Source: Collinsella bouchesdurhonensis
GTDB lineage: Bacteria > Actinomycetota > Coriobacteriia > Coriobacteriales > Coriobacteriaceae
DNA: 64,000 nucleotides
Reading direction: 5' to 3'
Assembly: GCF_900155365.1 (NCBI RefSeq)
Contig: NZ_LT699743.1
Coordinates: 250,219-314,218 of the forward strand
The translations under genes were made by a program, and so were the position numbers. A model generated the notes under the pieces. That model made no database searches and was not told where the DNA came from. It was given only the letters and a program-made list of their open reading frames with translations. Of this stretch, positions 1-64,000 are shown one piece after another (position 1 is the first letter of the stretch; each line of letters opens with the position of its first letter).

Positions 1-165
1 GTTGTGAAAAACACGTCCTTCGTGCGCATCTGCGACTTCGACGAAATCACCGCCGTCATCACCGACCGTCCCCTCGACGCCAAATGGCACGAGGCGCTGC
101 GCAGCAAAGGCTGCAGCATCATCGACGACGACAGGGAGACGAGCACTCCAGAACTTCTCGGATAA
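1..165 (+). CDS. DeoR-family regulator, C-terminal end (cut by window edge)
   Basis: Only the last 54 codons are present; the gene begins left of the window. The frame reads from base 1 to a TAA at 163-165. The visible part carries a conserved-looking 'AVITD' strand followed by a stretch ending 'LRSKGCSII', which resembles the end of the sugar-phosphate sensing (NagB/RpiA-like) domain of DeoR/GlpR regulators, where a late 'ITD' segment is typical. The DNA-binding domain cannot be seen. Its place just before a glycerol-3-phosphate oxidation operon makes a GlpR-like role plausible, but that is inference from context. A factor-independent terminator follows directly. Confidence 0.6.
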   Translation, partial: VVKNTSFVRICDFDEITAVITDRPLDAKWHEALRSKGCSIIDDDRETSTPELLG

Positions 166-206
166 CGACCGGCCCCTCTCTTCATTTTCACATTTTTCAA
201 GCTCGA

Positions 207-255
207 GGATATTCAACGCACCTACACATGGCGTTGAATATCCTTGTTTTTTATT
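207..255 (+). terminator. rho-independent terminator after the DeoR-type gene
   Basis: Perfect 13-bp arms (GGATATTCAACGC at 207-219 and its complement at 231-243) enclose an 11-nt loop and run into a T-rich tail (TTGTTTTTTATT). It lies 42 bases after the stop codon. Confidence 0.85.
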
Positions 256-421
256 GTTTCTCGCACATATATCTTCGATAGATCGTATTACCCCCCCCCG
301 AAATCGCCTTCCATTTACCGAAGATAAACGGTTTTTCATTGCCATATTTTGATTTATGTTGATTATTATTGCCAGTGAGACAATATGTCCACATTCTCCC
401 AAAGGGAACCTTGGAGGCCAT

Positions 422-1867
422 ATGATTGCATGCGATATCGCCATCATAGGTGGAGGCATCATAGGCTGTGCCATAGCGCGAGAACTATCGCGCTATTCGC
501 CCCAGACGCTCGTTGTCGAAGCAGCCAATGACATTGCCTGCGGAACCACCAAAGCAAACGGGGGTCTTATCCACTCTGGGTACGACCCCGCGCCTGGAAC
601 CATGAAAAGCAAGGTGAACGCACGTGGCAACAAGCTCTACAGCGCTTGGTCAAAAGAGCTTGGCTTTGAGTTTAAAAGAACCGGATCTATGGTGCTGGCG
701 TTTACCCAAAGCGACTGTGCGCACCTGCAAACGCTTCTCGAAAACGGTCGGGCGAATGGCGTGGACGGGCTGGAAATCATCGGTCCCGAACGGATCCATG
801 AGCTCGAACCCCAGGCTTCACCTGACGCCATCCAGGCGCTCTATTGCCCCCATACAGGCATCGTTGACCCCTTTGATGTAGCCATCTCAGCTGCAGAAAA
901 CGCCGCCGCAAACGGCGTCGAGTTTTTGCTCAACGCCCCTGCCCGCAGCATCGAACAGCAAAATGACACCTTTATCCTGCATACGCCCAAGGGAGATATC
1001 TCCGCAAAATGGCTCATAAATGCAGCGGGATGCTACGCAGACGTCATCTCCGACATGGCCGGCGGAGAGCATTTTGAAATCGGCTGGCGCCAGGGCAATC
1101 TGTTGGTTCTCGACAAGAACGTCACGGCCAAGTCGATCATGCCCATCTATCCCGTCCCCACCCCAACAACAAAGGGTGTTGTCGTAATGGGAACGGTCCA
1201 TGGCAATATCCTCATCGGATCCACTGCCATCATGCGCGAAAAGGGCGACCTCTCCTGCTACGCTGCAGATATCGAAGAGCTCATGGCGGGTGCCACAAAA
1301 CTCGTGCCGTCTCTTGACGTGCGCTCATCTATTCGACAATTCGCTGGCGGCCGCGCCGTTATCACCGATACAAACGATTTCTTCATTGGTCAATCCAAAC
1401 TGCAGCACCGCCTGTTCCAAGCAGCGGGCATCCAGTCTCCCGGCATCGCCAGCGCCCCGGCCATCGCGGAATATATGGTCGAGTGCCTTCGCAACGCAGG
1501 AGTTCCCCTGCCCCAAAACCCAAATTTCAACCCCATTCGTCATGCACCGGAAGATTTCGACATTGCCTCCATTGAGCATCAAGACGAGCTCATCCAGGGC
1601 GATCCCGCATGGGGGCGCATTGTTTGCCGCTGCGAAACGGTCCCTGAAGCAGAAATCGTTGCCGCTATCCACCGCACGCCTGGCGCCACCTCCGTCGAAG
1701 GCGTCAAACGCCGTTGCCGTGCTGGAATGGGCCGTTGCCAGAGCGGTTTTTGCCAAAGCCGCGTCGTGGACATTTTGTCCCGCGAGTTGGGTATAGCCCC
1801 TGCTAGGGTTCTTTTAGAGAACCCCGGCTCCGAAATAGTCCTCGGTCCCGTGAAGGGCGATGATTAA
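422..1867 (+). CDS. glpA: FAD-dependent glycerol-3-phosphate dehydrogenase, GlpA type
   Basis: This 481-residue flavoprotein should oxidise sn-glycerol 3-phosphate to dihydroxyacetone phosphate. The N-terminus has the dinucleotide-binding motif GGGIIG near residue 10, followed by a DAO-type oxidoreductase fold. The C-terminal ~60 residues form a BFD-like [2Fe-2S] domain with the cysteine pattern CRCETV followed by CRAGMGRCQSGFC, the mark of the anaerobic GlpA branch. I chose the ATG at 422 because GGAGG sits 5 bases before it; an open frame continues upstream to 356 but lacks a ribosome site. It is first in a three-gene operon; the next ATG directly follows its stop. Function is well supported by domain order and operon; the direct electron acceptor is not visible. 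Confidence 0.88.
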   Translation: MIACDIAIIGGGIIGCAIARELSRYSPQTLVVEAANDIACGTTKANGGLIHSGYDPAPGTMKSKVNARGNKLYSAWSKELGFEFKRTGSMVLAFTQSDCAHLQTLLENGRANGVDGLEIIGPERIHELEPQASPDAIQALYCPHTGIVDPFDVAISAAENAAANGVEFLLNAPARSIEQQNDTFILHTPKGDISAKWLINAAGCYADVISDMAGGEHFEIGWRQGNLLVLDKNVTAKSIMPIYPVPTPTTKGVVVMGTVHGNILIGSTAIMREKGDLSCYAADIEELMAGATKLVPSLDVRSSIRQFAGGRAVITDTNDFFIGQSKLQHRLFQAAGIQSPGIASAPAIAEYMVECLRNAGVPLPQNPNFNPIRHAPEDFDIASIEHQDELIQGDPAWGRIVCRCETVPEAEIVAAIHRTPGATSVEGVKRRCRAGMGRCQSGFCQSRVVDILSRELGIAPARVLLENPGSEIVLGPVKGDD

Positions 1868-3145
1868 ATGAACGAGATTACCTATGACGTCGTCGTTATC
1901 GGCGGTGGCCCCGCGGGCATGGCTGCAGCCCTCAAGGCGGCCGACGCCGGCGCTTCTACCGCAATCGTCGAACGCAATGCTCAACTCGGTGGCATCCTGC
2001 GCCAGTGCATTCACCCCGGCTTTGGCCTCACCTATTTCAAAGAAGAGCTCACCGGTCCCGAGTATGCCCAGCGTTTCATCGACCGTGTAGAAGACTCCCC
2101 CATCAAGGTCTACCTGGGCTCCATGGTGCTCTCTATCCACCATGACGACGAGTCTGGCACGTCAGACGTCGTCTTCATGAGCGAAACAGGCATGGTAACC
2201 CTCACTGCCCATGCGGTGGTCCTCGCCATGGGCTGCCGCGAGCGCACACGCTCCGAGATCAAAATCCCCGGCAGCCGTCCTGCCGGCGTCTTTACCGCGG
2301 GCCTCGCACAGCGCTACATCAACATCGAGAATCTCAAGCCCGGAAGCCGCTTTGTCATCCTGGGTTCTGGCGACATCGGCCTTATCATGGCGCGCCGCCT
2401 GGCGCTCGAGGGCTTTGAGGTCGAGGGCGTCTACGAGCTCATGCCCTATGCCAATGGCCTGCACCGCAATGTCAAAAACTGCCTCGAGGATTTTGGCATC
2501 CCCCTGCATCTCTCCACCACGGTCACCCGTGTGATTGGCAAAAACCGCGTTGAAGCGGTAGAGGTCTCGCAAGTCGACGAGCAGCTGCATCCCATCGAGG
2601 GAACGCAGCACACAATTCCCTGCGACGCGCTGCTGCTTTCTGTGGGCCTCATCCCCGAAAACGAGGTCTCAGCTGCGGCTGGCGTGAAGCTCAATCCACG
2701 CACGCGCGGCGCCGTTGTAGACGAATCGCTCGAAACCACCGTTCCGGGCATTTTCTCATGCGGCAACGTACTACATGTACATGATCTTGCCGACAACGTG
2801 ACGCGCGAGGCAGAGCGCGCGGGCGCCGCCGCAGCCGCATATGCCGCGGGCACGCTCGCTGCCACTAGCGAGAGTGTCCCCATCAACGCCGGAGGCATCG
2901 CCAGCTATGTGGTGCCGGCACGCCTCACGCGCGGGGAGGCCGCAAAACTGTTCTTCCGCGTTCGCCGCCCCGTCACGCGCGCGCACGTGCGCATCACCGT
3001 CGATGGTGCCACTGCACTCGAGGGCAAACCGCGCTCGTTTATCCCCAGCATCATGGAGTCCTTCCCGCTACCGGCAAAACTTGCTGCCGCGGCAAAAGAA
3101 TCCATCGAGATCAGCGTTATCGAGGAGGACGATGACCATGAGTAA
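1868..3145 (+). CDS. NAD(P)/FAD-dependent oxidoreductase of the glycerol-3-phosphate operon
   Basis: A 425-residue pyridine nucleotide-disulfide-type flavoprotein. It has an N-terminal FAD motif (VVIGGGPAGMAAA, residue ~10), the segment GGILRQCIHPGFGL near residue 40 that is usual in this subgroup, and a second nucleotide-binding motif VILGSGDIGL near residue 165. The family occurs between GlpA and a DUF1667 protein in many anaerobic Firmicutes and Coriobacteria, where it is thought to pass electrons from the GlpA flavin onward, replacing GlpB/GlpC. The ATG abuts the glpA stop, so translational coupling is likely. The 3' end overlaps the next gene by 8 bases. The family and context are clear; the electron partner is not. 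Confidence 0.85.
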   Translation: MNEITYDVVVIGGGPAGMAAALKAADAGASTAIVERNAQLGGILRQCIHPGFGLTYFKEELTGPEYAQRFIDRVEDSPIKVYLGSMVLSIHHDDESGTSDVVFMSETGMVTLTAHAVVLAMGCRERTRSEIKIPGSRPAGVFTAGLAQRYINIENLKPGSRFVILGSGDIGLIMARRLALEGFEVEGVYELMPYANGLHRNVKNCLEDFGIPLHLSTTVTRVIGKNRVEAVEVSQVDEQLHPIEGTQHTIPCDALLLSVGLIPENEVSAAAGVKLNPRTRGAVVDESLETTVPGIFSCGNVLHVHDLADNVTREAERAGAAAAAYAAGTLAATSESVPINAGGIASYVVPARLTRGEAAKLFFRVRRPVTRAHVRITVDGATALEGKPRSFIPSIMESFPLPAKLAAAAKESIEISVIEEDDDHE

Positions 3146-3515
3146 CTGCACGGTCAAAGACTTCTATTGCACGGTGTGCCCATCCGAATGCCCCCTTACG
3201 GTAACGCTCGACGAGACCGGCTCCGTAGTTTCCGTCGCCGGCAACAGCTGCCCACGCGGCGAGCGTTTTGGGCGCCAGGAGGCAACGTGTCCCATGCGCG
3301 TCCTCGCCTCGACCGTACGCCTTGAGGGGGCGCATACCGGCGAGCCCCTCATCCCCGTGCGCACGCGCGAAGCCATCCCCCTATCGCTGCAGGCACAAGC
3401 AATGGATGCCATTCGCAAGGCTCGCGTGACCGCTCCCGTCAAAATGGGCGATATCGTACTTGCAAACGTATGTGATACTGGAGTGGACGTGGTCGCCTCT
3501 TGCAGCGCCCGTTAA
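3138..3515 (+). CDS. DUF1667 cysteine-rich protein, third gene of the glp operon
   Basis: A 125-residue protein with a N-terminal cysteine cluster (FYCTVCPSECPL, then CPRGERFGRQEATCP) that could hold an Fe-S cluster or zinc. This fits the DUF1667 family, whose members almost always follow the GlpA-like and NAD/FAD oxidoreductase genes and are assumed to be an electron-transfer subunit. The ATG at 3138 is preceded by GAGGAGG with 9-base spacing and overlaps the end of the upstream gene; an ATG at 3132 is too close to that site. A strong terminator follows, ending the operon. The biochemical role is not established by the sequence. Confidence 0.8.
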   Translation: MSNCTVKDFYCTVCPSECPLTVTLDETGSVVSVAGNSCPRGERFGRQEATCPMRVLASTVRLEGAHTGEPLIPVRTREAIPLSLQAQAMDAIRKARVTAPVKMGDIVLANVCDTGVDVVASCSAR

Positions 3516-3587
3516 TTCAAGATCTAGCCATCTGGCATGCGAGGGTCCCTTTTCACCCTTCTCTTCTCCCCTCGCCCCAGGTGCATG

Positions 3588-3632
3588 CGGACGCGCCCGC
3601 GGCTCCATACCCGGGCGCGTCCGTTTTCTTTT
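3588..3632 (+). terminator. terminator of the glp operon
   Basis: 12-bp GC-rich arms (CGGACGCGCCCG / CGGGCGCGTCCG) with a 12-nt loop, followed by TTTTCTTTT. It lies 72 bases after the DUF1667 stop. Confidence 0.88.
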
Positions 3633-3778
3633 GCTTGTACACCCTCATTGACCGTCTTCCTTGCAAGAACGCGGGCGGACGCCCCCTCTCCTCGATTGCC
3701 CAGGTTGTGGATACCTGCGCGGCACAGCGGCTTCAAGCGAAAAGACGTCTACAGCAAAGAATATCGCCATGCACAACA

Positions 3779-3918
3779 CAAACTTCCTGATTTCAGTACC
3801 AGTATTCGAATTTCTCAAGTAGAGCGCCTTTTGAAAGCACTATTTCCTGCTGTTTTCCTTCCAAATAGATGTCTCTACTTGAAAAAGTGCCGGACTGCTA
3901 CTGAAATCAGGAACTTTG
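3779..3918. repeat. 140-bp long inverted repeat (possible MITE or dispersed palindrome)
   Basis: The ends 3784-3798 and 3899-3913 are perfect 15-bp inverted copies (TTCCTGATTTCAGTA), extending to about 25 bp with two mismatches. Inside them a second pair, TCAAGTAGAG near 3815-3824 and its complement near 3873-3882, is also inverted, with a ~48-bp centre. The rest of the gap from 3640 to 4108 shows no gene I can support. No transposase or clear target duplication is visible. It may be a non-autonomous mobile element or a structured repeat. Confidence 0.6.
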
Positions 3919-4108
3919 CTATCAACCTAACCTTTTGCGAACGGAAAGATCCCCAAAGGACCAAGGTCCCGCCACAAGACCCCTCCGCACACACACGATT
4001 CCGAGCCCCGTTCCCGAAAAACACGCTCGAAACAGTCAAAAAATGACCGTTCACCTTATGTTATGCACCTTTTGGAAACTCCTGCCGCCCAAACGGAACG
4101 CAAACGGG

Positions 4109-4138
4109 TTGCCACGCGCACGGCCACGATGCTACGAT
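4109..4138 (+). promoter_or_regulatory. predicted promoter of the riboflavin ECF operon
   Basis: A -35 TTGCCA (4109-4114) and a -10 TACGAT (4133-4138) are separated by 18 bases, placing the transcript start just before the FMN riboswitch. Prediction by eye only. Confidence 0.5.
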
Positions 4139-4148
4139 GCAGTCGCTG

Positions 4149-4332
4149 TTTCAGGGCGGGGTGAAATTCCCCACTGGCGGTAAATCGGCCGGCGCAATCC
4201 CGCGTCGCGTCCCCGACAACGGTTGCCGGGTGTACATCCGATAAGCCCGCGAGCCTGGCTGGCATTGGGTTGCCTGCAGGCCGATCCGGTGAGAATCCGG
4301 TGCCAACGGTTAGAGTCCGGATGGAAGAGGCA
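4149..4332 (+). promoter_or_regulatory. FMN riboswitch (RFN element)
   Basis: All signature blocks of the RFN element are present in order: TTCAGGGCGGGGTGAAATTC at the start, CCCCACTGGCGGTAAAT, AAGCCCGCGAGC in the middle, GATCCGGTGAGAATCCGGTG and GCCAACGGTTAGAGTCCGGA near the 3' end, closing with GAAGAGGC. The element is known to bind flavin mononucleotide and to shut down expression by termination or by hiding the ribosome site. It ends 9 bases before the ribU ATG, so it covers the ribU initiation region; control of translation start is the simplest reading, since I see no separate terminator between it and the gene. Confidence 0.97.
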
Positions 4333-4341
4333 GGTGATCTC

Positions 4342-4929
4342 ATGTCTGAGCAGTCTACGCATATCCAATTTCAAAACACCAACAGGTGGGAGACTAAACA
4401 ATTGGTCACCATGGCACTCATGTGCGCCATCGGTGCGATCTTCATGTATGTGCAAATCCCCATTCTTCCCTCGGCTCCATTTTTGAGCTATGACCCCTCA
4501 CTGGTGCCGGCCATGGTCTGCGGCTTTGCCTACGGTCCCGTATCGGGCCTTACCGTTGGCGTGCTCGCCGTGGTCATCCACGCGCTCACCACGGGCGACT
4601 GGGTCGGTGGCCTCATGAACATCGTGGCGGCGATCTTCTTTATCCTGCCTGCCGCGCTCGCCTACAAGAAGCTCCACAGCTTCCGCGGCGCCGTGACCGG
4701 TCTTATCCTGGGCATCATCTTTGCCACAGCAGCATCCATCGTCTCCAACCTCACCATCGGCGTGTGGTTCTGGTATCCCTCGATGGACTTCATCATGCCG
4801 CTCATCGGCCCGGCGATCATCCCCTTCAACCTCATTAAGACCGCGCTCAACTCCGTGCTGACGCTTGCCGTGTACAAGGCAATCTCGAACCTTATCACGC
4901 CCGAAAAGCAGCAGGTTAAGGGCAAGTAA
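4342..4929 (+). CDS. ribU: riboflavin ECF transporter S component RibU
   Basis: A 195-residue integral membrane protein with five to six hydrophobic segments from residue ~25 on. The family features are an N-terminal segment ending in MYVQIPILPSAPFLSYDPS (the loop that recognises flavin in RibU) and a glycine-rich VCGFAYGPVSGL helix. It binds riboflavin outside the cell and delivers it through an ECF module. The start at 4342 lies right after the FMN riboswitch, which confirms the substrate. The stop overlaps the ATG of the ATPase gene (TAATG), so the S component and its energising module are co-translated. Confidence 0.93.
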   Translation: MSEQSTHIQFQNTNRWETKQLVTMALMCAIGAIFMYVQIPILPSAPFLSYDPSLVPAMVCGFAYGPVSGLTVGVLAVVIHALTTGDWVGGLMNIVAAIFFILPAALAYKKLHSFRGAVTGLILGIIFATAASIVSNLTIGVWFWYPSMDFIMPLIGPAIIPFNLIKTALNSVLTLAVYKAISNLITPEKQQVKGK

Positions 4930-6737
4930 TGATCTCGTGCAAAGACATTTCGTTTTCCTACGACGGCAAGGTCCCCACGCTCTCGAATATCACGCTCGAC
5001 ATTGCTGACGGCGAATTTCTGTGCATCCTCGGCGGAAACGGCTCCGGCAAGTCAACCCTCGCCAAGCACTTAAACGCCTTACTCGTGCCCGATAGCGGCA
5101 GCGTCGAGGTCGACGGCCTGAACACCTCCGACCCGCAGCTGGTCTACGACGTACGCTCGCGCGTAGGCATGGTGTTTCAAAACCCCGACGATCAACTGGT
5201 CGCCACGCTCGTGGAAAACGATATTGCCTTTGGACCAGAGAACCTGGGCGTCCCCACAAACGAACTTTCGCAGCGCGTGGCGGACGCCCTTGCAAGCGTG
5301 GGCCTCATGGGCTTTGACCAGCACGAGACCCACGCTCTCTCGGGCGGACAAAAGCAACGCGTAGCCATTGCCGGCGCCCTTGCCATGCACCCCGAAGTGC
5401 TTATTTTGGACGAGGCGTCCTCGATGCTCGATCCGCGCGGCCGCCATGGTCTACTCAAGGTGTGCCAGGAGCTCAATCATGCGGGCATGACCATCGTGAT
5501 GATCACCCATTTTATGGAGGAAGCGGCCCTTGCCGATCGCGTCGTGGTCCTCGATCGCGGACGTATCGCCTTGGAAGGCACGCCCGAAGAAATCCTCACC
5601 CGCGCCGACGAGCTGCATTCCCTCAATCTCGAGGAGCCCTTTGCTTGCCAGCTCGCGCTGGAGCTCAAAAGACGCGGACTGGATATCAGGCCCCATGTTG
5701 ACGAAGAATCGGTTGTTACCGAGATTCGCGCCGCCATGGGACGTCATATCGAAACGTCCTTATGCGAGGAAATCGCGGCGAGCGATGAGGCGCCGCAAAG
5801 CAGTGACGCTGCCCCGCTCATCCAGTTTGAGCACGTGTATTACAGCTACGAAAAGTCCACCCGCGAGCGAGCGCGACGCCGCAAGAAGAACGCACCGGCA
5901 GCACAAGCCGCCGAATGGGGCAACGATCCCAACGCCGTTTGGGCCCTGCGCGACATCTCCTTTGATGTGCACGAAGGCGAAATGCTCGGCATCGCGGGCC
6001 ACACCGGATCGGGCAAATCGACCATCATCCAGCACATGAACGGCCTTGTTCATCCCACGCAGGGGCGCGTGCTGCTCCAAGGTGTCAGCATGGCGGACAA
6101 GCACGTCAACGAGACGGCAAAGACCACTGTCGGCATGGTATTCCAATACCCGGAACATCAGCTCTTTGCCAACACCGTTTTTGAAGACGTTGCCTTTGGA
6201 CCTCAAAACCTGGGTTTATCCGCCAATGAGGTCACCGAGCGCGTGCTCGAGGCCCTCCGACTCGTAGGCCTTGATGCCGATGAAGTTGCGCAGAAAAGCC
6301 CCTTTGAACTCTCTGGCGGTCAGCAGCGCCGCTGCGCTTTTGCCGGCGTGCTCGCCATGCGCCCCCGTGTACTCGTGCTCGACGAGCCTGTTGCCGGCCT
6401 CGACCCTGCCGCTCGTACAGAGTTTCTGCAGCTCATCGATGACCTTCATGCCCGCGGGCTCACCATCGTCATGGTGTCGCACAGCATGGAGGATATCGCC
6501 ACCCACTGTGACCGCGTCCTCATTATGAACAAGGGCAGCATCGTCTCGCTTGGCACGCCGCGCGAGGTCTTTGCAAGCGACCGCGACCTCAAATCCATCG
6601 GCTTGGGACTGCCCGCCCCACAGCATATGGCGTGCCTTCTGCGTGACGCTGGCATCCCCTTGCCCCGTCGCCGCCTCTATTCCACCAAGACGCTTGTCGA
6701 AAGCATCGTTGCTCTTGCCGCCGGAGGTGTTGCGTAA
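4929..6737 (+). CDS. ECF transporter ATPase, two ABC domains fused in one chain
   Basis: A 602-residue protein holding two complete ABC ATPase domains, equivalent to EcfA1 and EcfA2 joined. Domain 1 has Walker A GGNGSGKST (~residue 35), Q-loop FQNPDDQLVA, signature LSGGQKQR and Walker B LILDEASSMLDP. Domain 2, from about residue 290, has GHTGSGKST, FQYPEHQLFANTVFEDVAFG, LSGGQQRRCAFAG and LVLDEPVAGLDP. The Q-loop style 'NPDDQ/YPEHQ' is typical of ECF ATPases. A charged linker (residues ~320-345, RERARRRKKN) joins the halves. It overlaps ribU by one base and ecfT by one base. The protein powers vitamin import at the cytoplasmic face of the membrane. Confidence 0.92.
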   Translation: MISCKDISFSYDGKVPTLSNITLDIADGEFLCILGGNGSGKSTLAKHLNALLVPDSGSVEVDGLNTSDPQLVYDVRSRVGMVFQNPDDQLVATLVENDIAFGPENLGVPTNELSQRVADALASVGLMGFDQHETHALSGGQKQRVAIAGALAMHPEVLILDEASSMLDPRGRHGLLKVCQELNHAGMTIVMITHFMEEAALADRVVVLDRGRIALEGTPEEILTRADELHSLNLEEPFACQLALELKRRGLDIRPHVDEESVVTEIRAAMGRHIETSLCEEIAASDEAPQSSDAAPLIQFEHVYYSYEKSTRERARRRKKNAPAAQAAEWGNDPNAVWALRDISFDVHEGEMLGIAGHTGSGKSTIIQHMNGLVHPTQGRVLLQGVSMADKHVNETAKTTVGMVFQYPEHQLFANTVFEDVAFGPQNLGLSANEVTERVLEALRLVGLDADEVAQKSPFELSGGQQRRCAFAGVLAMRPRVLVLDEPVAGLDPAARTEFLQLIDDLHARGLTIVMVSHSMEDIATHCDRVLIMNKGSIVSLGTPREVFASDRDLKSIGLGLPAPQHMACLLRDAGIPLPRRRLYSTKTLVESIVALAAGGVA

Positions 6738-7534
6738 TGGAAGCCTTCTCCTTTGGCAGCTACTACGCCGGGCGCTCGTTTATCCATCGCCTTGACCCTC
6801 GCACCAAGCTGCTTGCCGGTTTTGGCTTTTTGTTCATCGCTCTGGCCTCGCACACCTTCCCGGCGCTCGCCGTGCTCGCTATCGGCATTGGCATTTCGTA
6901 TGCCTTGGCGCGCATTCCCGTGCACTACGCCGTGCGCTCCGTGGCGCCGCTCATGGTGCTTGTAGCATTCGTTGCCATCCTTACACTCTTCACCGAACAG
7001 AGCGGTCGGATCCTTTTTCATCTGGGCTTCATCCAGATTAGCGAGGGCAGCATCTATTCATGCTGTTTTATCGCATGCCGCATGTTTTTGATGATGTGCG
7101 GGATGAGCCTTGTCACCATGACCACCACCACACTCGACCTTACGCAGGCAGTCGAGAAGCTGCTCATGCCCCTTGCGCGCGTCGGTTTCCCGGCACATGA
7201 GATTGGCATGATCTTAGGCATCGCCCTGCGCTTTATGCCCCAGTTTGCAACCGAACTCTCCCAGACCTATCAAGCACAGGTGAGCCGAGGGGCAAAGGTG
7301 GCAAGCGGCCCCATTGGCAGCTTGAAGTTTCTTTCCTCCATCTCAATCCCGCTGTTTGCAAGCGTGTTTCGTCATGCAGAGACGCTTGCCTCGGCCATGG
7401 ATGCGCGTTGCTACCATGGAGAGGCGGGGCGAACGCGCCTGCACCCACTGCGTTTTTGCGCATATGACGTCGCAGCAGGCATCTTCATGCTCGCACTCAT
7501 CCTTTGTGCCGCAGCCATCATTATCCTGCTCTAA
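6737..7534 (+). CDS. ecfT: ECF transporter transmembrane component EcfT
   Basis: A 265-residue membrane protein that couples the ATPase to the S component. It opens with the family hallmark 'FIHRLDPRTKLLAG' (residues ~15-28), has about five hydrophobic segments, and carries the two cytoplasmic coupling helices with arginine motifs SRGAK (~residue 185) and MDARCYHG (~residue 220), which contact the ATPase grooves. The start overlaps the upstream stop (TAATG). With ribU and the fused ATPase it forms a complete transporter under one FMN riboswitch. Other S components such as BioY at 13658-14200 may share it. Confidence 0.92.
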   Translation: MEAFSFGSYYAGRSFIHRLDPRTKLLAGFGFLFIALASHTFPALAVLAIGIGISYALARIPVHYAVRSVAPLMVLVAFVAILTLFTEQSGRILFHLGFIQISEGSIYSCCFIACRMFLMMCGMSLVTMTTTTLDLTQAVEKLLMPLARVGFPAHEIGMILGIALRFMPQFATELSQTYQAQVSRGAKVASGPIGSLKFLSSISIPLFASVFRHAETLASAMDARCYHGEAGRTRLHPLRFCAYDVAAGIFMLALILCAAAIIILL

Positions 7535-7549
7535 CAGAAGGAGAGCCCT

Positions 7550-7984
7550 ATGGACGATTCCTCCGCCGCCTCCGGCATCGACACCGCACTCACGTACCTT
7601 ACGTCTATCCCCGCCTGGTACCTTGCGACGAGCATAGACAATCAGCCCCATGTGCGTCCCTTCTCGTTTGCCGCCAAGCAAGACGGGAAGCTCTGGTTTT
7701 GCACCGCAACCACCAAAGATGTTTGGCAAGAACTGCTTCAAAACCCTCTGCTCGAGGCTACTGCCTGGTGGCCAGGACACGGCTGGCTTATCCTGCGCGG
7801 CCGCGCCGGCATGGACGGCTGCGTCTCCGATGAGATTCGCGAAGCAGGATGGAAACATCTCGAAAGTCTGGGCGAACACTACGATGGCGCATGCGACCCC
7901 ACGCTCGTCTTCTTTAGCCTCGAGGACCCCAAAGCCTGGATCTGCAACCACGACGAATGGAAGCCCCTCCCCCCTCTAATGTGA
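7550..7984 (+). CDS. pyridoxamine 5'-phosphate oxidase-family protein, copy 1
   Basis: A 144-residue protein of the split-barrel flavin-binding (PNPOx-like) superfamily. The pattern 'SIPAWYLATS...PHVRPFSFAAK.DGKLWFCT' near the N-terminus is the usual FMN-binding barrel edge of this family. A ribosome site AAGGAG precedes the ATG. It is closely similar to the next gene (8046-8477), so the pair arose by tandem duplication. It starts 16 bases after ecfT, and may share its transcript, which would place a likely flavoprotein behind a riboflavin transporter. The substrate is unknown. The stop codon lies inside a palindromic repeat. Confidence 0.8.
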   Translation: MDDSSAASGIDTALTYLTSIPAWYLATSIDNQPHVRPFSFAAKQDGKLWFCTATTKDVWQELLQNPLLEATAWWPGHGWLILRGRAGMDGCVSDEIREAGWKHLESLGEHYDGACDPTLVFFSLEDPKAWICNHDEWKPLPPLM

Positions 7985-8015
7985 CAAAAAGTCGACAGGT
8001 TTAATTTGTCACATT
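7978..8015. repeat. TGTGACAAA palindromic repeat, copy 1
   Basis: An 11-bp perfect inverted repeat (AATGTGACAAA ... TTTGTCACATT) around a 16-nt centre containing GACAGGTTTA. A near-identical element lies at 45321-45354 in the opposite orientation (30 of 34 positions identical). The first copy overlaps the stop codon of the upstream gene. There is no T-run, so it is not a standard terminator. Confidence 0.75.
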
Positions 8016-8045
8016 CCGTCACTCACCACCAAAAAGGAGCCGTTC

Positions 8046-8477
8046 ATGGACGAAATCGTCTCGTATCTACGCCGCATACCCGCATGGTACCTCGCCACCA
8101 TCGACGTTAATGACCCCACCCAACCGCGCGTGCGTCCGTTCTCGTTTGCTATGGCAGACGCCGGGAAGCTCTGGTTTTGCACCTCGCGCGACAAGGATGT
8201 TTGGTTTGAGCTCGAAGCTCATCCCAAGTTCGAGCTCTCCGGCTGGAAGCCCGGCGAGTGCTGGATCGTCCTTTCGGGCACGGCAAATCTAGCAGACGAT
8301 GCCCAGGTGAGCGATGCCGTGCGCGAAGCAGGATTCAAGCATATGGTCGGCATCGGCGAGCACCACAGCAGCGCCAACGACGGACGCCTTGCCTTCTTTA
8401 GCGTCGAGGCAGGCACTGCGCGCTTTTGCGATATCGATGGCAGCGAGCGCGTCGTCAAGCTCGACGACCTTGCATAA
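8046..8477 (+). CDS. pyridoxamine 5'-phosphate oxidase-family protein, copy 2
   Basis: A 143-residue split-barrel flavin-binding protein and tandem paralogue of the gene at 7550-7984. Both share 'RIPAWYLAT', 'RVRPFSFA', 'GKLWFCTS..KDVW' and 'EAG.KH' blocks. The start has AAGGAG 7 bases upstream. These stand-alone small proteins in anaerobes are often annotated as general stress or nitroreductase-like proteins, but no substrate can be read from the sequence. It ends before an inverted repeat at 8511-8556 that separates it from the convergent dehydrogenase gene. Confidence 0.8.
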   Translation: MDEIVSYLRRIPAWYLATIDVNDPTQPRVRPFSFAMADAGKLWFCTSRDKDVWFELEAHPKFELSGWKPGECWIVLSGTANLADDAQVSDAVREAGFKHMVGIGEHHSSANDGRLAFFSVEAGTARFCDIDGSERVVKLDDLA

Positions 8478-8510
8478 ACCCAATTTCGCAATCGACAGCG
8501 CTCCAATGCA

Positions 8511-8556
8511 GCGGGCGCCCTCTCGTCTCCCAAACGGAATACGAGAGGGCGCCCGC
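8511..8556. terminator. long hairpin between convergent genes
   Basis: Perfect 16-bp arms (GCGGGCGCCCTCTCGT and its complement) with a 14-nt loop. Neither side has a clear T-run, so termination is plausible by position but not certain. Confidence 0.55.
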
Positions 8557-8680
8557 AATTGATAGAACGTAGGATCCAAAAGGGCGAGCACCCGATTATC
8601 CAAACAGGGACCTAAGCGCCCGGATGCTCACCGGATTCCCCGCAAACAAAGGGCATCGCCTCAAGAACGCCCCGCCATCC

Positions 8681-9769
8681 CTAACGCGCCGCGCGAAGAA
8701 AACGTTCCAGAGCATCCTCATCCAGCGCATACAGTACATTACCGATATTCCTCGTGCACGAAAGCGCGCGCACGGCGACCGAATGCAAATCCTCCTTGGG
8801 CAAGGCATCCAATCCCAGGTCTGCAAGGCACGTTGGCAAACCGGCAGCGTGACAAAATGCCAGAGCGTGGGCCTCGTCATCCCCTAAAGGCTTGCCCGTC
8901 AACGCTGCAGCCGCTGCAAACTGCACTGACAAGCCATATGTCACGGCAAGACCATGTGGCACACGCACGCCCTTAAGTGCAGCAATCCCATTGGCAACAG
9001 CATGTGCGAGCGACAGGCCGCCGCTTTCAAAGCCAATGCCCGAGCAAAGAATATTGCATTCGATCACATGCTCAACAGCAGAAGTGAGCTCCCCCGCTTC
9101 GGCATCGGCCTTAGCCTGCAGACCATCGGCCATAAGCACTTCAAAGCACGACCGAGCAAGTGCCGTCGCGGCAACGCCGGAAGCTCCCGCCAGCTCATTC
9201 TCGCCACCCGACTCCCTGCATGCCTGGGCCTCAAAATACGTAGCGAGCGCGTCGCCCATGCCTGCCACGAGCAAATGCGTCGGTGCATGCGCGATAACGG
9301 CCGAATCGACCACCACCAGGTCGGGAGCCCGATCGAGATGCAGATACTTGTCAAAACTGCCGCCATCGTCGTAGAGCACCGAAAGAGCACTGCATGGGGC
9401 ATCGCTTGAAGCCACTGTGGGCGCCACGCAAAGGGAAAGTCCCGCGTAGTGTGCTACGGCCTTTGCGATGTCGAGCATCTTGCCGCCGCCCATTCCCACA
9501 ACGCAATCGCACTTGAGCTGTGCGCAAGCGCGGGCCAGGCCTCGGCACGCACGTTCAGAGCACGGCCCATCGTACACGCGAAACACCGGCTTCGAGATGC
9601 CTTCACAGGCCGAAAAACCATCATCAACCGTCTGTCCAACGCGCCTATCAGTCCCAGGGTCAAGCACGATAAACGCACGACGGCCCAGACGCGCAACACA
9701 AGCGCCAAGATGTCCAAGCTCCCCCGGCCCTTGCACATACCGTCCCGGAGCCCCAAATACCACTGGCAT
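8681..9769 (-). CDS. gldA: glycerol dehydrogenase-like iron/zinc-dependent dehydrogenase
   Basis: A 362-residue member of the GldA branch of the iron-containing alcohol dehydrogenases. It should oxidise glycerol to dihydroxyacetone with NAD. Visible features: the nucleotide-binding GMGGGKMLDIAKAV (~residue 90), the metal-ligand aspartate in GMGDALATYFEA (~residue 170), and two metal-ligand histidines in FESGGLSLAHAVANG and RVPHGLAVTYG. I start it at the second ATG (9767-9769, MPVVFGAPG) because GAGGGG lies 6 bases upstream; the longer frame adds only six residues. It is downstream of the terminator that ends the neighbouring dehydrogenase's transcript, so it is probably transcribed on its own. 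Substrate by family only; other small polyols are possible. Confidence 0.8.
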   Translation of the reverse strand: MPVVFGAPGRYVQGPGELGHLGACVARLGRRAFIVLDPGTDRRVGQTVDDGFSACEGISKPVFRVYDGPCSERACRGLARACAQLKCDCVVGMGGGKMLDIAKAVAHYAGLSLCVAPTVASSDAPCSALSVLYDDGGSFDKYLHLDRAPDLVVVDSAVIAHAPTHLLVAGMGDALATYFEAQACRESGGENELAGASGVAATALARSCFEVLMADGLQAKADAEAGELTSAVEHVIECNILCSGIGFESGGLSLAHAVANGIAALKGVRVPHGLAVTYGLSVQFAAAAALTGKPLGDDEAHALAFCHAAGLPTCLADLGLDALPKEDLHSVAVRALSCTRNIGNVLYALDEDALERFLRAAR

Positions 9770-9787
9770 GCTACCCCTCGCTTCCAC

Positions 9788-9823
9788 AAAAAAGACCCCT
9801 GCACCACGATAGCGCAGGGGTCT
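9788..9823 (-). terminator. terminator of the iron alcohol dehydrogenase gene
   Basis: Arms AGACCCCTGC / GCAGGGGTCT with an 11-nt loop, followed on the minus strand by TTTTTT. Confidence 0.9.
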
Positions 9824-9852
9824 CGTAATGGCTAAACACCTAGGATTTTATC

Positions 9853-11076
9853 TTAGAAATCGATATCGGTGTCGTAGTAGCAGGCCTTGAGAATCTTCTC
9901 GAAGTCGGCAGCCTTGGTCTCACGCGGGTTCTCGGGCGTGCAGGCGTCGGTCTCGGCGTTCGCTGCGATCTCGGGCAGCTTGGCGAGGAACTCCTCCTCG
10001 GAAACCATCTGCGGGTTCTCGGCGTCGACCTTCACGCCACCGTTCGCGTAATCCTTGATGGACTGCGGGATGTTGAGCTGGTCGTTGAGGTCGCGAATCT
10101 TCTGGACGAGCGCGGCAATGAGCTCCTCGTTGGTCTCGCCGGGAAGGTGCAGGATCTCCTTGGCCACGTAAGCGTAACGCTCGGCAGCACGCGGGTCCTT
10201 GGAGTTCCACTGGATGACCTTGCCCAGGTACATAGCGTTAGCAGCACCGTGGATGATGTGGCCGTTCTCAAAGGCAGCACCGGTCTTGTGAGCCATGGAG
10301 TGAACGATGCCGAGCAGGCCCGAGGAGAAGGCGATACCGGCGATGCACTGAGCCTCGTGCATGTGCTGACGGGCCTCATGGTCGCCAGCATAGGACTTGG
10401 GCAGCCACTCGACGATCTCGCGGATGCCGTGCAGAGCGTTGGCGTCGGTGAACATGGAGGCGCAGGTGGAAACGTAGGCCTCCATGCAGTGGGTCAGAGC
10501 ATCCATGCCGGTGTGAGCGCACAGCTTAGCAGGCATGGTGTAGGTGAGCTCGGGGTCGACGATGGCGACATCAGGGGTGATGTTGAAGTCGGCCAGCGGG
10601 TACTTGATGCCCTTGGCGTAGTCGGTGATGACGGAGAACGCGGTGACCTCGGTAGCGGTGCCGGAGGTAGAGGAGATGGCGCAGAAATGAGCCTTCTGAC
10701 GCAGCTCGGGGAAGCTGAACGGCTGGATGATGTTATCGAAGGACTCCTCGGGATACTCGTAGAAGACCCACATGGCCTTAGCGGCATCGATCGGGGAGCC
10801 GCCGCCGATAGCAACGATCCAGTCGGGCTCGAAGTCGCGCATAGCGGCTGCGCCCTTCATGACGGTCTCGATGGAGGGATCGGACTCGACGCCCTCAAAA
10901 AGCTGAACCTCCATGCCAGCCTCTTTGAGGTCAGCCTCAACGTCCTGCAAGAACCCACCGCGGCGCATAGAGCTGCCGCCAGAAACGATGATGGCCTTCT
11001 TGCCCTTGAGGTTCTTCACCTCGTGGCGAGCGCCCTCACCGAAATACAGATCGCGCGGGTTAGTAAAACGTCCCAT
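9853..11076 (-). CDS. iron-containing alcohol dehydrogenase
   Basis: A 407-residue group III alcohol dehydrogenase similar to the C-terminal half of AdhE and to butanol dehydrogenases. It interconverts alcohols and aldehydes with NAD(P)H during fermentation. Motifs: IVAIGGGSPIDAAKAMW for the cofactor (~residue 95), HTGMDALTHCMEAYVS (iron ligands, ~residue 195) and GIVHSMAHKTGAAF with a later HGAANA (iron-ligand histidines). The start at 11076 (MGRFTNPRDLYFG) has GGAGG 8 bases upstream; the frame is open for 31 more codons but without a ribosome site. A short inverted repeat (ACAAGCC/GGGCTTGT) lies in its leader. It has its own terminator. Confidence 0.87.
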   Translation of the reverse strand: MGRFTNPRDLYFGEGARHEVKNLKGKKAIIVSGGSSMRRGGFLQDVEADLKEAGMEVQLFEGVESDPSIETVMKGAAAMRDFEPDWIVAIGGGSPIDAAKAMWVFYEYPEESFDNIIQPFSFPELRQKAHFCAISSTSGTATEVTAFSVITDYAKGIKYPLADFNITPDVAIVDPELTYTMPAKLCAHTGMDALTHCMEAYVSTCASMFTDANALHGIREIVEWLPKSYAGDHEARQHMHEAQCIAGIAFSSGLLGIVHSMAHKTGAAFENGHIIHGAANAMYLGKVIQWNSKDPRAAERYAYVAKEILHLPGETNEELIAALVQKIRDLNDQLNIPQSIKDYANGGVKVDAENPQMVSEEEFLAKLPEIAANAETDACTPENPRETKAADFEKILKACYYDTDIDF

Positions 11077-11388
11077 ACCTTGCCTCCAAATCGACAAGCC
11101 CCTCTCGGCTTGTATTAATACGGAGCACCTAATTGGCTCCGCAAGGACCAAAAGCAGCGGCGAGTGCACCGGACGACGGTGTGCTCAAACGCTTTACCAT
11201 AAGAGGATATTACCCCCATCTCATGGCCGGTTCCGCTTACGGTTAGGGTTTCGAAAAGACATTCGAAACAGCTCCGCATCGCGTTCCGGTGGAATTATAG
11301 GCTTTATGTCCGTTCATGCCTTTCGCTTTTCCGTAAACGTAAGTTTTTCTCGGCGTGTTGTACATCTCCATCTTGGGTACATAGCCCT

Positions 11389-11417
11389 TTGGCGCAGCGG
11401 CTTCGCTGCTCTATACT
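11389..11417 (+). promoter_or_regulatory. predicted promoter of the 11449-13550 gene pair
   Basis: TTGGCG (11389-11394) and TATACT (11412-11417) are separated by exactly 17 bases, giving a start about 25 bases before the ATG at 11449. The rest of the 372-base gap (11077-11448) is the divergent promoter region; I see no gene in it. Confidence 0.65.
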
Positions 11418-11448
11418 TTTGACCATTACACACGGAGAGGAGTGGCCC

Positions 11449-12531
11449 ATGGCATTCGATCCCATTCAGGAGGACTGCCTGCGCCTCATCCTGGAACTTT
11501 TACGTCGAGAGCATATCTACCCGCTCGATAACGCCGCAGTTATCGAGCGCGGCATGACCCAATATCAACGAGACCCGGACGCGCTGGTCAAAACCGACCG
11601 CGACCGCTCGTTCCACCTGGTAGCAAAGGCAGCAGAGCTTGCCGACTACCGGGTGCCGTTCCTCACCGACGAAGACCAGATCAACAAAGAGGACGATCGC
11701 GCCGAGGCCATTTTGCGCGAAGCGGTAGAGCTCGACCCCAAGAACTGGGACGCTCGTCGCATGCTTACGGCCATATGCGCAAATTCAAACGACGAGTACG
11801 TCTCCTATCTCTTGGATAACCGCGCGGCAGTTGAGCACGATATCGAAAAACTCGTTGAGTCTGCCGACAATCCCTATGACGAAGAATATGCTCAAGACCT
11901 GGGCAAACGCCCCTATCTTCGCTGGCTTGCCGCCCTTTCCTCCCGCGCTCTCATAGCGGGCCAGTACAAGCTTTCCCTCGACGCCGCGCGCGATCTTCTA
12001 GAGATCGCTCCCGATGACCCCGCTGATGTTCGCTACACCGCGATGCTCGCCCTTGCCAAGCTGGAGTGCGATATCGCCGATCTCAAAGCCTTTAAGGCCG
12101 AACACCCTCGTGCGTTTGCCGCCTCCCCTATCCAGTCGCGTCGCCCGGATAGGTCCGAGCCGCGCCAGGACGCCTGGAGTCTTCTCGCTCAGATCAACGT
12201 TTTGTACCGAGCTTTTGATTTCGAAGGAGCGAGTCATGTGCTCCGCCTCCTTCTGCGCACCTATCCGCACACATCGCAGGCGTTGTTCTATCAGGCCGAG
12301 TTTCCCGACGGGCTGTACGCACGTGTAAACGTGATGCCCGGCAGCCAAGATGAGCTTATTCTCGCCATCAGCGAAGCGACCCCCTTGCTTCAAGAAGGCC
12401 TCGGAGCACCCGAAAACGCCGGCTTCGCCGTTTGGCTCGCCAATCACGAACTGGTGCAGTCGGCGCTTGATGAGGATGTAGCGCAGCTTTCCGCGATGGT
12501 AAACGCCGCCCGAAAGCGGGGTAACAACTAA
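11449..12531 (+). CDS. unknown helical-repeat (TPR-like) protein, first of a pair
   Basis: A 360-residue soluble protein with no signal peptide or membrane segment. I do not recognise a named family. The segments 'AEAILREAVELDPKNWDARRML' (about residues 85-105) and 'LSLDAARDLLEIAPDDPADVRY' have the spacing of tetratricopeptide repeats, so a helical scaffold for protein contacts is likely. The start has GGAGAGG 9 bases upstream and a good promoter at 11389-11417. The stop overlaps the start of the next gene (TAATG), which also looks like a repeat protein, so the two are probably translated together and may form a complex. Function unknown. Confidence 0.7.
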   Translation: MAFDPIQEDCLRLILELLRREHIYPLDNAAVIERGMTQYQRDPDALVKTDRDRSFHLVAKAAELADYRVPFLTDEDQINKEDDRAEAILREAVELDPKNWDARRMLTAICANSNDEYVSYLLDNRAAVEHDIEKLVESADNPYDEEYAQDLGKRPYLRWLAALSSRALIAGQYKLSLDAARDLLEIAPDDPADVRYTAMLALAKLECDIADLKAFKAEHPRAFAASPIQSRRPDRSEPRQDAWSLLAQINVLYRAFDFEGASHVLRLLLRTYPHTSQALFYQAEFPDGLYARVNVMPGSQDELILAISEATPLLQEGLGAPENAGFAVWLANHELVQSALDEDVAQLSAMVNAARKRGNN

Positions 12532-13550
12532 TGGATCCGCGCAAGTATATTCCGGCGTTTTTGCAGTATGAATATGAGCAAGAGCACCCGGGGCTCACCC
12601 CTGCGGCGGAGGATTTACTGCACGAACGCATAGAGCAAGATCCTGACTCCTATGCCACCTCCGCTCAAGCGCAGGCGCTCATTTCGTATGCGCGCGTTCG
12701 CGAGCAGCTCATTTACGGCATCGAGCACTTGGAAGAGCTTCCCGACGAGGAATTCGACAAGAAACGCGAAGCGCTTTTTAACGATATTCGCCTCTCGCTT
12801 TTCAAGATTATCGAAACCGATCGCAGCTGCATCGACGCACAGCTACTGAACACCCTTTTGGCCGATGTCCCCCTCGACAACTGCTTGGGCGACATCATGC
12901 AACTTGAGAAGCAGGCGCGTGAGTATCTGAGCACAACAGTTGCCGATTTTGATGCAGATGCACCGCACTACTGGAACGAGTCGCTCTCCGAAGACGAGAT
13001 GGCGCGCCGCACGCTTTCGTGCCCCATGATGATCGGTTGGCTCCATACGCTCGAAGCGCTCTCGACCGGCTGCTTGGGAAGCGCTCGCTATCGCGCCGCC
13101 ATCACATATGCCAGGCGTGTCATGCGTGCGCGCGGATACGACAATCGCGCCGTCGGCACCATTTTGCTGGCACAGGCCCGCCTTGAAGACGAGGACGGCT
13201 TTTTCGCCACGGTCCACGAGGGGGGCGAAGATCTGGAGTCGTCTCCTTGGTATCTGCTGGGCCGAACGTTGCTGCTGTATAAGCTCGGTCGGCGCAAAAA
13301 CGCCCGTCGCGCGGCGCGTGATTTTGCCCAACGCTGCGACGGCGGCGCGTTCTTCCTGCTCAATCCCACCTATCTCACGCCGTATCTGCCCACAAGGCCC
13401 GAGCCGCAAGAGCCCTGGAACCTTACGCACCAAGCGGTATGGGAAGCAGATAGCATCATCGTAGATACCCCCGATTTTCCCGCCTGGATTCAGTCAATCG
13501 AAGGCATGGAAGAGCTTTCCGAAGAGTTCGCTCGCCGTCAAGGATTCTAA
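12531..13550 (+). CDS. unknown helical-repeat protein, second of a pair
   Basis: A 339-residue cytoplasmic protein, rich in acidic residues and predicted helix, without recognised catalytic motifs. Segments such as 'YRAAITYARRVMRARGYDN' and 'WYLLGRTLLLYKLGRRKNARRAARDFAQR' (residues ~185-270) look like divergent TPR or SEL1-like helical hairpins. It overlaps the upstream gene by one base and ends at a strong terminator, so the pair forms a complete two-gene transcription unit. Function unknown; the two proteins together resemble paired scaffold proteins seen near regulators, but nothing in the neighbourhood fixes a role. Confidence 0.7.
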   Translation: MDPRKYIPAFLQYEYEQEHPGLTPAAEDLLHERIEQDPDSYATSAQAQALISYARVREQLIYGIEHLEELPDEEFDKKREALFNDIRLSLFKIIETDRSCIDAQLLNTLLADVPLDNCLGDIMQLEKQAREYLSTTVADFDADAPHYWNESLSEDEMARRTLSCPMMIGWLHTLEALSTGCLGSARYRAAITYARRVMRARGYDNRAVGTILLAQARLEDEDGFFATVHEGGEDLESSPWYLLGRTLLLYKLGRRKNARRAARDFAQRCDGGAFFLLNPTYLTPYLPTRPEPQEPWNLTHQAVWEADSIIVDTPDFPAWIQSIEGMEELSEEFARRQGF

Positions 13551-13585
13551 GGTCGAACAGCTGCGGCCATCATGCACGACCAAAC

Positions 13586-13638
13586 AATAGCCCCGGCAGG
13601 AAAAGGCACGTATGCCACATCCTGCCGGGGCTATTTTT
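13586..13638 (+). terminator. terminator after the TPR-like gene pair
   Basis: 15-bp arms (AATAGCCCCGGCAGG and its complement) with a 20-nt loop, followed by TTTAC. It lies between convergent genes and may act on both strands. Confidence 0.8.
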
Positions 13639-13657
13639 ACGCTCCATCTCTTTATGA

Positions 13658-14200
13658 CTATGCGCGGGAAAGTGTCGAAGAAAGGGCCTTATCTACAGCG
13701 CAACCCACGCCAACACCGATGGCAAGCTTTGCAGCATCAGGCAGGATAAACGGCAAGACCGCCGCCGCCATGGCAGGCGCCACGCCCATCGAACCGACAA
13801 CCATGAGCTGGGCCGTTCCGCACACATAGGAAATGACGAGCAAGGCAACATCGCCCGCGAGTACGCGAGCAAAGAGCGGCATGGTCTGGGACAGCAGGCG
13901 AACCAGCGTCGTAGCGACGATCATGCCTACGAGGAAGCCCCACAAAAAGCCGCCAGTCGGGCCTACAAGGCGCATAACACCGCCCGAAAAACCGGAAAAC
14001 ACCGGCAGGCCGATGGCGCCCAAAAGCAGATACACCGCAACTGCGAGAATAGCCGTAGGTCTATCAAGAACGGCAGGGATGAGCGCCAGGGCCATGGTTT
14101 GCAAGGTAAAGGGAATGGGGCCGAGGGGAACACTCACCCACGCGGAAACGGCCAGGAGCGCCACACACAGTCCGGCACGTGCAATCTGCTGAGTTTTCAT
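13658..14200 (-). CDS. bioY: biotin ECF transporter S component BioY
   Basis: A 180-residue membrane protein with about six hydrophobic segments. It shows the BioY signature blocks VPLGPIPFTLQTMALAL (~residue 25) and GLPVFSGFSGG followed by GPTGGFLWGF (~residues 70-95). It captures biotin and needs an ECF ATPase/EcfT module; none is adjacent, so it probably uses the module at 4929-7534 or another elsewhere. The ATG at 14198-14200 has AAGGAG 5 bases upstream. A GTTAA-N4-TTAAC inverted repeat about 80 bases upstream may be a regulatory site. Confidence 0.92.
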   Translation of the reverse strand: MKTQQIARAGLCVALLAVSAWVSVPLGPIPFTLQTMALALIPAVLDRPTAILAVAVYLLLGAIGLPVFSGFSGGVMRLVGPTGGFLWGFLVGMIVATTLVRLLSQTMPLFARVLAGDVALLVISYVCGTAQLMVVGSMGVAPAMAAAVLPFILPDAAKLAIGVGVGCAVDKALSSTLSRA

Positions 14201-14276
14201 TTGAGCTCCTTGATCTGAGCGGTCATTCGAACAAGCAAGGAGACAGTATATTCGCTGAAGGCACATTGCCCGAGAA

Positions 14277-14290
14277 GTTAACTGATTAAC
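14277..14290. promoter_or_regulatory. possible operator upstream of bioY
   Basis: GTTAA-CTGA-TTAAC is an imperfect 14-bp palindrome 77 bases before the bioY start. It recalls the half-sites of BirA operators (GTTAAC) but lacks their long spacer, so the assignment is weak. Confidence 0.25.
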
Positions 14291-14354
14291 AATAAGAATT
14301 TACATGAAAGATAGGCTTTTCGCATACGAGATATCTGGTATACTCAACTGCGCT

Positions 14355-14431
14355 GTCCCCATCGTCTAGCGGCCAAGGACGCCACCCTTTCAAGGTGGAT
14401 ATCGCGGGTTCGAATCCCGCTGGGGGCACCA
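14355..14431 (+). tRNA. tRNA-Glu (anticodon TTC)
   Basis: The acceptor stem GTCCCCA/TGGGGGC, anticodon arm CCACC-CTTTCAA-GGTGG with anticodon TTC, and T-arm GCGGGTTCGAATCCCGC are all present, and CCA is encoded at 14429-14431. A terminator follows 13 bases later. Confidence 0.96.
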
Positions 14432-14443
14432 TTTGAATTGAGA

Positions 14444-14475
14444 AGCCCGTTACCCTCCCGGTAGCGGGCTTTTTG
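14444..14475 (+). terminator. terminator of tRNA-Glu
   Basis: GCCCGTTACC and GGTAGCGGGC pair with one mismatch across a 5-nt loop and are followed by TTTTT. Confidence 0.85.
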
Positions 14476-14485
14476 CCGCCCGTGG

Positions 14486-14503
14486 GCCGGGATTCGAACC
14501 CGG
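14486..14503 (-). other. isolated tRNA T-arm-like sequence
   Basis: On the minus strand CCGGGTTCGAATCCCGG reads as a perfect T-stem and T-loop. No acceptor, D- or anticodon arm can be fitted around it, so it is not a whole tRNA. It may be a relic of a tRNA 3' end, 55 bases from tRNA-Glu. Confidence 0.45.
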
Positions 14504-14693
14504 CAGGGCCGGCCCGTTTTCACTTGAGACTTGCGCCGCAATGAAATGTTGCAATACCGTCGCAAAACTCGGCACGAATCGCTTTTCACCCAATCGGCTC
14601 GCACCGCCGTCCACCTTTTGCCCCCATACAAAGCCACCTCTCCAAAAGCCCCATGATAAAATCGGAGCAACGAACGCACGAGGAGGAACCGCT

Positions 14694-16994
14694 ATGGCCG
14701 ACGCTCTATCCTGCATGTTTCACGCCCTGCGCAACCATCTTTCGCGCACGCTCGCACTCGCTACGCTCTGCACCCTGGGGCTCGTCCTTGCCACAACGCC
14801 CGCTTTTGCCGATGACGTTATAACCACGATTGACATCTCTGGCAAAGGCTCCAACACCACCGTTACCATCGACAAGCCGGGCTCTTACCGCCTTTACGGC
14901 TCCAGCAGCACAACATGGGTTCACGTCAAAACGGGAAACGTCACTCTCTACCTTGCCGACGGCCTCAACATCAATCCCGGCATCTCGGCCAATACGGGCA
15001 AGACATGCCCTTCGATAAAGATTGAAAACACGGGCGGAACCGTCAACATCATCAGCGAGGCAAACGCCCAGGCAAAACTGTCGAGCTATCTTACGAGCCC
15101 CGCGATCCAAAAGGAGGGAACGCAAACCAAGCTTGTGTTCTCCACGGCCGATTCCGAACACCCGGGAACCATCAGCGCAACAGCAGCTTCTGGCAGCATG
15201 TCCGCCGGCATTGGCACTAACTACAAGCTCGTCTCCAATGGGGTCACCGGAAACATCGTCTTCAAAAGCGGCAAAGTAATCGCTCGAGGCGGAACCGACG
15301 CTGCTGGCATCGGCGGCGGTTCCGGCGGCAGTGTCGACGGGATCACGATTGAAGGCACCGCAAATATCGAAGCATATGGCAGCGCGGGCGGCGCGGGAAT
15401 CGGATGCGGCTTTCACGGGACCATGCGAAACATCACCATCAGGGGCGGCAACGTCACGGCAAAGGGCGGCGATAGCGGTGCCGGAATCGGATGCGGTCGC
15501 GACGAGCAGGGCCTCACCCATGGCGCTATCACAATCGAGGGTGGAACCGTCAATGCCACGGGTGGAGGCTTTGGCGCAGGCATCGGTGGGTCGTTCCGCT
15601 CAAAGGTCAACAGCATTGTGATCAAAGGCGGAACCGTCAAGGCAATCGCCGGTGAATACGCCTGCGGCATCGGCAGTGGCGGCGGAACGGCCAACGAACA
15701 CTGGTGCAAGTCGATTACCATATCCGGCGGAAACGTCACTGCTGTTGGCGGTGGAGCGAGCTCGTCTCACGCTGCCGCCATCGGCAATGAATGCAGGGCG
15801 ACCGGACGCCAAACCATCACCATCACGGGCGGTATCGTCCGCGCCTACACGACCAGCGACCACGCCCACGCCATCGGCGGAGGCGGCACAAACGGCCCCG
15901 GGTCGTATCCGCATGTGGCGGTCGATATCAGCGGCGGAACCATCATTGCCAAAGGGGGTAGCAAAGCGAGCGCCTTCGGCTCCAATGGCAACGGATACAA
16001 CACCCAAAAAGGCAAATACTTTGCAGCAACCATCACGGGAGGTTCCATCCTCTTTGCCGCGGGCGACTCCGTAACCAACCTGGGCACGTTTCAGGTAGAC
16101 CCCACCGATGCCGCCCACAATAAGGTTTCACCCACAGCGGCAACCATGGGCACGCTGAAAAACAAACAGCTCGACCTTGGTAAATCCCAGGCAGTCGTCA
16201 AAGGTCTGAGCAGCAACTATGGCATGAACGATGTCACCGCGATAAGTCTTGATGACGAGTTTGGCAACGGCAAGAAAGAGGTGCTCTTTTGTCCCTGGCT
16301 GCCCACGGGGACAACGCTTGTACGCGTCGATGCAAGCGTGCAGTCACAAAGCGTTCCCTATACGGACTCCGCCGTGTCCGGAAAGACCGGAACGCTGTAT
16401 CCAGCATGCAAGCTCACCCTCTCCCCGTATGGAACGGGAACAGACGGTCACGCCCTTGCCCTGTTCGGACAAGGTGTCGAGGCAATCCAGCCCGCCATCG
16501 TAACAGGGCAAGTTGTCGAGCGATACACGGCCTCACCCAACCCCTATAGCGAGCAGGTGATGGATGCCAGCGGGAAGCTCTCCCCAAACGTCACGGTAAA
16601 CGACGCTCGCCTGACCGATGCGCAGGGCAACTGGATCTACAGCGGCGGCACCGATGGCTCGGGATCCTACGGCTCGTATACGCTGTATGCGCAGATGCGT
16701 CCGGTATCCTACACAGTCCATTTCGACGCCAACGCGCCTGCAGGCTCAAGCGCCGCGGCATCGGGTGCCGCGCCCGATGACATAGTCGCCAAATACGGCA
16801 AAACCTACAAAATTGGCGAGGGCTCTACGCTCTTTATTCCGGGATACACGCTCAGCGGTTGGAACACCGCTGCCGATGGGAGCGGCACTGTCTTTGCCCC
16901 CGGAGAGGCCGCGAGCAATCTTTCCGACACCGATGGCGCAACCGTCACGCTCTACGCCCAGTGGACACGCAAACCCTACACGATTCATTTCTAA
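14694..16994 (+). CDS. LPXTG surface protein, N-terminal part ending at an in-frame stop
   Basis: 766 residues, with a Sec signal peptide (hydrophobic LALATLCTLGLVLATTPAFA, cleavage near residue 39). Residues ~185-440 hold about seven glycine-rich repeats of the type 'ITIEGGTVNATGGGFGAGIGG', expected to form a beta-helix. From about residue 670 Listeria-Bacteroides (InlB B-type) repeats begin: 'YTVHFDAN...GYTLSGWNTAADGSGT...LYAQW'. The frame stops at TAA (16992-16994) in the middle of the next repeat, and the same frame continues cleanly in 17019-18494 with two to three more repeats and an LPXTG anchor. AGGAGG precedes the ATG. As read, this product would be secreted and not anchored. Reading error, recent nonsense mutation or read-through are all possible. 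Confidence 0.85.
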   Translation: MADALSCMFHALRNHLSRTLALATLCTLGLVLATTPAFADDVITTIDISGKGSNTTVTIDKPGSYRLYGSSSTTWVHVKTGNVTLYLADGLNINPGISANTGKTCPSIKIENTGGTVNIISEANAQAKLSSYLTSPAIQKEGTQTKLVFSTADSEHPGTISATAASGSMSAGIGTNYKLVSNGVTGNIVFKSGKVIARGGTDAAGIGGGSGGSVDGITIEGTANIEAYGSAGGAGIGCGFHGTMRNITIRGGNVTAKGGDSGAGIGCGRDEQGLTHGAITIEGGTVNATGGGFGAGIGGSFRSKVNSIVIKGGTVKAIAGEYACGIGSGGGTANEHWCKSITISGGNVTAVGGGASSSHAAAIGNECRATGRQTITITGGIVRAYTTSDHAHAIGGGGTNGPGSYPHVAVDISGGTIIAKGGSKASAFGSNGNGYNTQKGKYFAATITGGSILFAAGDSVTNLGTFQVDPTDAAHNKVSPTAATMGTLKNKQLDLGKSQAVVKGLSSNYGMNDVTAISLDDEFGNGKKEVLFCPWLPTGTTLVRVDASVQSQSVPYTDSAVSGKTGTLYPACKLTLSPYGTGTDGHALALFGQGVEAIQPAIVTGQVVERYTASPNPYSEQVMDASGKLSPNVTVNDARLTDAQGNWIYSGGTDGSGSYGSYTLYAQMRPVSYTVHFDANAPAGSSAAASGAAPDDIVAKYGKTYKIGEGSTLFIPGYTLSGWNTAADGSGTVFAPGEAASNLSDTDGATVTLYAQWTRKPYTIHF

Positions 16995-17018
16995 GGCGGA
17001 GAGGGCGCTACCGGCCAT

Positions 17019-18494
17019 ATGGATGACGCGCTGTTCGACATCGACGTCGCAGGTCAGCTTCCCGCCAACCGCTTTAACAAGCCGGGATATACCTTTGCCG
17101 GCTGGGCACCCTCCGCATCTGTGGGCGGCGCGATCTCTGACGGTGCATGGGTCACGAATCTCTGTGCGAAAGACGTCGACGGCAATATCCTCCTCGACGC
17201 GAACGGCTCGCCCATGGGTCTAACCCTCACAGCTCGCTGGATTGACAACAGCGTCAGCGCGCATGACGTTGCCGTCACCGTCGGAATCGACAACAGTGCC
17301 GCAAAAGGCTTTGCGTCGAGGCTCACGCTCGTTGACGGAGAGACCTCCTTTGCCCCCTTCGAGGAGAAAACCGACGCATCGGGAGCAACATACTATGCGC
17401 TGAAGCGCGAAGGCGCGCTTCCCGCTGGCACGTACATGCTCATGCTCGACGGCAAAGACACGGGCAAAACCGTCGAAGTAGGCGATGACGCCGATGTCGC
17501 GTCCCTCAACCTCTACTCGCTTGCTACCAGCTGCGATAGCAAGCTTGCAGGAGTCGATGTACAGCCAAGCTGGCCCATCGCAGCGGGTACCGATACGGTG
17601 TACTTGGAGGAATCGTATGTGACTCTGGCGGCGCGTGGAACTGCGCGCGGCTACGCATTCGATCAATGGACCTCGCCCGACGGCACCGCGCACTTTGCCG
17701 AGAGCTCGTCCGAAACATCCAATCCGACCACGGTCTTTGTAGATAGGGCGCTCTCGATGTATGCCACCTCGCGCCCCATCGACTATTGCATTCGCTTTGA
17801 CCCCAATGCAGACGACGCCACGGGTACCATGGAGGAACAGACACTCGCCTACGACACCGAAGCAGACCTCTTTACCTGTGATTTTGCACGCACGGGCTAC
17901 GTCTTTGCCGGCTGGAATACAAAGCCGGACGGCAGCGGGGACACCTTTGCAGATGGCGCTACTGTCAAAAATCTCATGGATAGCGAGGGCACTTTGACGC
18001 TCTTCGCCCAGTGGAAACCCATCGCCTATTTCGTGCATTTCGATGGCAATCTTGCCGATGGTCCCGCCATGCAATCCGTCGAAGCAACCTACGGGCAAGC
18101 CTTCTACCTGCCCGAAAACACGTTTGTCTTCCACAACGACGGACTAGCAGATTCGACATTTATCGGTTGGAACACGCAACGCGACGGATCGGGCGATACC
18201 TATGAAGATGCACAGCAGGTCATAAATCTCTGCTCTGAACAGGGCGCCTCGATCACGCTCTACGCGCAGTGGCGCGATCCCGAGCCCACACCGACTCCTG
18301 CCCCTGAGCCCAAACCCAGCCCCGGCACGGACCAGAAAGTGCCCCAGCAATCAGACACCAAGAAGTCCAAAACCCGTCGCGGCGACAATTTGCCCGGGAC
18401 CGGCGATGGCTTGCCCCTGTGGATAGCGATAGGTGTCCTTGGCGTCGCCGCAATCGCCCTTGGAGTCTTCTGTATGCGAAGGTGCGCTCGGTAA
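17019..18494 (+). pseudogene. C-terminal part of the broken LPXTG surface protein
   Basis: Continues the frame of 14694-16994 after a single TAA; the residues between the stop and this ATG (GGEGATGH) also read sensibly, so the true gene is 14694-18494 (1266 residues counting the stop position). It holds further B-type repeats ('GYTFAGWAP', 'GYVFAGWNTKPDGSGDTF', 'FIGWNTQRDGSGDTYEDA'), a proline-rich wall spacer, and a sortase signal LPGTG followed by a hydrophobic helix and MRRCAR. The ATG at 17019 has no good ribosome site (GGAGAGGG is too far away), so independent translation is doubtful and the part would lack a signal peptide. Confidence 0.8.
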
Positions 18495-18558
18495 GACGCA
18501 AAGCAGGAGTCACGCCTGCAGCCGCGCTCACGGCCTCATCTGTATCCCCTTAGCACAA

Positions 18559-18589
18559 AAAGGAGCCCCGCATAAAGCGAGGCTCCTTT
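18559..18589 (-). terminator. terminator of the glutamine synthetase gene
   Basis: AAAGGAGCCCCGC and GCGAGGCTCCTTT pair with one mismatch; on the minus strand the stem is followed by TTTTTG. It lies between convergent genes and may serve both. Confidence 0.82.
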
Positions 18590-18616
18590 CCATCTACCTT
18601 GGTAACTCAGTTGAGA

Positions 18617-20704
18617 TTACACGTAGAACAGGATGTCGTCGTAAGTCGGGACGGGCCAGTAATCGCGAGCCACAATCTCTTCCATGGCGTCGACAGCAGC
18701 GCGAAGCCTATCCATGGCGGGAACGACCTCGTGAGCATACTTGTTTGCCTGCTCCTGGCCGTCCAGTGCCTCGGCCTCCTTGTGCAGGGCGTCGAGCGCC
18801 TTGATGGAATCGTTGATCTCGGTGATGCCGTAGCAGAGCTTGTTAAGCGTGTTCTGCTCGCACTGCATGGCGGCATCGGCACCGGCTGCGCGGATAGCCT
18901 CAAGGCCCTTGGCGACCTTCGTCGCATAGGCGGTGATGACCGGACGATAGGTGCGGCGAGCCTCGCGAACCATCGTGGTAGCCTCGATGTTCATGAGCTT
19001 GTTGTACTTCTCGAGCTTGCAGTCGTAGCGGCACTGAGCCTCGGCCCTGGTAAGAACGCCCATCTCCTCGAAGAGCGCGATGTTCTTCTCGGCAACAAAG
19101 GCGGGCAGAGCGTCGGCCGTGGTCTTGTTGTTGGCCAGACCGCGCTTCTCGGCCTCAATGGGCCACTCGTCAGAATAGCCGTCGCCGGAGAAGAGAATGC
19201 GCTTGTGCTCGGTCAGAACCTTCTTGCAGTAATCAAGTGCAGCATCCTGGAACTTGTCCTCGGGCGTACCCTCAAGTGCGTCGGCAAAAGACTTGAGCGA
19301 CTTGGCAACCGCGACGTCCAGCACCGTGTTGGGATCGGAAACGTTTTGCTCGGAACCGCAGGCACGGAACTCAAACTTGTTACCGGTGAAAGCGAACGGG
19401 GAGGTACGGTTGCGGTCGGTGTTGTCCTGCATGAGCTTGGGCAGCGTGTTGGCGCCCAGATCAAGCACGCCATGCGTGGCATGGATGGAAGCCTTGCCAT
19501 CGGCGATTTTCTCGACGACCTCGGTAAGCTGGTCGCCCAGGAAGATGGAGACGATCGCCGGGGGCGCCTCGTTTGCGCCCAAACGGTGGTCGTTGCCAGC
19601 CGAGGCAACAGAGGCACGCAGCAGGTCCTGATAGTTATCGACAGCCTCGATCACCGCGGTGAGGAAGACGATGAACTGCAGGTTGTCGAGCGGGGTCTCA
19701 CCCGGATCGAGCAGGTTCTCGGACTCGGTACCCAGCGACCAGTTGTTATGCTTGCCCGAGCCGTTGATACCCTCAAAGGGCTTCTCGTGCAGCAGGCACA
19801 CCAGGTCGTGGCGGGAAGCGATGAGCTTCATCTTCTCCATCATCAGGAGATTCTGGTCGATCGCCTCGTTAACCTCGCCATAGACGGGAGCAAGCTCATG
19901 CTGGCAGGGAGCAACCTCGTTGTGCTTGGTCTTGGCCGGAATGCCCAGGGCCCATAGCTCGCTATCGAGGTCCTTCATGTAGGAAGAGACGGTGGGGCGA
20001 ATAGCGCCAAAGTAGTGCTCCTCGAGCTCCTGGCCCTTGCAGGGGGTAGCACCAAAAAGCGTACGACCGGTGATGACCAGGTCCTTGCGCTTGCGATAGG
20101 CGTCCTTCTTGATCAGGAAGTACTCCTGCTCGTCACCGACGGAGGGAACGACCTTCTTGGGCTTCTTGCCAAAGAGGGCCAATACACGCTTGGACTCACG
20201 ATCAAGAGCCGTCATGGAACGCAGAAGCGGAGTCTTCTTGTCAAGTGCCTCGCCGGTGTAGGAGCAGAAGGCCGTGGGGATACACAGAACCTCGTCCTTG
20301 ATGAAAGCGGGGCTCGTGCAATCCCATGCGGTATAGCCACGGGCCTCGAAGGTCGCGCGCAGGCCGCCGTTGGGGAAGCTCGAAGCGTCGGGCTCGCCCT
20401 GAATCAGGTTCTTGCCCGTGAACTTGGTGATGGCGGTACCGTCGTGGTTGGGCTCGAGGAAGCTGTCGTGCTTCTCGGACGTAATGCCCGAGAGCGGCTG
20501 GAACCAGTGAGCGTAGTGCGTGGCGCCCTTGGAAATAGCCCAAACCTTCATGGCATGAGCAACAGCGTTAGCGACGTCCAGGTCCAACGGCTTGCCGTCC
20601 TCGATGGTGGCGGCGAGACGCTTGTAGATGTCCTTGGGAAGATACTCTTTCATCACATCTTCCGAGAACACCATGGTCCCGAAGCGGTCGGTAAGATCGG
20701 CCAT
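18617..20704 (-). CDS. glnN: type III glutamine synthetase (GlnN)
   Basis: A 695-residue enzyme that makes glutamine from glutamate, ammonia and ATP. The length (about 700, against 450-470 for type I) and the order of motifs fit type III, common in anaerobes. Visible blocks are [11 protein letters not shown] near residue 65, [10 protein letters not shown] (~residue 190), [20 protein letters not shown] (~residue 260) and [13 protein letters not shown] (~residue 325), which hold metal and substrate ligands, and [19 protein letters not shown]. The ATG has GAAGGGAG 7 bases upstream. It is monocistronic with its own terminator. Nothing recognisable fills the 384-base gap to metF (20705-21088), which must contain both divergent promoters. 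Confidence 0.93.
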
Positions 20705-21088
20705 GCGGAACTCCCTTCATGTTCACACCGGATTACAGCCGGCGTTTGTTACCAACGAACGATTCGTAGATTAGGCGCGACGTGTTTCGACGGCATTAAC
20801 AAGACGTTGCCAGCCGAAAACCAACGTGTTGAGAATACCGCAGCTGCAGCTAAAACCCAACGTCAAACGATTTTTTCAGAAGATGGGAAAAGGGACGCGA
20901 AACATGCGCGCCTCCAACTCGCAACGTGCAGGAAATGCGCCTGTCACGAATCTGTAGCATGCCCGCTTTGCAATAGACAATACCTATGGTTAACAAATGA
21001 AACAGCTTGGATGCTATCGCCAATGCTTGCGGTAAAATTTCTGCCACACAACGGCGGACACGCCGCACCAACGCATCCCGGAGGTCCC

Positions 21089-21964
21089 ATGAAGGTTGCC
21101 GACATCTTCTCATCTGCAAAGGCAACGGGCGCTCAGCCCATCTCGTTTGAAATGTTCCCGCCCAAAGGCGAGCTCACCCTCGAACACGCACGCGAGGTTG
21201 CCGAGCAGTTCCAAGACCTTCACCCCGATTTCGTGAGTGTCACCTACTCCGCCGGCGGCTCGGGCAACTCCGGCGCCACCGCAAAAATCGCCTCGATGCT
21301 CACGCACGACTTTGACATCGCGTCCGTCGCCCACCTGACGTGCATTTCCCTCACGCACGATGAGCTGCAACGTAAAATCGATGAGATGCGCCAGGCCGGC
21401 GTGGAAAACGTCCTTGCCCTGCGCGGGGATTTGCCCCAGGGAACCAACGCCTCCGATGCCGCACGCGCCGAATACCCTTACGCCAAAGACCTCATCCCCG
21501 CCCTTGTGGATGCCGGTTTTTGCGTAGGCGCAGCCGCTTACCCCGAGGGACATATCACCTGTGAGAACCTCGAGCTTTCCGTCGAACACCTCAAGCAAAA
21601 GCAAGATGCCGGAGCGAGCTTTTTTGTGACGCAGCTTTTCTTTGATAATGAATGCTTCTTCCGCTTTCGCGAGATGGCCGACCGCGCGGGAATCACGGTA
21701 CCCATCACCGCAGGCATCATGCCGTTCATGAGTAAGCAGCAGATCAGCCGTATGGTCTTCATGTGCGGCGCGTCGCTGCCTTCTCCGGTCATCAAGCTTT
21801 TGGCCAAGTATGAGGACAACCCGGACGCCCTGCGCGAGGCTGGCATCGAGTACGCCTGCCGGCAGCTCGAGGGCCTGCGCGATGCCGGCGCCGACGGCCT
21901 GCACATCTACACCATGAACCGTCCTTCTGTTGCCCGCGCCGCAATCGAGGCCCTCAGAAAATAA
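21089..21964 (+). CDS. metF: methylenetetrahydrofolate reductase MetF
   Basis: A 291-residue flavoprotein that reduces 5,10-methylene-THF to 5-methyl-THF, the methyl donor for MetH. Typical blocks are ISFEMFPPKGE (residue ~18), FVSVTYSAGGSG (~50), LALRGDLPQG (~110) and FFVTQLFFDNECFFRF (~175), with PITAGIMPFMSKQQ near 205. CGGAGG lies 5 bases before the ATG. Its stop overlaps the start of the next gene (TAATG), and metH follows, so the three genes form a methionine-synthesis operon. Confidence 0.95.
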   Translation: MKVADIFSSAKATGAQPISFEMFPPKGELTLEHAREVAEQFQDLHPDFVSVTYSAGGSGNSGATAKIASMLTHDFDIASVAHLTCISLTHDELQRKIDEMRQAGVENVLALRGDLPQGTNASDAARAEYPYAKDLIPALVDAGFCVGAAAYPEGHITCENLELSVEHLKQKQDAGASFFVTQLFFDNECFFRFREMADRAGITVPITAGIMPFMSKQQISRMVFMCGASLPSPVIKLLAKYEDNPDALREAGIEYACRQLEGLRDAGADGLHIYTMNRPSVARAAIEALRK

Positions 21965-22728
21965 TGGATCTCCCGGCCTCTTTTGCAACACCCGCGCTTT
22001 ATCGGCCCAACATCTCTGCGCGCCCCCGTGTGGACCGTGCGGAGATGTTGCGCTACCTAGGCTACGGCGGCCAAGAGATTGACCTCGACCTTGAGCGCCG
22101 AATCGTACGTTGCGTCGAAGAGCTCGAGCTCTCCATCGAGCCCAAGGGCGTGCGCCGCACCTTTTGCGTCGATGCCAGCGGCACCGATGACGATGGAATG
22201 CCCTGCATCCAACTCGTAGGTAGCGAGATTGTCCTCACCGGACGCGACATCTACCGGCATCTCAAAGACGCCGCCTTTTGCACGGTGCTTGCCTGCACGC
22301 TCGGCATGGATTGCGAACGCAAACTGCGCACTCTGGCAAGCCAGCAGGCACTTGACGCCGCTCTCTTTGATGCCGCGTGCTCCTCGTATATCGAAGCTTC
22401 CGTGGAGCAGATGGACCGCGATGTTCGCACGCAAGCAGCCAATGTGGGCCTGAGCGCAAACTGGCGCTTTAGCCCCGGCTACGGGGATTGCCCGCTCTCG
22501 GCCCAGCCAAGCATCCTCGCCGCGCTCAACGCAAGCCGCCTTTTGGGCCTTACCGCTACAACAACAAACCTGCTCATGCCCACCAAGAGCGTGACGGCGT
22601 TCATCGGCCTGTTCGATGGCCCGGTGCACGACGCCAATACGCGGCCCACCTGCAATATCTGCAGACTGCGCCCCAGCTGCGCCTTCCGTGCACGGGGCAA
22701 GACCTGCTATGGTGAGAAAACACGGTAG
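21964..22728 (+). CDS. stand-alone methionine synthase reactivation-domain protein
   Basis: A 254-residue protein matching the vitamin-B12-dependent methionine synthase activation domain, which in E. coli is the last domain of MetH. The AdoMet-binding segment FSPGYGDCPLSAQPSIL (residues ~175-190) and the following MPTKSVTAFIGLF are characteristic. It should re-methylate the inactive cob(II)alamin of MetH with AdoMet. The C-terminus adds a cysteine set CNICRLRPSCAFRARGKTC that could bind an Fe-S cluster or metal. It lies between metF and a metH that lacks this domain. The overlap with metF (TAATG) points to coupled translation. Confidence 0.9.
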   Translation: MDLPASFATPALYRPNISARPRVDRAEMLRYLGYGGQEIDLDLERRIVRCVEELELSIEPKGVRRTFCVDASGTDDDGMPCIQLVGSEIVLTGRDIYRHLKDAAFCTVLACTLGMDCERKLRTLASQQALDAALFDAACSSYIEASVEQMDRDVRTQAANVGLSANWRFSPGYGDCPLSAQPSILAALNASRLLGLTATTTNLLMPTKSVTAFIGLFDGPVHDANTRPTCNICRLRPSCAFRARGKTCYGEKTR

Positions 22729-22796
22729 CCCACGCTATCTCACCTGTGCAGACGCCAACACCCCGATACCCGCCTTTGAAGATGCGAGGCTCATTC

Positions 22797-25349
22797 ATGA
22801 AATACACGCTCAAAACCACCGACGCCAACGGTCATCCGCTCACCGCACCCATCGACAGCGCACGACGCGAAGGGGCGGCCTACGCGCCGCGAACGATTGA
22901 AACCTTGCGTTGCGACGATCACCTGCGTGCAGTGCTGCGCGGCGAGAAGCACCTGCTGTTCGACGGTGGCATGGGCACCATGCTGCAGGCGGCGGGCATG
23001 AAGGCGGGCGCCCTTCCGGAGCTCCTCAATTTTTCCGATCCCGATGTGATCACGGACATCCAGCGCCAGTACGTCGAGGCGGGATGCGACGTAATTACCT
23101 CCAATACCTTTGGCGCCAACGCGCACAAGCTCAACGGGGCAGCTAGCGTGGAAGACGTCTTTGCCTCCGCCGTCGTGTGTGCCCGCGCCGCCGGAGCGCG
23201 CTATGTGGCAGGCGACATCGGCCCCATCGGAGCCCTGCTGCGCCCCTTGGGCACCATGTCTTTCGATGAAGCCTACTTGCTGTTCAAAGAGGAGGTCGAA
23301 GCGGGCGTCAAGGCAGGCGTCGACCTTTTCATCATCGAGACCATGACCGACCTTGCCGAGACCAAGGCCGCTGTCCTTGCTGCCAAGGAAAACTCCGACC
23401 TGCCCATCTTTGCCACCATGACGTTCGAAGAGGATGGCCGTACGTTTTTGGGCACAAGCCCAGAGATCGCCGCTATCACCCTTGACGCCTTAGGAGCAGA
23501 CGTCGTAGGCATCAACTGCAGTCAGGGGCCTGCCGACCTGCGCCCCTTTGCAAAGCGCATGCTCGACGTTACCGATAAGCCCGTGCTCGTACAGGCTAAT
23601 GCCGGCCTGCCGCACGTAGACGATGAGGGCAACACCGTCTTTGACATCGCTGCGCCCGAATACGCCCATGCTGTCGCCGAAATGATCGAAGACGGCGTAG
23701 GCGTTGTGGGAGGATGCTGCGGCACCACGCCCGACCACATGCGCTTGCTCAAACAGCTCATCGAAGGGCACACGCCGCAGCTGCGCCATCACGACCCCTC
23801 CATGTACGTCACAAGCGCGCAGAGCTGCGTTACCCTTCCCGTCGCGGGCCATCGCATCGCCGTCATCGGCGAGCGCATCAATCCCACGGGCAAAAAGCGC
23901 CTGCAGCAAGCCCTGCGCGACGGCGACCTCGACTACGTGGTATCCCAGGGCATCAGCCAGCAGGAGCAGGGCGCCGATATCCTCGATGTCAACGTGGGCC
24001 TTCCCGAGATCGACGAGGTCAAGATGATCCAGGCGGCATGCGAACAGCTCCAAGGCTCCACGCTGTTGCCCCTGCAGATCGACTCGACCGACCCCACCGC
24101 CGTCGAGGCGGCAACGCGCCGCTATGCCGGAAAGCCCATCATCAACTCGGTCAACGGCAAGCGCCAGATCATGGACGAGATCTTGCCCATCGTAGCTCAC
24201 TACGGCACCAACGTGATTGGTCTGGCGCTGGACGAGGACGGTATCGCCGAGACGGCCGAGAAGCGCTTTGCCATTGCCGAACGCATCGTAGATGAGTGCG
24301 AGCGTTACGGCATCGCCCGCGATCGTATTCTCATCGACTGCCTGGTCATGACCGCCTCCACCAATCAGGCTCAGGTAATCGAAATCCTGCGTGCCGTACG
24401 CATGGTCAAGGAGCGCCTGGGCGTGAAGTGCGCCCTCGGCGTTTCCAATGTGAGCTTTGGCCTTCCTGCGCGCCCGCTTTTGGGCTCGACCTTCCTGGCT
24501 GCCGCCTTCGGTGCCGGCCTTGACGCCCCCATCATGAATCCCGGATCCGCCCGCTTTATGGATGCTGTCCGCGCTTATCGCGTGATCAATGCCGAAGACG
24601 AGGGCTCGGTCGACTACATTGGCCGCTATGCCGAGTGGACCGATCCCTACAGGATCGCTGCCGACCCCGCCCTTGCACTGGCACCGGGAACAGCCGCCGT
24701 GCCTACCGCGGCCGCAGATTCCCCGGCAAACGAGGACCCCATCGCTCGCTTGGTCATTAGCGGACGCAAGGGAGAAATTGCCGCCACGACCAAGGAACTC
24801 CTCAAAACAATTCCTGCCATGCAGCTCATCAACGACCACTTCATCCCCGCGCTCGACGAAGTTGGCGTCCTGTTTGACCAGGGAAAGTTTTTCCTACCGC
24901 AGCTAATGGCATCGGCAGAAGCGGCACGCGTGGGCTTTGACACCATCAAGGCGGCCATGCCCGCTGGCGAAATTGCCGACAAAGGCAAGATCTGCGTCGC
25001 CACCGTCAAGGGCGACATCCACGACATCGGAAAAAATATCGTCAAGATGCTCCTCGACAACTACGGCTACACCGTCTTTGACCTGGGCCGCGACGTAGAC
25101 CCGCAAGCCGTACTCGACGCAGTGCGCGAACGTGACATCAAACTCGTGGGCCTCTCGGCTCTCATGACCACCACAGTCACCAGCATGGAGGAGACCATCC
25201 GCCTGCTGCATGCCGAGGTACCCGGCGTCAAAATTATCGTAGGCGGCGCTGTCCTCACCCCCGAGTATGCCAAGCAAATCGGCGCCGATTACTATGCTAA
25301 GGACGCCGCCGAATCCGCACGCATCGCCGAAGAGGTCTTTGGCGGCTAG
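22797..25349 (+). CDS. metH: cobalamin-dependent methionine synthase MetH (no reactivation domain)
   Basis: An 850-residue enzyme that moves the methyl group of 5-methyl-THF to homocysteine. Domain order: homocysteine-binding barrel (LLFDGGMGTMLQ ~55; zinc cysteines in GINCSQGP and VVGGCCGTTPDH), pterin-binding barrel (AVIGERINPTGKKRLQ ~360), B12 cap, and cobalamin domain with VKGDIHDIGKN (DxHxxG, ~740). The chain ends there, against ~1230 residues in E. coli; the missing activation domain is encoded just upstream. I start at 22797, with GAGG 8 bases before it; an ATG at 22782 is also possible. It lies 68 bases after the activation gene in the same direction. Confidence 0.93.
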   Translation: MKYTLKTTDANGHPLTAPIDSARREGAAYAPRTIETLRCDDHLRAVLRGEKHLLFDGGMGTMLQAAGMKAGALPELLNFSDPDVITDIQRQYVEAGCDVITSNTFGANAHKLNGAASVEDVFASAVVCARAAGARYVAGDIGPIGALLRPLGTMSFDEAYLLFKEEVEAGVKAGVDLFIIETMTDLAETKAAVLAAKENSDLPIFATMTFEEDGRTFLGTSPEIAAITLDALGADVVGINCSQGPADLRPFAKRMLDVTDKPVLVQANAGLPHVDDEGNTVFDIAAPEYAHAVAEMIEDGVGVVGGCCGTTPDHMRLLKQLIEGHTPQLRHHDPSMYVTSAQSCVTLPVAGHRIAVIGERINPTGKKRLQQALRDGDLDYVVSQGISQQEQGADILDVNVGLPEIDEVKMIQAACEQLQGSTLLPLQIDSTDPTAVEAATRRYAGKPIINSVNGKRQIMDEILPIVAHYGTNVIGLALDEDGIAETAEKRFAIAERIVDECERYGIARDRILIDCLVMTASTNQAQVIEILRAVRMVKERLGVKCALGVSNVSFGLPARPLLGSTFLAAAFGAGLDAPIMNPGSARFMDAVRAYRVINAEDEGSVDYIGRYAEWTDPYRIAADPALALAPGTAAVPTAAADSPANEDPIARLVISGRKGEIAATTKELLKTIPAMQLINDHFIPALDEVGVLFDQGKFFLPQLMASAEAARVGFDTIKAAMPAGEIADKGKICVATVKGDIHDIGKNIVKMLLDNYGYTVFDLGRDVDPQAVLDAVRERDIKLVGLSALMTTTVTSMEETIRLLHAEVPGVKIIVGGAVLTPEYAKQIGADYYAKDAAESARIAEEVFGG

Positions 25350-25490
25350 ATCCAAAACACCAGAACAGCGCCGCAGGATTTGTCCCCGTTTTTTGACAAA
25401 TGGGTAACGAGAACGACACCCTATCGCCGTGCACAGGTAAAGCACGGTAGAATAGTGCCCGCAAGCTGGACTCAAGCATAAGGAGCGCGC

Positions 25491-26855
25491 ATGGCGATCA
25501 CGCCTCAAGAAATCGCAGAGACCCGCGGCATGGTCGCGGAGCAAAACCTCGACATCCGCACCATCACCATGGGCATCTCCCTTATGGGATGTGCCGACGA
25601 GAACCTCGATCGCATGTGCACCAAGGTCTATGACCACGTGACCAGCACTGCCGAGAATCTCGTACAGACCGCCGAGGATCTTGAGCGCGAATATGGCATC
25701 CCCATCGTTAACAAGCGTGTCTCCGTCACGCCCGTGGCAAAGATCGCCGCATGCTGCAAGGACGAGGACCTCACCCCCATCGCCCACGCACTCGACCGCG
25801 CCGCTGAGACACTCGGCATCGACTACTTGGGCGGCTTTTCCGCCGTTGTCCAGAAGGGCATCGGTGACGCCGACCGTCGTTTGATTCAATCCATCCCCGA
25901 GGCGCTCGCCGGCACGAGCCGCGTTTGCTCCTCCATGAACGTGGCAAGCCTGCGCGCAGGCATCAATATGGATGCCGTACTCATGGCAGCTCATACCATC
26001 ATTGACTCGGCCAAGCTCACCGCCGACCACGAGTCCGTAGGCGCCTCCAAGTTCGTCTGCTTTGCCAACATGGTGGAGGATTCGCCCTTTATGGCAGGTG
26101 CTGTGCACGGTGGCGGCGAGGCAGATGCCGTCATCAACGTTGGCGTCTCCGGCCCTGGCGTCATGGCAGCCGCACTGGAGAAGCTTCCCGACACCGCCTC
26201 TATGATGGAAGTTGCCGAGAAGATCAAGCAGACCGCTTTTAAGATCACGCGCGCCGGAGAGCTTATGAGCCGCGAGGCTTCCCGCCGCCTGGGCGTGGAA
26301 AAGGGCATCGTGGACCTTTCCCTTGCCCCCACCCCCGCCGTAGGCGACTCCGTTGCCCGCATTCTCGAGATCATCGGCGTGGGCACCTGTGGCGGCCCCG
26401 GCCCCACATGCGCCCTCCCCATGCTGAACGATGCCGTCAAGAAGGGCGGCGTTATGGCCAGCTCCAGCGTCGGCGGCCTTTCGGGCGCCTTCATCCCCGT
26501 CTCCGAAGATGCGGGCATGATCGCCGCCGTCGAGGCAGGCGCCCTCTCGCTCGAGAAGCTTGAGGCCATGACCTGCGTCTGCTCTGTCGGCCTTGACATG
26601 ATCGCCGTTCCCGGCGACACCTCCGTCGAGACCATCGCCGGCATCATCGCCGACGAGATGGCAATCGGTGTCATCAACAATAAGACCACGGCCGTCCGTA
26701 TCATCCCTGCCATCGGCAAGAGCCTGGGTGAGTGCGTGGACTACGGTGGACTGTTCGGCCGCGCGCCCATCATGCCCGTCAATCCGAACGCGGGCACGGT
26801 TCTTGCGCATCGCGGTGGCCGCTTCCCCGCTCCGCTCAATTCGCTCAAGAACTAG
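25491..26855 (+). CDS. UPF0210 (DUF711) family protein
   Basis: A 454-residue soluble protein of the UPF0210/DUF711 family, related to the pyruvate-formate-lyase fold by structure but of unknown function. Family blocks include [13 protein letters not shown] (~20), [19 protein letters not shown] (~190), [18 protein letters not shown] (~325) and the C-terminal [22 protein letters not shown]. In many bacteria it follows a small ACT-domain protein (UPF0237); none is present here. AAGGAG is 6 bases before the ATG. It stands alone between metH and a strong terminator. Confidence 0.88.
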
Positions 26856-26877
26856 CGCATCCTGTTTGATGTGTGTT

Positions 26878-26914
26878 ACGGGCCGGTTGGACTCAGCGCC
26901 AACCGGCCCGTTTG
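26878..26914 (+). terminator. terminator of the UPF0210 gene
   Basis: Perfect 13-bp arms ACGGGCCGGTTGG / CCAACCGGCCCGT with an 8-nt loop, followed by TTTGC. Confidence 0.8.
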
Positions 26915-26963
26915 CTATTGTTTGGGGCTACGTACCAGTCACCCCGCAGCAGAAAGGCTGTAC

Positions 26964-27446
26964 ATGAAGAAGTTTTTTAAGACCTTTGGCGGCGTGCTCA
27001 TGGGCATCGTCGTTGTCTTTGGCATCCTTTCCGTACTGTGCAGCACGCTCCTTGCGGGAACCCCGTTGGCATCCACCCTCCAGCATCTTGGGGGAGGTGC
27101 CGGAGCTACCGCCGCCAACGTCGCGCTCGATGCTTCGGGAATCAAAGGAAAACTCGACAGCGAGCTTCGCTCTCACGCTGGCGACATCGCCGCCGCGACC
27201 GGTCTTTCCGAAGGTCAAGTCGAAGATATCATCAACCAAATTGACATCTCTTCTTGGAGCGTCACGACGCTTCCCGCCGATGCCACCGTAGCGGGTAGTT
27301 TTCAGACCTCGTATCAAGGCACAAACGTCACGGTCACAACCTACACAGACCCATCGTATGTCTCCATCAGCCCCTGGGGTCAGACCATTACGCTTGCCGT
27401 GCCCGAGAGCTCGCAAAACTACGTTTCCTACCTCTCGTATCTTTAG
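26964..27446 (+). CDS. unknown secreted or membrane-anchored protein
   Basis: A 160-residue protein with a clear N-terminal hydrophobic helix (residues ~9-35, GVLMGIVVVFGILSVLCSTLL) after a basic start MKKFFK, which would act as a signal or anchor. The outside part is rich in serine, threonine and small residues and ends in a tyrosine-rich tail. No family recognised. AGAAAGG lies 7 bases before the ATG. The gene is convergent with another unknown membrane protein (27458-28141), only 11 bases apart. Confidence 0.65.
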   Translation: MKKFFKTFGGVLMGIVVVFGILSVLCSTLLAGTPLASTLQHLGGGAGATAANVALDASGIKGKLDSELRSHAGDIAAATGLSEGQVEDIINQIDISSWSVTTLPADATVAGSFQTSYQGTNVTVTTYTDPSYVSISPWGQTITLAVPESSQNYVSYLSYL

Positions 27447-27457
27447 AGCAGCTACGC

Positions 27458-28141
27458 TCAAAGCTCGATATTCTTCATCGTTCCATCCCGCAGTTCGAGC
27501 TCTAAGACGCCTTTGGAAAGGCTGGCCTTCTGCACGCAGCCGTCTCCTCGAACAAGCTCGAACGGCACGCAGCCGTCGCCTAAAGCAAGACTTGTCACGT
27601 GATAATCTGCATCGGTTGTCGATATGGCATATACCGCACCCGAGTACTCAATGACGCCTACCGGGGAACCGTCCATCTCGCAAAGGTCGCTCGACTCGTC
27701 TTCGGAGCCCTGGGCGCGTCGCTGAAGGACGCATCCATCGCCTGTTGCAGATAAACGGTAAACAAATCCACCGTACTCGATGCTCTTTTTTGCGGTGCCC
27801 TCAGAAGAGCGGACCACCGCAACCTCCGCCTCTCCGGCAGCCGCACCATCACGGTGATGGGCTACGCCCGTCAGGGCGCCACCGATCAGATATACAACAA
27901 CAAGCGCCAGCCCGATTCCCACCAGTGCCGCCGCGAACGAAACAGCACGGCTTGAGCGCTCGACAGCACCGTTCGATATCGCGCGACGCGTACCCGCAGC
28001 TGCAGCACGCAGGCGTTCTCGCTCCACCGGCCTGGCATGAGCCGCCCTCTTGGCGGCATCAAGCGCATTGACGGGCATACGGACATGGGACATGCGCCCA
28101 TCGCTCGCGCGGCCATCCCTCCGCTTGGTCTCCATCGCCAT
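27458..28141 (-). CDS. unknown single-pass membrane protein
   Basis: A 227-residue protein with a basic cytoplasmic N-terminus (residues 1-75, rich in Arg and Ala), one membrane helix near residues 80-100 (AALVGIGLALVVVYLIGGAL), and an outside domain with two similar halves: 'IEYGGFVYRLSATGDGCVLQ' and 'IEYSGAVYAISTTDADYHV', suggesting a small duplicated beta unit. No family recognised. The start at 28141 is chosen because GGAGAGGAG lies 5 bases upstream; a frame seven codons longer also exists. It is divergent from yhbY, with about 120 bases between. Confidence 0.65.
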   Translation of the reverse strand: MAMETKRRDGRASDGRMSHVRMPVNALDAAKRAAHARPVERERLRAAAAGTRRAISNGAVERSSRAVSFAAALVGIGLALVVVYLIGGALTGVAHHRDGAAAGEAEVAVVRSSEGTAKKSIEYGGFVYRLSATGDGCVLQRRAQGSEDESSDLCEMDGSPVGVIEYSGAVYAISTTDADYHVTSLALGDGCVPFELVRGDGCVQKASLSKGVLELELRDGTMKNIEL

Positions 28142-28261
28142 CCGCGCTCCTCTCCAAGGCATACTGCAATTGTGTATGCACAGGTTTTCGCCCCTATGCA
28201 GACCTGCGGTACGTTATCGTATTGCACGGAATACAGAGTAGCAGCAGAAAGTGAGCTTTCC

Positions 28262-28561
28262 ATGGCCCTCACCGGTAAACAGGTTCGCCAGCTCCGCGCC
28301 CTGGCGCATCACCTCAATCCCGTCGTCAACGTTGGCCGCGGGGACATCAACGACGGCGTCGTCGCGCAGACGGAAGAGTGCCTCGAAGCACACGAGCTTA
28401 TCAAATGCAATGTCCAGGACGGCAGCGATCTTACGGCACGCGAAGCCGCCAACGAGCTCGCAGAGCGCTGCGGCGCCGACGTGGTCCAGGTCATTGGCCA
28501 CCGTTTTTCGCTCTATCGCATGAGCTCGCGCAAAGACGCCGACCACATCAAGCTCGACTAA
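28262..28561 (+). CDS. yhbY: YhbY-type RNA-binding protein (CRM domain)
   Basis: A 99-residue protein consisting of one CRM domain. The pattern 'MALTGKQVRQLRALAHHLNPVV.VG..G' at the start and 'HELIKCNV' in the middle fit the YhbY family, which binds pre-50S ribosomal particles through a GxxG-like loop (here 'VGRGDIND'). The ATG at 28262 follows AGAAAGTGAG, a weak ribosome site. The gene has its own terminator. Confidence 0.88.
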   Translation: MALTGKQVRQLRALAHHLNPVVNVGRGDINDGVVAQTEECLEAHELIKCNVQDGSDLTAREAANELAERCGADVVQVIGHRFSLYRMSSRKDADHIKLD

Positions 28562-28584
28562 CGCGTACGCGTACGCTTTTGCTC

Positions 28585-28619
28585 AAGCGCGCTCCCCCAC
28601 CTGGAGGAGCGCGCTTTTT
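28585..28619 (+). terminator. terminator of yhbY
   Basis: AAGCGCGCTCC and GGAGCGCGCTT form an 11-bp stem with a 10-nt loop, followed by TTT. Just before it (28561-28576) is a short ACGCGT repeat run. Confidence 0.85.
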
Positions 28620-28635
28620 CATATTACCCAGGCGC

Positions 28636-31600
28636 TCACAGCATGACAGGGGCCTTGGACCTTCCAATGATCTGCTCATAGGCGATGCGCGTCTTTTCCT
28701 CGGGAAGCGCATGCACTTCATGCTCCAGATAGTGCAGGTGGCTGTTATAGAGCTCGACCACTTCACGCCGACGTCCGCATAAGTCAAAGACGGCCATGGC
28801 GCGTCTAATCACGTCTTCGCGTGTCGCTTCTTGTCTCAAGGCCGCCTCGACAAGCCAAGTAGCCGATGCCGTGTTCCCAGCCTCGACAGACAAATCAATC
28901 CCGCGAATCATGCAGTCGATAAACTTGGACTGATACATGCGACGCAGTTGAACAAAGAACTGCGTATTGCCAATGCTCGGGATAAAAAGCGGACCCGCAT
29001 ATACCTCCTCGAGCTTTAAACAATCGTCGATAACTTCCTGTGCGCTCCTACCCGTCTTGCGCAGCAAGACCTCACGCGCCAACGCGTCAAAACGACGAAT
29101 ATCAGACGTAACATAATCACCGTTGAAGGATATGGCATCGGCCTGCGTTACCACATACTGAGGACCGTCCTTCCGCTGACTCAATGCACTCCGCAGGGAG
29201 GAGAGCGCAGTATAGAGACTCTTGCGCGCATGGGCATAATCCATCTCCGGCCACATCTCCTCAGAAATCACCCGACGGTCCACAAAGGTATCGATCGAAA
29301 GCACGAGGCGCGCAGCAAGCGCACTTGCCTTCTTGCGCTTCCAAACTTCATCGGTCAGGGTATGGCCGTTGCGCAACACGTGAAAGCCGCCAAAGAGGTT
29401 GATAGTTACCTGCCCCACATCGGGAGTCCCCAAATAGAGCATCGTCTCATATGACTCCACCTCCTTTGCCTCATCGATGACGCCTCGATACTGCGAGGGG
29501 TGCCGGAGCGGAACTAGACGGCGCGCCGAATCGGATCTATCCCCCAGCACTGACATAGCAAGACAAGCACGCGTTGCAAAAGAGGAATCCAGTAATACGG
29601 ACCGATGCATCGAAAACCATGCCGAAAGCTCCGCATCAAAACGTGCGGCCGAAAGATGCAACGCCGTAGACCACGCCCAAGCCGGATCTTTGGCCTGCGT
29701 CGCAAGATCTAAAAGATCTGCCTGTTCGCGAACGGTTATCATCGAGGCATCCCTTAGCTGAGCGCTTTGCACCAGCAAATGAGCCCAACCGCGCAGAAAG
29801 ATATTCGACTTGTCTGCGAGCTTCTCCACTTGCTGCCCACGAAACTGCGCATTCATCACCTGCCCCAACGTCAATGCCTGCCAGCCTTCCGCCGCAAGGC
29901 AAAACAGCTGAGTTGGCAAATCGGATTGCCGAACCGCCATCGTATTGGCATCGATAAATGCCCGCTCGTCGGCAATCGGCTCGAGACGCATCAGGTGTCC
30001 CACCGCCTGTGCCATACGCACTCGCGCGGCACAAGGCAAAAGCCTGCGCTCGAGAAGCACATCGCGCAAGCCGCTTAAGCGAGACATCGCCTCGCTGAGG
30101 TCTTCCGGGCGGCCGCAAAAGGCTTGCTTGAGCACCTCCACCGTAGATTCGAGAATCTCCAGCAAATCGACCCCGTTGCATCTTCTGTTTTGCGGCAAAG
30201 GCTCTGGAGCACTATAGGCAGCGATGTTTCCGTCGCCTGCCATAAGACGGTCATAGGCGGCAATACAAGCCTCCAACCGATCAGCATGCGACGACCTTGC
30301 GCCTCTGCAAAAATGCTCCGAAAGCGTCGGAAGCGATATTCCCGCGCACGAATCCCACAGAGCCACAAACGCACAGGCACATGCCCACTCCGTTGGGTCG
30401 ACATCGCGTTCCATATCGTAGGCGCGCTTCCTCAGCTCGAGTGCCGCAGCGCGAGCAAGACGAAGGTCACCAAGCGTCAACGCCGCAAGACATGCCGCAA
30501 GCAGAGCACCGGCTTCAAGCGGCTCCTCTGTAGAGGCTTCATGCCGGCCCAGCAATCGGCTAATAAACAAGCCATGGCCACTCAGAACAAATCCGGTAGG
30601 GCGCATCGCAAGCAAGGCGATGGCGTCATTATCCTCCAGCACGTTCTCGCACAGCTCAACCGCATCGTCAAAGCGGGAGGCCTTAACGAGCATTCGACCG
30701 GCATGGCTAACGATTTGACTCGAAAGCCGAGCGACCATTTGCTGAAGCGAGCGCTTGATCTGTGCGCCCAACCCCAAGCACTTAAACTCGCCGGTATTGA
30801 CCGCAAATCCAAACACAGGCCAATCGCGCGAAAGCTGCAACAACACGTTCGGCTTCACGCGCACCCCGCACGCCTCAAGATCGGCCATCGTTCCCGATCC
30901 CATCGCCAACATAAAGCAAACGATCCTGAGCAAGCCATCGCGCGCCTGCTGCAAGTTGTTGAGAATCGCTTGATAAATCCCAAGGATACCCGCGTTAAGA
31001 GCAGATCCATCTGCCTCTTGTGAGCTGATACTTTGCAGCATGGCAATAAGAGCTGGGACACCTTGTGTCAGATGATAGACATCAAGCGAGGCCGAGATTG
31101 AGTATAAGCGCGCCCACTGAGCGTATTCTCGCGGCTGGACCAGCAAGGATCGAGCGGGAATGAGCGAGCTCTCCCCCACCGCCTTGACGAATTCATGGTT
31201 GGTGGGAAGGCAGGAGACAACGATCTCGAAGCCCTGATCGCGCAAATCAAATAGCGTATCAACCACACGTTGCAGCCCCGCCTTTCCAAAGCGAGGCATG
31301 TTGTCCACAATCACAACGGGCGAAGCGGTTGGCGCGATATCGCGCTGCAGACGTCGCAAACGCTCCCCAAGCTCAGCGGGACGCATTCCCTGTGCATCGA
31401 TAAGGCCCACGTCGCCGCGCGTCATATCTTCTTTAATACTGTCCGCGTATTGAAGAAGGAGTGCGGTTTTACCAAACCCCGCCGGTGCGCTTACTACGGC
31501 CATGCCGCCATCGCGGCATTTGCGCACAAGATCTTGCACCAATCTGTCTCTGCGCGCAGAAAATCCAGCTGGCACTCGATAGAACTCTCTCGTATCCGAT

Positions 31601-31641
31601 TCGCCCTTTAAGTCCCCCACATACGTTTTGCCAACATTCAC
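28636..31641 (-). CDS. large MalT/SARP-like transcriptional regulator with ATPase domain
   Basis: A protein of about 1001 residues. Near residue 70 it has a Walker A motif (SAPAGFGKTALLLQYA) in a STAND/MalT-type NTPase domain, with VVIVDNMP as a likely Walker B. The middle is a long helical-repeat region. From about residue 790 comes a winged-helix (VTINLFGGFHVLRNG, then WKRKKASALAARLVL and EEMWPEMDYAHARKSLY) followed by a BTAD-like helical domain, as in the SARP family; MalT itself ends in a LuxR domain instead. Such proteins switch on genes after binding a small ligand and ATP. A GTG at 31641 with GGGGG 5 bases before it is the best start; the frame is open to an ATG at 31710 with no ribosome site. 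The target genes are not evident. Confidence 0.78.
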   Translation of the reverse strand: MNVGKTYVGDLKGESDTREFYRVPAGFSARRDRLVQDLVRKCRDGGMAVVSAPAGFGKTALLLQYADSIKEDMTRGDVGLIDAQGMRPAELGERLRRLQRDIAPTASPVVIVDNMPRFGKAGLQRVVDTLFDLRDQGFEIVVSCLPTNHEFVKAVGESSLIPARSLLVQPREYAQWARLYSISASLDVYHLTQGVPALIAMLQSISSQEADGSALNAGILGIYQAILNNLQQARDGLLRIVCFMLAMGSGTMADLEACGVRVKPNVLLQLSRDWPVFGFAVNTGEFKCLGLGAQIKRSLQQMVARLSSQIVSHAGRMLVKASRFDDAVELCENVLEDNDAIALLAMRPTGFVLSGHGLFISRLLGRHEASTEEPLEAGALLAACLAALTLGDLRLARAAALELRKRAYDMERDVDPTEWACACAFVALWDSCAGISLPTLSEHFCRGARSSHADRLEACIAAYDRLMAGDGNIAAYSAPEPLPQNRRCNGVDLLEILESTVEVLKQAFCGRPEDLSEAMSRLSGLRDVLLERRLLPCAARVRMAQAVGHLMRLEPIADERAFIDANTMAVRQSDLPTQLFCLAAEGWQALTLGQVMNAQFRGQQVEKLADKSNIFLRGWAHLLVQSAQLRDASMITVREQADLLDLATQAKDPAWAWSTALHLSAARFDAELSAWFSMHRSVLLDSSFATRACLAMSVLGDRSDSARRLVPLRHPSQYRGVIDEAKEVESYETMLYLGTPDVGQVTINLFGGFHVLRNGHTLTDEVWKRKKASALAARLVLSIDTFVDRRVISEEMWPEMDYAHARKSLYTALSSLRSALSQRKDGPQYVVTQADAISFNGDYVTSDIRRFDALAREVLLRKTGRSAQEVIDDCLKLEEVYAGPLFIPSIGNTQFFVQLRRMYQSKFIDCMIRGIDLSVEAGNTASATWLVEAALRQEATREDVIRRAMAVFDLCGRRREVVELYNSHLHYLEHEVHALPEEKTRIAYEQIIGRSKAPVML

Positions 31642-31710
31642 TGCATCCCCCACTCTCGCGCAATGTGAGCCTTGTCGATTCAAGATACGAGCTGGTTGCC
31701 AGAGGGGCAT

Positions 31711-32059
31711 AGTAAATTCGGCGAAGAAATCTTGTTTGTTAGATTTGAGGGGAGATATATAGCATATCTTCCCCTATTTCGCGATACTTACCGTCAACTT
31801 CTCAAGGCATATGTATTTACCTGCTAAAACTCTGGAATCTGTCTTCAATATTGACAGTTTAGCGATGCCATTTGTCAACGTAACTATACATTGGCTACCG
31901 TTTATGGTGCATTTTACGGCGCTCGCCATTGCATATTTGTCCGACAGAATTAAACGTGTTAATCAGAGTTTTTGCCAAGCTCCAGCCGGTCTGTTTGATT
32001 TATTTGAGATTGCCGTAAGAAATGAGTTAGATTGGCGCAGTTTTGTTGATAACTCAGCA
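31711..32059. other. AT-rich intergenic region before the large regulator
   Basis: About 350 bases, visibly richer in A+T than its surroundings. It contains a near-palindrome AGGGGAGATAT...ATCTTCCCCT at about 31751-31778. A frame for 83 residues at 31811-32062 has only a weak ribosome site and no recognised features, so I do not call it. The region should hold the promoter of the regulator. Confidence 0.5.
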
Positions 32060-32092
32060 TAAAAAAACGGCCCCGAATCACTTCAGGGCCGT
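32060..32092 (-). terminator. terminator of nagB
   Basis: ACGGCCC and GGGCCGT pair around a 12-nt loop; the minus strand continues with TTTTTTT. Confidence 0.85.
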
Positions 32093-32136
32093 ACAACCTT
32101 GACGCTATCTACGCACCAAGGTGTATCAAATCGAAA

Positions 32137-32880
32137 CTAGGCAAGCTCGTCCTTACACAGAGCGAGCGCCTCGTCATCGGCAACGATCGTGACGTTGGTG
32201 TGCAGCTGCAGGATAGAGGCAGGGCACTGCGGGGTAACCGGGCCAAAGCACATATCGTGAACAGCCTGGGCCTTCTTCTCGCCATTGGCAACAACCAAGA
32301 TGGAGCGAGCGTTCATGATGGTCTGAACACCCATGGTGTAGGCGCGACGCGGCACATCCTCCTCACGCTCAAACAGACGGCTGTTAGCCTCGATGGTGCT
32401 CTCGGTCAGGTTAACGCAATGCGTGCCCTTGGAGAAAACGTCGTCCGGCTCGTTGAAGCCAATATGGCCGTTGCGACCAATGCCCAGAAGCTGCAGATCG
32501 CAGAAACCAGCGTCGGCAACCATCTTATCGAAAGAAGCACAAACCTCATCGACATCGGTGTTAGATCCAGCGGGAACGTGCACGTTCTTGGGGTCGATGT
32601 TGATATGATCGAAGAAATGCTTATTCATGAAGTAGTGGTAGCTCTGGGGGTCGTCGTCCGCGATACCAAAGTACTCGTCGAGGTTATACGTGCTGACCTC
32701 GGAAAAGTCAACATCGCCCTTCTTGTACCAATCGATAAGCTGGTCATAGGTGCCAATGGGAGAATCGCCCGTAGCAAGGCCCAGAACACAGTTGGGCTTT
32801 AGGATAACCTGAGCAGAAATGATGTTGGCTGCCTTGCGGCTCATATCCGTATAATCGCGAGCGCGAACGATTTTAATCAT
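32137..32880 (-). CDS. nagB: glucosamine-6-phosphate deaminase NagB
   Basis: A 247-residue enzyme that converts glucosamine 6-phosphate to fructose 6-phosphate and ammonia, the entry of amino sugars into glycolysis. Blocks: VLGLATGDSPIGTYDQLI (~residue 35), the catalytic aspartate region YNLDEYFG (~65), DLQLLGIGRNGHIGFNEP (~130, catalytic Asp-Gly-His set) and the phosphate loop near the end. GAAAGGGG precedes the ATG. It is downstream of a glucose-type EIIA gene (79-base gap) and could share its transcript. An ACGCT-N6-AGCGT inverted repeat lies in that gap (about 32925-32940). Confidence 0.95.
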   Translation of the reverse strand: MIKIVRARDYTDMSRKAANIISAQVILKPNCVLGLATGDSPIGTYDQLIDWYKKGDVDFSEVSTYNLDEYFGIADDDPQSYHYFMNKHFFDHINIDPKNVHVPAGSNTDVDEVCASFDKMVADAGFCDLQLLGIGRNGHIGFNEPDDVFSKGTHCVNLTESTIEANSRLFEREEDVPRRAYTMGVQTIMNARSILVVANGEKKAQAVHDMCFGPVTPQCPASILQLHTNVTIVADDEALALCKDELA

Positions 32881-32959
32881 GAAAGGCCCCTTTCAAAGAG
32901 CAATAACAATCCCTCAAAAGCATAACGCTAAATAAAGCGTGTAGTGGTCTTTTCTTGAG

Positions 32960-33457
32960 CTACCTCTCGCGAGCGGTAATAAGCTCGTCAAGCTCCGAAA
33001 CGGTGCTTCCCACGTTGCCCTTGATGCTGGAGAACTCAACAGAGTTGCAAATCAAAATCGGGGCAGTAACGTCAAAGCCGGCATCTTTGATAGCCTGGCG
33101 GTCAAACTCGATAAGCACCTGGCCCTTTTTTACGTTCTGTCCAATAGCGGTGCAAACGTGGAAGTACTTTCCATCCAGACGATCGGTATCAAGGCCCACA
33201 TGGATGAGAACATCCATACCTTCGTTGGTGTGAAGCGCCACGGCATGGCCAGTGGGAAAAATCGCTTCGATTTTAGAATCGGAAGGGGCAACCACATGGT
33301 TACCCGAGGGCTCAATAGCAACGCCTTGGCCCAAGAGCCCGGCGGCAAAAATATGGTCGTTCACCTCAGAGAGAGGAATTACCTTACCCGCAAGCGGCGA
33401 GAGCAAGGTATTGCGTTTGCTCCGCATGCCAAAAGTCTTGAAAAGCCCGCTCAGCAT
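32960..33457 (-). CDS. PTS glucose-family EIIA component
   Basis: A 165-residue cytoplasmic phosphocarrier of the EIIA-Glc type. The two histidines of the active site are His71 (in PTGHAVAL) and His86 (VLIHVGLDT); His86 should carry the phosphate and pass it to an EIIB. The block LSPLAGKVIPLSEVND is the usual start of the domain. AAGGAGG lies 5 bases before the ATG. It stands alone, with no EIIB or EIIC next to it, and precedes nagB, so it may serve several glucose-family permeases including one for N-acetylglucosamine, or act in regulation. Confidence 0.92.
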   Translation of the reverse strand: MLSGLFKTFGMRSKRNTLLSPLAGKVIPLSEVNDHIFAAGLLGQGVAIEPSGNHVVAPSDSKIEAIFPTGHAVALHTNEGMDVLIHVGLDTDRLDGKYFHVCTAIGQNVKKGQVLIEFDRQAIKDAGFDVTAPILICNSVEFSSIKGNVGSTVSELDELITARER

Positions 33458-33593
33458 GATCCTCCTTGTCGCACGCGATATAGCGCACAGACATTATCGT
33501 AACGCGAAGCACGTCCGATTTAAACAGAATATCGGAATGTGTCAACAACAAAGCAATTCATTATGCAAACGCTGGATGCGATCCAGCGACATG

Positions 33594-33634
33594 AAAAAAC
33601 GGAGCCCGCCGAACATGCGGCAGACTCCGTTTTT
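33594..33634 (-). terminator. terminator of rplM-rpsI
   Basis: ACGGAGCCCGCCG and CGGCAGACTCCGT form an imperfect stem around AACATG, followed on the minus strand by TTTTTT. Confidence 0.88.
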
Positions 33635-33658
33635 GAATCCAAATACCAGGCGAAATGC

Positions 33659-34054
33659 TTAGCGCTTGGAGAACTGCGGAGCGCGACGTGCCTTCTTCAG
33701 GCCGTACTTCTTGCGCTCGACCACGCGAGCATCGCGGGTCAGGAAACCGGCCTTCTTGAGGTCGGCACGGTAATCGCCAGCGTTCAGAAGAGCGCGAGCA
33801 ATGCCCAGACGAAGGGCGCCGGACTGGCCGGAGATGCCGCCGCCATCAAGAAGGGCGATGACATCAAAGGAACCGAAGGTATCGGTAACCTTGAAGGGAG
33901 CGAGAGCGTCCTCGACCAGCTGCTTGCGGCCAAAGTACTCCTCGGCATCGCGCTTGTTAACGGTGACCTTACCGGTACCGGGAACGAGACGGACGCGGGC
34001 AACGGCGTTCTTACGACGGCCGGTGCCGTAATAAACAACGGTGTTCTCAGCCAT
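33659..34054 (-). CDS. rpsI: 30S ribosomal protein S9
   Basis: A 131-residue protein starting with the family block [16 protein letters not shown] and ending in the basic tail [17 protein letters not shown], whose last residues contact the P-site tRNA. It follows rplM by 2 bases in the conserved L13-S9 pair, and a terminator closes the operon. Confidence 0.98.
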
Positions 34055-34056
34055 CT

Positions 34057-34500
34057 TTAAGCCTCCAGGTCAATCTTGGTCGGGTTCTGAGCAGCATGCG
34101 GGTGCTCGGCACCAGCGTAGATCTTCAGCTTCTTGAGCTGCTGACGGCCAAGCGTGGTCTTGGGAAGCATGCCGCGAACGGCGCGCTCGATGACCTGCTC
34201 AGGGTGCTTCTCCATGGCTTCGACAAAGGTCTCGGCCTTGAGGCCGCCATTGTAGCCGGAGTGACGGTAGTAGACCTTCTGGTTGGCCTTGTTGCCGGTA
34301 AGCTGGACCTTGTCGGCATTGATGACAACCACGAAGTCACCACAGTCAGAGTTGGGGGTGAACTGAGGCTTGTTCTTACCGCGCAGGATCATTGCGACCT
34401 GAGTGGCCAGACGGCCCAGAACAGCACCCTCGGCATCGACGAGAACCCAGTTGCGCTGGACCTCGCCCTGCTTGGCGTAGTGAGTCGATTTCTGAATCAC
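34057..34500 (-). CDS. rplM: 50S ribosomal protein L13
   Basis: A 147-residue protein with the blocks [49 protein letters not shown] and [19 protein letters not shown] typical of L13. It is first in the rplM-rpsI operon; about 200 bases upstream separate it from the divergent LuxR-type gene. Confidence 0.98.
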
Positions 34501-34703
34501 TTGACTCCTCCATGTACATTGCGTGTCTTAACAGAGATTCACGGGGCTCTGCAAAGTAACTTGTCGAGTATACCGCGCGAACGCTTTAAGTCAACGATAA
34601 TTCGGCGTTCTATCAGAGTTTCTGCATATGCGGCCGAACATCCTTCGCGCATCCTTGAGGCCTTTTGTACAATACGAAGAATCGATAGCGAAAGGAAGCC
34701 TTT

Positions 34704-36200
34704 ATGCGAGCGCGGATGCACAGAACACAGCGGACGCAGACAGGATATCGGGAGCTCGTTAGCTTGGCTTTGTTCTTTTTCGTCTTCCTCACGAGTACCT
34801 TTATCTTCGACGAGCATGCGGCACTACTCTTTGGCCCTTCCCTCGTCTCGCCCCTAGAGAGCCTCATGCTCGGCTCGAGTGTCATTGGTTTCATCCTCAG
34901 GCCCTATCTATGCTACCGCCTCCCCACTAGGCGGCACGATGTCTCGACCCTCATAGGCACGCTCGCCGTCGCCGCGATTGTCGTTACAATCATGGCCAGA
35001 CGCACCTGGGCGTTCCTCGCCGGGGGCATCGTCCTCTTCGCGACGCTCGGCTATATCGGCAGCGCCGCCCATTCGTTCCTTGCGCGCCGCTATGCCAAGA
35101 CGCCCTATCTGGCGCGCACCGTCGCTATCACCTACGCTTCGGCAATCGTTCTTCAGTTTATCTTCCACATCATCGTTCCAGGCGATATGCCCAACCAGAT
35201 TGTCCTCGTACTCTCCACGCTCGCCGTGGTGACCCTTCTCCATGCGATTGCCGAGACGAAAGCACCCGATGGTGCCGCGTGGCAAGATCTTTCGACCATG
35301 GGTGCCGTTCCACCCCCCGCAACCAGAGAGATAACCGTGCGTCTCACCGTGGCGATCTTTTGCCTCACGGGAATTTTTGCAGCCCTCAACTCCGCACTCA
35401 CCCTATCGCATGCCTCCAATGCCATCGACCTCGGCTCGTGGCCGCGCCTCTTCCTCGTGCCAAGCGCCCTTACCGCCGGCATGCTTTTCGATAAGCTCGA
35501 CATGCGTCGTGTCGGCATGATCATGACTGCCGTCGCGGCGCTCTCAGCCTGCGCCCTTTTCATCCTCATAGGCAATGTCGGCATACGTGCGAGCGCCATC
35601 GTTTTCTACCTGGGGTCGGGCGTATTTGTCGTCTTCTTCACCACGACCTATATGAAACTCTCTGCTCATATGAGGATGCATGAGCTGTGGCCGAGTATGG
35701 GCCGTGTGTTCAACAACATCGGCTCGATGCTCGTGAGCGCGCCTGCCATTGCCCTGATCGACTACGGAGACCTTCTTGGCATGATAGTTGCCACAATCGT
35801 TCTGCTCGCGGGCGTCGCCGCATCGCTTCTCTTAAGCTCGGGAACTGAGCAGATCGGACACGAGAACCCACACGAGAACCCCCGAGCCGACATCAATACC
35901 GAGGATACGTCGCAACAAGGTGCCGCGCACTCGAGCGAGGCGACATCGACACCGCCAGCCGCTCTCTCGCTTGAGGAGCCCCTCAAGCGCTTCTGCCAGG
36001 CATACAGCCTCACTCCACGCGAGGGCGATGTGGTGCGCGCCCTTCTGACTATGGACGACAGCGTGAGTGATATCGCATCCGCGCTCTTCCTTTCGCGCTC
36101 GACGCTCTACCGTCTCATCGCATCGATTAACAAGAAGACGGGCACCGCTTCGCGCACGGCTCTCATCACGTTCTTTTGGACCTGGTACAACGCTTCGTAG
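34704..36200 (+). CDS. 12-TM membrane protein with C-terminal LuxR DNA-binding domain
   Basis: A 498-residue protein. Residues ~15-390 form about twelve hydrophobic helices laid out like a transporter of the major facilitator type. A charged linker rich in Glu, Ser and Thr follows, and residues ~430-495 form a LuxR-type helix-turn-helix (YSLTPREGDVVRALL, then VSDIASALFLSRSTLYRLIA). Proteins of this layout are numerous in Coriobacteriia such as Eggerthella and Collinsella and are thought to sense ligands in the membrane and bind DNA directly. AAGGAAG lies before the ATG. It is convergent with the giant adhesin gene at 36293-41320, but a link is not proven. Confidence 0.83.
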   Translation: MRARMHRTQRTQTGYRELVSLALFFFVFLTSTFIFDEHAALLFGPSLVSPLESLMLGSSVIGFILRPYLCYRLPTRRHDVSTLIGTLAVAAIVVTIMARRTWAFLAGGIVLFATLGYIGSAAHSFLARRYAKTPYLARTVAITYASAIVLQFIFHIIVPGDMPNQIVLVLSTLAVVTLLHAIAETKAPDGAAWQDLSTMGAVPPPATREITVRLTVAIFCLTGIFAALNSALTLSHASNAIDLGSWPRLFLVPSALTAGMLFDKLDMRRVGMIMTAVAALSACALFILIGNVGIRASAIVFYLGSGVFVVFFTTTYMKLSAHMRMHELWPSMGRVFNNIGSMLVSAPAIALIDYGDLLGMIVATIVLLAGVAASLLLSSGTEQIGHENPHENPRADINTEDTSQQGAAHSSEATSTPPAALSLEEPLKRFCQAYSLTPREGDVVRALLTMDDSVSDIASALFLSRSTLYRLIASINKKTGTASRTALITFFWTWYNAS

Positions 36201-36221
36201 AGGCATAAAGTCGCTCCATGG

Positions 36222-36266
36222 AAAAGGGCCCACTCCAAACGGAGCAGACCCTTGAGGGGAGTGGGC
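36222..36266 (-). terminator. terminator of the VWA adhesin gene
   Basis: GCCCACTCC and GGAGTGGGC pair around a 21-nt loop; the minus strand continues CCTTTTCC. It lies between convergent genes. Confidence 0.72.
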
Positions 36267-36292
36267 AAAGCTACGTCGTATCGCGCAAGGCG

Positions 36293-39200
36293 TTAGCGCC
36301 GATGTCGTCCGTAGACGATGAAGGCGATTCCCGCGATGGCGAGTGCTGCTGCGATGACCATGGCCACCGCAGCGGTGTCACCAGTCTGGGGCAGGAAGCT
36401 TCGAGTGACGATGCCGCCAGATTTACCTGGCTTGCCGGGTCCCTTGGGCGTGGTCGGCGGTATGGGCGTATCCGGTTTTACCGGGGGCTTCTCGGAAGTC
36501 TTCTGCTCGGTGAAGGTATTGCAGAACTCAATCGCCTCGACAGCCTCCCCATTCTTGGTGTAGCTGAGGGACGCCTCAAGCTGACCTTCTCCGTTGTCAA
36601 CGACGGTAACCGTGATCGTATAGACGCTCTCGTCGTAGGTCATTCCCTCTTCGGTACCCTTGACCTCGGCAATCCTGAAGGTGTAGACACCGGGTGCCTC
36701 GAACGTCAGCTCATCGAATGATACGTTGCCATACGCATCGTTCTTGGCGGTTTGACTTATGTCTGCCGTATCGCCCTCACTCGTAAGCGTGAAAGCAAAC
36801 TCGCCATCTCTGAGGTCCCGCCCGACAAGCGACTTAATCGCTGTAATCTTGACGCTTGCAGGAGCAGCACGATAGACGTTGGTGAAAGTCGCCGTTTGAG
36901 CGTCTTCGAGTGCATGCTTCACCGAAAGCTTGCCCTCTCCGTTGTCGCTAACCGTGGTCACCACAATATAGGAGGCACCGCTAAACGTCATGCCGCGATC
37001 GTGCTTTCCCGCGTCGTGTTCGCGGAGAGTATATGTATGCGTGCCAGGCCCTTTGTACGTAATGGGACTCAGCGTGATGCCGCCGTCCTTGGCATTGGTG
37101 CCCGTCGCCACCACGGTATCGCCCTCGACGAGTTCGAACGTGAACTCTTTGGCGACAAGGTTGCGGCCCTCAAGCTTCTTGGTAACCGTGAGCTGGTCGG
37201 TCACGCTCGAGCTAACCGACTCTACGCTATAGCTGTTGGTGAACGTAAAGGCCGGACCCTCTGCGGGGTCACGCGTGACCGTCAGACGCCCTGCGCCGTC
37301 GTCAGTCACGGTAAAAGAAACCGTGCGCGTGCTCGCGGGGTCGTTGGCGACGCCGGGGGCGCTTCCGCTCTCGCGGATGGTATAGACAAAGGTATGGGAG
37401 CGGGGTTTCGTTGCCGCAGGTGCTGCGGGATCGGCGATCTTATGCGCCACGGTCTCGATTTCGGGCATGCCGAGCAACATGGGCTCATCGGATTCAATGA
37501 TGGTATCGCCAACGGGACCGGACTTCTCGACAGGAACCGGCGCCACGTCCCCGCTGCCCTCATCGGTAGCAGGAGCGTCGCTCACTGAGGCTTCGTCCGA
37601 TGCCGCAGGTCCCTCGAGCTCGAACGTCGTATCGTCCCCTGCGGGCGCGCTTTTTGCAGTAATGCCGTCGGCTCCGTCAAGCGCCTGGGCATTTTCATCA
37701 CCGGTCACTGCCGCGTCAAGCTCCAAAGCGTCCTGATCCGCCGTGCCATTGTTACCAAGGGCACGGTTGAGGTCCGCGAGGGTGAAGGTGATGTCACCGA
37801 AATCGATGTTGCCGTCGGCATCGTTCGTTGCGGTCGCGCACTCGGGCATGGGCGCTCCGTCCTCCTTGGGCGTCACGGTAAAGGTGAACTTGCCCTTGAT
37901 GCTCGCCGGCGTGAGACCATCGGTCGAGGTCAGCAACTTGGTGCCGTTAAGCCGCATGGTCACTGGATCTCCCGTGGAGTACACATTGCGGAATACGCAT
38001 TTGCCCTCACCCTCAGTCTGTACTGTCGCCTTAAGACTGCCGTCGCCATTGTCAACAATGTGCACGATCACGGTGAAGCTCGCAAGCTCAGCACTCACGC
38101 CCTTGGGCAGGCTGGACTCATCCTCATATGCCACGTACTCAACGGTCCACTCAAAGTTGCCGTCTTTGTTCGTACTCTTGGTCGCGTGGCCGCTTTTGAC
38201 CAGGTCTGCCAGCATGGCGGTGTCATAGGAAAAGGCCCCAAAGCCAACGGTGCCGTCCTTGTTGTTGCGTACCGTGCGGAGGGGAGTAGTGGTGCCGGCA
38301 TAGGCCAGATGGAACGTGAACTCGCCGTCAGTAAGCGGGCGTCCCTTCATCTCCTTGACGGCGATGATAGTTGCAGTCGATCCGCCCTGGTTATCGGTTG
38401 AGGCGGAGTAGCTGTTGGTAAACGGGACCTTTGCCTTCTCGGACGTCTCGCCTGTGGCGTAGGTGTAGGTCTTGCTGCCCATGGCGCCACCGGTAACGGT
38501 CGTGGTAGCCGTGAGCTTGCCCGCGCTATCGTCTGCCACGGCAATGCTCACCGTGCGCTTGGCGGTGTCGTAGGTATAGCCTAGGGCGCCGTCATTTTTC
38601 TCGCTGACGGTATAGCTATAGGTCTTGCCGGCATCTGCCTGCGTAAACGTAACGTCACGCCCGCCGAGAACATCGATGGATACCGTCGCGCCGTCTGCGG
38701 CAGCTGGCGTCACGAACGTGTTGTCGCCCTCCGACAGGCCAAGCGCCTTGGCGGAGGCGGCGTCGGTGGGTGCCACGGTAAACGTGAACTGTCCCTCTGC
38801 CATGCTGTGGCCGTTGAGCGTCTTGGTGATAACAAGGCCGCCGGCGGCAGAATAGCTTAACTCGGAGGTATATGTGTTGGTAAATGTGGGGTTCTCGACC
38901 TTAGAGACAACTGCAGAAAGCACGCCGGCCTTATCGACGGTGACCACCACGGTGATCCTGGCGCGGTTGGTACTGTAAGCAATACCGCTTGCGCCTCCAT
39001 CCCTCTCAAAGACCTCGTAGACATAGGTACCGGCCTTGGTGTAGGTGATGGTGCCAAAGTCGATAGCGGCGTGACCCTGTCCGTCTGCGTCGCTCTTAGT
39101 CAAGGTAACGCTTGTCTTAGGCACACTCTGGGCATCGCGGTCACCGGACGCGAGACCAATCTCGAACGTGAACTTGTCGGCATCGGTCCACGCGCGACCC

Positions 39201-41320
39201 TCGAGAACCTTGGTCAGGCCGAATCTTGCCTTGGTATCGAGCGCGGCGGGCGTGGTGCCTAAACCAAACGTAATTTTGCCGTTGTTGCCCAGATGGGCGT
39301 TGACCTGCGTTGCGCGGGCCAGGCTCGAGCTGTCATTCCACTCGGGATTGAGTACATCGCGGGCGGTGCCGGTGGCGTTACCACCCACGGCGGTCTTTTC
39401 GGTGTGCAGCTGGTCGATGAAGAGCAGGCGCGCGGTGCCCTTGGCAAGCGCATAGCCGGTACCGTCGGAGGTAAGGGCCCCCTCAAAGCTCGAGATCATG
39501 CTGCCGCCGATGGCAACCGCGGTGTAGGCATCTTTTGGCTTTCCGTCATCACCACGGATAACGTACTCGTCCTTGTAGTAGTACGTCGCGGCGTCTTCGA
39601 GGCTCCCGGTTGCACGCTGGGTGCACGCCTCATCAGTGTAGAGAGGCGTCACCTTCTGGAGATAGTAGTAGCTGTTGGCAGAAGACGGACGGAAGCTGGC
39701 GTACGTATCGCCCAAGTCTCCACCGGACCACTTGTTAGCCAAGAAGCTCACCGTGTTGGCGTCGTGATCCCCGTTGGCATCGATATAGTCAGTGAGCCCG
39801 GTGACGTTTGCGGGCGTGAAAAGGTTGTCGCGCACGACGCCCTTGACGCTCGAAGCATACGTCACGCGCAGAGGCTTGACGGCATCGATGTCCGCCACCT
39901 CAAAGGTGCCCTTTGCCTTATCGATCTTGTACTCGCGCAGCGGGATGAGTGATGCCGGCACCTTGACGGCAACCTTATCGCCCTGGCGCGGGTTCGCTTC
40001 GCCCGCGCGCTCGACGGTAACGACCAGGTCCTTTGCCGTGCCTTCAAACGTATAGGTGTCAGTGTTGCCCTCGGTGGACATGCCGGCGACCGCGAAGGAC
40101 GTGCCGTTAATCTGGGCGCTGTGGAAGCCGTCAACCTGCATGAAGTCGCCCAGCGTGTCGGTAAACGTGATGTAGCCGGTCTCATGTGGGCCGAACCCGT
40201 CCTCGATGTGAGTGGGATAGCCCGCCCCCGTGGTGATAGAGCTTGAGATGCCGCTGAAGACCTTCTCGAGCTCGGAGGTCGTGGCCGCAGACTGGTAGTA
40301 GTTGGAGTTCTGCGCACGCAAGCCAAGCGATCCTGCAGCATATGATGTAGCGAGCGGGTAGTTACTCGACACCGCGTGCATGAATCTGTTCTCTTTGCTC
40401 GTGCCGCTCTTCGCGGGATCGTCTGTGGGCGCGGCCCCGTTAAAGATGCCAATGGTATAGATGGTGGCACCGGAATCCTTCATCGCCTTGGCAGACGTAA
40501 CAGCGCTCGTGGCGACGTCACTTTCGAATCCGTTGCTGCTAGTAGGAGAACCGTCAGTGAAGAAGACAACGACTTTCTTTGCGTCCGCGCGTCCATTGCT
40601 GCTCGAGAGCTGCGATTGCGCAAGCTGAAGGCCAAGGTCGGCACGCGTGGCGCCCGCGGGGCTAATTGAGTCAACGGTGTCCTTGAGGCTTGTCGCCCCA
40701 GCCGTATCGCAGGGCGTGAGTTCCTTCATGACCTGCGAGTAATTGTAAGTATAGCCGTTGCTGCGGTACGTGCCGTTGCCCACGCTGCTGGACTTTTTGC
40801 CCGCGAACTTGACGATGGCAACCTTGTGCTGCCTCTCGGCGGGAAGCCCCTCGTTCTGCTCGACAATCGTGTCGATGAAGTCACCGGCAGCACCCTTGAG
40901 CGCCGTGATGCGCTTAGTTCTGTCGTGGCCGCCCATCGGATCGTCCATCGATCCGGAGGCGTCGAGTACCAGTACAATGTCGAGAGGCTTGACCTCAGTC
41001 GTGGTGGTATCGGAGGTAGATGACATGACCGAGAGCGTGGTTAGGAAGTCGGACTTCTCGTCATCCGCCACTCGAACGGTCTTGTCGGTCCAGATACGCC
41101 CGACGCTCTGCGTCGAGATGTGCGACTCGTTGCCGCCACCCGCCGCCCAATGGCGCCAGCGATCGCGGGTATCGGGATCGACCTTTGCGGTCGCCTGCAC
41201 CCCTCCCCCTTCGCTTGCAGGAGAAGCGTTTGAGTCTGGGGCAGCGCCCATCGCCAGTGCCGGCAGAGCCAGCAGCAAGACGAGCGCCATCATGGCAAAT
41301 CCCCTCATCCTCTTGCTCAT
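36293..41320 (-). CDS. giant LPXTG adhesin with VWA domain and FctA/Spy0128-type repeats
   Basis: A 1675-residue cell-wall protein. A signal peptide covers residues 1-25. A von Willebrand A domain (~115-395) has the metal site DASGS at residues 120-124. A beta-rich region follows (~400-690), then about six repeats of the Spy0128/FctA pilin type, each with a 'K.L.GR.L..GEFTF' start and a 'Y.Y...E' segment (for example KTLNGHSMAEGQFTF, KEMKGRPLTDGEFTF, KSLVGRDLRDGEFAF); such domains usually carry internal isopeptide bonds. The fourth repeat contains a long acidic insert (37430-37720). The end has a proline-rich spacer, sorting signal LPQTG, a membrane helix and RHRR. AAAGGGGG precedes the ATG. 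A role in host adhesion is inferred; no sortase gene is in the window. Confidence 0.88.
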   Translation of the reverse strand: MSKRMRGFAMMALVLLLALPALAMGAAPDSNASPASEGGGVQATAKVDPDTRDRWRHWAAGGGNESHISTQSVGRIWTDKTVRVADDEKSDFLTTLSVMSSTSDTTTTEVKPLDIVLVLDASGSMDDPMGGHDRTKRITALKGAAGDFIDTIVEQNEGLPAERQHKVAIVKFAGKKSSSVGNGTYRSNGYTYNYSQVMKELTPCDTAGATSLKDTVDSISPAGATRADLGLQLAQSQLSSSNGRADAKKVVVFFTDGSPTSSNGFESDVATSAVTSAKAMKDSGATIYTIGIFNGAAPTDDPAKSGTSKENRFMHAVSSNYPLATSYAAGSLGLRAQNSNYYQSAATTSELEKVFSGISSSITTGAGYPTHIEDGFGPHETGYITFTDTLGDFMQVDGFHSAQINGTSFAVAGMSTEGNTDTYTFEGTAKDLVVTVERAGEANPRQGDKVAVKVPASLIPLREYKIDKAKGTFEVADIDAVKPLRVTYASSVKGVVRDNLFTPANVTGLTDYIDANGDHDANTVSFLANKWSGGDLGDTYASFRPSSANSYYYLQKVTPLYTDEACTQRATGSLEDAATYYYKDEYVIRGDDGKPKDAYTAVAIGGSMISSFEGALTSDGTGYALAKGTARLLFIDQLHTEKTAVGGNATGTARDVLNPEWNDSSSLARATQVNAHLGNNGKITFGLGTTPAALDTKARFGLTKVLEGRAWTDADKFTFEIGLASGDRDAQSVPKTSVTLTKSDADGQGHAAIDFGTITYTKAGTYVYEVFERDGGASGIAYSTNRARITVVVTVDKAGVLSAVVSKVENPTFTNTYTSELSYSAAGGLVITKTLNGHSMAEGQFTFTVAPTDAASAKALGLSEGDNTFVTPAAADGATVSIDVLGGRDVTFTQADAGKTYSYTVSEKNDGALGYTYDTAKRTVSIAVADDSAGKLTATTTVTGGAMGSKTYTYATGETSEKAKVPFTNSYSASTDNQGGSTATIIAVKEMKGRPLTDGEFTFHLAYAGTTTPLRTVRNNKDGTVGFGAFSYDTAMLADLVKSGHATKSTNKDGNFEWTVEYVAYEDESSLPKGVSAELASFTVIVHIVDNGDGSLKATVQTEGEGKCVFRNVYSTGDPVTMRLNGTKLLTSTDGLTPASIKGKFTFTVTPKEDGAPMPECATATNDADGNIDFGDITFTLADLNRALGNNGTADQDALELDAAVTGDENAQALDGADGITAKSAPAGDDTTFELEGPAASDEASVSDAPATDEGSGDVAPVPVEKSGPVGDTIIESDEPMLLGMPEIETVAHKIADPAAPAATKPRSHTFVYTIRESGSAPGVANDPASTRTVSFTVTDDGAGRLTVTRDPAEGPAFTFTNSYSVESVSSSVTDQLTVTKKLEGRNLVAKEFTFELVEGDTVVATGTNAKDGGITLSPITYKGPGTHTYTLREHDAGKHDRGMTFSGASYIVVTTVSDNGEGKLSVKHALEDAQTATFTNVYRAAPASVKITAIKSLVGRDLRDGEFAFTLTSEGDTADISQTAKNDAYGNVSFDELTFEAPGVYTFRIAEVKGTEEGMTYDESVYTITVTVVDNGEGQLEASLSYTKNGEAVEAIEFCNTFTEQKTSEKPPVKPDTPIPPTTPKGPGKPGKSGGIVTRSFLPQTGDTAAVAMVIAAALAIAGIAFIVYGRHRR

Positions 41321-42223
41321 AGCGAGCCCCCTTTCTTTTGCCAGATATCCTTAGTCTGATTATTCAGAAAAGGGGGCGGCCATATCAGGTGACACACGTT
41401 CCAATAACGGTTTGAGACGATTGTCTCAGTGCACGATCAGCGCAGGAAAACGCGCATAGCCAGCAGTGGTCGCACTGGTACAGAGGGGAATATCAACACG
41501 GGCGCGATTGCGATTTGACGAGTGCCATGCCCACCGAGGCATTGGCCATGAAAATGAAGGATGGTGCCTGCATTTTGCCCATAGGATGCAAGCGATCATG
41601 GCTACTCGGCCAAGTACGACTTCTTCTGTAATGCGCTCAACGACCTCACCATACCCCCTCGTGTCACCGGCGCGCCCGCTGGCGGCTTTTTCGCCCCTCG
41701 ACAAGATTCTTTCCTCCCCCGACGCGCCCTTCTGTCGCCGCCCGCACTCACCACTAGGCCAACCAGTGGCGGTAAAACGCGCATTTCAAAATGAATGGCG
41801 GATAATCCAACGTTTTGCGAACGATTTGTCCCCTCGGATGCACGATTAACCGCCACTCGTTTAGAAATGCACCAAAACCGCCACTCGACAGGACACGCCA
41901 TCACACAAACCGGAAATAGCGAACCCGGAAGCGCACCAAAAACCACTACTCGGTTGGTAGCCACTTGATCGTCGGCGCCTACCGCACGAACCCCACGTGC
42001 CAAAACGACAGGTTATTCTTGGTGCTACGGCTACCTGGCACGGCGCCCAACGTTTCTGCATTGTTTCCGTCTGTGCTTTTTGCAGGTAGCGGCTCCATTC
42101 GTCGTATTCTAGTTGATTAGCGCGCGTAACTTTCTCGCATTAGGTTGCAAGGGGGAAGGGAATGAGTCCCTTCCGGTTGCGTCGTGCGGAAGGGGTAACA
42201 CAACTTTTTTGGAGGCTCTCATC
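41321..42223. other. 900-base intergenic region with repeats and no clear gene
   Basis: The region between the adhesin and the ABC transporter. A minus-strand frame at 41426-41704 (92 residues, ending TTAGYARFPALIVH) has no ribosome site and no family; it could be the relic of a gene. A repeat element with GTGGCGG boxes occupies 41761-41889. Near 42150-42172 a hairpin GGAAGGGA-ATG-AGTCCCTTCC lies in the leader of the transporter gene. Confidence 0.5.
41761..41889 (-). repeat. GTGGCGG-box repeat element, copy A
   Basis: Four boxes: AGTGGCGG (41765), ATGGCGG (~41794), CCGCCACTCG (41850) and CCGCCACTCG (41878). The reverse complement aligns box by box with the element at 51224-51380, including the spacer 'CGAGTGGCGGTT-N12-TAAACGAGTGGCGGTT' and a later AAATG..CG.TTTACCGCCA stretch. 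A degenerate extra copy, ACCACTACTCGG, lies at 41942-41953. Confidence 0.7.
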
Positions 42224-43153
42224 ATGGAGAAAAACTTCGGCGCGTTTGGTCGCGCATGCTCACGCCGCGATTTCCTCAAACTCAGCGGCATCACCGCATT
42301 CACCGTTGCGGGTGCAACGTTCCTTACCGGCTGCGGCCCTGCAGCACAAACCACCGGCTCCAACACGGGTTCCTCTAAATCCAGCTCCTCCAAGAAAGCC
42401 GTCGGCAAGCTCGGTGACGGCAAGACCCTGCGTATCGGCATGGAGGCCGCATACGCCCCCTACAACTGGCAGGAGTCTGCCGAATCCGACACCACAATCC
42501 CCATCGAGAACGTCTCGGGCGCTTATGCCGACGGCTATGACGTGCAAATCGCCAAGCGCATTGCTAAAGCTCTCGACATGGAGCCCGTCGCCGTCAAGAT
42601 GGAGTTTGGCGCGCTCGTCGACGCTCTTGGCAACGGCACCATCGATATCATCTGCGCTGGCATGTCGGTCACGCCCGAGCGAACCCAGTCTGCCGACTTC
42701 ACCGATTCTTATATCGATGACGAAGTGATCATGGTCGTGAAGAAAGATTCCAAGTACGCCAACGCCACCAAACTCTCCGACTTCACCGGCGCCACCGTTC
42801 TTGGCCAGAAGGACACTTTCTACGATGAGCTCATTGACGAGATTCCCGAGGTCAATCATCTTACGCCGGTTGCTACCGTACCGCTTGTAGTCGACGGCAT
42901 CGAGAACGGCACCTGCGACGCCATCACCTTCTCCTCCATGTCGCTGCCCAACCTGCTTGAAAACTACCCCGACCTTAAGAAGGTCGAGCTGGCCGACGGT
43001 GAGGGCTTCTCCGATCCGAGCAACCCCGACAACGCCGCCATCGCAAAGGGCCAAGACGACATCCTCGACGAGCTCAATAAGATTATCGGCGATATCTCGC
43101 AAAAAGAACGCCTGCAGATCTGGCAGGACTGCATGGATCGCCAGCCGGCCTAA
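42224..43153 (+). CDS. amino acid ABC transporter substrate-binding lipoprotein
   Basis: A 309-residue member of the family 3 solute-binding proteins for polar amino acids. The N-terminus has a twin-arginine signal (SRRDFLKLSG, residues 13-22) and a lipobox FLTGC with the lipid-carrying cysteine at residue 37, followed by a Ser/Lys linker. The mature domain has LRIGMEAAYAPYNW, GYDVQIAKRIAKAL and GTIDIICAGMSVTPERTQSADFTDSY, all usual in this family. GGAGG is 8 bases before the ATG. It is followed by permease and ATPase genes, so this is a full importer; the amino acid is not evident. Confidence 0.92.
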   Translation: MEKNFGAFGRACSRRDFLKLSGITAFTVAGATFLTGCGPAAQTTGSNTGSSKSSSSKKAVGKLGDGKTLRIGMEAAYAPYNWQESAESDTTIPIENVSGAYADGYDVQIAKRIAKALDMEPVAVKMEFGALVDALGNGTIDIICAGMSVTPERTQSADFTDSYIDDEVIMVVKKDSKYANATKLSDFTGATVLGQKDTFYDELIDEIPEVNHLTPVATVPLVVDGIENGTCDAITFSSMSLPNLLENYPDLKKVELADGEGFSDPSNPDNAAIAKGQDDILDELNKIIGDISQKERLQIWQDCMDRQPA

Positions 43154-43228
43154 TCGCCGCATACTGTATGTACGCTGCAGGGCGAAGATCGCATCTTCGC
43201 CCTTTCTTGATTTACACTAAGGATTATT

Positions 43229-44410
43229 ATGGCGTCCGCATTCTCACGCATCGCCTCATTTGCCCGCCGCGATCATCGCTACGTGCTGCTCGGCACCTCT
43301 GCGATCGCCGCAATCGGCATGATGCTCTCCAGCCAGCCCCGCTCCCCTATGAGCTTTCTCGCCCACGCGTTCACTGTTGAACTCGTGATGTATTACCTGC
43401 TCGTAGCCTGGATCGTTCTTTCTGCCGTGGCGCTGGTGTTTAAATTCACGCATTGGAAGACCTATGCGCAAACGGCACCCTTTACCAAACCGGGCGTCGT
43501 GCGCGCCCTCCGTCTTGGGTCGTATGTCATCTGGGCGATGGTGGCTATACTCGTCGTCGATCGCGTTGTCCTGGGATTCGCCTCTGCATGGGCAGCCGCA
43601 GCCAGCGCAACCTCTATGCCCAAGGATATGCTCGTCCAGGTGCTCTATATGTTCCAGCAGGGCAAGCAAACCTATATCGCCGGCGTCGTCACCACCATCG
43701 AGCTCGCCGTCTTTGGTACGGTCATCGCATTTTTCCTGGCAATTTTGCTGGTTGCCATCCGCATCATGGAAATCGATCGGTCCGATAACGACTTCACACG
43801 CTTCCTCAAGAAGGTCGGCGTGGGCTTTGCTAAGTTTTATTCCACTATCGTGCGCGGCACCCCAATGCTCGTGCAGGGCGTCATTATCTACTACTTGGGC
43901 ATCGCCGTTGTGAGCAGCTTTGGCTTTAGCATTACCGAGGTCAACAACATCTGGTCGCGCTTCACCGCAGGCCTTGTCGTAGTTTCGCTCAACTCCACCG
44001 CCTACATGATGGAAGTACTGCGAGGCGGCATCGAGTCGGTCGACATGGGTCAGATGGAAGCAGCGCGCTCGCTTGGCCTTTCGCAATGGCAGGCAATGAT
44101 CAAGGTCGTCTTCCCCCAGGGTATTAAATTTGCCATCCCCGGTCTTTCCAACGAACTCGTCATCAACATCAAGGATTCCTCGGTTCTTTCTGTCATCGGC
44201 GTGTTCGACCTCACCTTTGCCGCAAGCACTGTTGCGGGCATCTACTACAAACAGCTCAATGCGTATCTGGTCGCCGCTGTGGCTTATCTCATCATGACTG
44301 CCATTGCATCGTGGCTGCTGGGACGTCTGTCACGTCGCCTCAACGTTAAGAGCAAGCCCCTTGGCAGCACTTCGGACGCAAAGCCCCTTTCTCTTGGAAC
44401 GGAGGCCTAG
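43229..44410 (+). CDS. amino acid ABC transporter permease
   Basis: A 393-residue membrane protein. The C-terminal ~220 residues are a His/Glu/Gln/Arg-type permease domain: [38 protein letters not shown] and the EAA loop [20 protein letters not shown] that contacts the ATPase. The N-terminal ~150 residues add two to three extra membrane helices (residues ~20-125), longer than the usual ~220-residue permease. AAGGA lies 6 bases before the ATG. It is followed 2 bases later by the ATPase gene. Confidence 0.9.
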
Positions 44411-44412
44411 TC

Positions 44413-45183
44413 ATGGCTTTGGACGCAACTTCTTTCTCGCCTTCTGCAAACGAGCCCGTCATTCGCGTTGAGGGCTTGCGCAAGTCTTTTGACGGCAACG
44501 TCGTTTTGCGCGACATCGAGCTTTCGGTTATGCCCGGTCAGGTGGTTACCATCATCGGCGCCTCTGGATCAGGTAAGTCGACGCTCTTGCGCTGCCTCAA
44601 CCTGTTGGAAACCCCCGATGCCGGCCATGTTTGGTTCCATGGAGCAGACCTCGCCGCCGACCACGTAAATGTAAACAAGCTGCGCGAGAAAATCGGCATG
44701 GTATTCCAGGGGTTCAATCTCTTCAACAATATGAACGTACTGGACAACTGCACGCTCGCTCCCGTCACGCTCAAGAAAATGAGCAAAGACAAGGCCGAGC
44801 AGACGGCTATGCGCCATCTCGAAGCCGTGGGTCTTGCCGATTTTGCACGCGCCGATGTAACCCGTCTTTCTGGTGGCCAAAAGCAGCGCGTTGCAATTGC
44901 CCGTGCCCTGTGCATGCAGCCCGACCTCATGCTTTTTGACGAGCCCACGTCCGCTCTTGATCCCGAAATCTCCGGCGAGGTACTGAGCGTCATGCGAGAT
45001 CTTGCCGCAGGCGGTATGACGATGGTTGTCGTGACGCACGAAATGGCCTTCGCCCGCAACGTCTCCGATGAGCTTGTCTTTATGGATAAGGGCGTCATTG
45101 CCGAGGCATCGAGCCCCGACGAGATGTTCACCGCGCCCAAACTCCCCCGCACGCGCGAGTTCCTCTCCCGTTACCTGGACTAG
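44413..45183 (+). CDS. amino acid ABC transporter ATP-binding protein
   Basis: A 256-residue ABC ATPase of the GlnQ/HisP type: Walker [10 protein letters not shown] (~residue 52), Q-loop [19 protein letters not shown], signature [15 protein letters not shown], Walker [15 protein letters not shown] and H-loop VVTHEMAF. It powers the permease just upstream. A strong terminator follows, ending a three-gene operon. Confidence 0.95.
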
Positions 45184-45217
45184 TTCGCAACGCTCGCACA
45201 TATCAATATGTACGCAA

Positions 45218-45260
45218 CGGCGGAAAAGCCTGGATTTCAGGCTTTTCCGCCGTTTTTCTT
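45218..45260 (+). terminator. terminator of the amino acid transporter operon
   Basis: 14-bp arms GGCGGAAAAGCCTG / CAGGCTTTTCCGCC with a 5-nt loop, then GTTTTTCTTT. Confidence 0.93.
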
Positions 45261-45320
45261 TCTTATATTCGACACCCGGAAGGCCCCGCGTAACCGGGGT
45301 GCATTTTGTTAGGTACCCTA

Positions 45321-45354
45321 TGTGACAAAATAAACCTGTCTTGTTTTTGTCACA
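45321..45354. repeat. TGTGACAAA palindromic repeat, copy 2
   Basis: TGTGACAAAA ... TTTTTGTCACA with GACAGGTTTA in the centre on the minus strand. It matches the copy at 7978-8015 at 30 of 34 positions in opposite orientation. It stands between the transporter operon and ssrA. Confidence 0.75.
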
Positions 45355-45373
45355 CCGCAAGACTTAACAGCAA

Positions 45374-45408
45374 TAAAAAAGCAGGTAGATACCCATATCT
45401 ACCTGCTT
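45374..45408 (-). terminator. terminator of ssrA
   Basis: AAGCAGGTAGATA / TATCTACCTGCTT with a 4-nt loop, followed on the minus strand by TTTTTATTG. Confidence 0.92.
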
Positions 45409-45416
45409 GTTCCATG

Positions 45417-45781
45417 TGGTGGAGGTGCGGAGAATCGAACTCCGGTCCACGAAAGCCCCCTGATCGGCATCTCCAAGCTCAGTCGCTGATTTAATCTCGG
45501 ACGCGTTGCGCGCAGCGACACGCTCGCAGCATCCCAACCGGTTCGGTCTTAGCCCGCGCCATACCGATTACGTGCACAGGAGCATTCCCCTAAAATGACG
45601 TCGCACCGGTGTCAGGGAAATCACCGGGTTGACGCGCCAGCTATAAATTAAGCAGCGAGAGCCATGGGCTCATAAGAAGTGTTGTTGTCAATTCAATTTG
45701 ACGGTACCCCTGTTTTACGAGGCGAGGAGACCTCGGCTTGCTTCCTCTCTCAAGGCTATCGTGTCGAAACCAGTCACCCCC
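45417..45781 (-). ncRNA. ssrA: transfer-messenger RNA (tmRNA)
   Basis: The 5' end GGGGGTGACTGGTTTCGAC and the 3' end with T-arm GGAGTTCGATTCTCC and CACCTCCACCA are both diagnostic; the acceptor stem GGGGGTG/CACCTCC pairs fully. The tag frame (45648-45689) reads DNNTSYEPMALAA and stops at TAA. tmRNA frees stalled ribosomes and marks the unfinished protein for destruction. The 365-base length is normal for a one-piece tmRNA, and a terminator follows 8 bases after the CCA end. Confidence 0.97.
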
Positions 45782-45909
45782 TCAATCGAGAGGTCATGGC
45801 ATTGCTGCACATCACAACTACGGCAGCAACATCGACCTTTTCAAAGAACACGCGCTCAACGCGGACCTGTATTCTACCACGTTGAGCGCCATGCTATTCA
45901 TGTGCCGTC

Positions 45910-45952
45910 GATGTTTGCACTTCTCTACTGCCCATCAAGAAGTGCAAACATC
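45910..45952. other. 15-bp inverted repeat after the SIS-domain gene
   Basis: GATGTTTGCACTTCT and its exact complement are separated by 13 bases, 10 bases after the end of the gene at 45962 on the minus strand. There is no T-run, so it may be a weak terminator or an mRNA-stabilising hairpin. Confidence 0.6.
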
Positions 45953-45961
45953 AAGGCAATC

Positions 45962-47038
45962 TCAGTTGGCTTTGTTCTTGATCTGCTTTTCGAACTCCAA
46001 ATTGGAGAGGTTGTAGCTCAACAGATCGAGCTTGGAGCAGATGGACTCGGCAAGAACCTGGAACGGAATAACCGCGCGAGGCGCGTCGAGCTCGCACCCC
46101 ATAAGGGGCTTCAGCGCAAACGTCTTCTCGTTGGACTGAGCAAGTCCCTCCCCAACCGTATCGATAACATAGACCTCGTCGGTCAGGACATGCAAGGCGC
46201 GATAGAGCTGCATCATGCGCTCATGACCAGGACCGCCCAAATCAACAAGGACGACAACGTGCCCACGGCGAATCTCGTAGGTCGGTCCGTGTACAAACTC
46301 CTCCATCTCATAAGCGTTTGCCGCGACACCGATCATCTCATTGAGCTTGAGTGCGCCTTCCAAGGCAACGCCATATCCAGCGCCGATGCCCACGCACATG
46401 ATGCGCCGGGCATCGACAAACGCGTCCAGATGCTGTTCGGCAAATGTGCGCGCAGCGCGGTAAGCCTCGGGCATATCCTCCACAACCGCAGACACATCCG
46501 AAAGCAGCGTCGCGCAATCGTCAGCACCCCTCACATCGAGGGCGCGAGCAGCCTCAATGGCAAAAAGCGCTAGATAGACGCAGCTGGTTGGGAATCCTTT
46601 TGCCACATAGTAGTCGTCCGTACCGCTACCGTAGGCATACACGTGTTCACAGTACTCACGCATCGGAGCGTCAGGATTACACGTCAGCACGGCAACGTGA
46701 TGCCCGCACGCCTGGGCACGACGAACTGCCTCAATAGTGTTCGTGCTGCGGCCCGACTGCGACATGCAAAGAACAAACGTTTCGCCATTTTGAGCATGGT
46801 TATACAGGATGTAGCTCATAGGCCATTCGACGCTTACTTCGATACCCAGCGTCTGCTGCATAAATGGCCTCATCGACATTGCGATGTCGTAAGACGAGCC
46901 CGATGCGACGATCAGCAGGCGTTTGGGTGCCATGCCGCAAAACTGCTCGACAAGAGGGCCCACCAGCGTTTCGCGACGCGCGATGATCTCGCGAGCAATC
47001 GCCGGAGCCTGCTCAATATAGGTATACATACTTCTCAT
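45962..47038 (-). CDS. SIS-domain sugar-phosphate enzyme (deglycase or isomerase type)
   Basis: A 358-residue protein with two SIS domains like the isomerase half of GlmS and the FrlB/GfrF deglycases. Sugar-phosphate binding blocks: LLIVASGSSYDIAM (~residue 42), FVLCMSQSGRSTNTIEAV (~90) and GIGAGYGVALEGALKLNE (~225), with EMEEFVHGPTYEIRRG (~250) as the second-domain active-site loop. It sits last in a PTS operon, so the likely substrate is a phosphorylated amino or Amadori sugar arriving through that PTS. The exact reaction (deglycation, deamination or isomerisation) cannot be told from sequence. Confidence 0.83.
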   Translation of the reverse strand: MRSMYTYIEQAPAIAREIIARRETLVGPLVEQFCGMAPKRLLIVASGSSYDIAMSMRPFMQQTLGIEVSVEWPMSYILYNHAQNGETFVLCMSQSGRSTNTIEAVRRAQACGHHVAVLTCNPDAPMREYCEHVYAYGSGTDDYYVAKGFPTSCVYLALFAIEAARALDVRGADDCATLLSDVSAVVEDMPEAYRAARTFAEQHLDAFVDARRIMCVGIGAGYGVALEGALKLNEMIGVAANAYEMEEFVHGPTYEIRRGHVVVLVDLGGPGHERMMQLYRALHVLTDEVYVIDTVGEGLAQSNEKTFALKPLMGCELDAPRAVIPFQVLAESICSKLDLLSYNLSNLEFEKQIKNKAN

Positions 47039-47047
47039 GAACTACTC

Positions 47048-48667
47048 CTACGCAATAATTCCCAGCAGATTAAACACAATGCCAAAGGCCAGAAGACCAA
47101 AGAGCAAGGGAATAATCTTGACCTTGCGGCGAAGCAGAGTGGCAACGATAAACACGGAAGCCAGCGGAAGCATGTTCGGCAAAATCTCGTCGAGCGTCTC
47201 CTGAAGGGTCAGGGTCACGCCGTTGGCCATGTTAAACACGAGCGGTGTGGTAACGCTGATCATGCTGCAGGTCATGGCACCGATCACCATCATGCCCAGG
47301 ATGCCCGCGCACAGCGAGATCTTCTCGATGATGTTGTTCTCGGCCATCGACTCAAGAACGCGACCGCCCAACTCGTAGCCCTTGAAGGTGAGGATGTAGC
47401 GAATCACCCAATGCGGGATGTTGAAAACAAGAAGGAACAGGATGGGTCCCAAAATGCTGCCCTGCATGGCAAACTGGCAACCGATACCCGATGCGACCGT
47501 CTTGACGATGCCCCACCAAAAGCTGTCGCCGATGCCCGCGACAGGACCCATCAGACCAGCCTTGACGCTGTTGATGCTCGCGGTGTCAAAGTCGGGATCA
47601 ACCGAGTTCTGCTCTTCCATAGAGGCGGAAATGCCCATAATGGCAGTGGAGAACTCCGGATTGGAGTTGAAGAACTCCAGGTGACGATTAACGGCTGCGC
47701 AACGATCTTCCTCGGTCGTATAGAGCTTCTCGATCACCGGAAGCATCGAGCGGCACCAGCCGATAGCCTGCAGGCGGGAGTAAATGAACGGTCCCTCCAG
47801 GCCAAACGATTTAAAGAAGACCTGGTTGAGCTCGCGCTTGCCAAGCAGGTGCTCGCGGGCGGCGGCAATCTCCTCCGGATCGTCGTCCAACGCATCGAAG
47901 TCGTCGAAAATCTCCTCGGCAGCCTCCTTCGGCGCGCTCTCGTTACCCGTAAAGAAGTATGCGATAGCGGCAAATGCCGCACCGACAATAGCAACTGCCA
48001 TCGTAGGCATATTGAGATACGATGCACAAACAAATCCGATAAAGAAGAACGCCATGGTCTTGGGCGTGCGCGTGAGGTTGAACAGCATCGCGAAGCCCAA
48101 GGCAGCGAGCAGGTTGGTTCCCGTACCGATTGCATTGAGGATATTCTCGGGAATAGCGTTGGCAACGCCGGCCACGGCATCGGCGCCAATAAGCAAGCTC
48201 AAGAACACGGTGAGGAACATAAAGGCGCAGGAAAGACCAAAGATCAACCAAAACGTCTGGGTAACGCGGCGCGTAGTGTTGCGCTCGGGATGATCAAACA
48301 GCATCTTTGCGGCAACAAGGTCATAGCCCGTCGTTGCCAAGTGCTCCAAGAGTCGATAGACAATGCCAATGGGGATGGCAAGCGCCACTGCGGCTTTGGG
48401 CGAAAGCCCGCTCGAAATGGCAAAGCCTGCGCCCAGCACGCCCGCGATAGTGATATTGATGGGAATTGAAATGCCAATTCCCATCATGCCCATCGTCGCA
48501 AGCTCAAGCGTGCCACCGATGACGATGCCCTGCGGCAGATCCCCAAGCACAAGGCCGACAAGTGTACACATAACGATAGGCCTCGTGGACTTATTGATAC
48601 CGTCAACGTACTCGCACCAGCCAAAAACAGCGATTAGGCCCAAAAGGGCCATCTGGATGATGTTCAT
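47048..48667 (-). CDS. mannose-family PTS permease, EIIC and EIID fused
   Basis: A 539-residue membrane protein. Residues ~1-225 match the EIIC (sorbose/mannose) domain (GLVLGDLPQGIVIGGTLELA, GIGISIPINITIAGVLGAGF). After an acidic linker (~240-270) residues ~280-539 match EIID (LEGPFIYSRLQAIGWCRSML, GLMGPVAGIGDSFWWG). In most bacteria these are two proteins. Together they carry the sugar across the membrane and hand it to EIIB for phosphorylation. It lies 9 bases after the EIIB gene and 9 bases before the SIS gene. Confidence 0.9.
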   Translation of the reverse strand: MNIIQMALLGLIAVFGWCEYVDGINKSTRPIVMCTLVGLVLGDLPQGIVIGGTLELATMGMMGIGISIPINITIAGVLGAGFAISSGLSPKAAVALAIPIGIVYRLLEHLATTGYDLVAAKMLFDHPERNTTRRVTQTFWLIFGLSCAFMFLTVFLSLLIGADAVAGVANAIPENILNAIGTGTNLLAALGFAMLFNLTRTPKTMAFFFIGFVCASYLNMPTMAVAIVGAAFAAIAYFFTGNESAPKEAAEEIFDDFDALDDDPEEIAAAREHLLGKRELNQVFFKSFGLEGPFIYSRLQAIGWCRSMLPVIEKLYTTEEDRCAAVNRHLEFFNSNPEFSTAIMGISASMEEQNSVDPDFDTASINSVKAGLMGPVAGIGDSFWWGIVKTVASGIGCQFAMQGSILGPILFLLVFNIPHWVIRYILTFKGYELGGRVLESMAENNIIEKISLCAGILGMMVIGAMTCSMISVTTPLVFNMANGVTLTLQETLDEILPNMLPLASVFIVATLLRRKVKIIPLLFGLLAFGIVFNLLGIIA

Positions 48668-48676
48668 CTTCTCCCC

Positions 48677-49150
48677 TTATTTGATCATCGCGGCAAGATC
48701 GGTCTTACCATCGGCGGGAACTTGTTGTGCATAGACCAAGACGCCGTCAGCGGCAAGATCCTTGATCGCCTCTTCATCCGCCGCATCCAGGCATACGGCA
48801 TTGGTGTAACGGCGAGAATCGTCATGTTCGCGAATGCCGCCCACGTTGATGGCATCGATGCCCTCGCAGCCCTTTGCGAGCGCCGCAGCATCGGCCACGT
48901 TCTTGACCAAAACAAGAACGGAGTACTTCCGAGCCTTTGCAGAATTCAAAAAAGCAATCGTCTTCTCAACCGTCGAAATAACCAAATTGACGCCAGCAGG
49001 TTTCGAAAGCGCGAAGGCATTCTTCGCCGCCTGGTCCTTTGTCACCTCATCATTTGCAATGACAATGAGATTGACCGTCAGGTTCTTGCACCAGGCATAC
49101 GCCACCTGGCCATGAAGCAACCTGTCATCGACGCGCAACAGCTCGACCAT
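48677..49150 (-). CDS. mannose-family PTS component EIIB
   Basis: A 157-residue cytoplasmic phosphocarrier with the site VDDRLLHGQVAYAW, in which His13 receives phosphate from EIIA. It is first in the operon EIIB, EIIC-EIID, SIS enzyme. No mannose-family EIIA is encoded here, so one must come from elsewhere; the EIIA at 32960 is of the unrelated glucose type. GGGAG lies before the ATG. Upstream are a TATAAT box and two operator-like sites shared with the divergent GntR gene. Confidence 0.92.
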   Translation of the reverse strand: MVELLRVDDRLLHGQVAYAWCKNLTVNLIVIANDEVTKDQAAKNAFALSKPAGVNLVISTVEKTIAFLNSAKARKYSVLVLVKNVADAAALAKGCEGIDAINVGGIREHDDSRRYTNAVCLDAADEEAIKDLAADGVLVYAQQVPADGKTDLAAMIK

Positions 49151-49184
49151 CCGGGCTCCCTTCTATATGTAGCAGATAGCTCGA

Positions 49185-49228
49185 ATTATACATACAAAGC
49201 TCGTTAGTAAACTCTTTGTATATACAAT
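49185..49228 (-). promoter_or_regulatory. promoter and paired operator sites of the PTS operon
   Basis: A perfect -10 TATAAT (49185-49190, minus strand) overlaps the site TTATACATACAA (49186-49197). A second site, TTGTATATACAA (49217-49228), is a perfect palindrome upstream. Both read TTGTATRTAYAA-like and are about 31 bases apart, as expected for binding by the divergent GntR regulator. Confidence 0.65.
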
Positions 49229-49230
49229 GT

Positions 49231-49260
49231 TGCCTACCGATTACCTAATCGGTAGGCAAG
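49231..49260. promoter_or_regulatory. perfect 30-bp palindrome in the PTS/GntR intergenic region
   Basis: TTGCCTACCGATTA and its exact complement flank two bases, CC. It lies 64 bases before the GntR start. It could be a second operator, or a hairpin in the GntR leader. Confidence 0.6.
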
Positions 49261-49324
49261 CAAGCCTTGAACGGCGTTAAGATGGTCGCGAGAAATTGCA
49301 TTTAAGCAGCTAGAAAGGCTGTCT

Positions 49325-50038
49325 ATGTCACAGGTAGCAAAATATAGACAAGTCGAGTCATTCATTAAAGATCGCATTATCAACGGCACGTATCCCGTTG
49401 GAACGCGCATCATGACCGAGGAGGAACTTGTCGACCGGTTTGGCTTTTCGCGCATGACGATCAATAAGGCCCTCAACAACCTGAGCAACGACGGCTTTAT
49501 CGAGCGCAAGCCGGGCAAGGGGACATACGTCTGCGCCACGCGCGTTTCCAAGCCCACCGACAGCGCCCGCAGCTTCACCGAAGACATGAAGGCAATCGGC
49601 CTTGTAGCCGGCTCGAAGCTTATCTCGTATGAGGTTATCCGCGCGCACGATAAGCCCGAGATCGCTCAGCGCCTCAAGCTCTCCGATGACGAGCTGCTGC
49701 ACTACTTCATACGCCTTCGCACCGGCAACGGTAAGCCCATCGCCATCAGCTACAACTACATATCCACCAAAATCGTCCCCGCAATCGACGTCAAGTGCCT
49801 GGAACAGTCGTTTTACGCCTTCCTCGATTCGCAAGGAATCGAGCGAGAGTATCAGGGAACATCCTATACGGCAAAGCTGCCCACCGCAGAACAGCAAGAA
49901 CTCCTTGAGGCAAACGACATCGCCCTGCTTTGCGCCTCGCACAGCACCTTTACCAGACGCGAGGGAAAACTTGTGCCGTTTGGATACACACTCACTTGCT
50001 ATAACGGCAATCTCTATACCTATTATTCGAGCATTTAG
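49325..50038 (+). CDS. GntR/HutC-family transcriptional regulator of the PTS operon
   Basis: A 237-residue regulator with an N-terminal winged helix (VESFIKDRIINGTYPVGTRI, then DRFGFSRMTINKALNNLSNDG) and a C-terminal UTRA ligand domain (from ~90) that usually binds a sugar phosphate or similar effector. It is divergent from the PTS/SIS operon across 174 bases carrying palindromes, so it most likely represses that operon until the incoming sugar phosphate binds. AGAAAGG precedes the ATG. An inverted repeat follows the stop. Confidence 0.9.
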   Translation: MSQVAKYRQVESFIKDRIINGTYPVGTRIMTEEELVDRFGFSRMTINKALNNLSNDGFIERKPGKGTYVCATRVSKPTDSARSFTEDMKAIGLVAGSKLISYEVIRAHDKPEIAQRLKLSDDELLHYFIRLRTGNGKPIAISYNYISTKIVPAIDVKCLEQSFYAFLDSQGIEREYQGTSYTAKLPTAEQQELLEANDIALLCASHSTFTRREGKLVPFGYTLTCYNGNLYTYYSSI

Positions 50039-50060
50039 ATCTTCGTCGAGCCTTATCGCC

Positions 50061-50098
50061 CAGGGCAATCAAAGCGATTTGCCGAATAGATTGCCCTG
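50061..50098 (+). terminator. hairpin after the GntR gene
   Basis: Perfect 10-bp arms CAGGGCAATC / GATTGCCCTG around an 18-nt loop, 22 bases after the stop. The following tail (AGATTTA) is only weakly T-rich. Confidence 0.5.
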
Positions 50099-50191
50099 AG
50101 ATTTACCCAAGTTGGTTTGAGAACGTCCCATTGTGGTAGAAGAAGTCCCAGGAACACACCTTGCCCGATACAGACTTCGAAAGGGGCCACG

Positions 50192-51061
50192 ATGAGCGAA
50201 AAAGCAAACAACGCGGGAAAGACCGCTTTGGTACTTGAAGGCGGCAGCTTCCGCGGGCAGTTTACAGCCGGCGTGCTCGACGTCTTCTTGGAGAAGGGCA
50301 TCACAGTCGATGCCTGCTATGGCGTATCTGCCGGTGCTCTTAACGGCGTCAACTTCAAATCCAAGCAAATTGGCCGCTGCAATCGCCTGAACCTCGCCTT
50401 TTGCGGCGACTCGCGTTACGTAGGCACCAAGTCTTTTGCCGAAAGCGGAAGCATGGTGGGCTACGACTTCTTGTTCAATGACATCCAGGATTACATCGAC
50501 CCCTTTGATAATGAGACGTTTAAGGCCAACCCCCTCGAGCTCTACGTCGCCGTCACCGATGTTGTTTTTGGCACCGCCGACTATCTCCCCGTCAAGGATT
50601 CGACCCTCGACCTGGACGCCGTACGCGCCAGCACGTCGTTGCCGCTCGTCACCCCTGTTGTCGAGCTCAACGGGCATCTCTACCTTGATGGCGGAGTCGC
50701 CGACTCCGTACCTGTGGAGCACGTGCTGGAAGATGCCGGCTTCGACCGCGCAATCGTAATCCTCACCCAGGATCGCAACTACAAAAAGGGCTCTTACGAG
50801 TTCATGCCGGCAGCAAATGCCCGCTATGCCGAATACCCCTATCTCCTCGACGCCATCGCCACGCGCCACAATCGCTACAACGAGCAGCGCGAACACATCT
50901 GGGAGTACGAGCGTCAGGGCCGTGCACTCGTCATCGCGCCCGCAAAGCCCGTCACCGTCAAGCACGTTGAACGCGATGCGTCCAAGCTCCTCGACCTGTA
51001 TATCCAGGGCAGGCAGGCAGCGCAACGACAACTCGAGGCAATCCGCTCGTTTATCGGATAG
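50192..51061 (+). CDS. patatin-like phospholipase family protein
   Basis: A 289-residue cytoplasmic serine acyl hydrolase. The catalytic dyad is Ser46 in GVSAG and the aspartate of DGG (LYLDGGVAD, ~residue 165); the oxyanion loop is LVLEGGSFRGQF (residues 14-25). The family hydrolyses acyl chains from lipids; the natural substrate is unknown. The length and the C-terminal 'YEFMPAANARYAEYPYLLDAI' fit the YjjU-like branch. AAAGGGG lies 5 bases before the ATG at 50192. Confidence 0.88.
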   Translation: MSEKANNAGKTALVLEGGSFRGQFTAGVLDVFLEKGITVDACYGVSAGALNGVNFKSKQIGRCNRLNLAFCGDSRYVGTKSFAESGSMVGYDFLFNDIQDYIDPFDNETFKANPLELYVAVTDVVFGTADYLPVKDSTLDLDAVRASTSLPLVTPVVELNGHLYLDGGVADSVPVEHVLEDAGFDRAIVILTQDRNYKKGSYEFMPAANARYAEYPYLLDAIATRHNRYNEQREHIWEYERQGRALVIAPAKPVTVKHVERDASKLLDLYIQGRQAAQRQLEAIRSFIG

Positions 51062-51071
51062 CGCCGGCAAC

Positions 51072-51122
51072 GCCAACCGGCCCGCCAGCGCCAACCGGCC
51101 CCGCCAGCGCCAACCGGCCCCG
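51072..51122 (+). repeat. short tandem repeat, about 2.7 units of 18-19 bp
   Basis: Units GCCAACCGGCCCGCCAGC, the same with one extra C, and a partial third follow directly after the patatin gene stop. Each unit contains AACCGGCC, part of an inverted motif. Confidence 0.75.
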
Positions 51123-51223
51123 GCGTGCCAATCAGCGGCGCTATCGCCCGTTCGTATCTGAGCTGCAAATGCGTGGCAGCCCTTCGATTCCCGATGGCAG
51201 TCGCAGCAAGACTGCGTGTCTTT

Positions 51224-51380
51224 CCGCCACTCGTCCCAACAGCACCGCAAGACGAGTGGCGGTTTTTCCATCATCTGTAAACGAGTGGCGGTTTTTGAAA
51301 CGTCTCGGGGCAAGATTTCGCACATAAATGCACTACCTACCGCCACTTATCACAAAATGTTCGATTTACCGCCAATCATT
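51224..51380 (+). repeat. GTGGCGG-box repeat element, copy B
   Basis: Boxes: CCGCCACTCGTC (51224), GACGAGTGGCGG (51251, complementary to the first), AAACGAGTGGCGG (51280), TACCGCCACTTATC (51339) and TTTACCGCCAATCATT (51366). It matches the reverse complement of copy A at 41761-41889. The remaining part of the gap to 51684 shows no other feature. Confidence 0.7.
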
Positions 51381-51684
51381 TTCTGCTGTGAGCCATCGAC
51401 TCGAGCGCACACCGGCTCGAGCGCACATTGGCTTGAACGCACTCTGTCTCGGCTGCACTCTGTCTCAACTGTACGCCGCCTCAATCGCACGCCAAATCAC
51501 ACATGCGTCCGCCCAGCCTCTGGACCAGCACGTTCTTAACAAATTTGAAATATAACAACGATATTTCGTGAAGAGCCTGCAAGAACTTGTTGACAAAAAT
51601 ATGAACAAGTTTGCTCCCACGCGAAGAATAGCTACTCTATCAAACAACCGTTTAGGCCCTAACCCCCTAGATTGGATACCAACG

Positions 51685-52134
51685 ATGAAGAACGAAAACG
51701 CACAACTTGCAGGAGCGCTTGTCGGCCTTGGTGGGACTATTTATCAAGCCATGGATGAGATTGATGGCTTTGTCCCCTGTGGGCATCCTGCGACCGTCGT
51801 CATCGACGGCCTCGCCTCGCTCCAGGCCAGACTCTCCGATGAAGAGCTTAGCAAGAAGACCGAGTCGGTCTGCGGGCTCATCGATCACGTAAGTGAAAAA
51901 CGCGGCGTGCCCGTACACTCCGTCGCCAACGTCAAGGAGTTCTCCAGCTCGAAAAAGGAGCTGCTCGGGCGCCTTGCGGATATAGCGTGTCAGCTTCAGG
52001 CTAAAGAGGCCACGCATCAAACCATCAACGCTTGGCTCTACCGCGGCCTTGCGGCCCTCGAGGGCGATGGCAACGCCGCGATGAGCATGCTTGCCGAGGC
52101 CAATGCCATAGAAGCCGCAGCCGCCTTGGCATAA
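51685..52134 (+). CDS. unknown small cytoplasmic protein
   Basis: A 149-residue, mostly helical, acidic protein with no signal or membrane segment and no family I recognise. The middle has 'HPATVVIDGLASLQARLSDEEL' and 'SSKKELLGRLADIACQLQAKEA', suggesting amphipathic helices. The start is uncertain: the ATG at 51685 gives a product with codon use like its neighbours, but the ribosome site is weak; the frame is open back to 51568, with another ATG at 51601. It stands alone between repeats and a hairpin at 52232. Confidence 0.55.
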   Translation: MKNENAQLAGALVGLGGTIYQAMDEIDGFVPCGHPATVVIDGLASLQARLSDEELSKKTESVCGLIDHVSEKRGVPVHSVANVKEFSSSKKELLGRLADIACQLQAKEATHQTINAWLYRGLAALEGDGNAAMSMLAEANAIEAAAALA

Positions 52135-52231
52135 AAGAGACTCGCGCGACAGTCATATGCGGCAAATAGCCCCCTGTAGCGCACTGTGAGATGCCGGTTC
52201 TTTTTTCAAAGCAGATCGAATACGCATCACG

Positions 52232-52273
52232 AAATGCGGCCTTCAGCGGAATATCCAGCTGAAGGCCGCATTT
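52232..52273. terminator. 16-bp perfect hairpin between convergent genes
   Basis: AAATGCGGCCTTCAGC and its exact complement flank 10 bases. It ends in TTT on the plus strand and starts from AAA, so it could end transcription from both sides. Confidence 0.65.
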
Positions 52274-52294
52274 GGGACACTGTGCTGACGTTAT

Positions 52295-52447
52295 CTAGAC
52301 AGCAGCACGATTGGACGAAACGTACACCGCCTTGCCAAAGTTGACACCAAACAGGATGCCGGCAAGTAGCAGCGAAGATCCAATGCCGCTATAGAACACG
52401 GCGATGAAATGCTCCCCCTGCCCGTCTGACCCGAACGGTCGAATCAT
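52295..52447 (-). CDS. possible 50-residue single-pass membrane protein after gatB
   Basis: The frame reads 50 codons from ATG (52445-52447) to TAG. The product has a membrane helix near residues 15-37 (AVFYSGIGSSLLLAGILFG), preceded by polar residues, and GC-rich third codon positions like real genes. It lies 40 bases after gatB on the same strand and just before a terminator-like hairpin. The ribosome site is weak (AGG 7 bases upstream) and lies in the base of a hairpin (52451-52481). I do not recognise a family. Confidence 0.45.
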   Translation of the reverse strand: MIRPFGSDGQGEHFIAVFYSGIGSSLLLAGILFGVNFGKAVYVSSNRAAV

Positions 52448-52450
52448 CAA

Positions 52451-52481
52451 AACCTGAGAGCCCCGCCGGGGCTTCCAGGTT
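52451..52481 (-). other. two-step hairpin between gatB and the small gene
   Basis: AACCTG pairs with CAGGTT, and GCCCC with GGGGC inside, separated by 3x3 unpaired bases. On the minus strand it is followed by TTTG and then the ATG of the small frame. It could be a terminator of gatB or hide the small gene's ribosome site. Confidence 0.5.
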
Positions 52482-52487
52482 CTGACG

Positions 52488-54164
52488 CTACGAGAGCGAC
52501 GCTCTCAGCAACTCGTTGAAGAGCTTGGGGTTGCCCTTGCCGCGGCTCGCTTTCATGCACTGGCCTACCAAAAATCCCAGCACCTTCTGGTTGCCGTCGC
52601 GATACTGCTGAGCCTGATCCGCACAGTTGGCCAAGACCTCGTCGACAATCGGCTGCAACGCCCCCGTATCGCTCACCTGGCGCATACCGCGCTCGTCCAC
52701 AATCTTATTGGGGTCGTCGCCGGTCTGAGCCATCAACTCGAAGACCTCGTGCGCTTGATTGCTCGAGATGGCGTCACTTGCCAGCAGCTTTGCCAAAGCG
52801 GCAACCTGAACGGGCGCAATACCGCTCTCATCGAGAGCGGTACCCGCGCTCTTAAGATAGCCAACAAGTTCGTTGACCAGCAAGTTCGCAACCGTCTGGG
52901 CTTCTTTACCAGACGTGCCCGCAGCCGCCTTCTCAAAGAAATCGGCATAGGCAGGATCGCCCGCAATCTGCTCGGCATCGGCTGCCTTGATGCCAAAATC
53001 GGCCTCAAAACGAGCGCGCTTGGCGTCGGGCAACTCGGGGATCTGCTCGCGGCAGTTCTCGATGAAGGCATCATTCAGATCGAACGGAGCCAAGTCGGGG
53101 TCGGGGAACAGACGATAATCGTCGGCCGTCTCTTTCACGCGCATGACCACCGTGCGCTTGCGGCTGGGCTCCCAATGACGCGTCTCCTGATAGATGATGC
53201 CGCCCTCTTCAAGAACCTCGGCCTGACGGCAAATCTCGTAGGCAAGGCCATCATGCAGGCTCTTGAAGGAATTGAGGTTCTTGAGCTCGGTCTTGGTGCC
53301 TAGCTTGGTCTCGCCACGGCGACGAAGACTCACATTGCCATCGCAGCGCATGGAGCCCTTCTCCATGGAGCAGTCGGAGATGCCCAGCGTCACAAAGATG
53401 CGACGGAGCTTCTCCATGAACAGGCGCGCCTCCTCGGGCGTGCGCAGGTCGGGCTCGGTCACGAGCTCAATGAGCGGCGTACCACAGCGGTTGTAGTCGA
53501 CGAGCGACTCAGCGGCAGCGGTAATGCGGCCTTCGGCACCACCCACGTGCACCATCTTGGCGGCGTCCTCTTCCATATGAATGCGAAGAATACGGATGGG
53601 CACGGTATAGCAACCATCGGCACGGCGCTCGGGCATCTGCATGTTGGAGGCATCGTAGCTCGCCAGATGGCCGGCGCGCTGATTGCCCTCACGCATCTGC
53701 GAGGTCATGAACGTGGAAAGACCCTCGGCATTGGCGGAGGCCGAAGCGAGGCTCTCGGCCTCGGCGGCACCAAATGCGCAATCGGGGCGCTCGGCAGCGC
53801 CTTGACCAGTCACATCCAAATCCAGATGACCGTACATGGCAAAAGCAACCGGACCCTGCGTGGTCTGGAAGTTCTTGGCCATATCGGGATAGAAGTAATG
53901 CTTGCGATAGAACATCGAGTGCTTCTGGATCTCACAGTTTGTGGCGAGACCGGCCTTGACGATGCTCTCGATTGCCTTCTTGTTAGGCACAGGCAGGGCA
54001 CCGGGTAAACCCAGACAAACCGGGCACACGTTGGCGTTTGGCTCGTCATCATGGCTCAGCTTGCAGTTGCAAAACATCTTGGTATCAAGCGCGGTGAGCT
54101 CGGTGTGGATCTCGAGGCCGATCACAGCCTCCCAATCCTGCAAAACCTCGGAGAGCTCCTTCAT
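52488..54164 (-). CDS. gatB: aspartyl/glutamyl-tRNA amidotransferase subunit B
   Basis: A 558-residue subunit that activates Glu-tRNA-Gln or Asp-tRNA-Asn with ATP and accepts ammonia from GatA. Family blocks: AVIGLEIHTEL (~residue 13), the zinc cysteines CNC...CPVC (~32-50), NKKAIESIVKAGLATNCEI, RIHMEEDAAK and LVDYNRCGTPLIELVTEPD, and a YqeY-like tail (VLGFLVGQCMKASRGKGNPKL). It is longer than the usual 475-500 residues because of an insert at residues ~119-188. Its ATG overlaps the gatA stop. Confidence 0.95.
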   Translation of the reverse strand: MKELSEVLQDWEAVIGLEIHTELTALDTKMFCNCKLSHDDEPNANVCPVCLGLPGALPVPNKKAIESIVKAGLATNCEIQKHSMFYRKHYFYPDMAKNFQTTQGPVAFAMYGHLDLDVTGQGAAERPDCAFGAAEAESLASASANAEGLSTFMTSQMREGNQRAGHLASYDASNMQMPERRADGCYTVPIRILRIHMEEDAAKMVHVGGAEGRITAAAESLVDYNRCGTPLIELVTEPDLRTPEEARLFMEKLRRIFVTLGISDCSMEKGSMRCDGNVSLRRRGETKLGTKTELKNLNSFKSLHDGLAYEICRQAEVLEEGGIIYQETRHWEPSRKRTVVMRVKETADDYRLFPDPDLAPFDLNDAFIENCREQIPELPDAKRARFEADFGIKAADAEQIAGDPAYADFFEKAAAGTSGKEAQTVANLLVNELVGYLKSAGTALDESGIAPVQVAALAKLLASDAISSNQAHEVFELMAQTGDDPNKIVDERGMRQVSDTGALQPIVDEVLANCADQAQQYRDGNQKVLGFLVGQCMKASRGKGNPKLFNELLRASLS

Positions 54165-55660
54165 TACAGCTCGCCTCCCTTCCCGGCAAAATCAGGCGCA
54201 ACGGACATGCCTCCGGCAATGCCACGCTCAAGCGCGCGAGCAAACGTGAGCAGCTGACGGTCCTTGAAAGCGGGACCCACCAGCTGGGCGGATACAGGCA
54301 GATGGGTATCACCGCCAAGACCCAGCGGAACCGAGATGCCACCGTTACCGCAGATGTTAATCGAAATGGTATACAGGTCCGAAAGATACATCTGGGTGGG
54401 GTCGGAGATCTCGCCAAACTTGAACGCCGTGCGCGGGCTTGCGGGCATGAGGATGGTATCGACCTGCTCGTACGCGCGGTTGTAATCCTGCGTGATGAGG
54501 GTGCGAGCCTTCTGGGCCGCGTAATAATACTTGTCATACACGCCCGAGCTCAGCAGGTAAGCGCCGAGCATCTGGCGGCGCTTAGCCTCCGCGCCAAAAC
54601 CATGGGCACGCGAAAGCGAGCTTTGGTCGGTGAGGTTCGCACAGCCCTCTTCCTGATAGCCATAGCGAATGCCGTCAAAACGGGCAAGATTGGAGAACGC
54701 CTCGGCAGGACCGATGACGTAGTATGCAGCGATAGCGGCATCGAGATGCGGCAGGTCAACCTCAACCAGCTTGGCACCTTGAGCCTCCAGCTCGTGAGCG
54801 GCGCGCTCAACAGCCTGTTTGACCTCGAGGGTCAGGCCTTCTGCCTCCATAAAGGACGGGATGATGCCTACGCGCTTGCCCTCGATACTGTCTTCAAGAT
54901 GCTCAAGGAAATCGACCGGGCAGTCCTGGCTCGTGCAGTCATACGGGTCGTGGCCGGCACCCACCAGAGCGTTCATGGCAAGGGCAACATCCTCGACGGT
55001 ACGGCCGAAGGGGCCCACCTGGTCGAGCGAGGAGCCAAAAGCCACCACGCCGTAGCGCGAAACGGCACCGTACGTAGGCTTGAGCCCCACGACGCCGCAC
55101 AAAGACGCCGGCTGGCGAATAGATCCGCCTGTGTCGGAACCGAGCGAAAGCGCGACCTCACCCGCAGCGACAGCAGCAGCAGATCCGCCCGAGGAACCAC
55201 CGGGTACGCGCTCGGTGTCCCAAGGGTTGTTCGTGCGATGGAAGGCAGAACTCTCCGTGGAGGAGCCAAACGCGAACTCATCCATGTTGGCCTTACCCAT
55301 AGGCAGGCAGCCCGCCTGGAGCATGCGCTCCACGCAGGTGGCGGTGTAGACGCTCTCGTAGTTCTCGAGCATGCGCGATGCGCAGGTAGTGCGCGTACCC
55401 ACGAGATTCATGTTGTCTTTGATTGCCAGGGGAACACCTGCAAGCGGGGGCAGGGCCTCACCGGCAGCACGAGCTGCGTCGATGTGAGCAGCAGCATCGA
55501 GCGCAAGCTCGGGGGATACCTGCAAAAAGGCCTTGACGGCGCCGTCACGCGCTTCAATGGCATCGAGCGATGCGTGCGCCACCTCGGTAGCGGTAAAGTC
55601 ACCCGCGGCAATGCCAGAGGCAATCTGGGACGCGGTCAGAGAATCGATATTCAGCGCCAT
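54164..55660 (-). CDS. gatA: aspartyl/glutamyl-tRNA amidotransferase subunit A
   Basis: A 498-residue amidase that releases ammonia from glutamine for the GatB site. The Ser-cisSer-Lys triad blocks are present: GVPLAIKDNMN (lysine, ~residue 77) and GGSSGGSAAAVAAGEVALSLGSDTGG (the serines, ~150-175; central part PGGSSGGSAA). It overlaps gatC and gatB by one base on each side, in the conserved order C-A-B. Confidence 0.97.
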   Translation of the reverse strand: MALNIDSLTASQIASGIAAGDFTATEVAHASLDAIEARDGAVKAFLQVSPELALDAAAHIDAARAAGEALPPLAGVPLAIKDNMNLVGTRTTCASRMLENYESVYTATCVERMLQAGCLPMGKANMDEFAFGSSTESSAFHRTNNPWDTERVPGGSSGGSAAAVAAGEVALSLGSDTGGSIRQPASLCGVVGLKPTYGAVSRYGVVAFGSSLDQVGPFGRTVEDVALAMNALVGAGHDPYDCTSQDCPVDFLEHLEDSIEGKRVGIIPSFMEAEGLTLEVKQAVERAAHELEAQGAKLVEVDLPHLDAAIAAYYVIGPAEAFSNLARFDGIRYGYQEEGCANLTDQSSLSRAHGFGAEAKRRQMLGAYLLSSGVYDKYYYAAQKARTLITQDYNRAYEQVDTILMPASPRTAFKFGEISDPTQMYLSDLYTISINICGNGGISVPLGLGGDTHLPVSAQLVGPAFKDRQLLTFARALERGIAGGMSVAPDFAGKGGEL

Positions 55661-55971
55661 TACTCGCTCTCCCCCTCTCCCAGAATGGACGGAACGCGGA
55701 AGTAACGGTCACGCGCACTCCCGGCGTTTTCGAGCGCCACGTCGAGCGGCAGATCGCGCGCGGGCTCGAGCCCGTCGTCTCCCATCACGTTGGACAGGCT
55801 TCCAATAGGATGGAACGTGGGCTCCACGTCGGGCAGGTCGTATTGAAGAATGGGCTCGAGAATGCTCACTGCGTTGTTCATGTACGCAGTCATCTCGGTA
55901 AGCTCATCATCGGTTAGCGCAATCTTGGCGTATTCGGCTATTCCCCGAACATCCTTCTCGCTGAGTGCCAT
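55660..55971 (-). CDS. gatC: aspartyl/glutamyl-tRNA amidotransferase subunit C
   Basis: A 103-residue subunit that wraps GatA and GatB together. It starts MALSEKDVRGIAEYAKIALT and has the 'ILEPILQYDLPDVEPTFHP' block normal for GatC. The start at 55971 has AAGGAG 5 bases upstream. A TATAAT-type promoter lies about 35 bases upstream. Confidence 0.95.
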   Translation of the reverse strand: MALSEKDVRGIAEYAKIALTDDELTEMTAYMNNAVSILEPILQYDLPDVEPTFHPIGSLSNVMGDDGLEPARDLPLDVALENAGSARDRYFRVPSILGEGESE

Positions 55972-56004
55972 AGGCGCTCCTTCCGTGCACAGTTTGACCG
56001 CACC

Positions 56005-56010
56005 ATTATA
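56005..56010 (-). promoter_or_regulatory. predicted -10 box of the gatCAB promoter
   Basis: A perfect TATAAT on the minus strand, 34 bases before the gatC ATG; the -35 (TTCGTG, 18 bases further) is poor. Confidence 0.45.
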
Positions 56011-56097
56011 GGCGCCAAGGCTTATAAGCACGAAGGAGGCGCCGAGGGTGCAGCAGAAACGTAACAGACACATTCGCCGTACGATTAACGAGAAAAA

Positions 56098-56583
56098 CTA
56101 CCCCTGATAGTGCAGGTGTGCCTCGTCGATATTGTCGAGGTCGCGCTCGAGGTAGCGAGCGGCAAGCCACTTTGCCATAGGAAGATTTTGATCCAGATAG
56201 TTGCCGCACTCCTCGGGGGCGGCACCGGGAATCGCGCCCTCGAAGTCGCGCACAAACACAAAGAGCTCGCGAACAAGCGGCAAGATCTCCTCGGAGCTCA
56301 CCTGACCAAAAACAACCAGGTAAAAGCCCGTCCGACAACCCATGGGGCCAAAGTAGACAATGCGCTGCGACCACTCGGCGTGGTTGCGCAAAAACGTAGC
56401 GCCCAGGTGCTCGATGGTGTGGCACTCGGCCGTGTTCATCACCGGTTCGCAGTTGGGCTTGGTCAGACGCAGATCAAACGTGGTGACGACGCACCCCGTT
56501 GCCTCATCGCGATCCTGGCGCGAAACGTACACGCCCGGATCGAGCAGCAGGTGATTGACGGTAAAGCTCGCAATGGTCTCCAT
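56098..56583 (-). CDS. luxS: S-ribosylhomocysteine lyase LuxS
   Basis: A 161-residue metal enzyme that splits S-ribosylhomocysteine into homocysteine and the AI-2 precursor. The metal ligands are His55 and His59 (HTIEH) and Cys126 (EECGNY); Cys83 (MGCRTGFY) is the catalytic acid/base. The gene lies 9 bases after an MFS transporter gene, so both are one transcript. The homocysteine produced feeds the MetH route at 21089-25349. Confidence 0.97.
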   Translation of the reverse strand: METIASFTVNHLLLDPGVYVSRQDRDEATGCVVTTFDLRLTKPNCEPVMNTAECHTIEHLGATFLRNHAEWSQRIVYFGPMGCRTGFYLVVFGQVSSEEILPLVRELFVFVRDFEGAIPGAAPEECGNYLDQNLPMAKWLAARYLERDLDNIDEAHLHYQG

Positions 56584-56592
56584 GGTTACCCC

Positions 56593-57879
56593 CTAAGCGC
56601 GCGTCTTAGTGCGCGCGGCGCTATTTGCATCGGCCTCCATCGTAGCTACCCGGCCCAAATACCGATGCCCACAAAGGAGCAACACCATAGGAACTGCCGC
56701 AACGATACAGGCCGCGCCCACGAGCGTCGACTGCACCCCAAAGCGCGCGGCAAGCCATGGCGCCACCACAAGCGGAGCAACCCCGGCAAACATGTTGCCA
56801 AAGCTCATTACCGAGTTCACGCGCCCCAGCTGTTCGAGCGGAGCCGTTGTCTGCACAATGGTGTTGTGAAGCGGATGGATAACTCCCCATGCCACTCCCA
56901 GGGCAATCTGCCCCACCAAGGCCACAGCAACATAGGGTGTTCCCACATACACCAGGCTACCTAGTCCCATCGCCGCAAGCGCCACGAGCAGCGTCTTGAG
57001 ATTCACGAGGCGTGTGGGCATGTGCAGCACCAACAGCGCGCCCACCACGGCGCCCACGCCTGATGCAGAAGAAAGCCACCCCATCCATTCCACGCCAACG
57101 TGCAAAACATCACGGTAGAAAAACGACTCCAACGGATCAAACGCGCCGTAGCCAAAGTTCGTAAGGAACATGATGACGAAAAGGAGCAGCAGCAAGGTAT
57201 TGGTAAAGACAGTCTTGATGCTCATCGCAAACGAGGCGTGGGCACCCCCATCCTCCTCATCCGTCTTCTCATACGCAGCAGTATCGGATTGGGCCGACGT
57301 CATTTGCGGTCTAAAGCCCCAGCCGGGAATAAGCGACAGCGCGGCAAACACCATCATGAGCGGAAAGACGGCAAGCGACGAGCCCGCAGCCGCTACAAAA
57401 CCGCCCAGAATAGGTCCCACGATAATGCTCACGTTGGAAAGCGTAGTGAGCACCGAGTTGATCGCCTTGAGCTCAGCAGGGTCGCTCGAAAGATAGGCAG
57501 GATACGATGTGGCCGCAACCTGCGAGTACCCGATCATGAAACCCAAAAGCGCCGCACCTGCAAGGACGGCCATAGTCGCATGCCCGAAAAACACAAGCAC
57601 GCAACCCACGACAAGCACGCCAAAAACGTTCGTGAAGTAATGCCTACGCGGACCCCACGCATCGAGCGCCGAGCCACCCGTAAAGGAACCCAAAATCACA
57701 AAGATGTTCATCAACAGCACCGCCGCTGACGTAAAAGCGACAGACGCGCCGTCTGCATAGGTAAGCGTGCCAATTACGCCGATAAAATAGCTCGATTGAA
57801 AACCGGTGTAGATAAGAAAATGTATTGCCACCAGGCGTTTTGCCTGTGCGGAAAGCGCCGGACAAAGGTGGGAAGACAT
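56593..57879 (-). CDS. MFS transporter upstream of luxS
   Basis: A 428-residue membrane protein with twelve hydrophobic helices in two groups of six, joined by a charged loop (~residues 205-220, TAAYEKTDEEDGGAH). The length and pattern fit the major facilitator superfamily, nearest by eye to drug/proton exporters. The start at 57879 has AAGGAG 5 bases upstream; a frame nine codons longer also exists. It precedes luxS in one transcript. The substrate is unknown. Confidence 0.85.
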   Translation of the reverse strand: MSSHLCPALSAQAKRLVAIHFLIYTGFQSSYFIGVIGTLTYADGASVAFTSAAVLLMNIFVILGSFTGGSALDAWGPRRHYFTNVFGVLVVGCVLVFFGHATMAVLAGAALLGFMIGYSQVAATSYPAYLSSDPAELKAINSVLTTLSNVSIIVGPILGGFVAAAGSSLAVFPLMMVFAALSLIPGWGFRPQMTSAQSDTAAYEKTDEEDGGAHASFAMSIKTVFTNTLLLLLFVIMFLTNFGYGAFDPLESFFYRDVLHVGVEWMGWLSSASGVGAVVGALLVLHMPTRLVNLKTLLVALAAMGLGSLVYVGTPYVAVALVGQIALGVAWGVIHPLHNTIVQTTAPLEQLGRVNSVMSFGNMFAGVAPLVVAPWLAARFGVQSTLVGAACIVAAVPMVLLLCGHRYLGRVATMEADANSAARTKTRA

Positions 57880-58187
57880 ATGTGCTCCTTGGTTGCTCGC
57901 AAACAAAGGCGACGGCGCAAGCCGTCGTACATCGGTCGATCAGTTGTCTGTAAGCCGCATTAAGGACGCATCACGCCTCGATCCTCGCTCATCAATACCG
58001 CACAATGAAATAGCGCCAGTATACCATCCTGCAAATATGGTGCCGGCGTGTGCGGATTCTGAATGGCGTGTGGAGTGCACACAGGCATGTTTAGCGCGCG
58101 CCCCGGGCGGTACATATATAACGAGCGCAACGATAATCGACCGCCGGTCGCCCATGCGCCCGGCAATGCTGAACAGGAGTTGATCGC
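57880..58187. other. 308-base intergenic region, no gene seen
   Basis: Contains a small GC hairpin (GACGGC-GCAA-GCCGTC near 57913-57928) and the divergent promoters of the MFS gene and the small gene at 58188. I see no other feature. Confidence 0.4.
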
Positions 58188-58415
58188 ATGCGCACAACAA
58201 CAAAGCAAAAGGCAAAGCCTCACCCGGTATTTGAGCGGACAGGAGAGAACTCCATTCGCATCAACGCGCTTCCCAACCGGGCCGATGCCCAGCGTATGAA
58301 CCTCAAGCGTTCCTATCACGCGTTCATGCGCGCGCTTCCCGCCACCTCTGCGGCAACAAACAATCCCGCGCCGTCGGAGATGTGGCCGCAGCGCCCCTAC
58401 GCAGCTTCTGTGTAG
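58188..58415 (+). CDS. unknown small basic protein
   Basis: 75 residues, rich in Arg, Lys, Ala and Pro, soluble, no recognised family. An AGGAG site lies 8 bases before the ATG, which is good support. The central part 'NRADAQRMNLKRSYHAFMRAL' could form one basic helix. A terminator follows at 58490. It may be an RNA- or DNA-binding or ribosome-linked small protein, but this is only suggested by charge. Confidence 0.55.
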   Translation: MRTTTKQKAKPHPVFERTGENSIRINALPNRADAQRMNLKRSYHAFMRALPATSAATNNPAPSEMWPQRPYAASV

Positions 58416-58489
58416 GCCACCCTCGACAACTCGCTGGCAGCGCCAACCCTGTGAGAACGTCTCAACATATCGCCTTCCTTTCCCTTGGC

Positions 58490-58528
58490 CGCCCGGTGTA
58501 TCCCCCTGCACCGGGCGGTTTGGGTTTA
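58490..58528 (+). terminator. terminator after the small basic protein gene
   Basis: Perfect arms CCGCCCGGTG / CACCGGGCGG with a 10-nt loop, followed by TTTGGGTTT. Confidence 0.75.
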
Positions 58529-58681
58529 ATGTCCGCAACCGCAGCGATGCAAGCCGCCAATGCCGCCGTTGAGCACGATTACACCTTCGCTCGTGTCTAT
58601 AGCTGCACTTTCAACTAGACTGTCTCCTAAGAAACCGTTGGCTCGGCGTGCGTATGCACACACCCGATAGAAAGGAACACG

Positions 58682-59665
58682 ATGTACTGCACTGAATGCG
58701 GAGCGTTTGTTCCCGATACCTGCAAGTTTTGCACCACCTGCGGCGCGCCCCTATCGGCGCAGGGCGCAGACGCACAAGCCCCGAACGGTGCCAGCGCGTC
58801 TGCAGGCCAGACGAGCTCCGAGCCCCAGGCGGGCACCAGCGCCGCCGCGCCCTCGCAGGCGCCCAATGCGACCGCAGGAAACCAAACCCCTGCGTCCAAT
58901 CCCTACACTCCAGCGCCCCCTGCGTTCCAGGCGCCAAAAAGGAGCAACAACAAACTGGTAATCGGTATTATCGCGGGTGTCGCAGCCCTTGTCATCATCG
59001 GCACGCTTATCTTTGGCTTGGGCGGATTCATTCTCGGTTCCGCGATGGTCGAGACGGCAAACAGCGTAGACGCTGTCCTGGACATCGACGATGTGGACGA
59101 TGACGCCTTTGCAGACTATCTCTCGCGCAAGGTCGATACAGATGGAGACGGTTACATTTCGCAAAAGGAAGCGGACCGAGTAACCTCCATCGGCAATCTG
59201 TCTCAAGATTTCACCTACGGAAACGGCCTTTGCGCCTCCGGCGTCGAGGACCTCGATGGCATCGAGGTATTCAAGAATCTCAAGGTTTTACTCGTCTGCG
59301 ACAACGAGCTCGAGTCTCTCGACCTTTCGCAGAACACCAAACTGCGCTTTGTGGACTGCTCGGGCAATTACCTTGAGGACCTTGAGCTTCCCGAGACAGA
59401 AAAACTCACTACCCTGTGGGCCTACGACAACCGCTTGGACGAGCTTGACGTCAGCGGTGTCCCCGAGCTTGACGACCTGCTTGTCGACCCCGGCGTCGAA
59501 CTAGAGGGATGGAACGGCGACGCAGATGAGTGCTACGTCTACGACGATGACGATTTTGGCGACCACTACGGCATATACGACTATGACGATGACGACGGCG
59601 ATCTCTATGGAGACGACGACTATCAAGAGACCTCGGGCCGCCCGAATGCGCCGATTCTGGCGTAG
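58682..59665 (+). CDS. membrane protein with zinc ribbon, EF-hand and leucine-rich repeats
   Basis: A 327-residue protein with four parts. Residues 1-25 form a zinc ribbon (CTEC...CKFCTTC). A Pro/Ala/Ser/Gln-rich linker (~26-90) leads to one membrane helix (~98-120, VIGIIAGVAALVIIGTLIFG). Outside, a Ca-binding EF-hand or dockerin-like loop DTDGDGYISQKEAD (~155-168) is followed by leucine-rich repeats (~190-270, LKVLLVCDNELESLDLSQN and LRFVDCSGNYLEDLELPE). The last 50 residues are mostly Asp, Tyr and Gly. GAAAGGA lies 6 bases before the ATG. A calcium-dependent surface sensor or adhesin is possible; no enzyme function is visible. Confidence 0.75.
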   Translation: MYCTECGAFVPDTCKFCTTCGAPLSAQGADAQAPNGASASAGQTSSEPQAGTSAAAPSQAPNATAGNQTPASNPYTPAPPAFQAPKRSNNKLVIGIIAGVAALVIIGTLIFGLGGFILGSAMVETANSVDAVLDIDDVDDDAFADYLSRKVDTDGDGYISQKEADRVTSIGNLSQDFTYGNGLCASGVEDLDGIEVFKNLKVLLVCDNELESLDLSQNTKLRFVDCSGNYLEDLELPETEKLTTLWAYDNRLDELDVSGVPELDDLLVDPGVELEGWNGDADECYVYDDDDFGDHYGIYDYDDDDGDLYGDDDYQETSGRPNAPILA

Positions 59666-59847
59666 CTGCCATACAATCACCCAAAGGCGGGAAAAACATG
59701 AACGATGTAGTCTTGGGATATGCGCTCATGCTTGTAGGCGACAAGTTGCAACAAAGCGAACACTAGAACAAGCAGTGTGCACTAGCGTCAGCTGCCCTTG
59801 GTACCGACGGCCGTTCTTCCCCCGTGCCCGCAAATCTGCACAACAAA

Positions 59848-59878
59848 GCGCCCGCCGCGACTCGCTCGCGACGGGCGC
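59848..59878 (-). terminator. terminator of the DAHP synthase gene
   Basis: GCGCCCG / CGGGCGC with an inner CGCG stem; the minus strand continues TTTGTTGTG. Confidence 0.65.
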
Positions 59879-59909
59879 AATCAATCGCCTACTCTAAGGG
59901 CCGGCCGCT

Positions 59910-60938
59910 CTACAGACGCTCGGCAAGCTCGCGAATAAGAGCCTCGGTCTTTTCCCAACCCAAGCAGGGGTCGGTGATGGATTTACCAAATACCGCGCCG
60001 TCAACCGCCTGGTTACCGTCCTCCAGATAAGACTCGATCATAAAGCCCTTGACCAGACCGGCCACGGCCTCATTGCGGCGGCAAGAGTCGAGCACCTCTT
60101 TGCAGATACGGATCTGCTCCAAGGGGCGCTTGCCCGAGTTGTCGTGGTTGCAATCCACCACGACAGCAGGATTCGCGTACTTCTCCGAGGTATAACGCTC
60201 GGCCAGGCGCTCCAGGTGCTCGTAGTGATAGTTGGGGTAGGTGCGCCCGTCAAGACCGATATAGCCGCGCAGCACAGCGTGCGCCAGCGGGTTACCGTCG
60301 CACTCGACCTCCCAATTGCGGAAGATAAACGACTGGTGTGCCTGAGCGGCATAGATGGAATTGAGCATGACGGAGGTCGAGCCAGCCGTGGGGTTCTTCA
60401 TACCCACGGGCACGGGAATGCCACTCGCAACCAAACGATGTTCCTGGTTCTCGACCGAGCGAGCACCCACCGCCACATAGGACAGCAGATCGACGAGGTA
60501 CTGGTAGTTGCTGGGGTAGAGCATCTCATCGGCAGTGAACATGCCCGTTTCCTGAATCACACGGAGATGCATATGGCGGATGGCCTTTACGCCTGCGAGC
60601 AGATCGTCTGGAGACTCGGGGTCGGGATTGTGCAGCAGGCCCTTGTAGCCCGTGCCCTTCGTGCGCGGCTTATTGGTGTACACACGCGGAATGATGAGGA
60701 GCTTGTCCTTGACCTCCTCGGCAAGATTGCCCAGGCGCGTGGCATATTCGAGCACCGAGTCCTCACGGTCGGCCGAGCACGGGCCGATGATGAGCACCTT
60801 GCGAGGATCCTTACCCGCAAAAATGCGCGCAACCTCGGCGTCGAAGTCCTTCTTCTTTTCCATCAGCTCGGGGCCGAGGGGCATCTCTTCGCGAATCTCC
60901 ATCGGAATGGGAAGCCTGCGTTTGAAATTCATGGCCAT
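59910..60938 (-). CDS. 3-deoxy-7-phosphoheptulonate (DAHP) synthase, AroF/G/H type
   Basis: A 342-residue type I DAHP synthase, the first enzyme of the shikimate path, which joins phosphoenolpyruvate and erythrose 4-phosphate. Blocks: VLIIGPCSADRED (~residue 48, with the metal-ligand cysteine), IIPRVYTNKPRTKGTGYKGL (~80), SVENQEHRLVASG and GMKNPTAGS (~175), and VVVDCNHDNSGK (~255, metal-ligand His). The start at 60938 has AGGTG upstream; a second ATG two codons later is also possible. A promoter and a leader hairpin lie upstream. Confidence 0.93.
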   Translation of the reverse strand: MAMNFKRRLPIPMEIREEMPLGPELMEKKKDFDAEVARIFAGKDPRKVLIIGPCSADREDSVLEYATRLGNLAEEVKDKLLIIPRVYTNKPRTKGTGYKGLLHNPDPESPDDLLAGVKAIRHMHLRVIQETGMFTADEMLYPSNYQYLVDLLSYVAVGARSVENQEHRLVASGIPVPVGMKNPTAGSTSVMLNSIYAAQAHQSFIFRNWEVECDGNPLAHAVLRGYIGLDGRTYPNYHYEHLERLAERYTSEKYANPAVVVDCNHDNSGKRPLEQIRICKEVLDSCRRNEAVAGLVKGFMIESYLEDGNQAVDGAVFGKSITDPCLGWEKTEALIRELAERL

Positions 60939-60964
60939 GGCATGCACCTGTTGCTTTCGTATTG

Positions 60965-60986
60965 TGGCGCCTTGGTGCTGGCGCCA
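60965..60986 (-). other. leader hairpin of the DAHP synthase gene
   Basis: TGGCGCC and GGCGCCA enclose 8 bases in the mRNA leader. No T-run or leader peptide is clear, so the role is open. Confidence 0.4.
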
Positions 60987-61005
60987 GAGAAATCGAATGT
61001 GTTGG

Positions 61006-61034
61006 ATTATCCACTTTTGCCCACTAAAGTGCAA
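61006..61034 (-). promoter_or_regulatory. predicted promoter of the DAHP synthase gene
   Basis: TTGCAC (61029-61034) and GATAAT (61006-61011) are separated by 17 bases on the minus strand, with a start about 60 bases before the ATG. Confidence 0.6.
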
Positions 61035-61205
61035 CGTCTTTTACCGGCAAAAATGACATCTCGGCCACATATACGAAACATAACGTCGCGCCGCAGGGAG
61101 CACAGCGCGTTTGCCGAGGTATCGGCCACCGATGCCGAATCATGATGCACCGTGGCCCAGCCCCTGCATATCATTTAGATAACCCCCTCTATCAAGGAGT
61201 TTGCA

Positions 61206-61850
61206 ATGGACTTGAACAACGTTGTTATTCGACCGGCAGAGCTTGACGACATCGATGCAATCGCCGATATCTACTCGGCACTGTGGTGCGGCTGGCTCAG
61301 GCGCGAAGAGCACGCGCAGGATGAGCGTCTCGTTGCGCGTTTCAATACCGTCATGCAAGCACAGTGCTCCCCCATTGCCCTGGTTGCCGAGCTGGACGGC
61401 AAGATCATTGCCGCGTGCTATGTGGGTGTCTATGACAAGGGCACGCCGCGTACGAACCCCTATTGGCAGCAAGCGTACGACGAGCTCTTCGAGCGGGCAA
61501 CCGCTCGCGCACAGACTGCCGACGACAATCTTGAGGGTTCTCTGTTTGGCGACTCGCGCGAGAAGGCAACCGGCAATCGCTTTGGCGCATCCGACAGCGT
61601 CTACGCCGACGGACAGCTCAATTTGATTATCGTTTTGCCCGAATACCAGGGTTGCGGCCTTGGACGTCGCTTGATTGAAGTCGCGCGCAAGCATATGCGC
61701 GAGCTTGGATGCAAACGCTTCTTCCTCATGACCGACAACCGCTCCGATTGGGAGTTCTACGAGCATCTGGGTATGGAGCGTGTCGCCGAGGACCACAGCC
61801 AAGACACTGGCGATGGCTTTATCGTCTACATCTACGGCGGCCTTGCTTAA
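61206..61850 (+). CDS. GNAT-family N-acetyltransferase
   Basis: A 214-residue protein with the acetyl-CoA-binding P-loop EYQGCGLGRRLIEVA (~residues 146-160, Q/RxxGxG/A) and the usual first strand VIRPAELDDIDAIADIY. A longer middle section (~75-125) separates the two conserved halves. The final motif FFLMTDNRSDWEFYEHLGMERV fits the family. AAGGAG is 6 bases before the ATG. The acceptor is unknown. Confidence 0.88.
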   Translation: MDLNNVVIRPAELDDIDAIADIYSALWCGWLRREEHAQDERLVARFNTVMQAQCSPIALVAELDGKIIAACYVGVYDKGTPRTNPYWQQAYDELFERATARAQTADDNLEGSLFGDSREKATGNRFGASDSVYADGQLNLIIVLPEYQGCGLGRRLIEVARKHMRELGCKRFFLMTDNRSDWEFYEHLGMERVAEDHSQDTGDGFIVYIYGGLA

Positions 61851-61890
61851 AGGCGCCCTTTCAACATACAGCGATCCATCAAACCTCAAA

Positions 61891-61929
61891 GGCCCCGCCT
61901 CGATGCAGTTCAATCTACCGAGGCGGGCC
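61891..61929. terminator. hairpin between the acetyltransferase and amidohydrolase genes
   Basis: GGCCCCGCCTCG and CGAGGCGGGCC pair with one bulge around ~16 bases. No T-run follows, so it is only likely by position. Confidence 0.5.
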
Positions 61930-62055
61930 CTATACATTGCACTGTCGCCCAGCGTTACTTCACACGGGCGCGGCGGCCTGCGCTAAATCGCAACGACGGC
62001 TAGCAACCGAGCGTTCTACCGAGCAGATCGTCCGCTCTTCACCTCGATCGACCGA

Positions 62056-63858
62056 TTATCCCTCGTATACGATACGGCCATCGGAGACAGTGAACAGAAC
62101 CTTGGTATCGGAGATCTTCTTGGGATCGCAATGAAGGATGTCTTGGTCGAGCACCGTGAGGTCGGCGAGCTTGCCCACCTCGAGCGTACCGATTTTATCC
62201 TCCATGTAGTTCTCGAAGGCAACGTTTTTGGTATATGCCTCAAGCGCCTGATATGCCGTGATGGCCTGCTCGGGCCAACGATACATATCGGTGTCCTCCT
62301 CCTCGGGATACGGGCTGTTGCGTGTAACGGCCACCTCGATCTCCTCGAGCGGCGCATAGCCGGTGACCGGGCCATCGCTCGCACCGGAGATAAAGCAGCC
62401 GGCCTCGAGCATGTTCTTGACGGGGTAGAACTTCATGGCGCGATCCTCGCCCACAAAGGCGATCTCGAGGTCGCACAAAGAATCGTGATACATCCACAGG
62501 AACTGCAACGCGCACACGATGTCGAGATCGGCGACGCGCTGAATGTCCTCGTCGGTGATTGCGCACACATGCGTCATGGTGTTGCGGCGATCATCGCGCT
62601 CACCGTTCTCCTTGACGCAGCGCTCGTAGGCATCGAGGGTGTTGTGAACGGCACCGTCGCCGATCGCGTGAACATGAATCTGAACACCCTCTTTGTCGAG
62701 GGCGGCCACCATGTCGCTGAACTCCTGCTGGTCCCAGACGGACTCGCCGTACCAGTTATCGCCCTTACCGGCGGCGGAGGTATATGGCTCGAGCATCACG
62801 GCGCTGCCGCCCTCGGTAACGCCATCGGAGTAGATCTTGACCGTACCGGTAGAGATCATGTTGCTATCGAACTTCTTAAGATCCTTCACGGTTTTAAGGG
62901 CCTCTTTAGCCGTCATGCCGGGCCTAATGGTAGGAAGTACTCGCATGCGCAGGTTAAGCTTGCCATCTTTCTCAAGGTCAGTATAGAACTGGCAATCCTG
63001 TGCCGTAGACGTTCCCACGACGCTTATGTTGGTAATGCCGGTGATGCCGTATTTCGCAGCCGCCTGCTGGTACTTGTCGATAGCGTTCTCAAGCTCCTTG
63101 TCCGTATGCTCGACGGAGACGACCTCCCTCACCATAGTGGCAGCAGAATCGATCAAGTAGCCGGTCGCCTCGCCGTTTGCATCGCGGGTGATGATGCCGC
63201 CCGTGGGATTGGGGGTATCGTTATCGATGCCCGCAAGCTCGAGCGCACGGCTGTTGACCCACACCGAATGATAGGAAACATCACACAGCATGATGGGCTT
63301 ATCGGAGCAGATCTCATCGAGGATGGACTTATTGGGGCCGGGATTGGTGCCATCCTCTTGCTCGAAGGCGTTGATCATGAACGAGCCGCCAACGTAAGCC
63401 TTATCATCGGGGTGCTTGGCTATAAAGTCACTGATCGCCTTCTTATACTCATCGATCGTGGTGCCCTTGGTAAGATCGATCTCGTACAGCGCGGTCACCC
63501 AGTTGCCCGGAGCGTGGATATGGCCGTCCATAAAGCCGGGGGTCACCATACCGCCATCAAGATCGATGACGCGCGTGTTGTCATCGATGTACTCGTCAAC
63601 ACCGGAGTCTTCGCCTACATATATGATCTTGTTGCCCGAAACAGCCAGAGCGGCCGCGGTGTCGCCCTCTTTGACCATCGTCTGAATCGTGCCGTTACGA
63701 AAGACAATGGATGCCTTATCGGAAATCGCGCTGCCGGTGCTTCCGGCATTCAAAGAATTGTTGGCGCAACCGGCGACACCCACCGCAACAGCCGCGGCGC
63801 CCAACGTGCTCAGGCCAAGGAAGCTTCTGCGGGAGACGGGAGGGATAGAGGTCCTCAT
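62056..63858 (-). CDS. Tat-exported lipoprotein of the amidohydrolase (YtcJ-like) family
   Basis: A 600-residue protein. The start MRTSIPPVSRRSFLGLS is a twin-arginine signal, followed by a lipobox VAGC with the lipid cysteine at residue 31, so the folded enzyme is fixed outside the membrane. The body is an amidohydrolase barrel of the YtcJ type: GFMDGHIH (metal site HxH, ~residue 105), IHVHAIGDGAVHNTLD (~385), MTHVCAITDED and SGASDGPV. Exported YtcJ-like enzymes are unusual; the substrate is unknown. AAAGGTGGG lies 6 bases before the ATG at 63858; a GTG three codons earlier is also possible. Confidence 0.86.
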   Translation of the reverse strand: MRTSIPPVSRRSFLGLSTLGAAAVAVGVAGCANNSLNAGSTGSAISDKASIVFRNGTIQTMVKEGDTAAALAVSGNKIIYVGEDSGVDEYIDDNTRVIDLDGGMVTPGFMDGHIHAPGNWVTALYEIDLTKGTTIDEYKKAISDFIAKHPDDKAYVGGSFMINAFEQEDGTNPGPNKSILDEICSDKPIMLCDVSYHSVWVNSRALELAGIDNDTPNPTGGIITRDANGEATGYLIDSAATMVREVVSVEHTDKELENAIDKYQQAAAKYGITGITNISVVGTSTAQDCQFYTDLEKDGKLNLRMRVLPTIRPGMTAKEALKTVKDLKKFDSNMISTGTVKIYSDGVTEGGSAVMLEPYTSAAGKGDNWYGESVWDQQEFSDMVAALDKEGVQIHVHAIGDGAVHNTLDAYERCVKENGERDDRRNTMTHVCAITDEDIQRVADLDIVCALQFLWMYHDSLCDLEIAFVGEDRAMKFYPVKNMLEAGCFISGASDGPVTGYAPLEEIEVAVTRNSPYPEEEDTDMYRWPEQAITAYQALEAYTKNVAFENYMEDKIGTLEVGKLADLTVLDQDILHCDPKKISDTKVLFTVSDGRIVYEG

Positions 63859-63949
63859 ATGACCCACCTTTCTGTTGACATCGCCGCGCTTTCGCGACGC
63901 TTGCTATCCCTTTGAATAACGCCCCCGGGTATAAACTTGTCTGCACAAA

Positions 63950-63994
63950 CAGGGTTATTGCCGTAAGCGGAGGCTTATATCCCCTATAACCCTG
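63950..63994. other. inverted repeat upstream of the amidohydrolase gene
   Basis: CAGGGTTAT and ATAACCCTG are exact complements 27 bases apart, about 95 bases before the gene start. It may be an operator or the end of a gene beyond the window. Confidence 0.45.
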
Positions 63995-64000
63995 CCTTTA

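Follow-up and report, generated by a model that had tools for sequence, protein, structure and literature searches.

A species-specific family of 34-bp palindromes in Collinsella bouchesdurhonensis, probably REP-like mobile elements served by a single resident Y1 transposase

The window analysed here, a 64,000-nucleotide stretch of the Collinsella bouchesdurhonensis genome, carries two copies of a 34-bp palindrome in opposite orientation, as had been claimed in an earlier note on this DNA, together with a tmRNA gene and two other structured RNAs (Table 1). Copy 1 is bracketed by two similar and adjacent open reading frames of the same strand, apparently paralogues; the TGA stop codon of the upstream one (7982-7984) falls inside the left arm of the element. 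The arms of this copy are TGTGACAAA and TTTGTCACA, and its asymmetric loop contains GTCGACAGGTTTA. Copy 2 is found past the tmRNA gene and in the same orientation, beyond the terminator-like hairpin of that gene. The tmRNA assignment in the earlier note agrees with Rfam. ARAGORN missed this gene.

Table 1. Features of the window and of the transposase locus (prefix L034), which lies on another contig.
Feature	Position	Strand	Remark
FMN riboswitch (RF00050)	4143-4336	+	Rfam
Open reading frame upstream of copy 1	7550-7984	+	
Element copy 1	7980-8013	+	34-bp palindrome, consensus-pattern match
Open reading frame downstream of copy 1	8046-8477	+	
Small palindrome	25378-25401		ATTTGTC..GACAAAT
Corio-PBP RNA (RF02945)	42120-42193	+	94.9 bits
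Element copy 2	45321-45354	-	34-bp palindrome, consensus-pattern match
Terminator-like hairpin of tmRNA	45408-45379		
tmRNA gene	45417-45781	-	Rfam match, 160 bits
Bracketing element copy	L034:7401-7434	+	genome coordinate C11:434900(+)
Transposase gene	L034:7449-8192	-	chosen start codon
Bracketing element copy	L034:8446-8479	-	genome coordinate C11:435945(-)

Recomparison of the two copies gave the identity counted before, 30 of 34 positions. The span 7978-8015 proposed for copy 1 was right in location and 2 bp too wide on each side, the palindrome itself being 34 bp long. The consensus pattern matched just twice in the window, at these two copies, and never in 100 shuffles. Folded as single-stranded DNA, copy 1 forms a stem of 9 bp that closes a loop of 16 nt (z -2.8); in copy 2 the stem measures 10 bp and the loop 14 nt (z -3.0). 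By eye, the right flank of some copies could be read as a promoter (TTGTCA-17-CATATT); this candidate was set aside, as the scan gave no promoter-like site in the stretches around either window copy. The small palindrome further along the window had been listed beside the two copies as a looser motif. It is a true palindrome in an intergenic gap, is single-copy in the genome and was found in none of 41 congeners at up to 3 mismatches; it is therefore not a member of the family.

The dispersed family that the earlier note had suggested from two copies is borne out by the whole genome (G000; 1,876,212 bases in 15 contigs, 99.77% complete). At up to 3 mismatches 46 copies were found, 20 forward and 26 reverse, against 0 for the control pattern, and a weight-matrix scan of 180,578 bases gave 4 further degenerate copies. 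Further copies in the genome and conservation in relatives had both been looked to for a decision; the former exist, and the latter is missing at the species level, the 34-bp element being absent from all 38 other genomes scanned, which include 23 congeners. For an element that has spread recently, lack of conservation beyond the species favours mobility and disfavours a conserved binding site. The exact pattern also had 0 matches in a scan of a genome-contig collection, from which records of this or a very near genome are perhaps absent.

Within the family, the positions of CGACAGGTTTA are almost invariant (each kept in 44 to 46 of the 46 copies), and in 36 copies an A directly precedes the element. 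The octamer reads GTCGACAG in 27 copies, others having AACGACAG and further variants. Watson-Crick pairs occupy 415 of the 460 arm cells, and 2000 trials in which left arms were re-paired with right arms gave 414 at most; at the fifth arm pair, T-A replaces A-T in 4 copies, which may be partly of common descent. The asymmetric loop is conserved over the 46 copies while some arms change together. The units are mostly single palindromes, and the doublets among them amount to 2 head-to-head and 2 direct pairs. When right flanks were sorted by ad hoc rules, two sequences recurred: 17 copies were TTTTCAC-like (TTTTCACAnnnCCTTCATATT-like), 13 GCCGTT-like (TTTTGCCGTTCACCG-like) and 16 other. The recurrent flanks are perhaps halves of former doublets.

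Sites corresponding to individual copies were then compared in congeners, absence being judged by eye. All 7 congeners aligned lack copy 1 between the orthologous genes (7 of 11 congener loci inspected; 29 congeners had a match), and copy 2 is missing downstream of the tmRNA in 6 of 6 congeners inspected (6 of 11 congener loci; 41 congeners had a match). The elements at L034:9630, L034:13072 and L034:1998 were likewise missing in the 9, 4 and 1 congeners inspected, respectively. The transposase unit described below is missing at 4 congener sites inspected. Between aligned parts, the genes on its two sides stand 1,100 bp apart in G000; the corresponding gap measures about 130 bp (G016), 145 bp (G017) and 416 bp (G023), and in G056 the next gene, fructokinase-like, directly follows the left gene. 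Since the congener genes are about 70-80% identical and the spacers hardly align, exact junctions and target duplications are unreadable; on these alignments, what the congener sites indicate is absence of the element, not exact junctions.

Only one Y1/HUH transposase gene was detected in the genome, by Pfam and equally by the family alignment. It is bracketed by inverted copies of the element, and additional copies lie outside this pair at distances of about 1.5 and 1.2 kb. The predicted protein, P0001, has 247 residues and matches Pfam Y1_Tnp at 36.5 bits (cut-off 23); its match to NCBIfam REP_Tyr_transpos, at 62 bits, is under the cut-off of 80, and the same model picks up each of the 15 aligned members at an E-value of 0.001 or better. 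The residues H60, H62, Y119, N123 and P124, which make up the HxH and Y---NP motifs, are invariant in all 15. The alignment covers 14 of the 15 Coriobacteriia loci described below (L050 was omitted, its protein being the same as that of L049), the other 25 of 40 loci lying outside it. The AlphaFold model of P0001 (mean pLDDT 88.3, pTM 0.68) has as its best fold match in the PDB 4er8, in which a REP transposase is bound to its REP hairpin (E 5.9e-8), followed by IS200/IS605 transposases; a sequence search of solved structures reached 4er8 at E 0.7 only. The model places C-terminal helices at residues 205-246. At E up to 1, HTH_23 was matched in 5 of the 15 members (best 5e-4) and HTH_28 in 2, and no HTH match was obtained for P0001 itself.

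The position of the copies relative to gene ends was determined with gene calls from a crude codon-usage script, by which RNA genes were not called and the transposase gene was missed; a few copies thus have misassigned neighbours. The copies proved intergenic, none of the 46 lying inside called genes. A gene of the same direction precedes 36 of them, and in 20 of these cases its stop codon is no more than 10 nt away. Among the 44 copies with both neighbours called, 17 are in convergent and 4 in divergent gaps; for comparison, the 46 adjacent gene pairs of the window comprise 10 convergent, 9 divergent and 27 tandem. In tandem gaps, 17 copies run with the gene direction and 6 against it (p 0.035). 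The copies are also clustered: 17 neighbour pairs are less than 5 kb apart versus 5.2 expected, with a maximum of 13 in 5000 trials.

Such placement could suggest species-specific terminators or 3'-UTR stabilisers kept by selection and not mobile. The proximity of 20 copies to stop codons, a TTTT behind the hairpin in 26 of 46, and a consensus RNA fold of about -9 kcal/mol are in line with this proposal. The terminator scan is uninformative on the element because it allowed loops of 3-8 only and the element loop is longer. However, copy 2 sits between separate terminator-like hairpins, and neither the conserved loop sequence nor the inverted copies around the transposase gene would be explained. 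We consider a purely terminator or stabiliser function very unlikely; such a role may exist as a secondary effect. Slightly less credible still, and likewise very unlikely, is an operator function, in which a regulator with a large regulon would bind its DNA sites at the palindromes. Their near-symmetric arms TGTGA..TCACA resemble an operator and their intergenic location would suit one, but the copies lie behind gene ends and not at promoters, divergent gaps hold few of them, the scanned stretches around the window copies are free of promoter-like sites, and the orthologous congener sites inspected are without the element. Retention of an asymmetric loop while some arms co-vary, and inverted copies flanking a transposase gene, also speak against an operator.

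Related transposases were collected at 40 loci, 15 of which (L046-L060) belong to Coriobacteriia; for one of these the placement rests on flanks identical to those of a locus from G394, a genome of this order. Inverted palindromes that vary with the species accompany these genes. The palindrome core is GGGGACAGG, GGGGACGGG or GGGACGGGG in 10 of the 15 loci, other GGGG words occur in 4, and L054 is without. In several relatives, such as L052, L053 and L058, the octamer is GGGGACAG, in contrast to the mostly GTCGACAG octamers of the 46-copy family. Inverted repeats at the related genes exceeded the 95th percentile of shuffles in 45 of 45 loci (all scores above 18) and the shuffle maximum in 26, where the shuffles preserve single-base composition only and several alignments extend into coding sequence; 37 of 45 exceeded the 95th percentile of cross-locus pairs. 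These 45 represent about 35 distinct loci, as two collections overlap, and L106, which is the resident locus again, was omitted. The match at L102 (score 19) is probably spurious.

The transposase is present in 171 of 396 genomes of the class. Palindromes of the TGACA..GACAGGT..TGTCA type occur in 29 of the 396, with up to 114 copies (G218) and a control of 0 in every row; 24 of these 29 genomes have the transposase versus 147 of the 367 others (Fisher p 8e-6, uncorrected for phylogeny). The palindrome type is found with no transposase match in G360 (86 copies; 85% complete), in G310 (10 copies; 99% complete) and in G114, G248 and G271 (1 copy each), so that palindrome and transposase are not strictly coupled. 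Possibly the palindromes of G360 and G310 outlived their transposase, or the G360 genome is incomplete. Among the other congeners, 33 of 39 have the transposase of this group, and G046 alone has the palindrome type (4 copies, with other arms). A second, low-copy family, AATGATT..GGGACGGGGAT..AATCATT, was found in 19 of the 42 genomes of the genus, each with 1 to 5 copies. Palindromes of this second family also flank the transposase gene in L046 and L047. The transposase/palindrome pairs thus vary between species. Neighbouring copies less than 200 bp apart were 22 times head-to-head, 9 times direct and 2 times tail-to-tail among the first 6 to 10 places of each genome, over 12 of the 29 matching genomes; all 46 copies of G000, with the doublets given above, were examined in the same way. 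The head-to-head spacing was 40 bp four times in G321 and 29 bp three times in G099, and was less regular elsewhere.

The RAYT groups were reportedly set up by Bertels in 2017. A GTAG motif is described in RAYT groups 2 and 3 (PMC8266576), and single REPs are described as usually decaying remnants of REPINs (PMC8049555). Short intergenic palindromes, a single-copy transposase gene lying between copies and inverted, head-to-head doublets are shared by the present family with the GTAG REP/REPIN/BIME systems of those accounts; unlike them, it has no GTAG at the foot of the hairpin and a conserved word in the loop. Despite these likenesses, we consider it extremely unlikely that the palindromes form a GTAG REP/REPIN family of the classical type, served by a RAYT of group 2 or 3. 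In none of the 46 copies does GTAG occur up to 8 nt from the left foot of the hairpin, or CTAC up to 8 nt from its right foot, and the modelled C-terminal helical extension of the transposase, with HTH matches in some relatives, is as described for subclass 2.1. Compared to a classical IS MITE, in which terminal inverted repeats end a 70-300 bp element with target duplication, the units here are mostly single 34-bp palindromes.

Closer likenesses are found in TIRtrons, whose RAYT-like genes (TIRYTs) lie between TIRs. The sequence GGGGWSAS is common to several of these TIRs, and some TIRs occur dispersed, in moderately abundant families that include dimers (Di Nocera 2013, PMC3733652). As described there for TIRtrons, a RAYT-like HUH/Y1 gene is located here between inverted repeats unrelated to GTAG, and the repeats are also dispersed. 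The published motif, shared by some TIRs and not required, differs from the present loop, which lacks GGGG and has mostly the octamer given above. Eggerthella, Collinsella, Coriobacter- and Actinobacteria do not occur in the main text of that paper, the species lists of its figures apart, and no report of the present family was found in the open-access literature searched. Subclass 2.1 of TnpA_REP, the second largest subclass, probably corresponds to TIRYTs and matches RAYT group 1, and REP-like sequences are stated not to be found near its genes (PMC6006769). Compared by description only, the present transposases resemble this subclass in the class 2 Y---NP motif, the C-terminal extension and the HTH-like matches in some relatives; unlike the subclass as portrayed in PMC6006769, they have palindromes on either side of the gene, which in some genomes also occur dispersed.

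Taken together, the 46 copies, the one HUH/Y1 gene between inverted copies and the element-free congener sites point to the REP-like element or small mobile palindrome that had been offered among other readings in the earlier note. With high probability these copies are mobile REP-like palindromes of the non-autonomous kind, making up a TIR family with a single TIRYT of RAYT group 1 (subclass 2.1), by which their mobilisation is inferred. The 46 copies were very probably spread by the one resident transposase. The best reading is that this Collinsella species harbours a TIRYT and a TIR family that are new, within a known but little-studied kind of mini mobile element.

A mechanism may be proposed along these lines. 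The transposase would recognise the hairpin in single-stranded DNA through its stem and loop word, nick beside the hairpin through Y119 and join the hairpin at new sites; such single-strand HUH chemistry is presumed because of the protein family. Copies would spread at a low rate and would persist mostly right behind the 3' ends of genes, a position in which they would be almost harmless. Transcript ends may be affected as a secondary consequence, which the explanation does not require.

A wider and more tentative idea, towards which we lean less than against, is that group-1 (subclass 2.1) transposases of Coriobacteriia keep REPIN-like populations, each with a palindrome of its own, and read a GGGGACAGG-like loop word in place of a GTAG foot guide. 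If true, recognition would follow another logic here, and would do so in transposases for which REP partners are reported to be lacking. Many species of Collinsella and its relatives have different transposase/palindrome pairs, and a comparison of these pairs would bear on recognition through the loop and on how domesticated transposases spread over long times. For Collinsella bouchesdurhonensis itself, the mobile palindrome reading would explain a species-specific repeat that one might otherwise take for a regulatory site.

Follow-up and report, generated by a model that had tools for sequence, protein, structure and literature searches.

A single in-frame stop splitting an LPXTG surface-protein gene of Collinsella bouchesdurhonensis is probably a recent nonsense mutation

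A gene for a putative cell-wall-anchored surface protein in the gut bacterium Collinsella bouchesdurhonensis carries one stop codon between its signal peptide and its anchor. We asked whether this stop is a mutation that has cost the protein its anchor, an error in the assembly, or a feature that the organism uses. The gene lies in a stretch of 64,000 nucleotides of contig NZ_LT699743.1 (positions 250,219 to 314,218, forward strand), here called the window, and all coordinates refer to it. A first-pass annotation of the window had described a single in-frame stop splitting a 1266-residue LPXTG protein, with no base inserted or lost at the split. Both points were confirmed by translation. The frame 14694-18494 (+) comprises 1,267 positions with one internal stop, a TAA at 16992-16994 (residue 767), and the normal end stop; its 1,266 codons are otherwise open and there is no change of frame across them. 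The other two forward frames of the same interval contain 25 and 30 stops, showing that the openness past the TAA is not due to chance. The synonymous-codon preference of the window's genes was kept on both sides of the stop, at +0.22 bits/codon before the TAA and +0.17 after it; shifted frames scored between -0.23 and -0.38. Automatic annotation would report either two genes or a pseudogene here, although one frame holds both the signal peptide and the anchor. The features of the gene are collected in Table 1.

Table 1. Features of the split surface-protein gene (window coordinates)
Feature	Position	Strand	Basis
Ribosome-binding site AGGAGG of the surface-protein gene	14681..14686	+	Sequence reading, 7 nt before ATG 14694
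Open upstream part, 766 codons, ending at the premature TAA; contains the signal peptide, the beta-helix repeats and the first B-repeat	14694..16994	+	Translation; Beta_helix_3 E=1.6e-17
Predicted signal peptide, ending ...ATTPAFA and followed by DD	14694..14810	+	Translation; cleavage site by eye
B-repeat 1 (Flg_new / List_Bact_rpt)	16710..16961	+	Profile match G000:C15:266928-267179
B-repeat 2, TAA near its N-terminal end	16977..17150	+	Flg_new profile match running across the stop, '1 TAA' inside
Downstream part, 499 codons in the same frame, open as far as the natural stop; contains B-repeats, a Flg_new_2-like segment and the anchor	16995..18494	+	Translation, profile matches, codon preference
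Two further B-repeats, 17784-18008 and 18027-18269	17784..18269	+	Profile matches
LPGTG sorting signal, hydrophobic stretch, RRCAR tail	18390..18494	+	Translation; downstream of the premature stop

Translation and Pfam/NCBIfam profiles bore out the earlier reading of a signal peptide and beta-helix before the stop, with B-repeats and LPGTG after it. The N-terminal half matched Beta_helix_3 (PF18889) over the cut-off. The downstream part matched B-repeats of the Listeria-Bacteroides (InlB-B) type (PF09479, E=1.2e-18; TIGR02543, E=6e-14), for which the part upstream of the stop gave a weak match. The gene is a member of the Beta-helix / List_Bact_rpt LPXTG surface protein family of Coriobacteriia, with Beta_helix_3 repeats, B-repeats and an LPXTG signal all found in it. 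A sortase gene is present in the genome (G000:C14:59355-59822), and close to it another, intact LPXTG B-repeat protein is encoded. As a Flg_new profile spans the TAA, the stop falls within the first strand of a B-repeat, the conserved N-terminal one, and not at a domain border.

Full-length relatives lacking the stop were found in Collinsella tanakaei and, outside the genus, elsewhere in the class. The C. tanakaei relative (G019) has an open frame of 2,035 codons and is 30% identical over residues 9-1194 (E about 1e-80); for this genome and for G218, G264 and G352, alignments covered residues 9-1194 or 45-1194 with E-values of 1e-79 to 1e-103. Long open frames aligning through the stop were also seen in the order's other genera and families (G218, G264, G352, G254, G324). 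These proteins (G019 C. tanakaei, G218, G264, G352 Ca. Aveggerthella, G254, G324) have the same layout as the window protein: a signal peptide comes first, then Beta_helix_3-type repeats, then B-repeats, and an attachment module closes the C-terminus. Across more than 1,100 residues they are 30-36% identical to it, but unlike the window gene they are open at the stop column. In seven aligned relatives this column holds R, T, A, E, S, E and V, a sense codon in every case, and D is found at this place in the other three repeats of the gene itself. None of these residues is aromatic, so the earlier reading that related repeats carry an aromatic residue here was not upheld. The C-termini of the relatives differ, being LPXTG-like in several. 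In the C. tanakaei protein (L061 4661-10765) S-layer homology (SLH) domains take the place of the LPXTG signal, indicating that the attachment module has been swapped within the family.

A base-calling or assembly error, with the gene intact in the organism, would need one base difference, the rest of the gene being intact and the family open elsewhere. The assembly is a draft of 15 contigs, and a miscalled base would look identical to a real mutation. On the other hand, the assembly is 99.77% complete with low contamination, and none of the window's 35 other main frames is broken, which excludes errors of the indel type though not substitutions. At the DNA level, similarity between the repeats is only about 60-85%, making a mix-up of repeats unlikely, and of all single-base changes in the gene, as in its downstream 499 codons, only about 3% create a stop. 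Nonsense pseudogenes are common in bacterial genomes and substitution errors are few in a near-complete assembly; for this reason we prefer a real mutation and regard an error as unlikely.

In-frame stops are rare in this repeat type: among 147 Flg_new matches in 43 genomes of the genus, repeat 2 of the window gene was the only one to contain a stop. In G218 a second copy of the family (G218:C37:79500-87500, L160, at about 2400-5050) is split by a frame change together with an in-frame TAG and TAA. These are different lesions, so family members have also been lost elsewhere, independently. Downstream of the window's TAA no second lesion was found in 499 codons, which limits neutral change since the end of selection to about 0.06 per site (upper 95% bound) and suggests that the loss is recent. 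Identity to relatives was 28-40% before the TAA and 30-35% after it, that is, not clearly lower after the stop. Both the clean downstream part and this identity fit a recent event, and they also fit a base error.

We also considered programmed or regulated read-through of the TAA, by which most of the protein would be shed and a minor part anchored. The open downstream frame with its kept codon preference would agree with this, but the remaining evidence stood against it. Of the bacterial stop codons, UAA is reported to be read through least (PMC5289835). TAA is in ordinary use as the end stop of 14 of the window's 35 genes, and the base after the premature TAA is G, so that it is not UAAU, the strongest tetranucleotide; nothing marks the stop as leaky. 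No ochre-reading tRNA (UUA anticodon) was present among the genome's 47 tRNA matches (ARAGORN), the 120 nt of RNA after the stop folded no better than shuffles (z=-0.11), and none of the seven aligned relatives had a stop at this column. Recoding was rejected on the ordinary usage of TAA, the absent suppressor tRNA and the unremarkable fold, and we consider programmed read-through highly improbable. The same holds for a more specific version, in which the TAA would be kept on purpose so that low-level read-through anchors a few molecules while most are shed as a soluble beta-helix decoy; this appears far-fetched.

Two other candidate mechanisms were rejected. The idea that ATG 17019 is the designed start of a second gene, used by reinitiation, was discarded on three grounds: the purine-rich GGCGGAGAGG upstream encodes the Gly-rich turn of the repeat, the ATG is the repeat's conserved Met (GxM in most relatives), and the product would have no signal peptide. 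This ATG is merely the first Met past the stop and not an evolved start. Phase variation by repeats was discarded as well, the intragenic copies being 60-86% alike with none near-identical, and no simple-sequence tract being present at the stop.

The TAA split is real as sequence and ordinary in kind. Judged from the sequence and its relatives, an accessory gene for an LPXTG surface protein has probably suffered a recent nonsense mutation, most likely an ordinary loss of the anchor and not a regulated switch. Ribosomes would stop at codon 767. The signal peptide would still export a mature piece of about 73 kDa, made up of the beta-helix and one B-repeat, which without the LPGTG anchor would be released or degraded instead of being fixed to the wall. 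The part beyond the TAA would hardly yield useful amounts of protein, since translation restarting at 17019 would give a product with no signal peptide; this part is, however, too little decayed to prove an absence of translation. The first-pass annotation had left four options side by side, namely a secreted short form, read-through, recent loss and error. Recent loss, with a secreted unanchored short form as its product, is the best supported of these, while programmed read-through found no support.

A parallel is offered by the premature-stop (PMSC) alleles of inlA in Listeria monocytogenes, in which, as in the window gene, a nonsense codon lies ahead of the anchor of an LPXTG protein with B-repeats. 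In inlA Mutation Type 12 (576 aa) the truncation falls inside the B-repeat region (PMC5131979). An unanchored, secreted protein is the expected result in both genes. The N-terminal parts are not homologous, being leucine-rich repeats in InlA and a beta-helix in the window protein, and the window protein, seen here in the sequence of one genome, is not a known invasin. The parallel bears on whether the truncated secreted form might itself be useful, the loss of the anchor being kept by selection. Signal peptide, entire beta-helix and one full B-repeat survive the cut, and in Listeria an InlA that is truncated and secreted has been documented (Nightingale 2005, as cited in PMC5131979). Against this, inlA truncation alleles are linked to reduced invasion and not to a gain (PMC5131979), and the undecayed downstream part is what any recent event would give; selection for the short form is thus doubtful, and much less probable than a plain loss. 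If the nonsense mutation is confirmed in reads, it would add another commensal surface adhesin that varies by on/off mutation, like inlA of Listeria.

The gene sits between a tRNA-Glu gene and a type III glutamine synthetase gene (glnN, opposite strand). The relatives checked, with glutamine synthetases of up to 94% identity, showed nothing in the tRNA-Glu to glnN interval that matched either half of the gene, so it is accessory at this site. Searches of genome_contigs and viral_contigs gave no near-identical copy. The comparison genomes are one per species, near copies may have been left out of them, and they include no sister strain with the gene. The direction of change within the species is accordingly read from relatives in other species, not from sister strains, and should be taken as provisional. 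A site-specific island at tRNA-Glu was rejected, as no second copy of the tRNA end was found in the window. Several relatives have one or two extra partial copies of the stretch downstream of tRNA-Glu (terminator region; 14355-14508 and L101-L108) before glnN, and in G007 a transposase-like frame lies between tRNA-Glu and glnN. The interval looks like a variable insertion site.

Two further large proteins were observed in the window. The first (36293-41320, minus strand; 1,675 residues) has a VWA domain, six Spy0128-like isopeptide (FctA) domains and an LPXTG anchor and is a probable pilus adhesin. The second (28636-31710, minus strand; 1,024 residues) weakly matches STAND-type NTPases, carries a BTAD domain at its C-terminus and is probably a large regulator.
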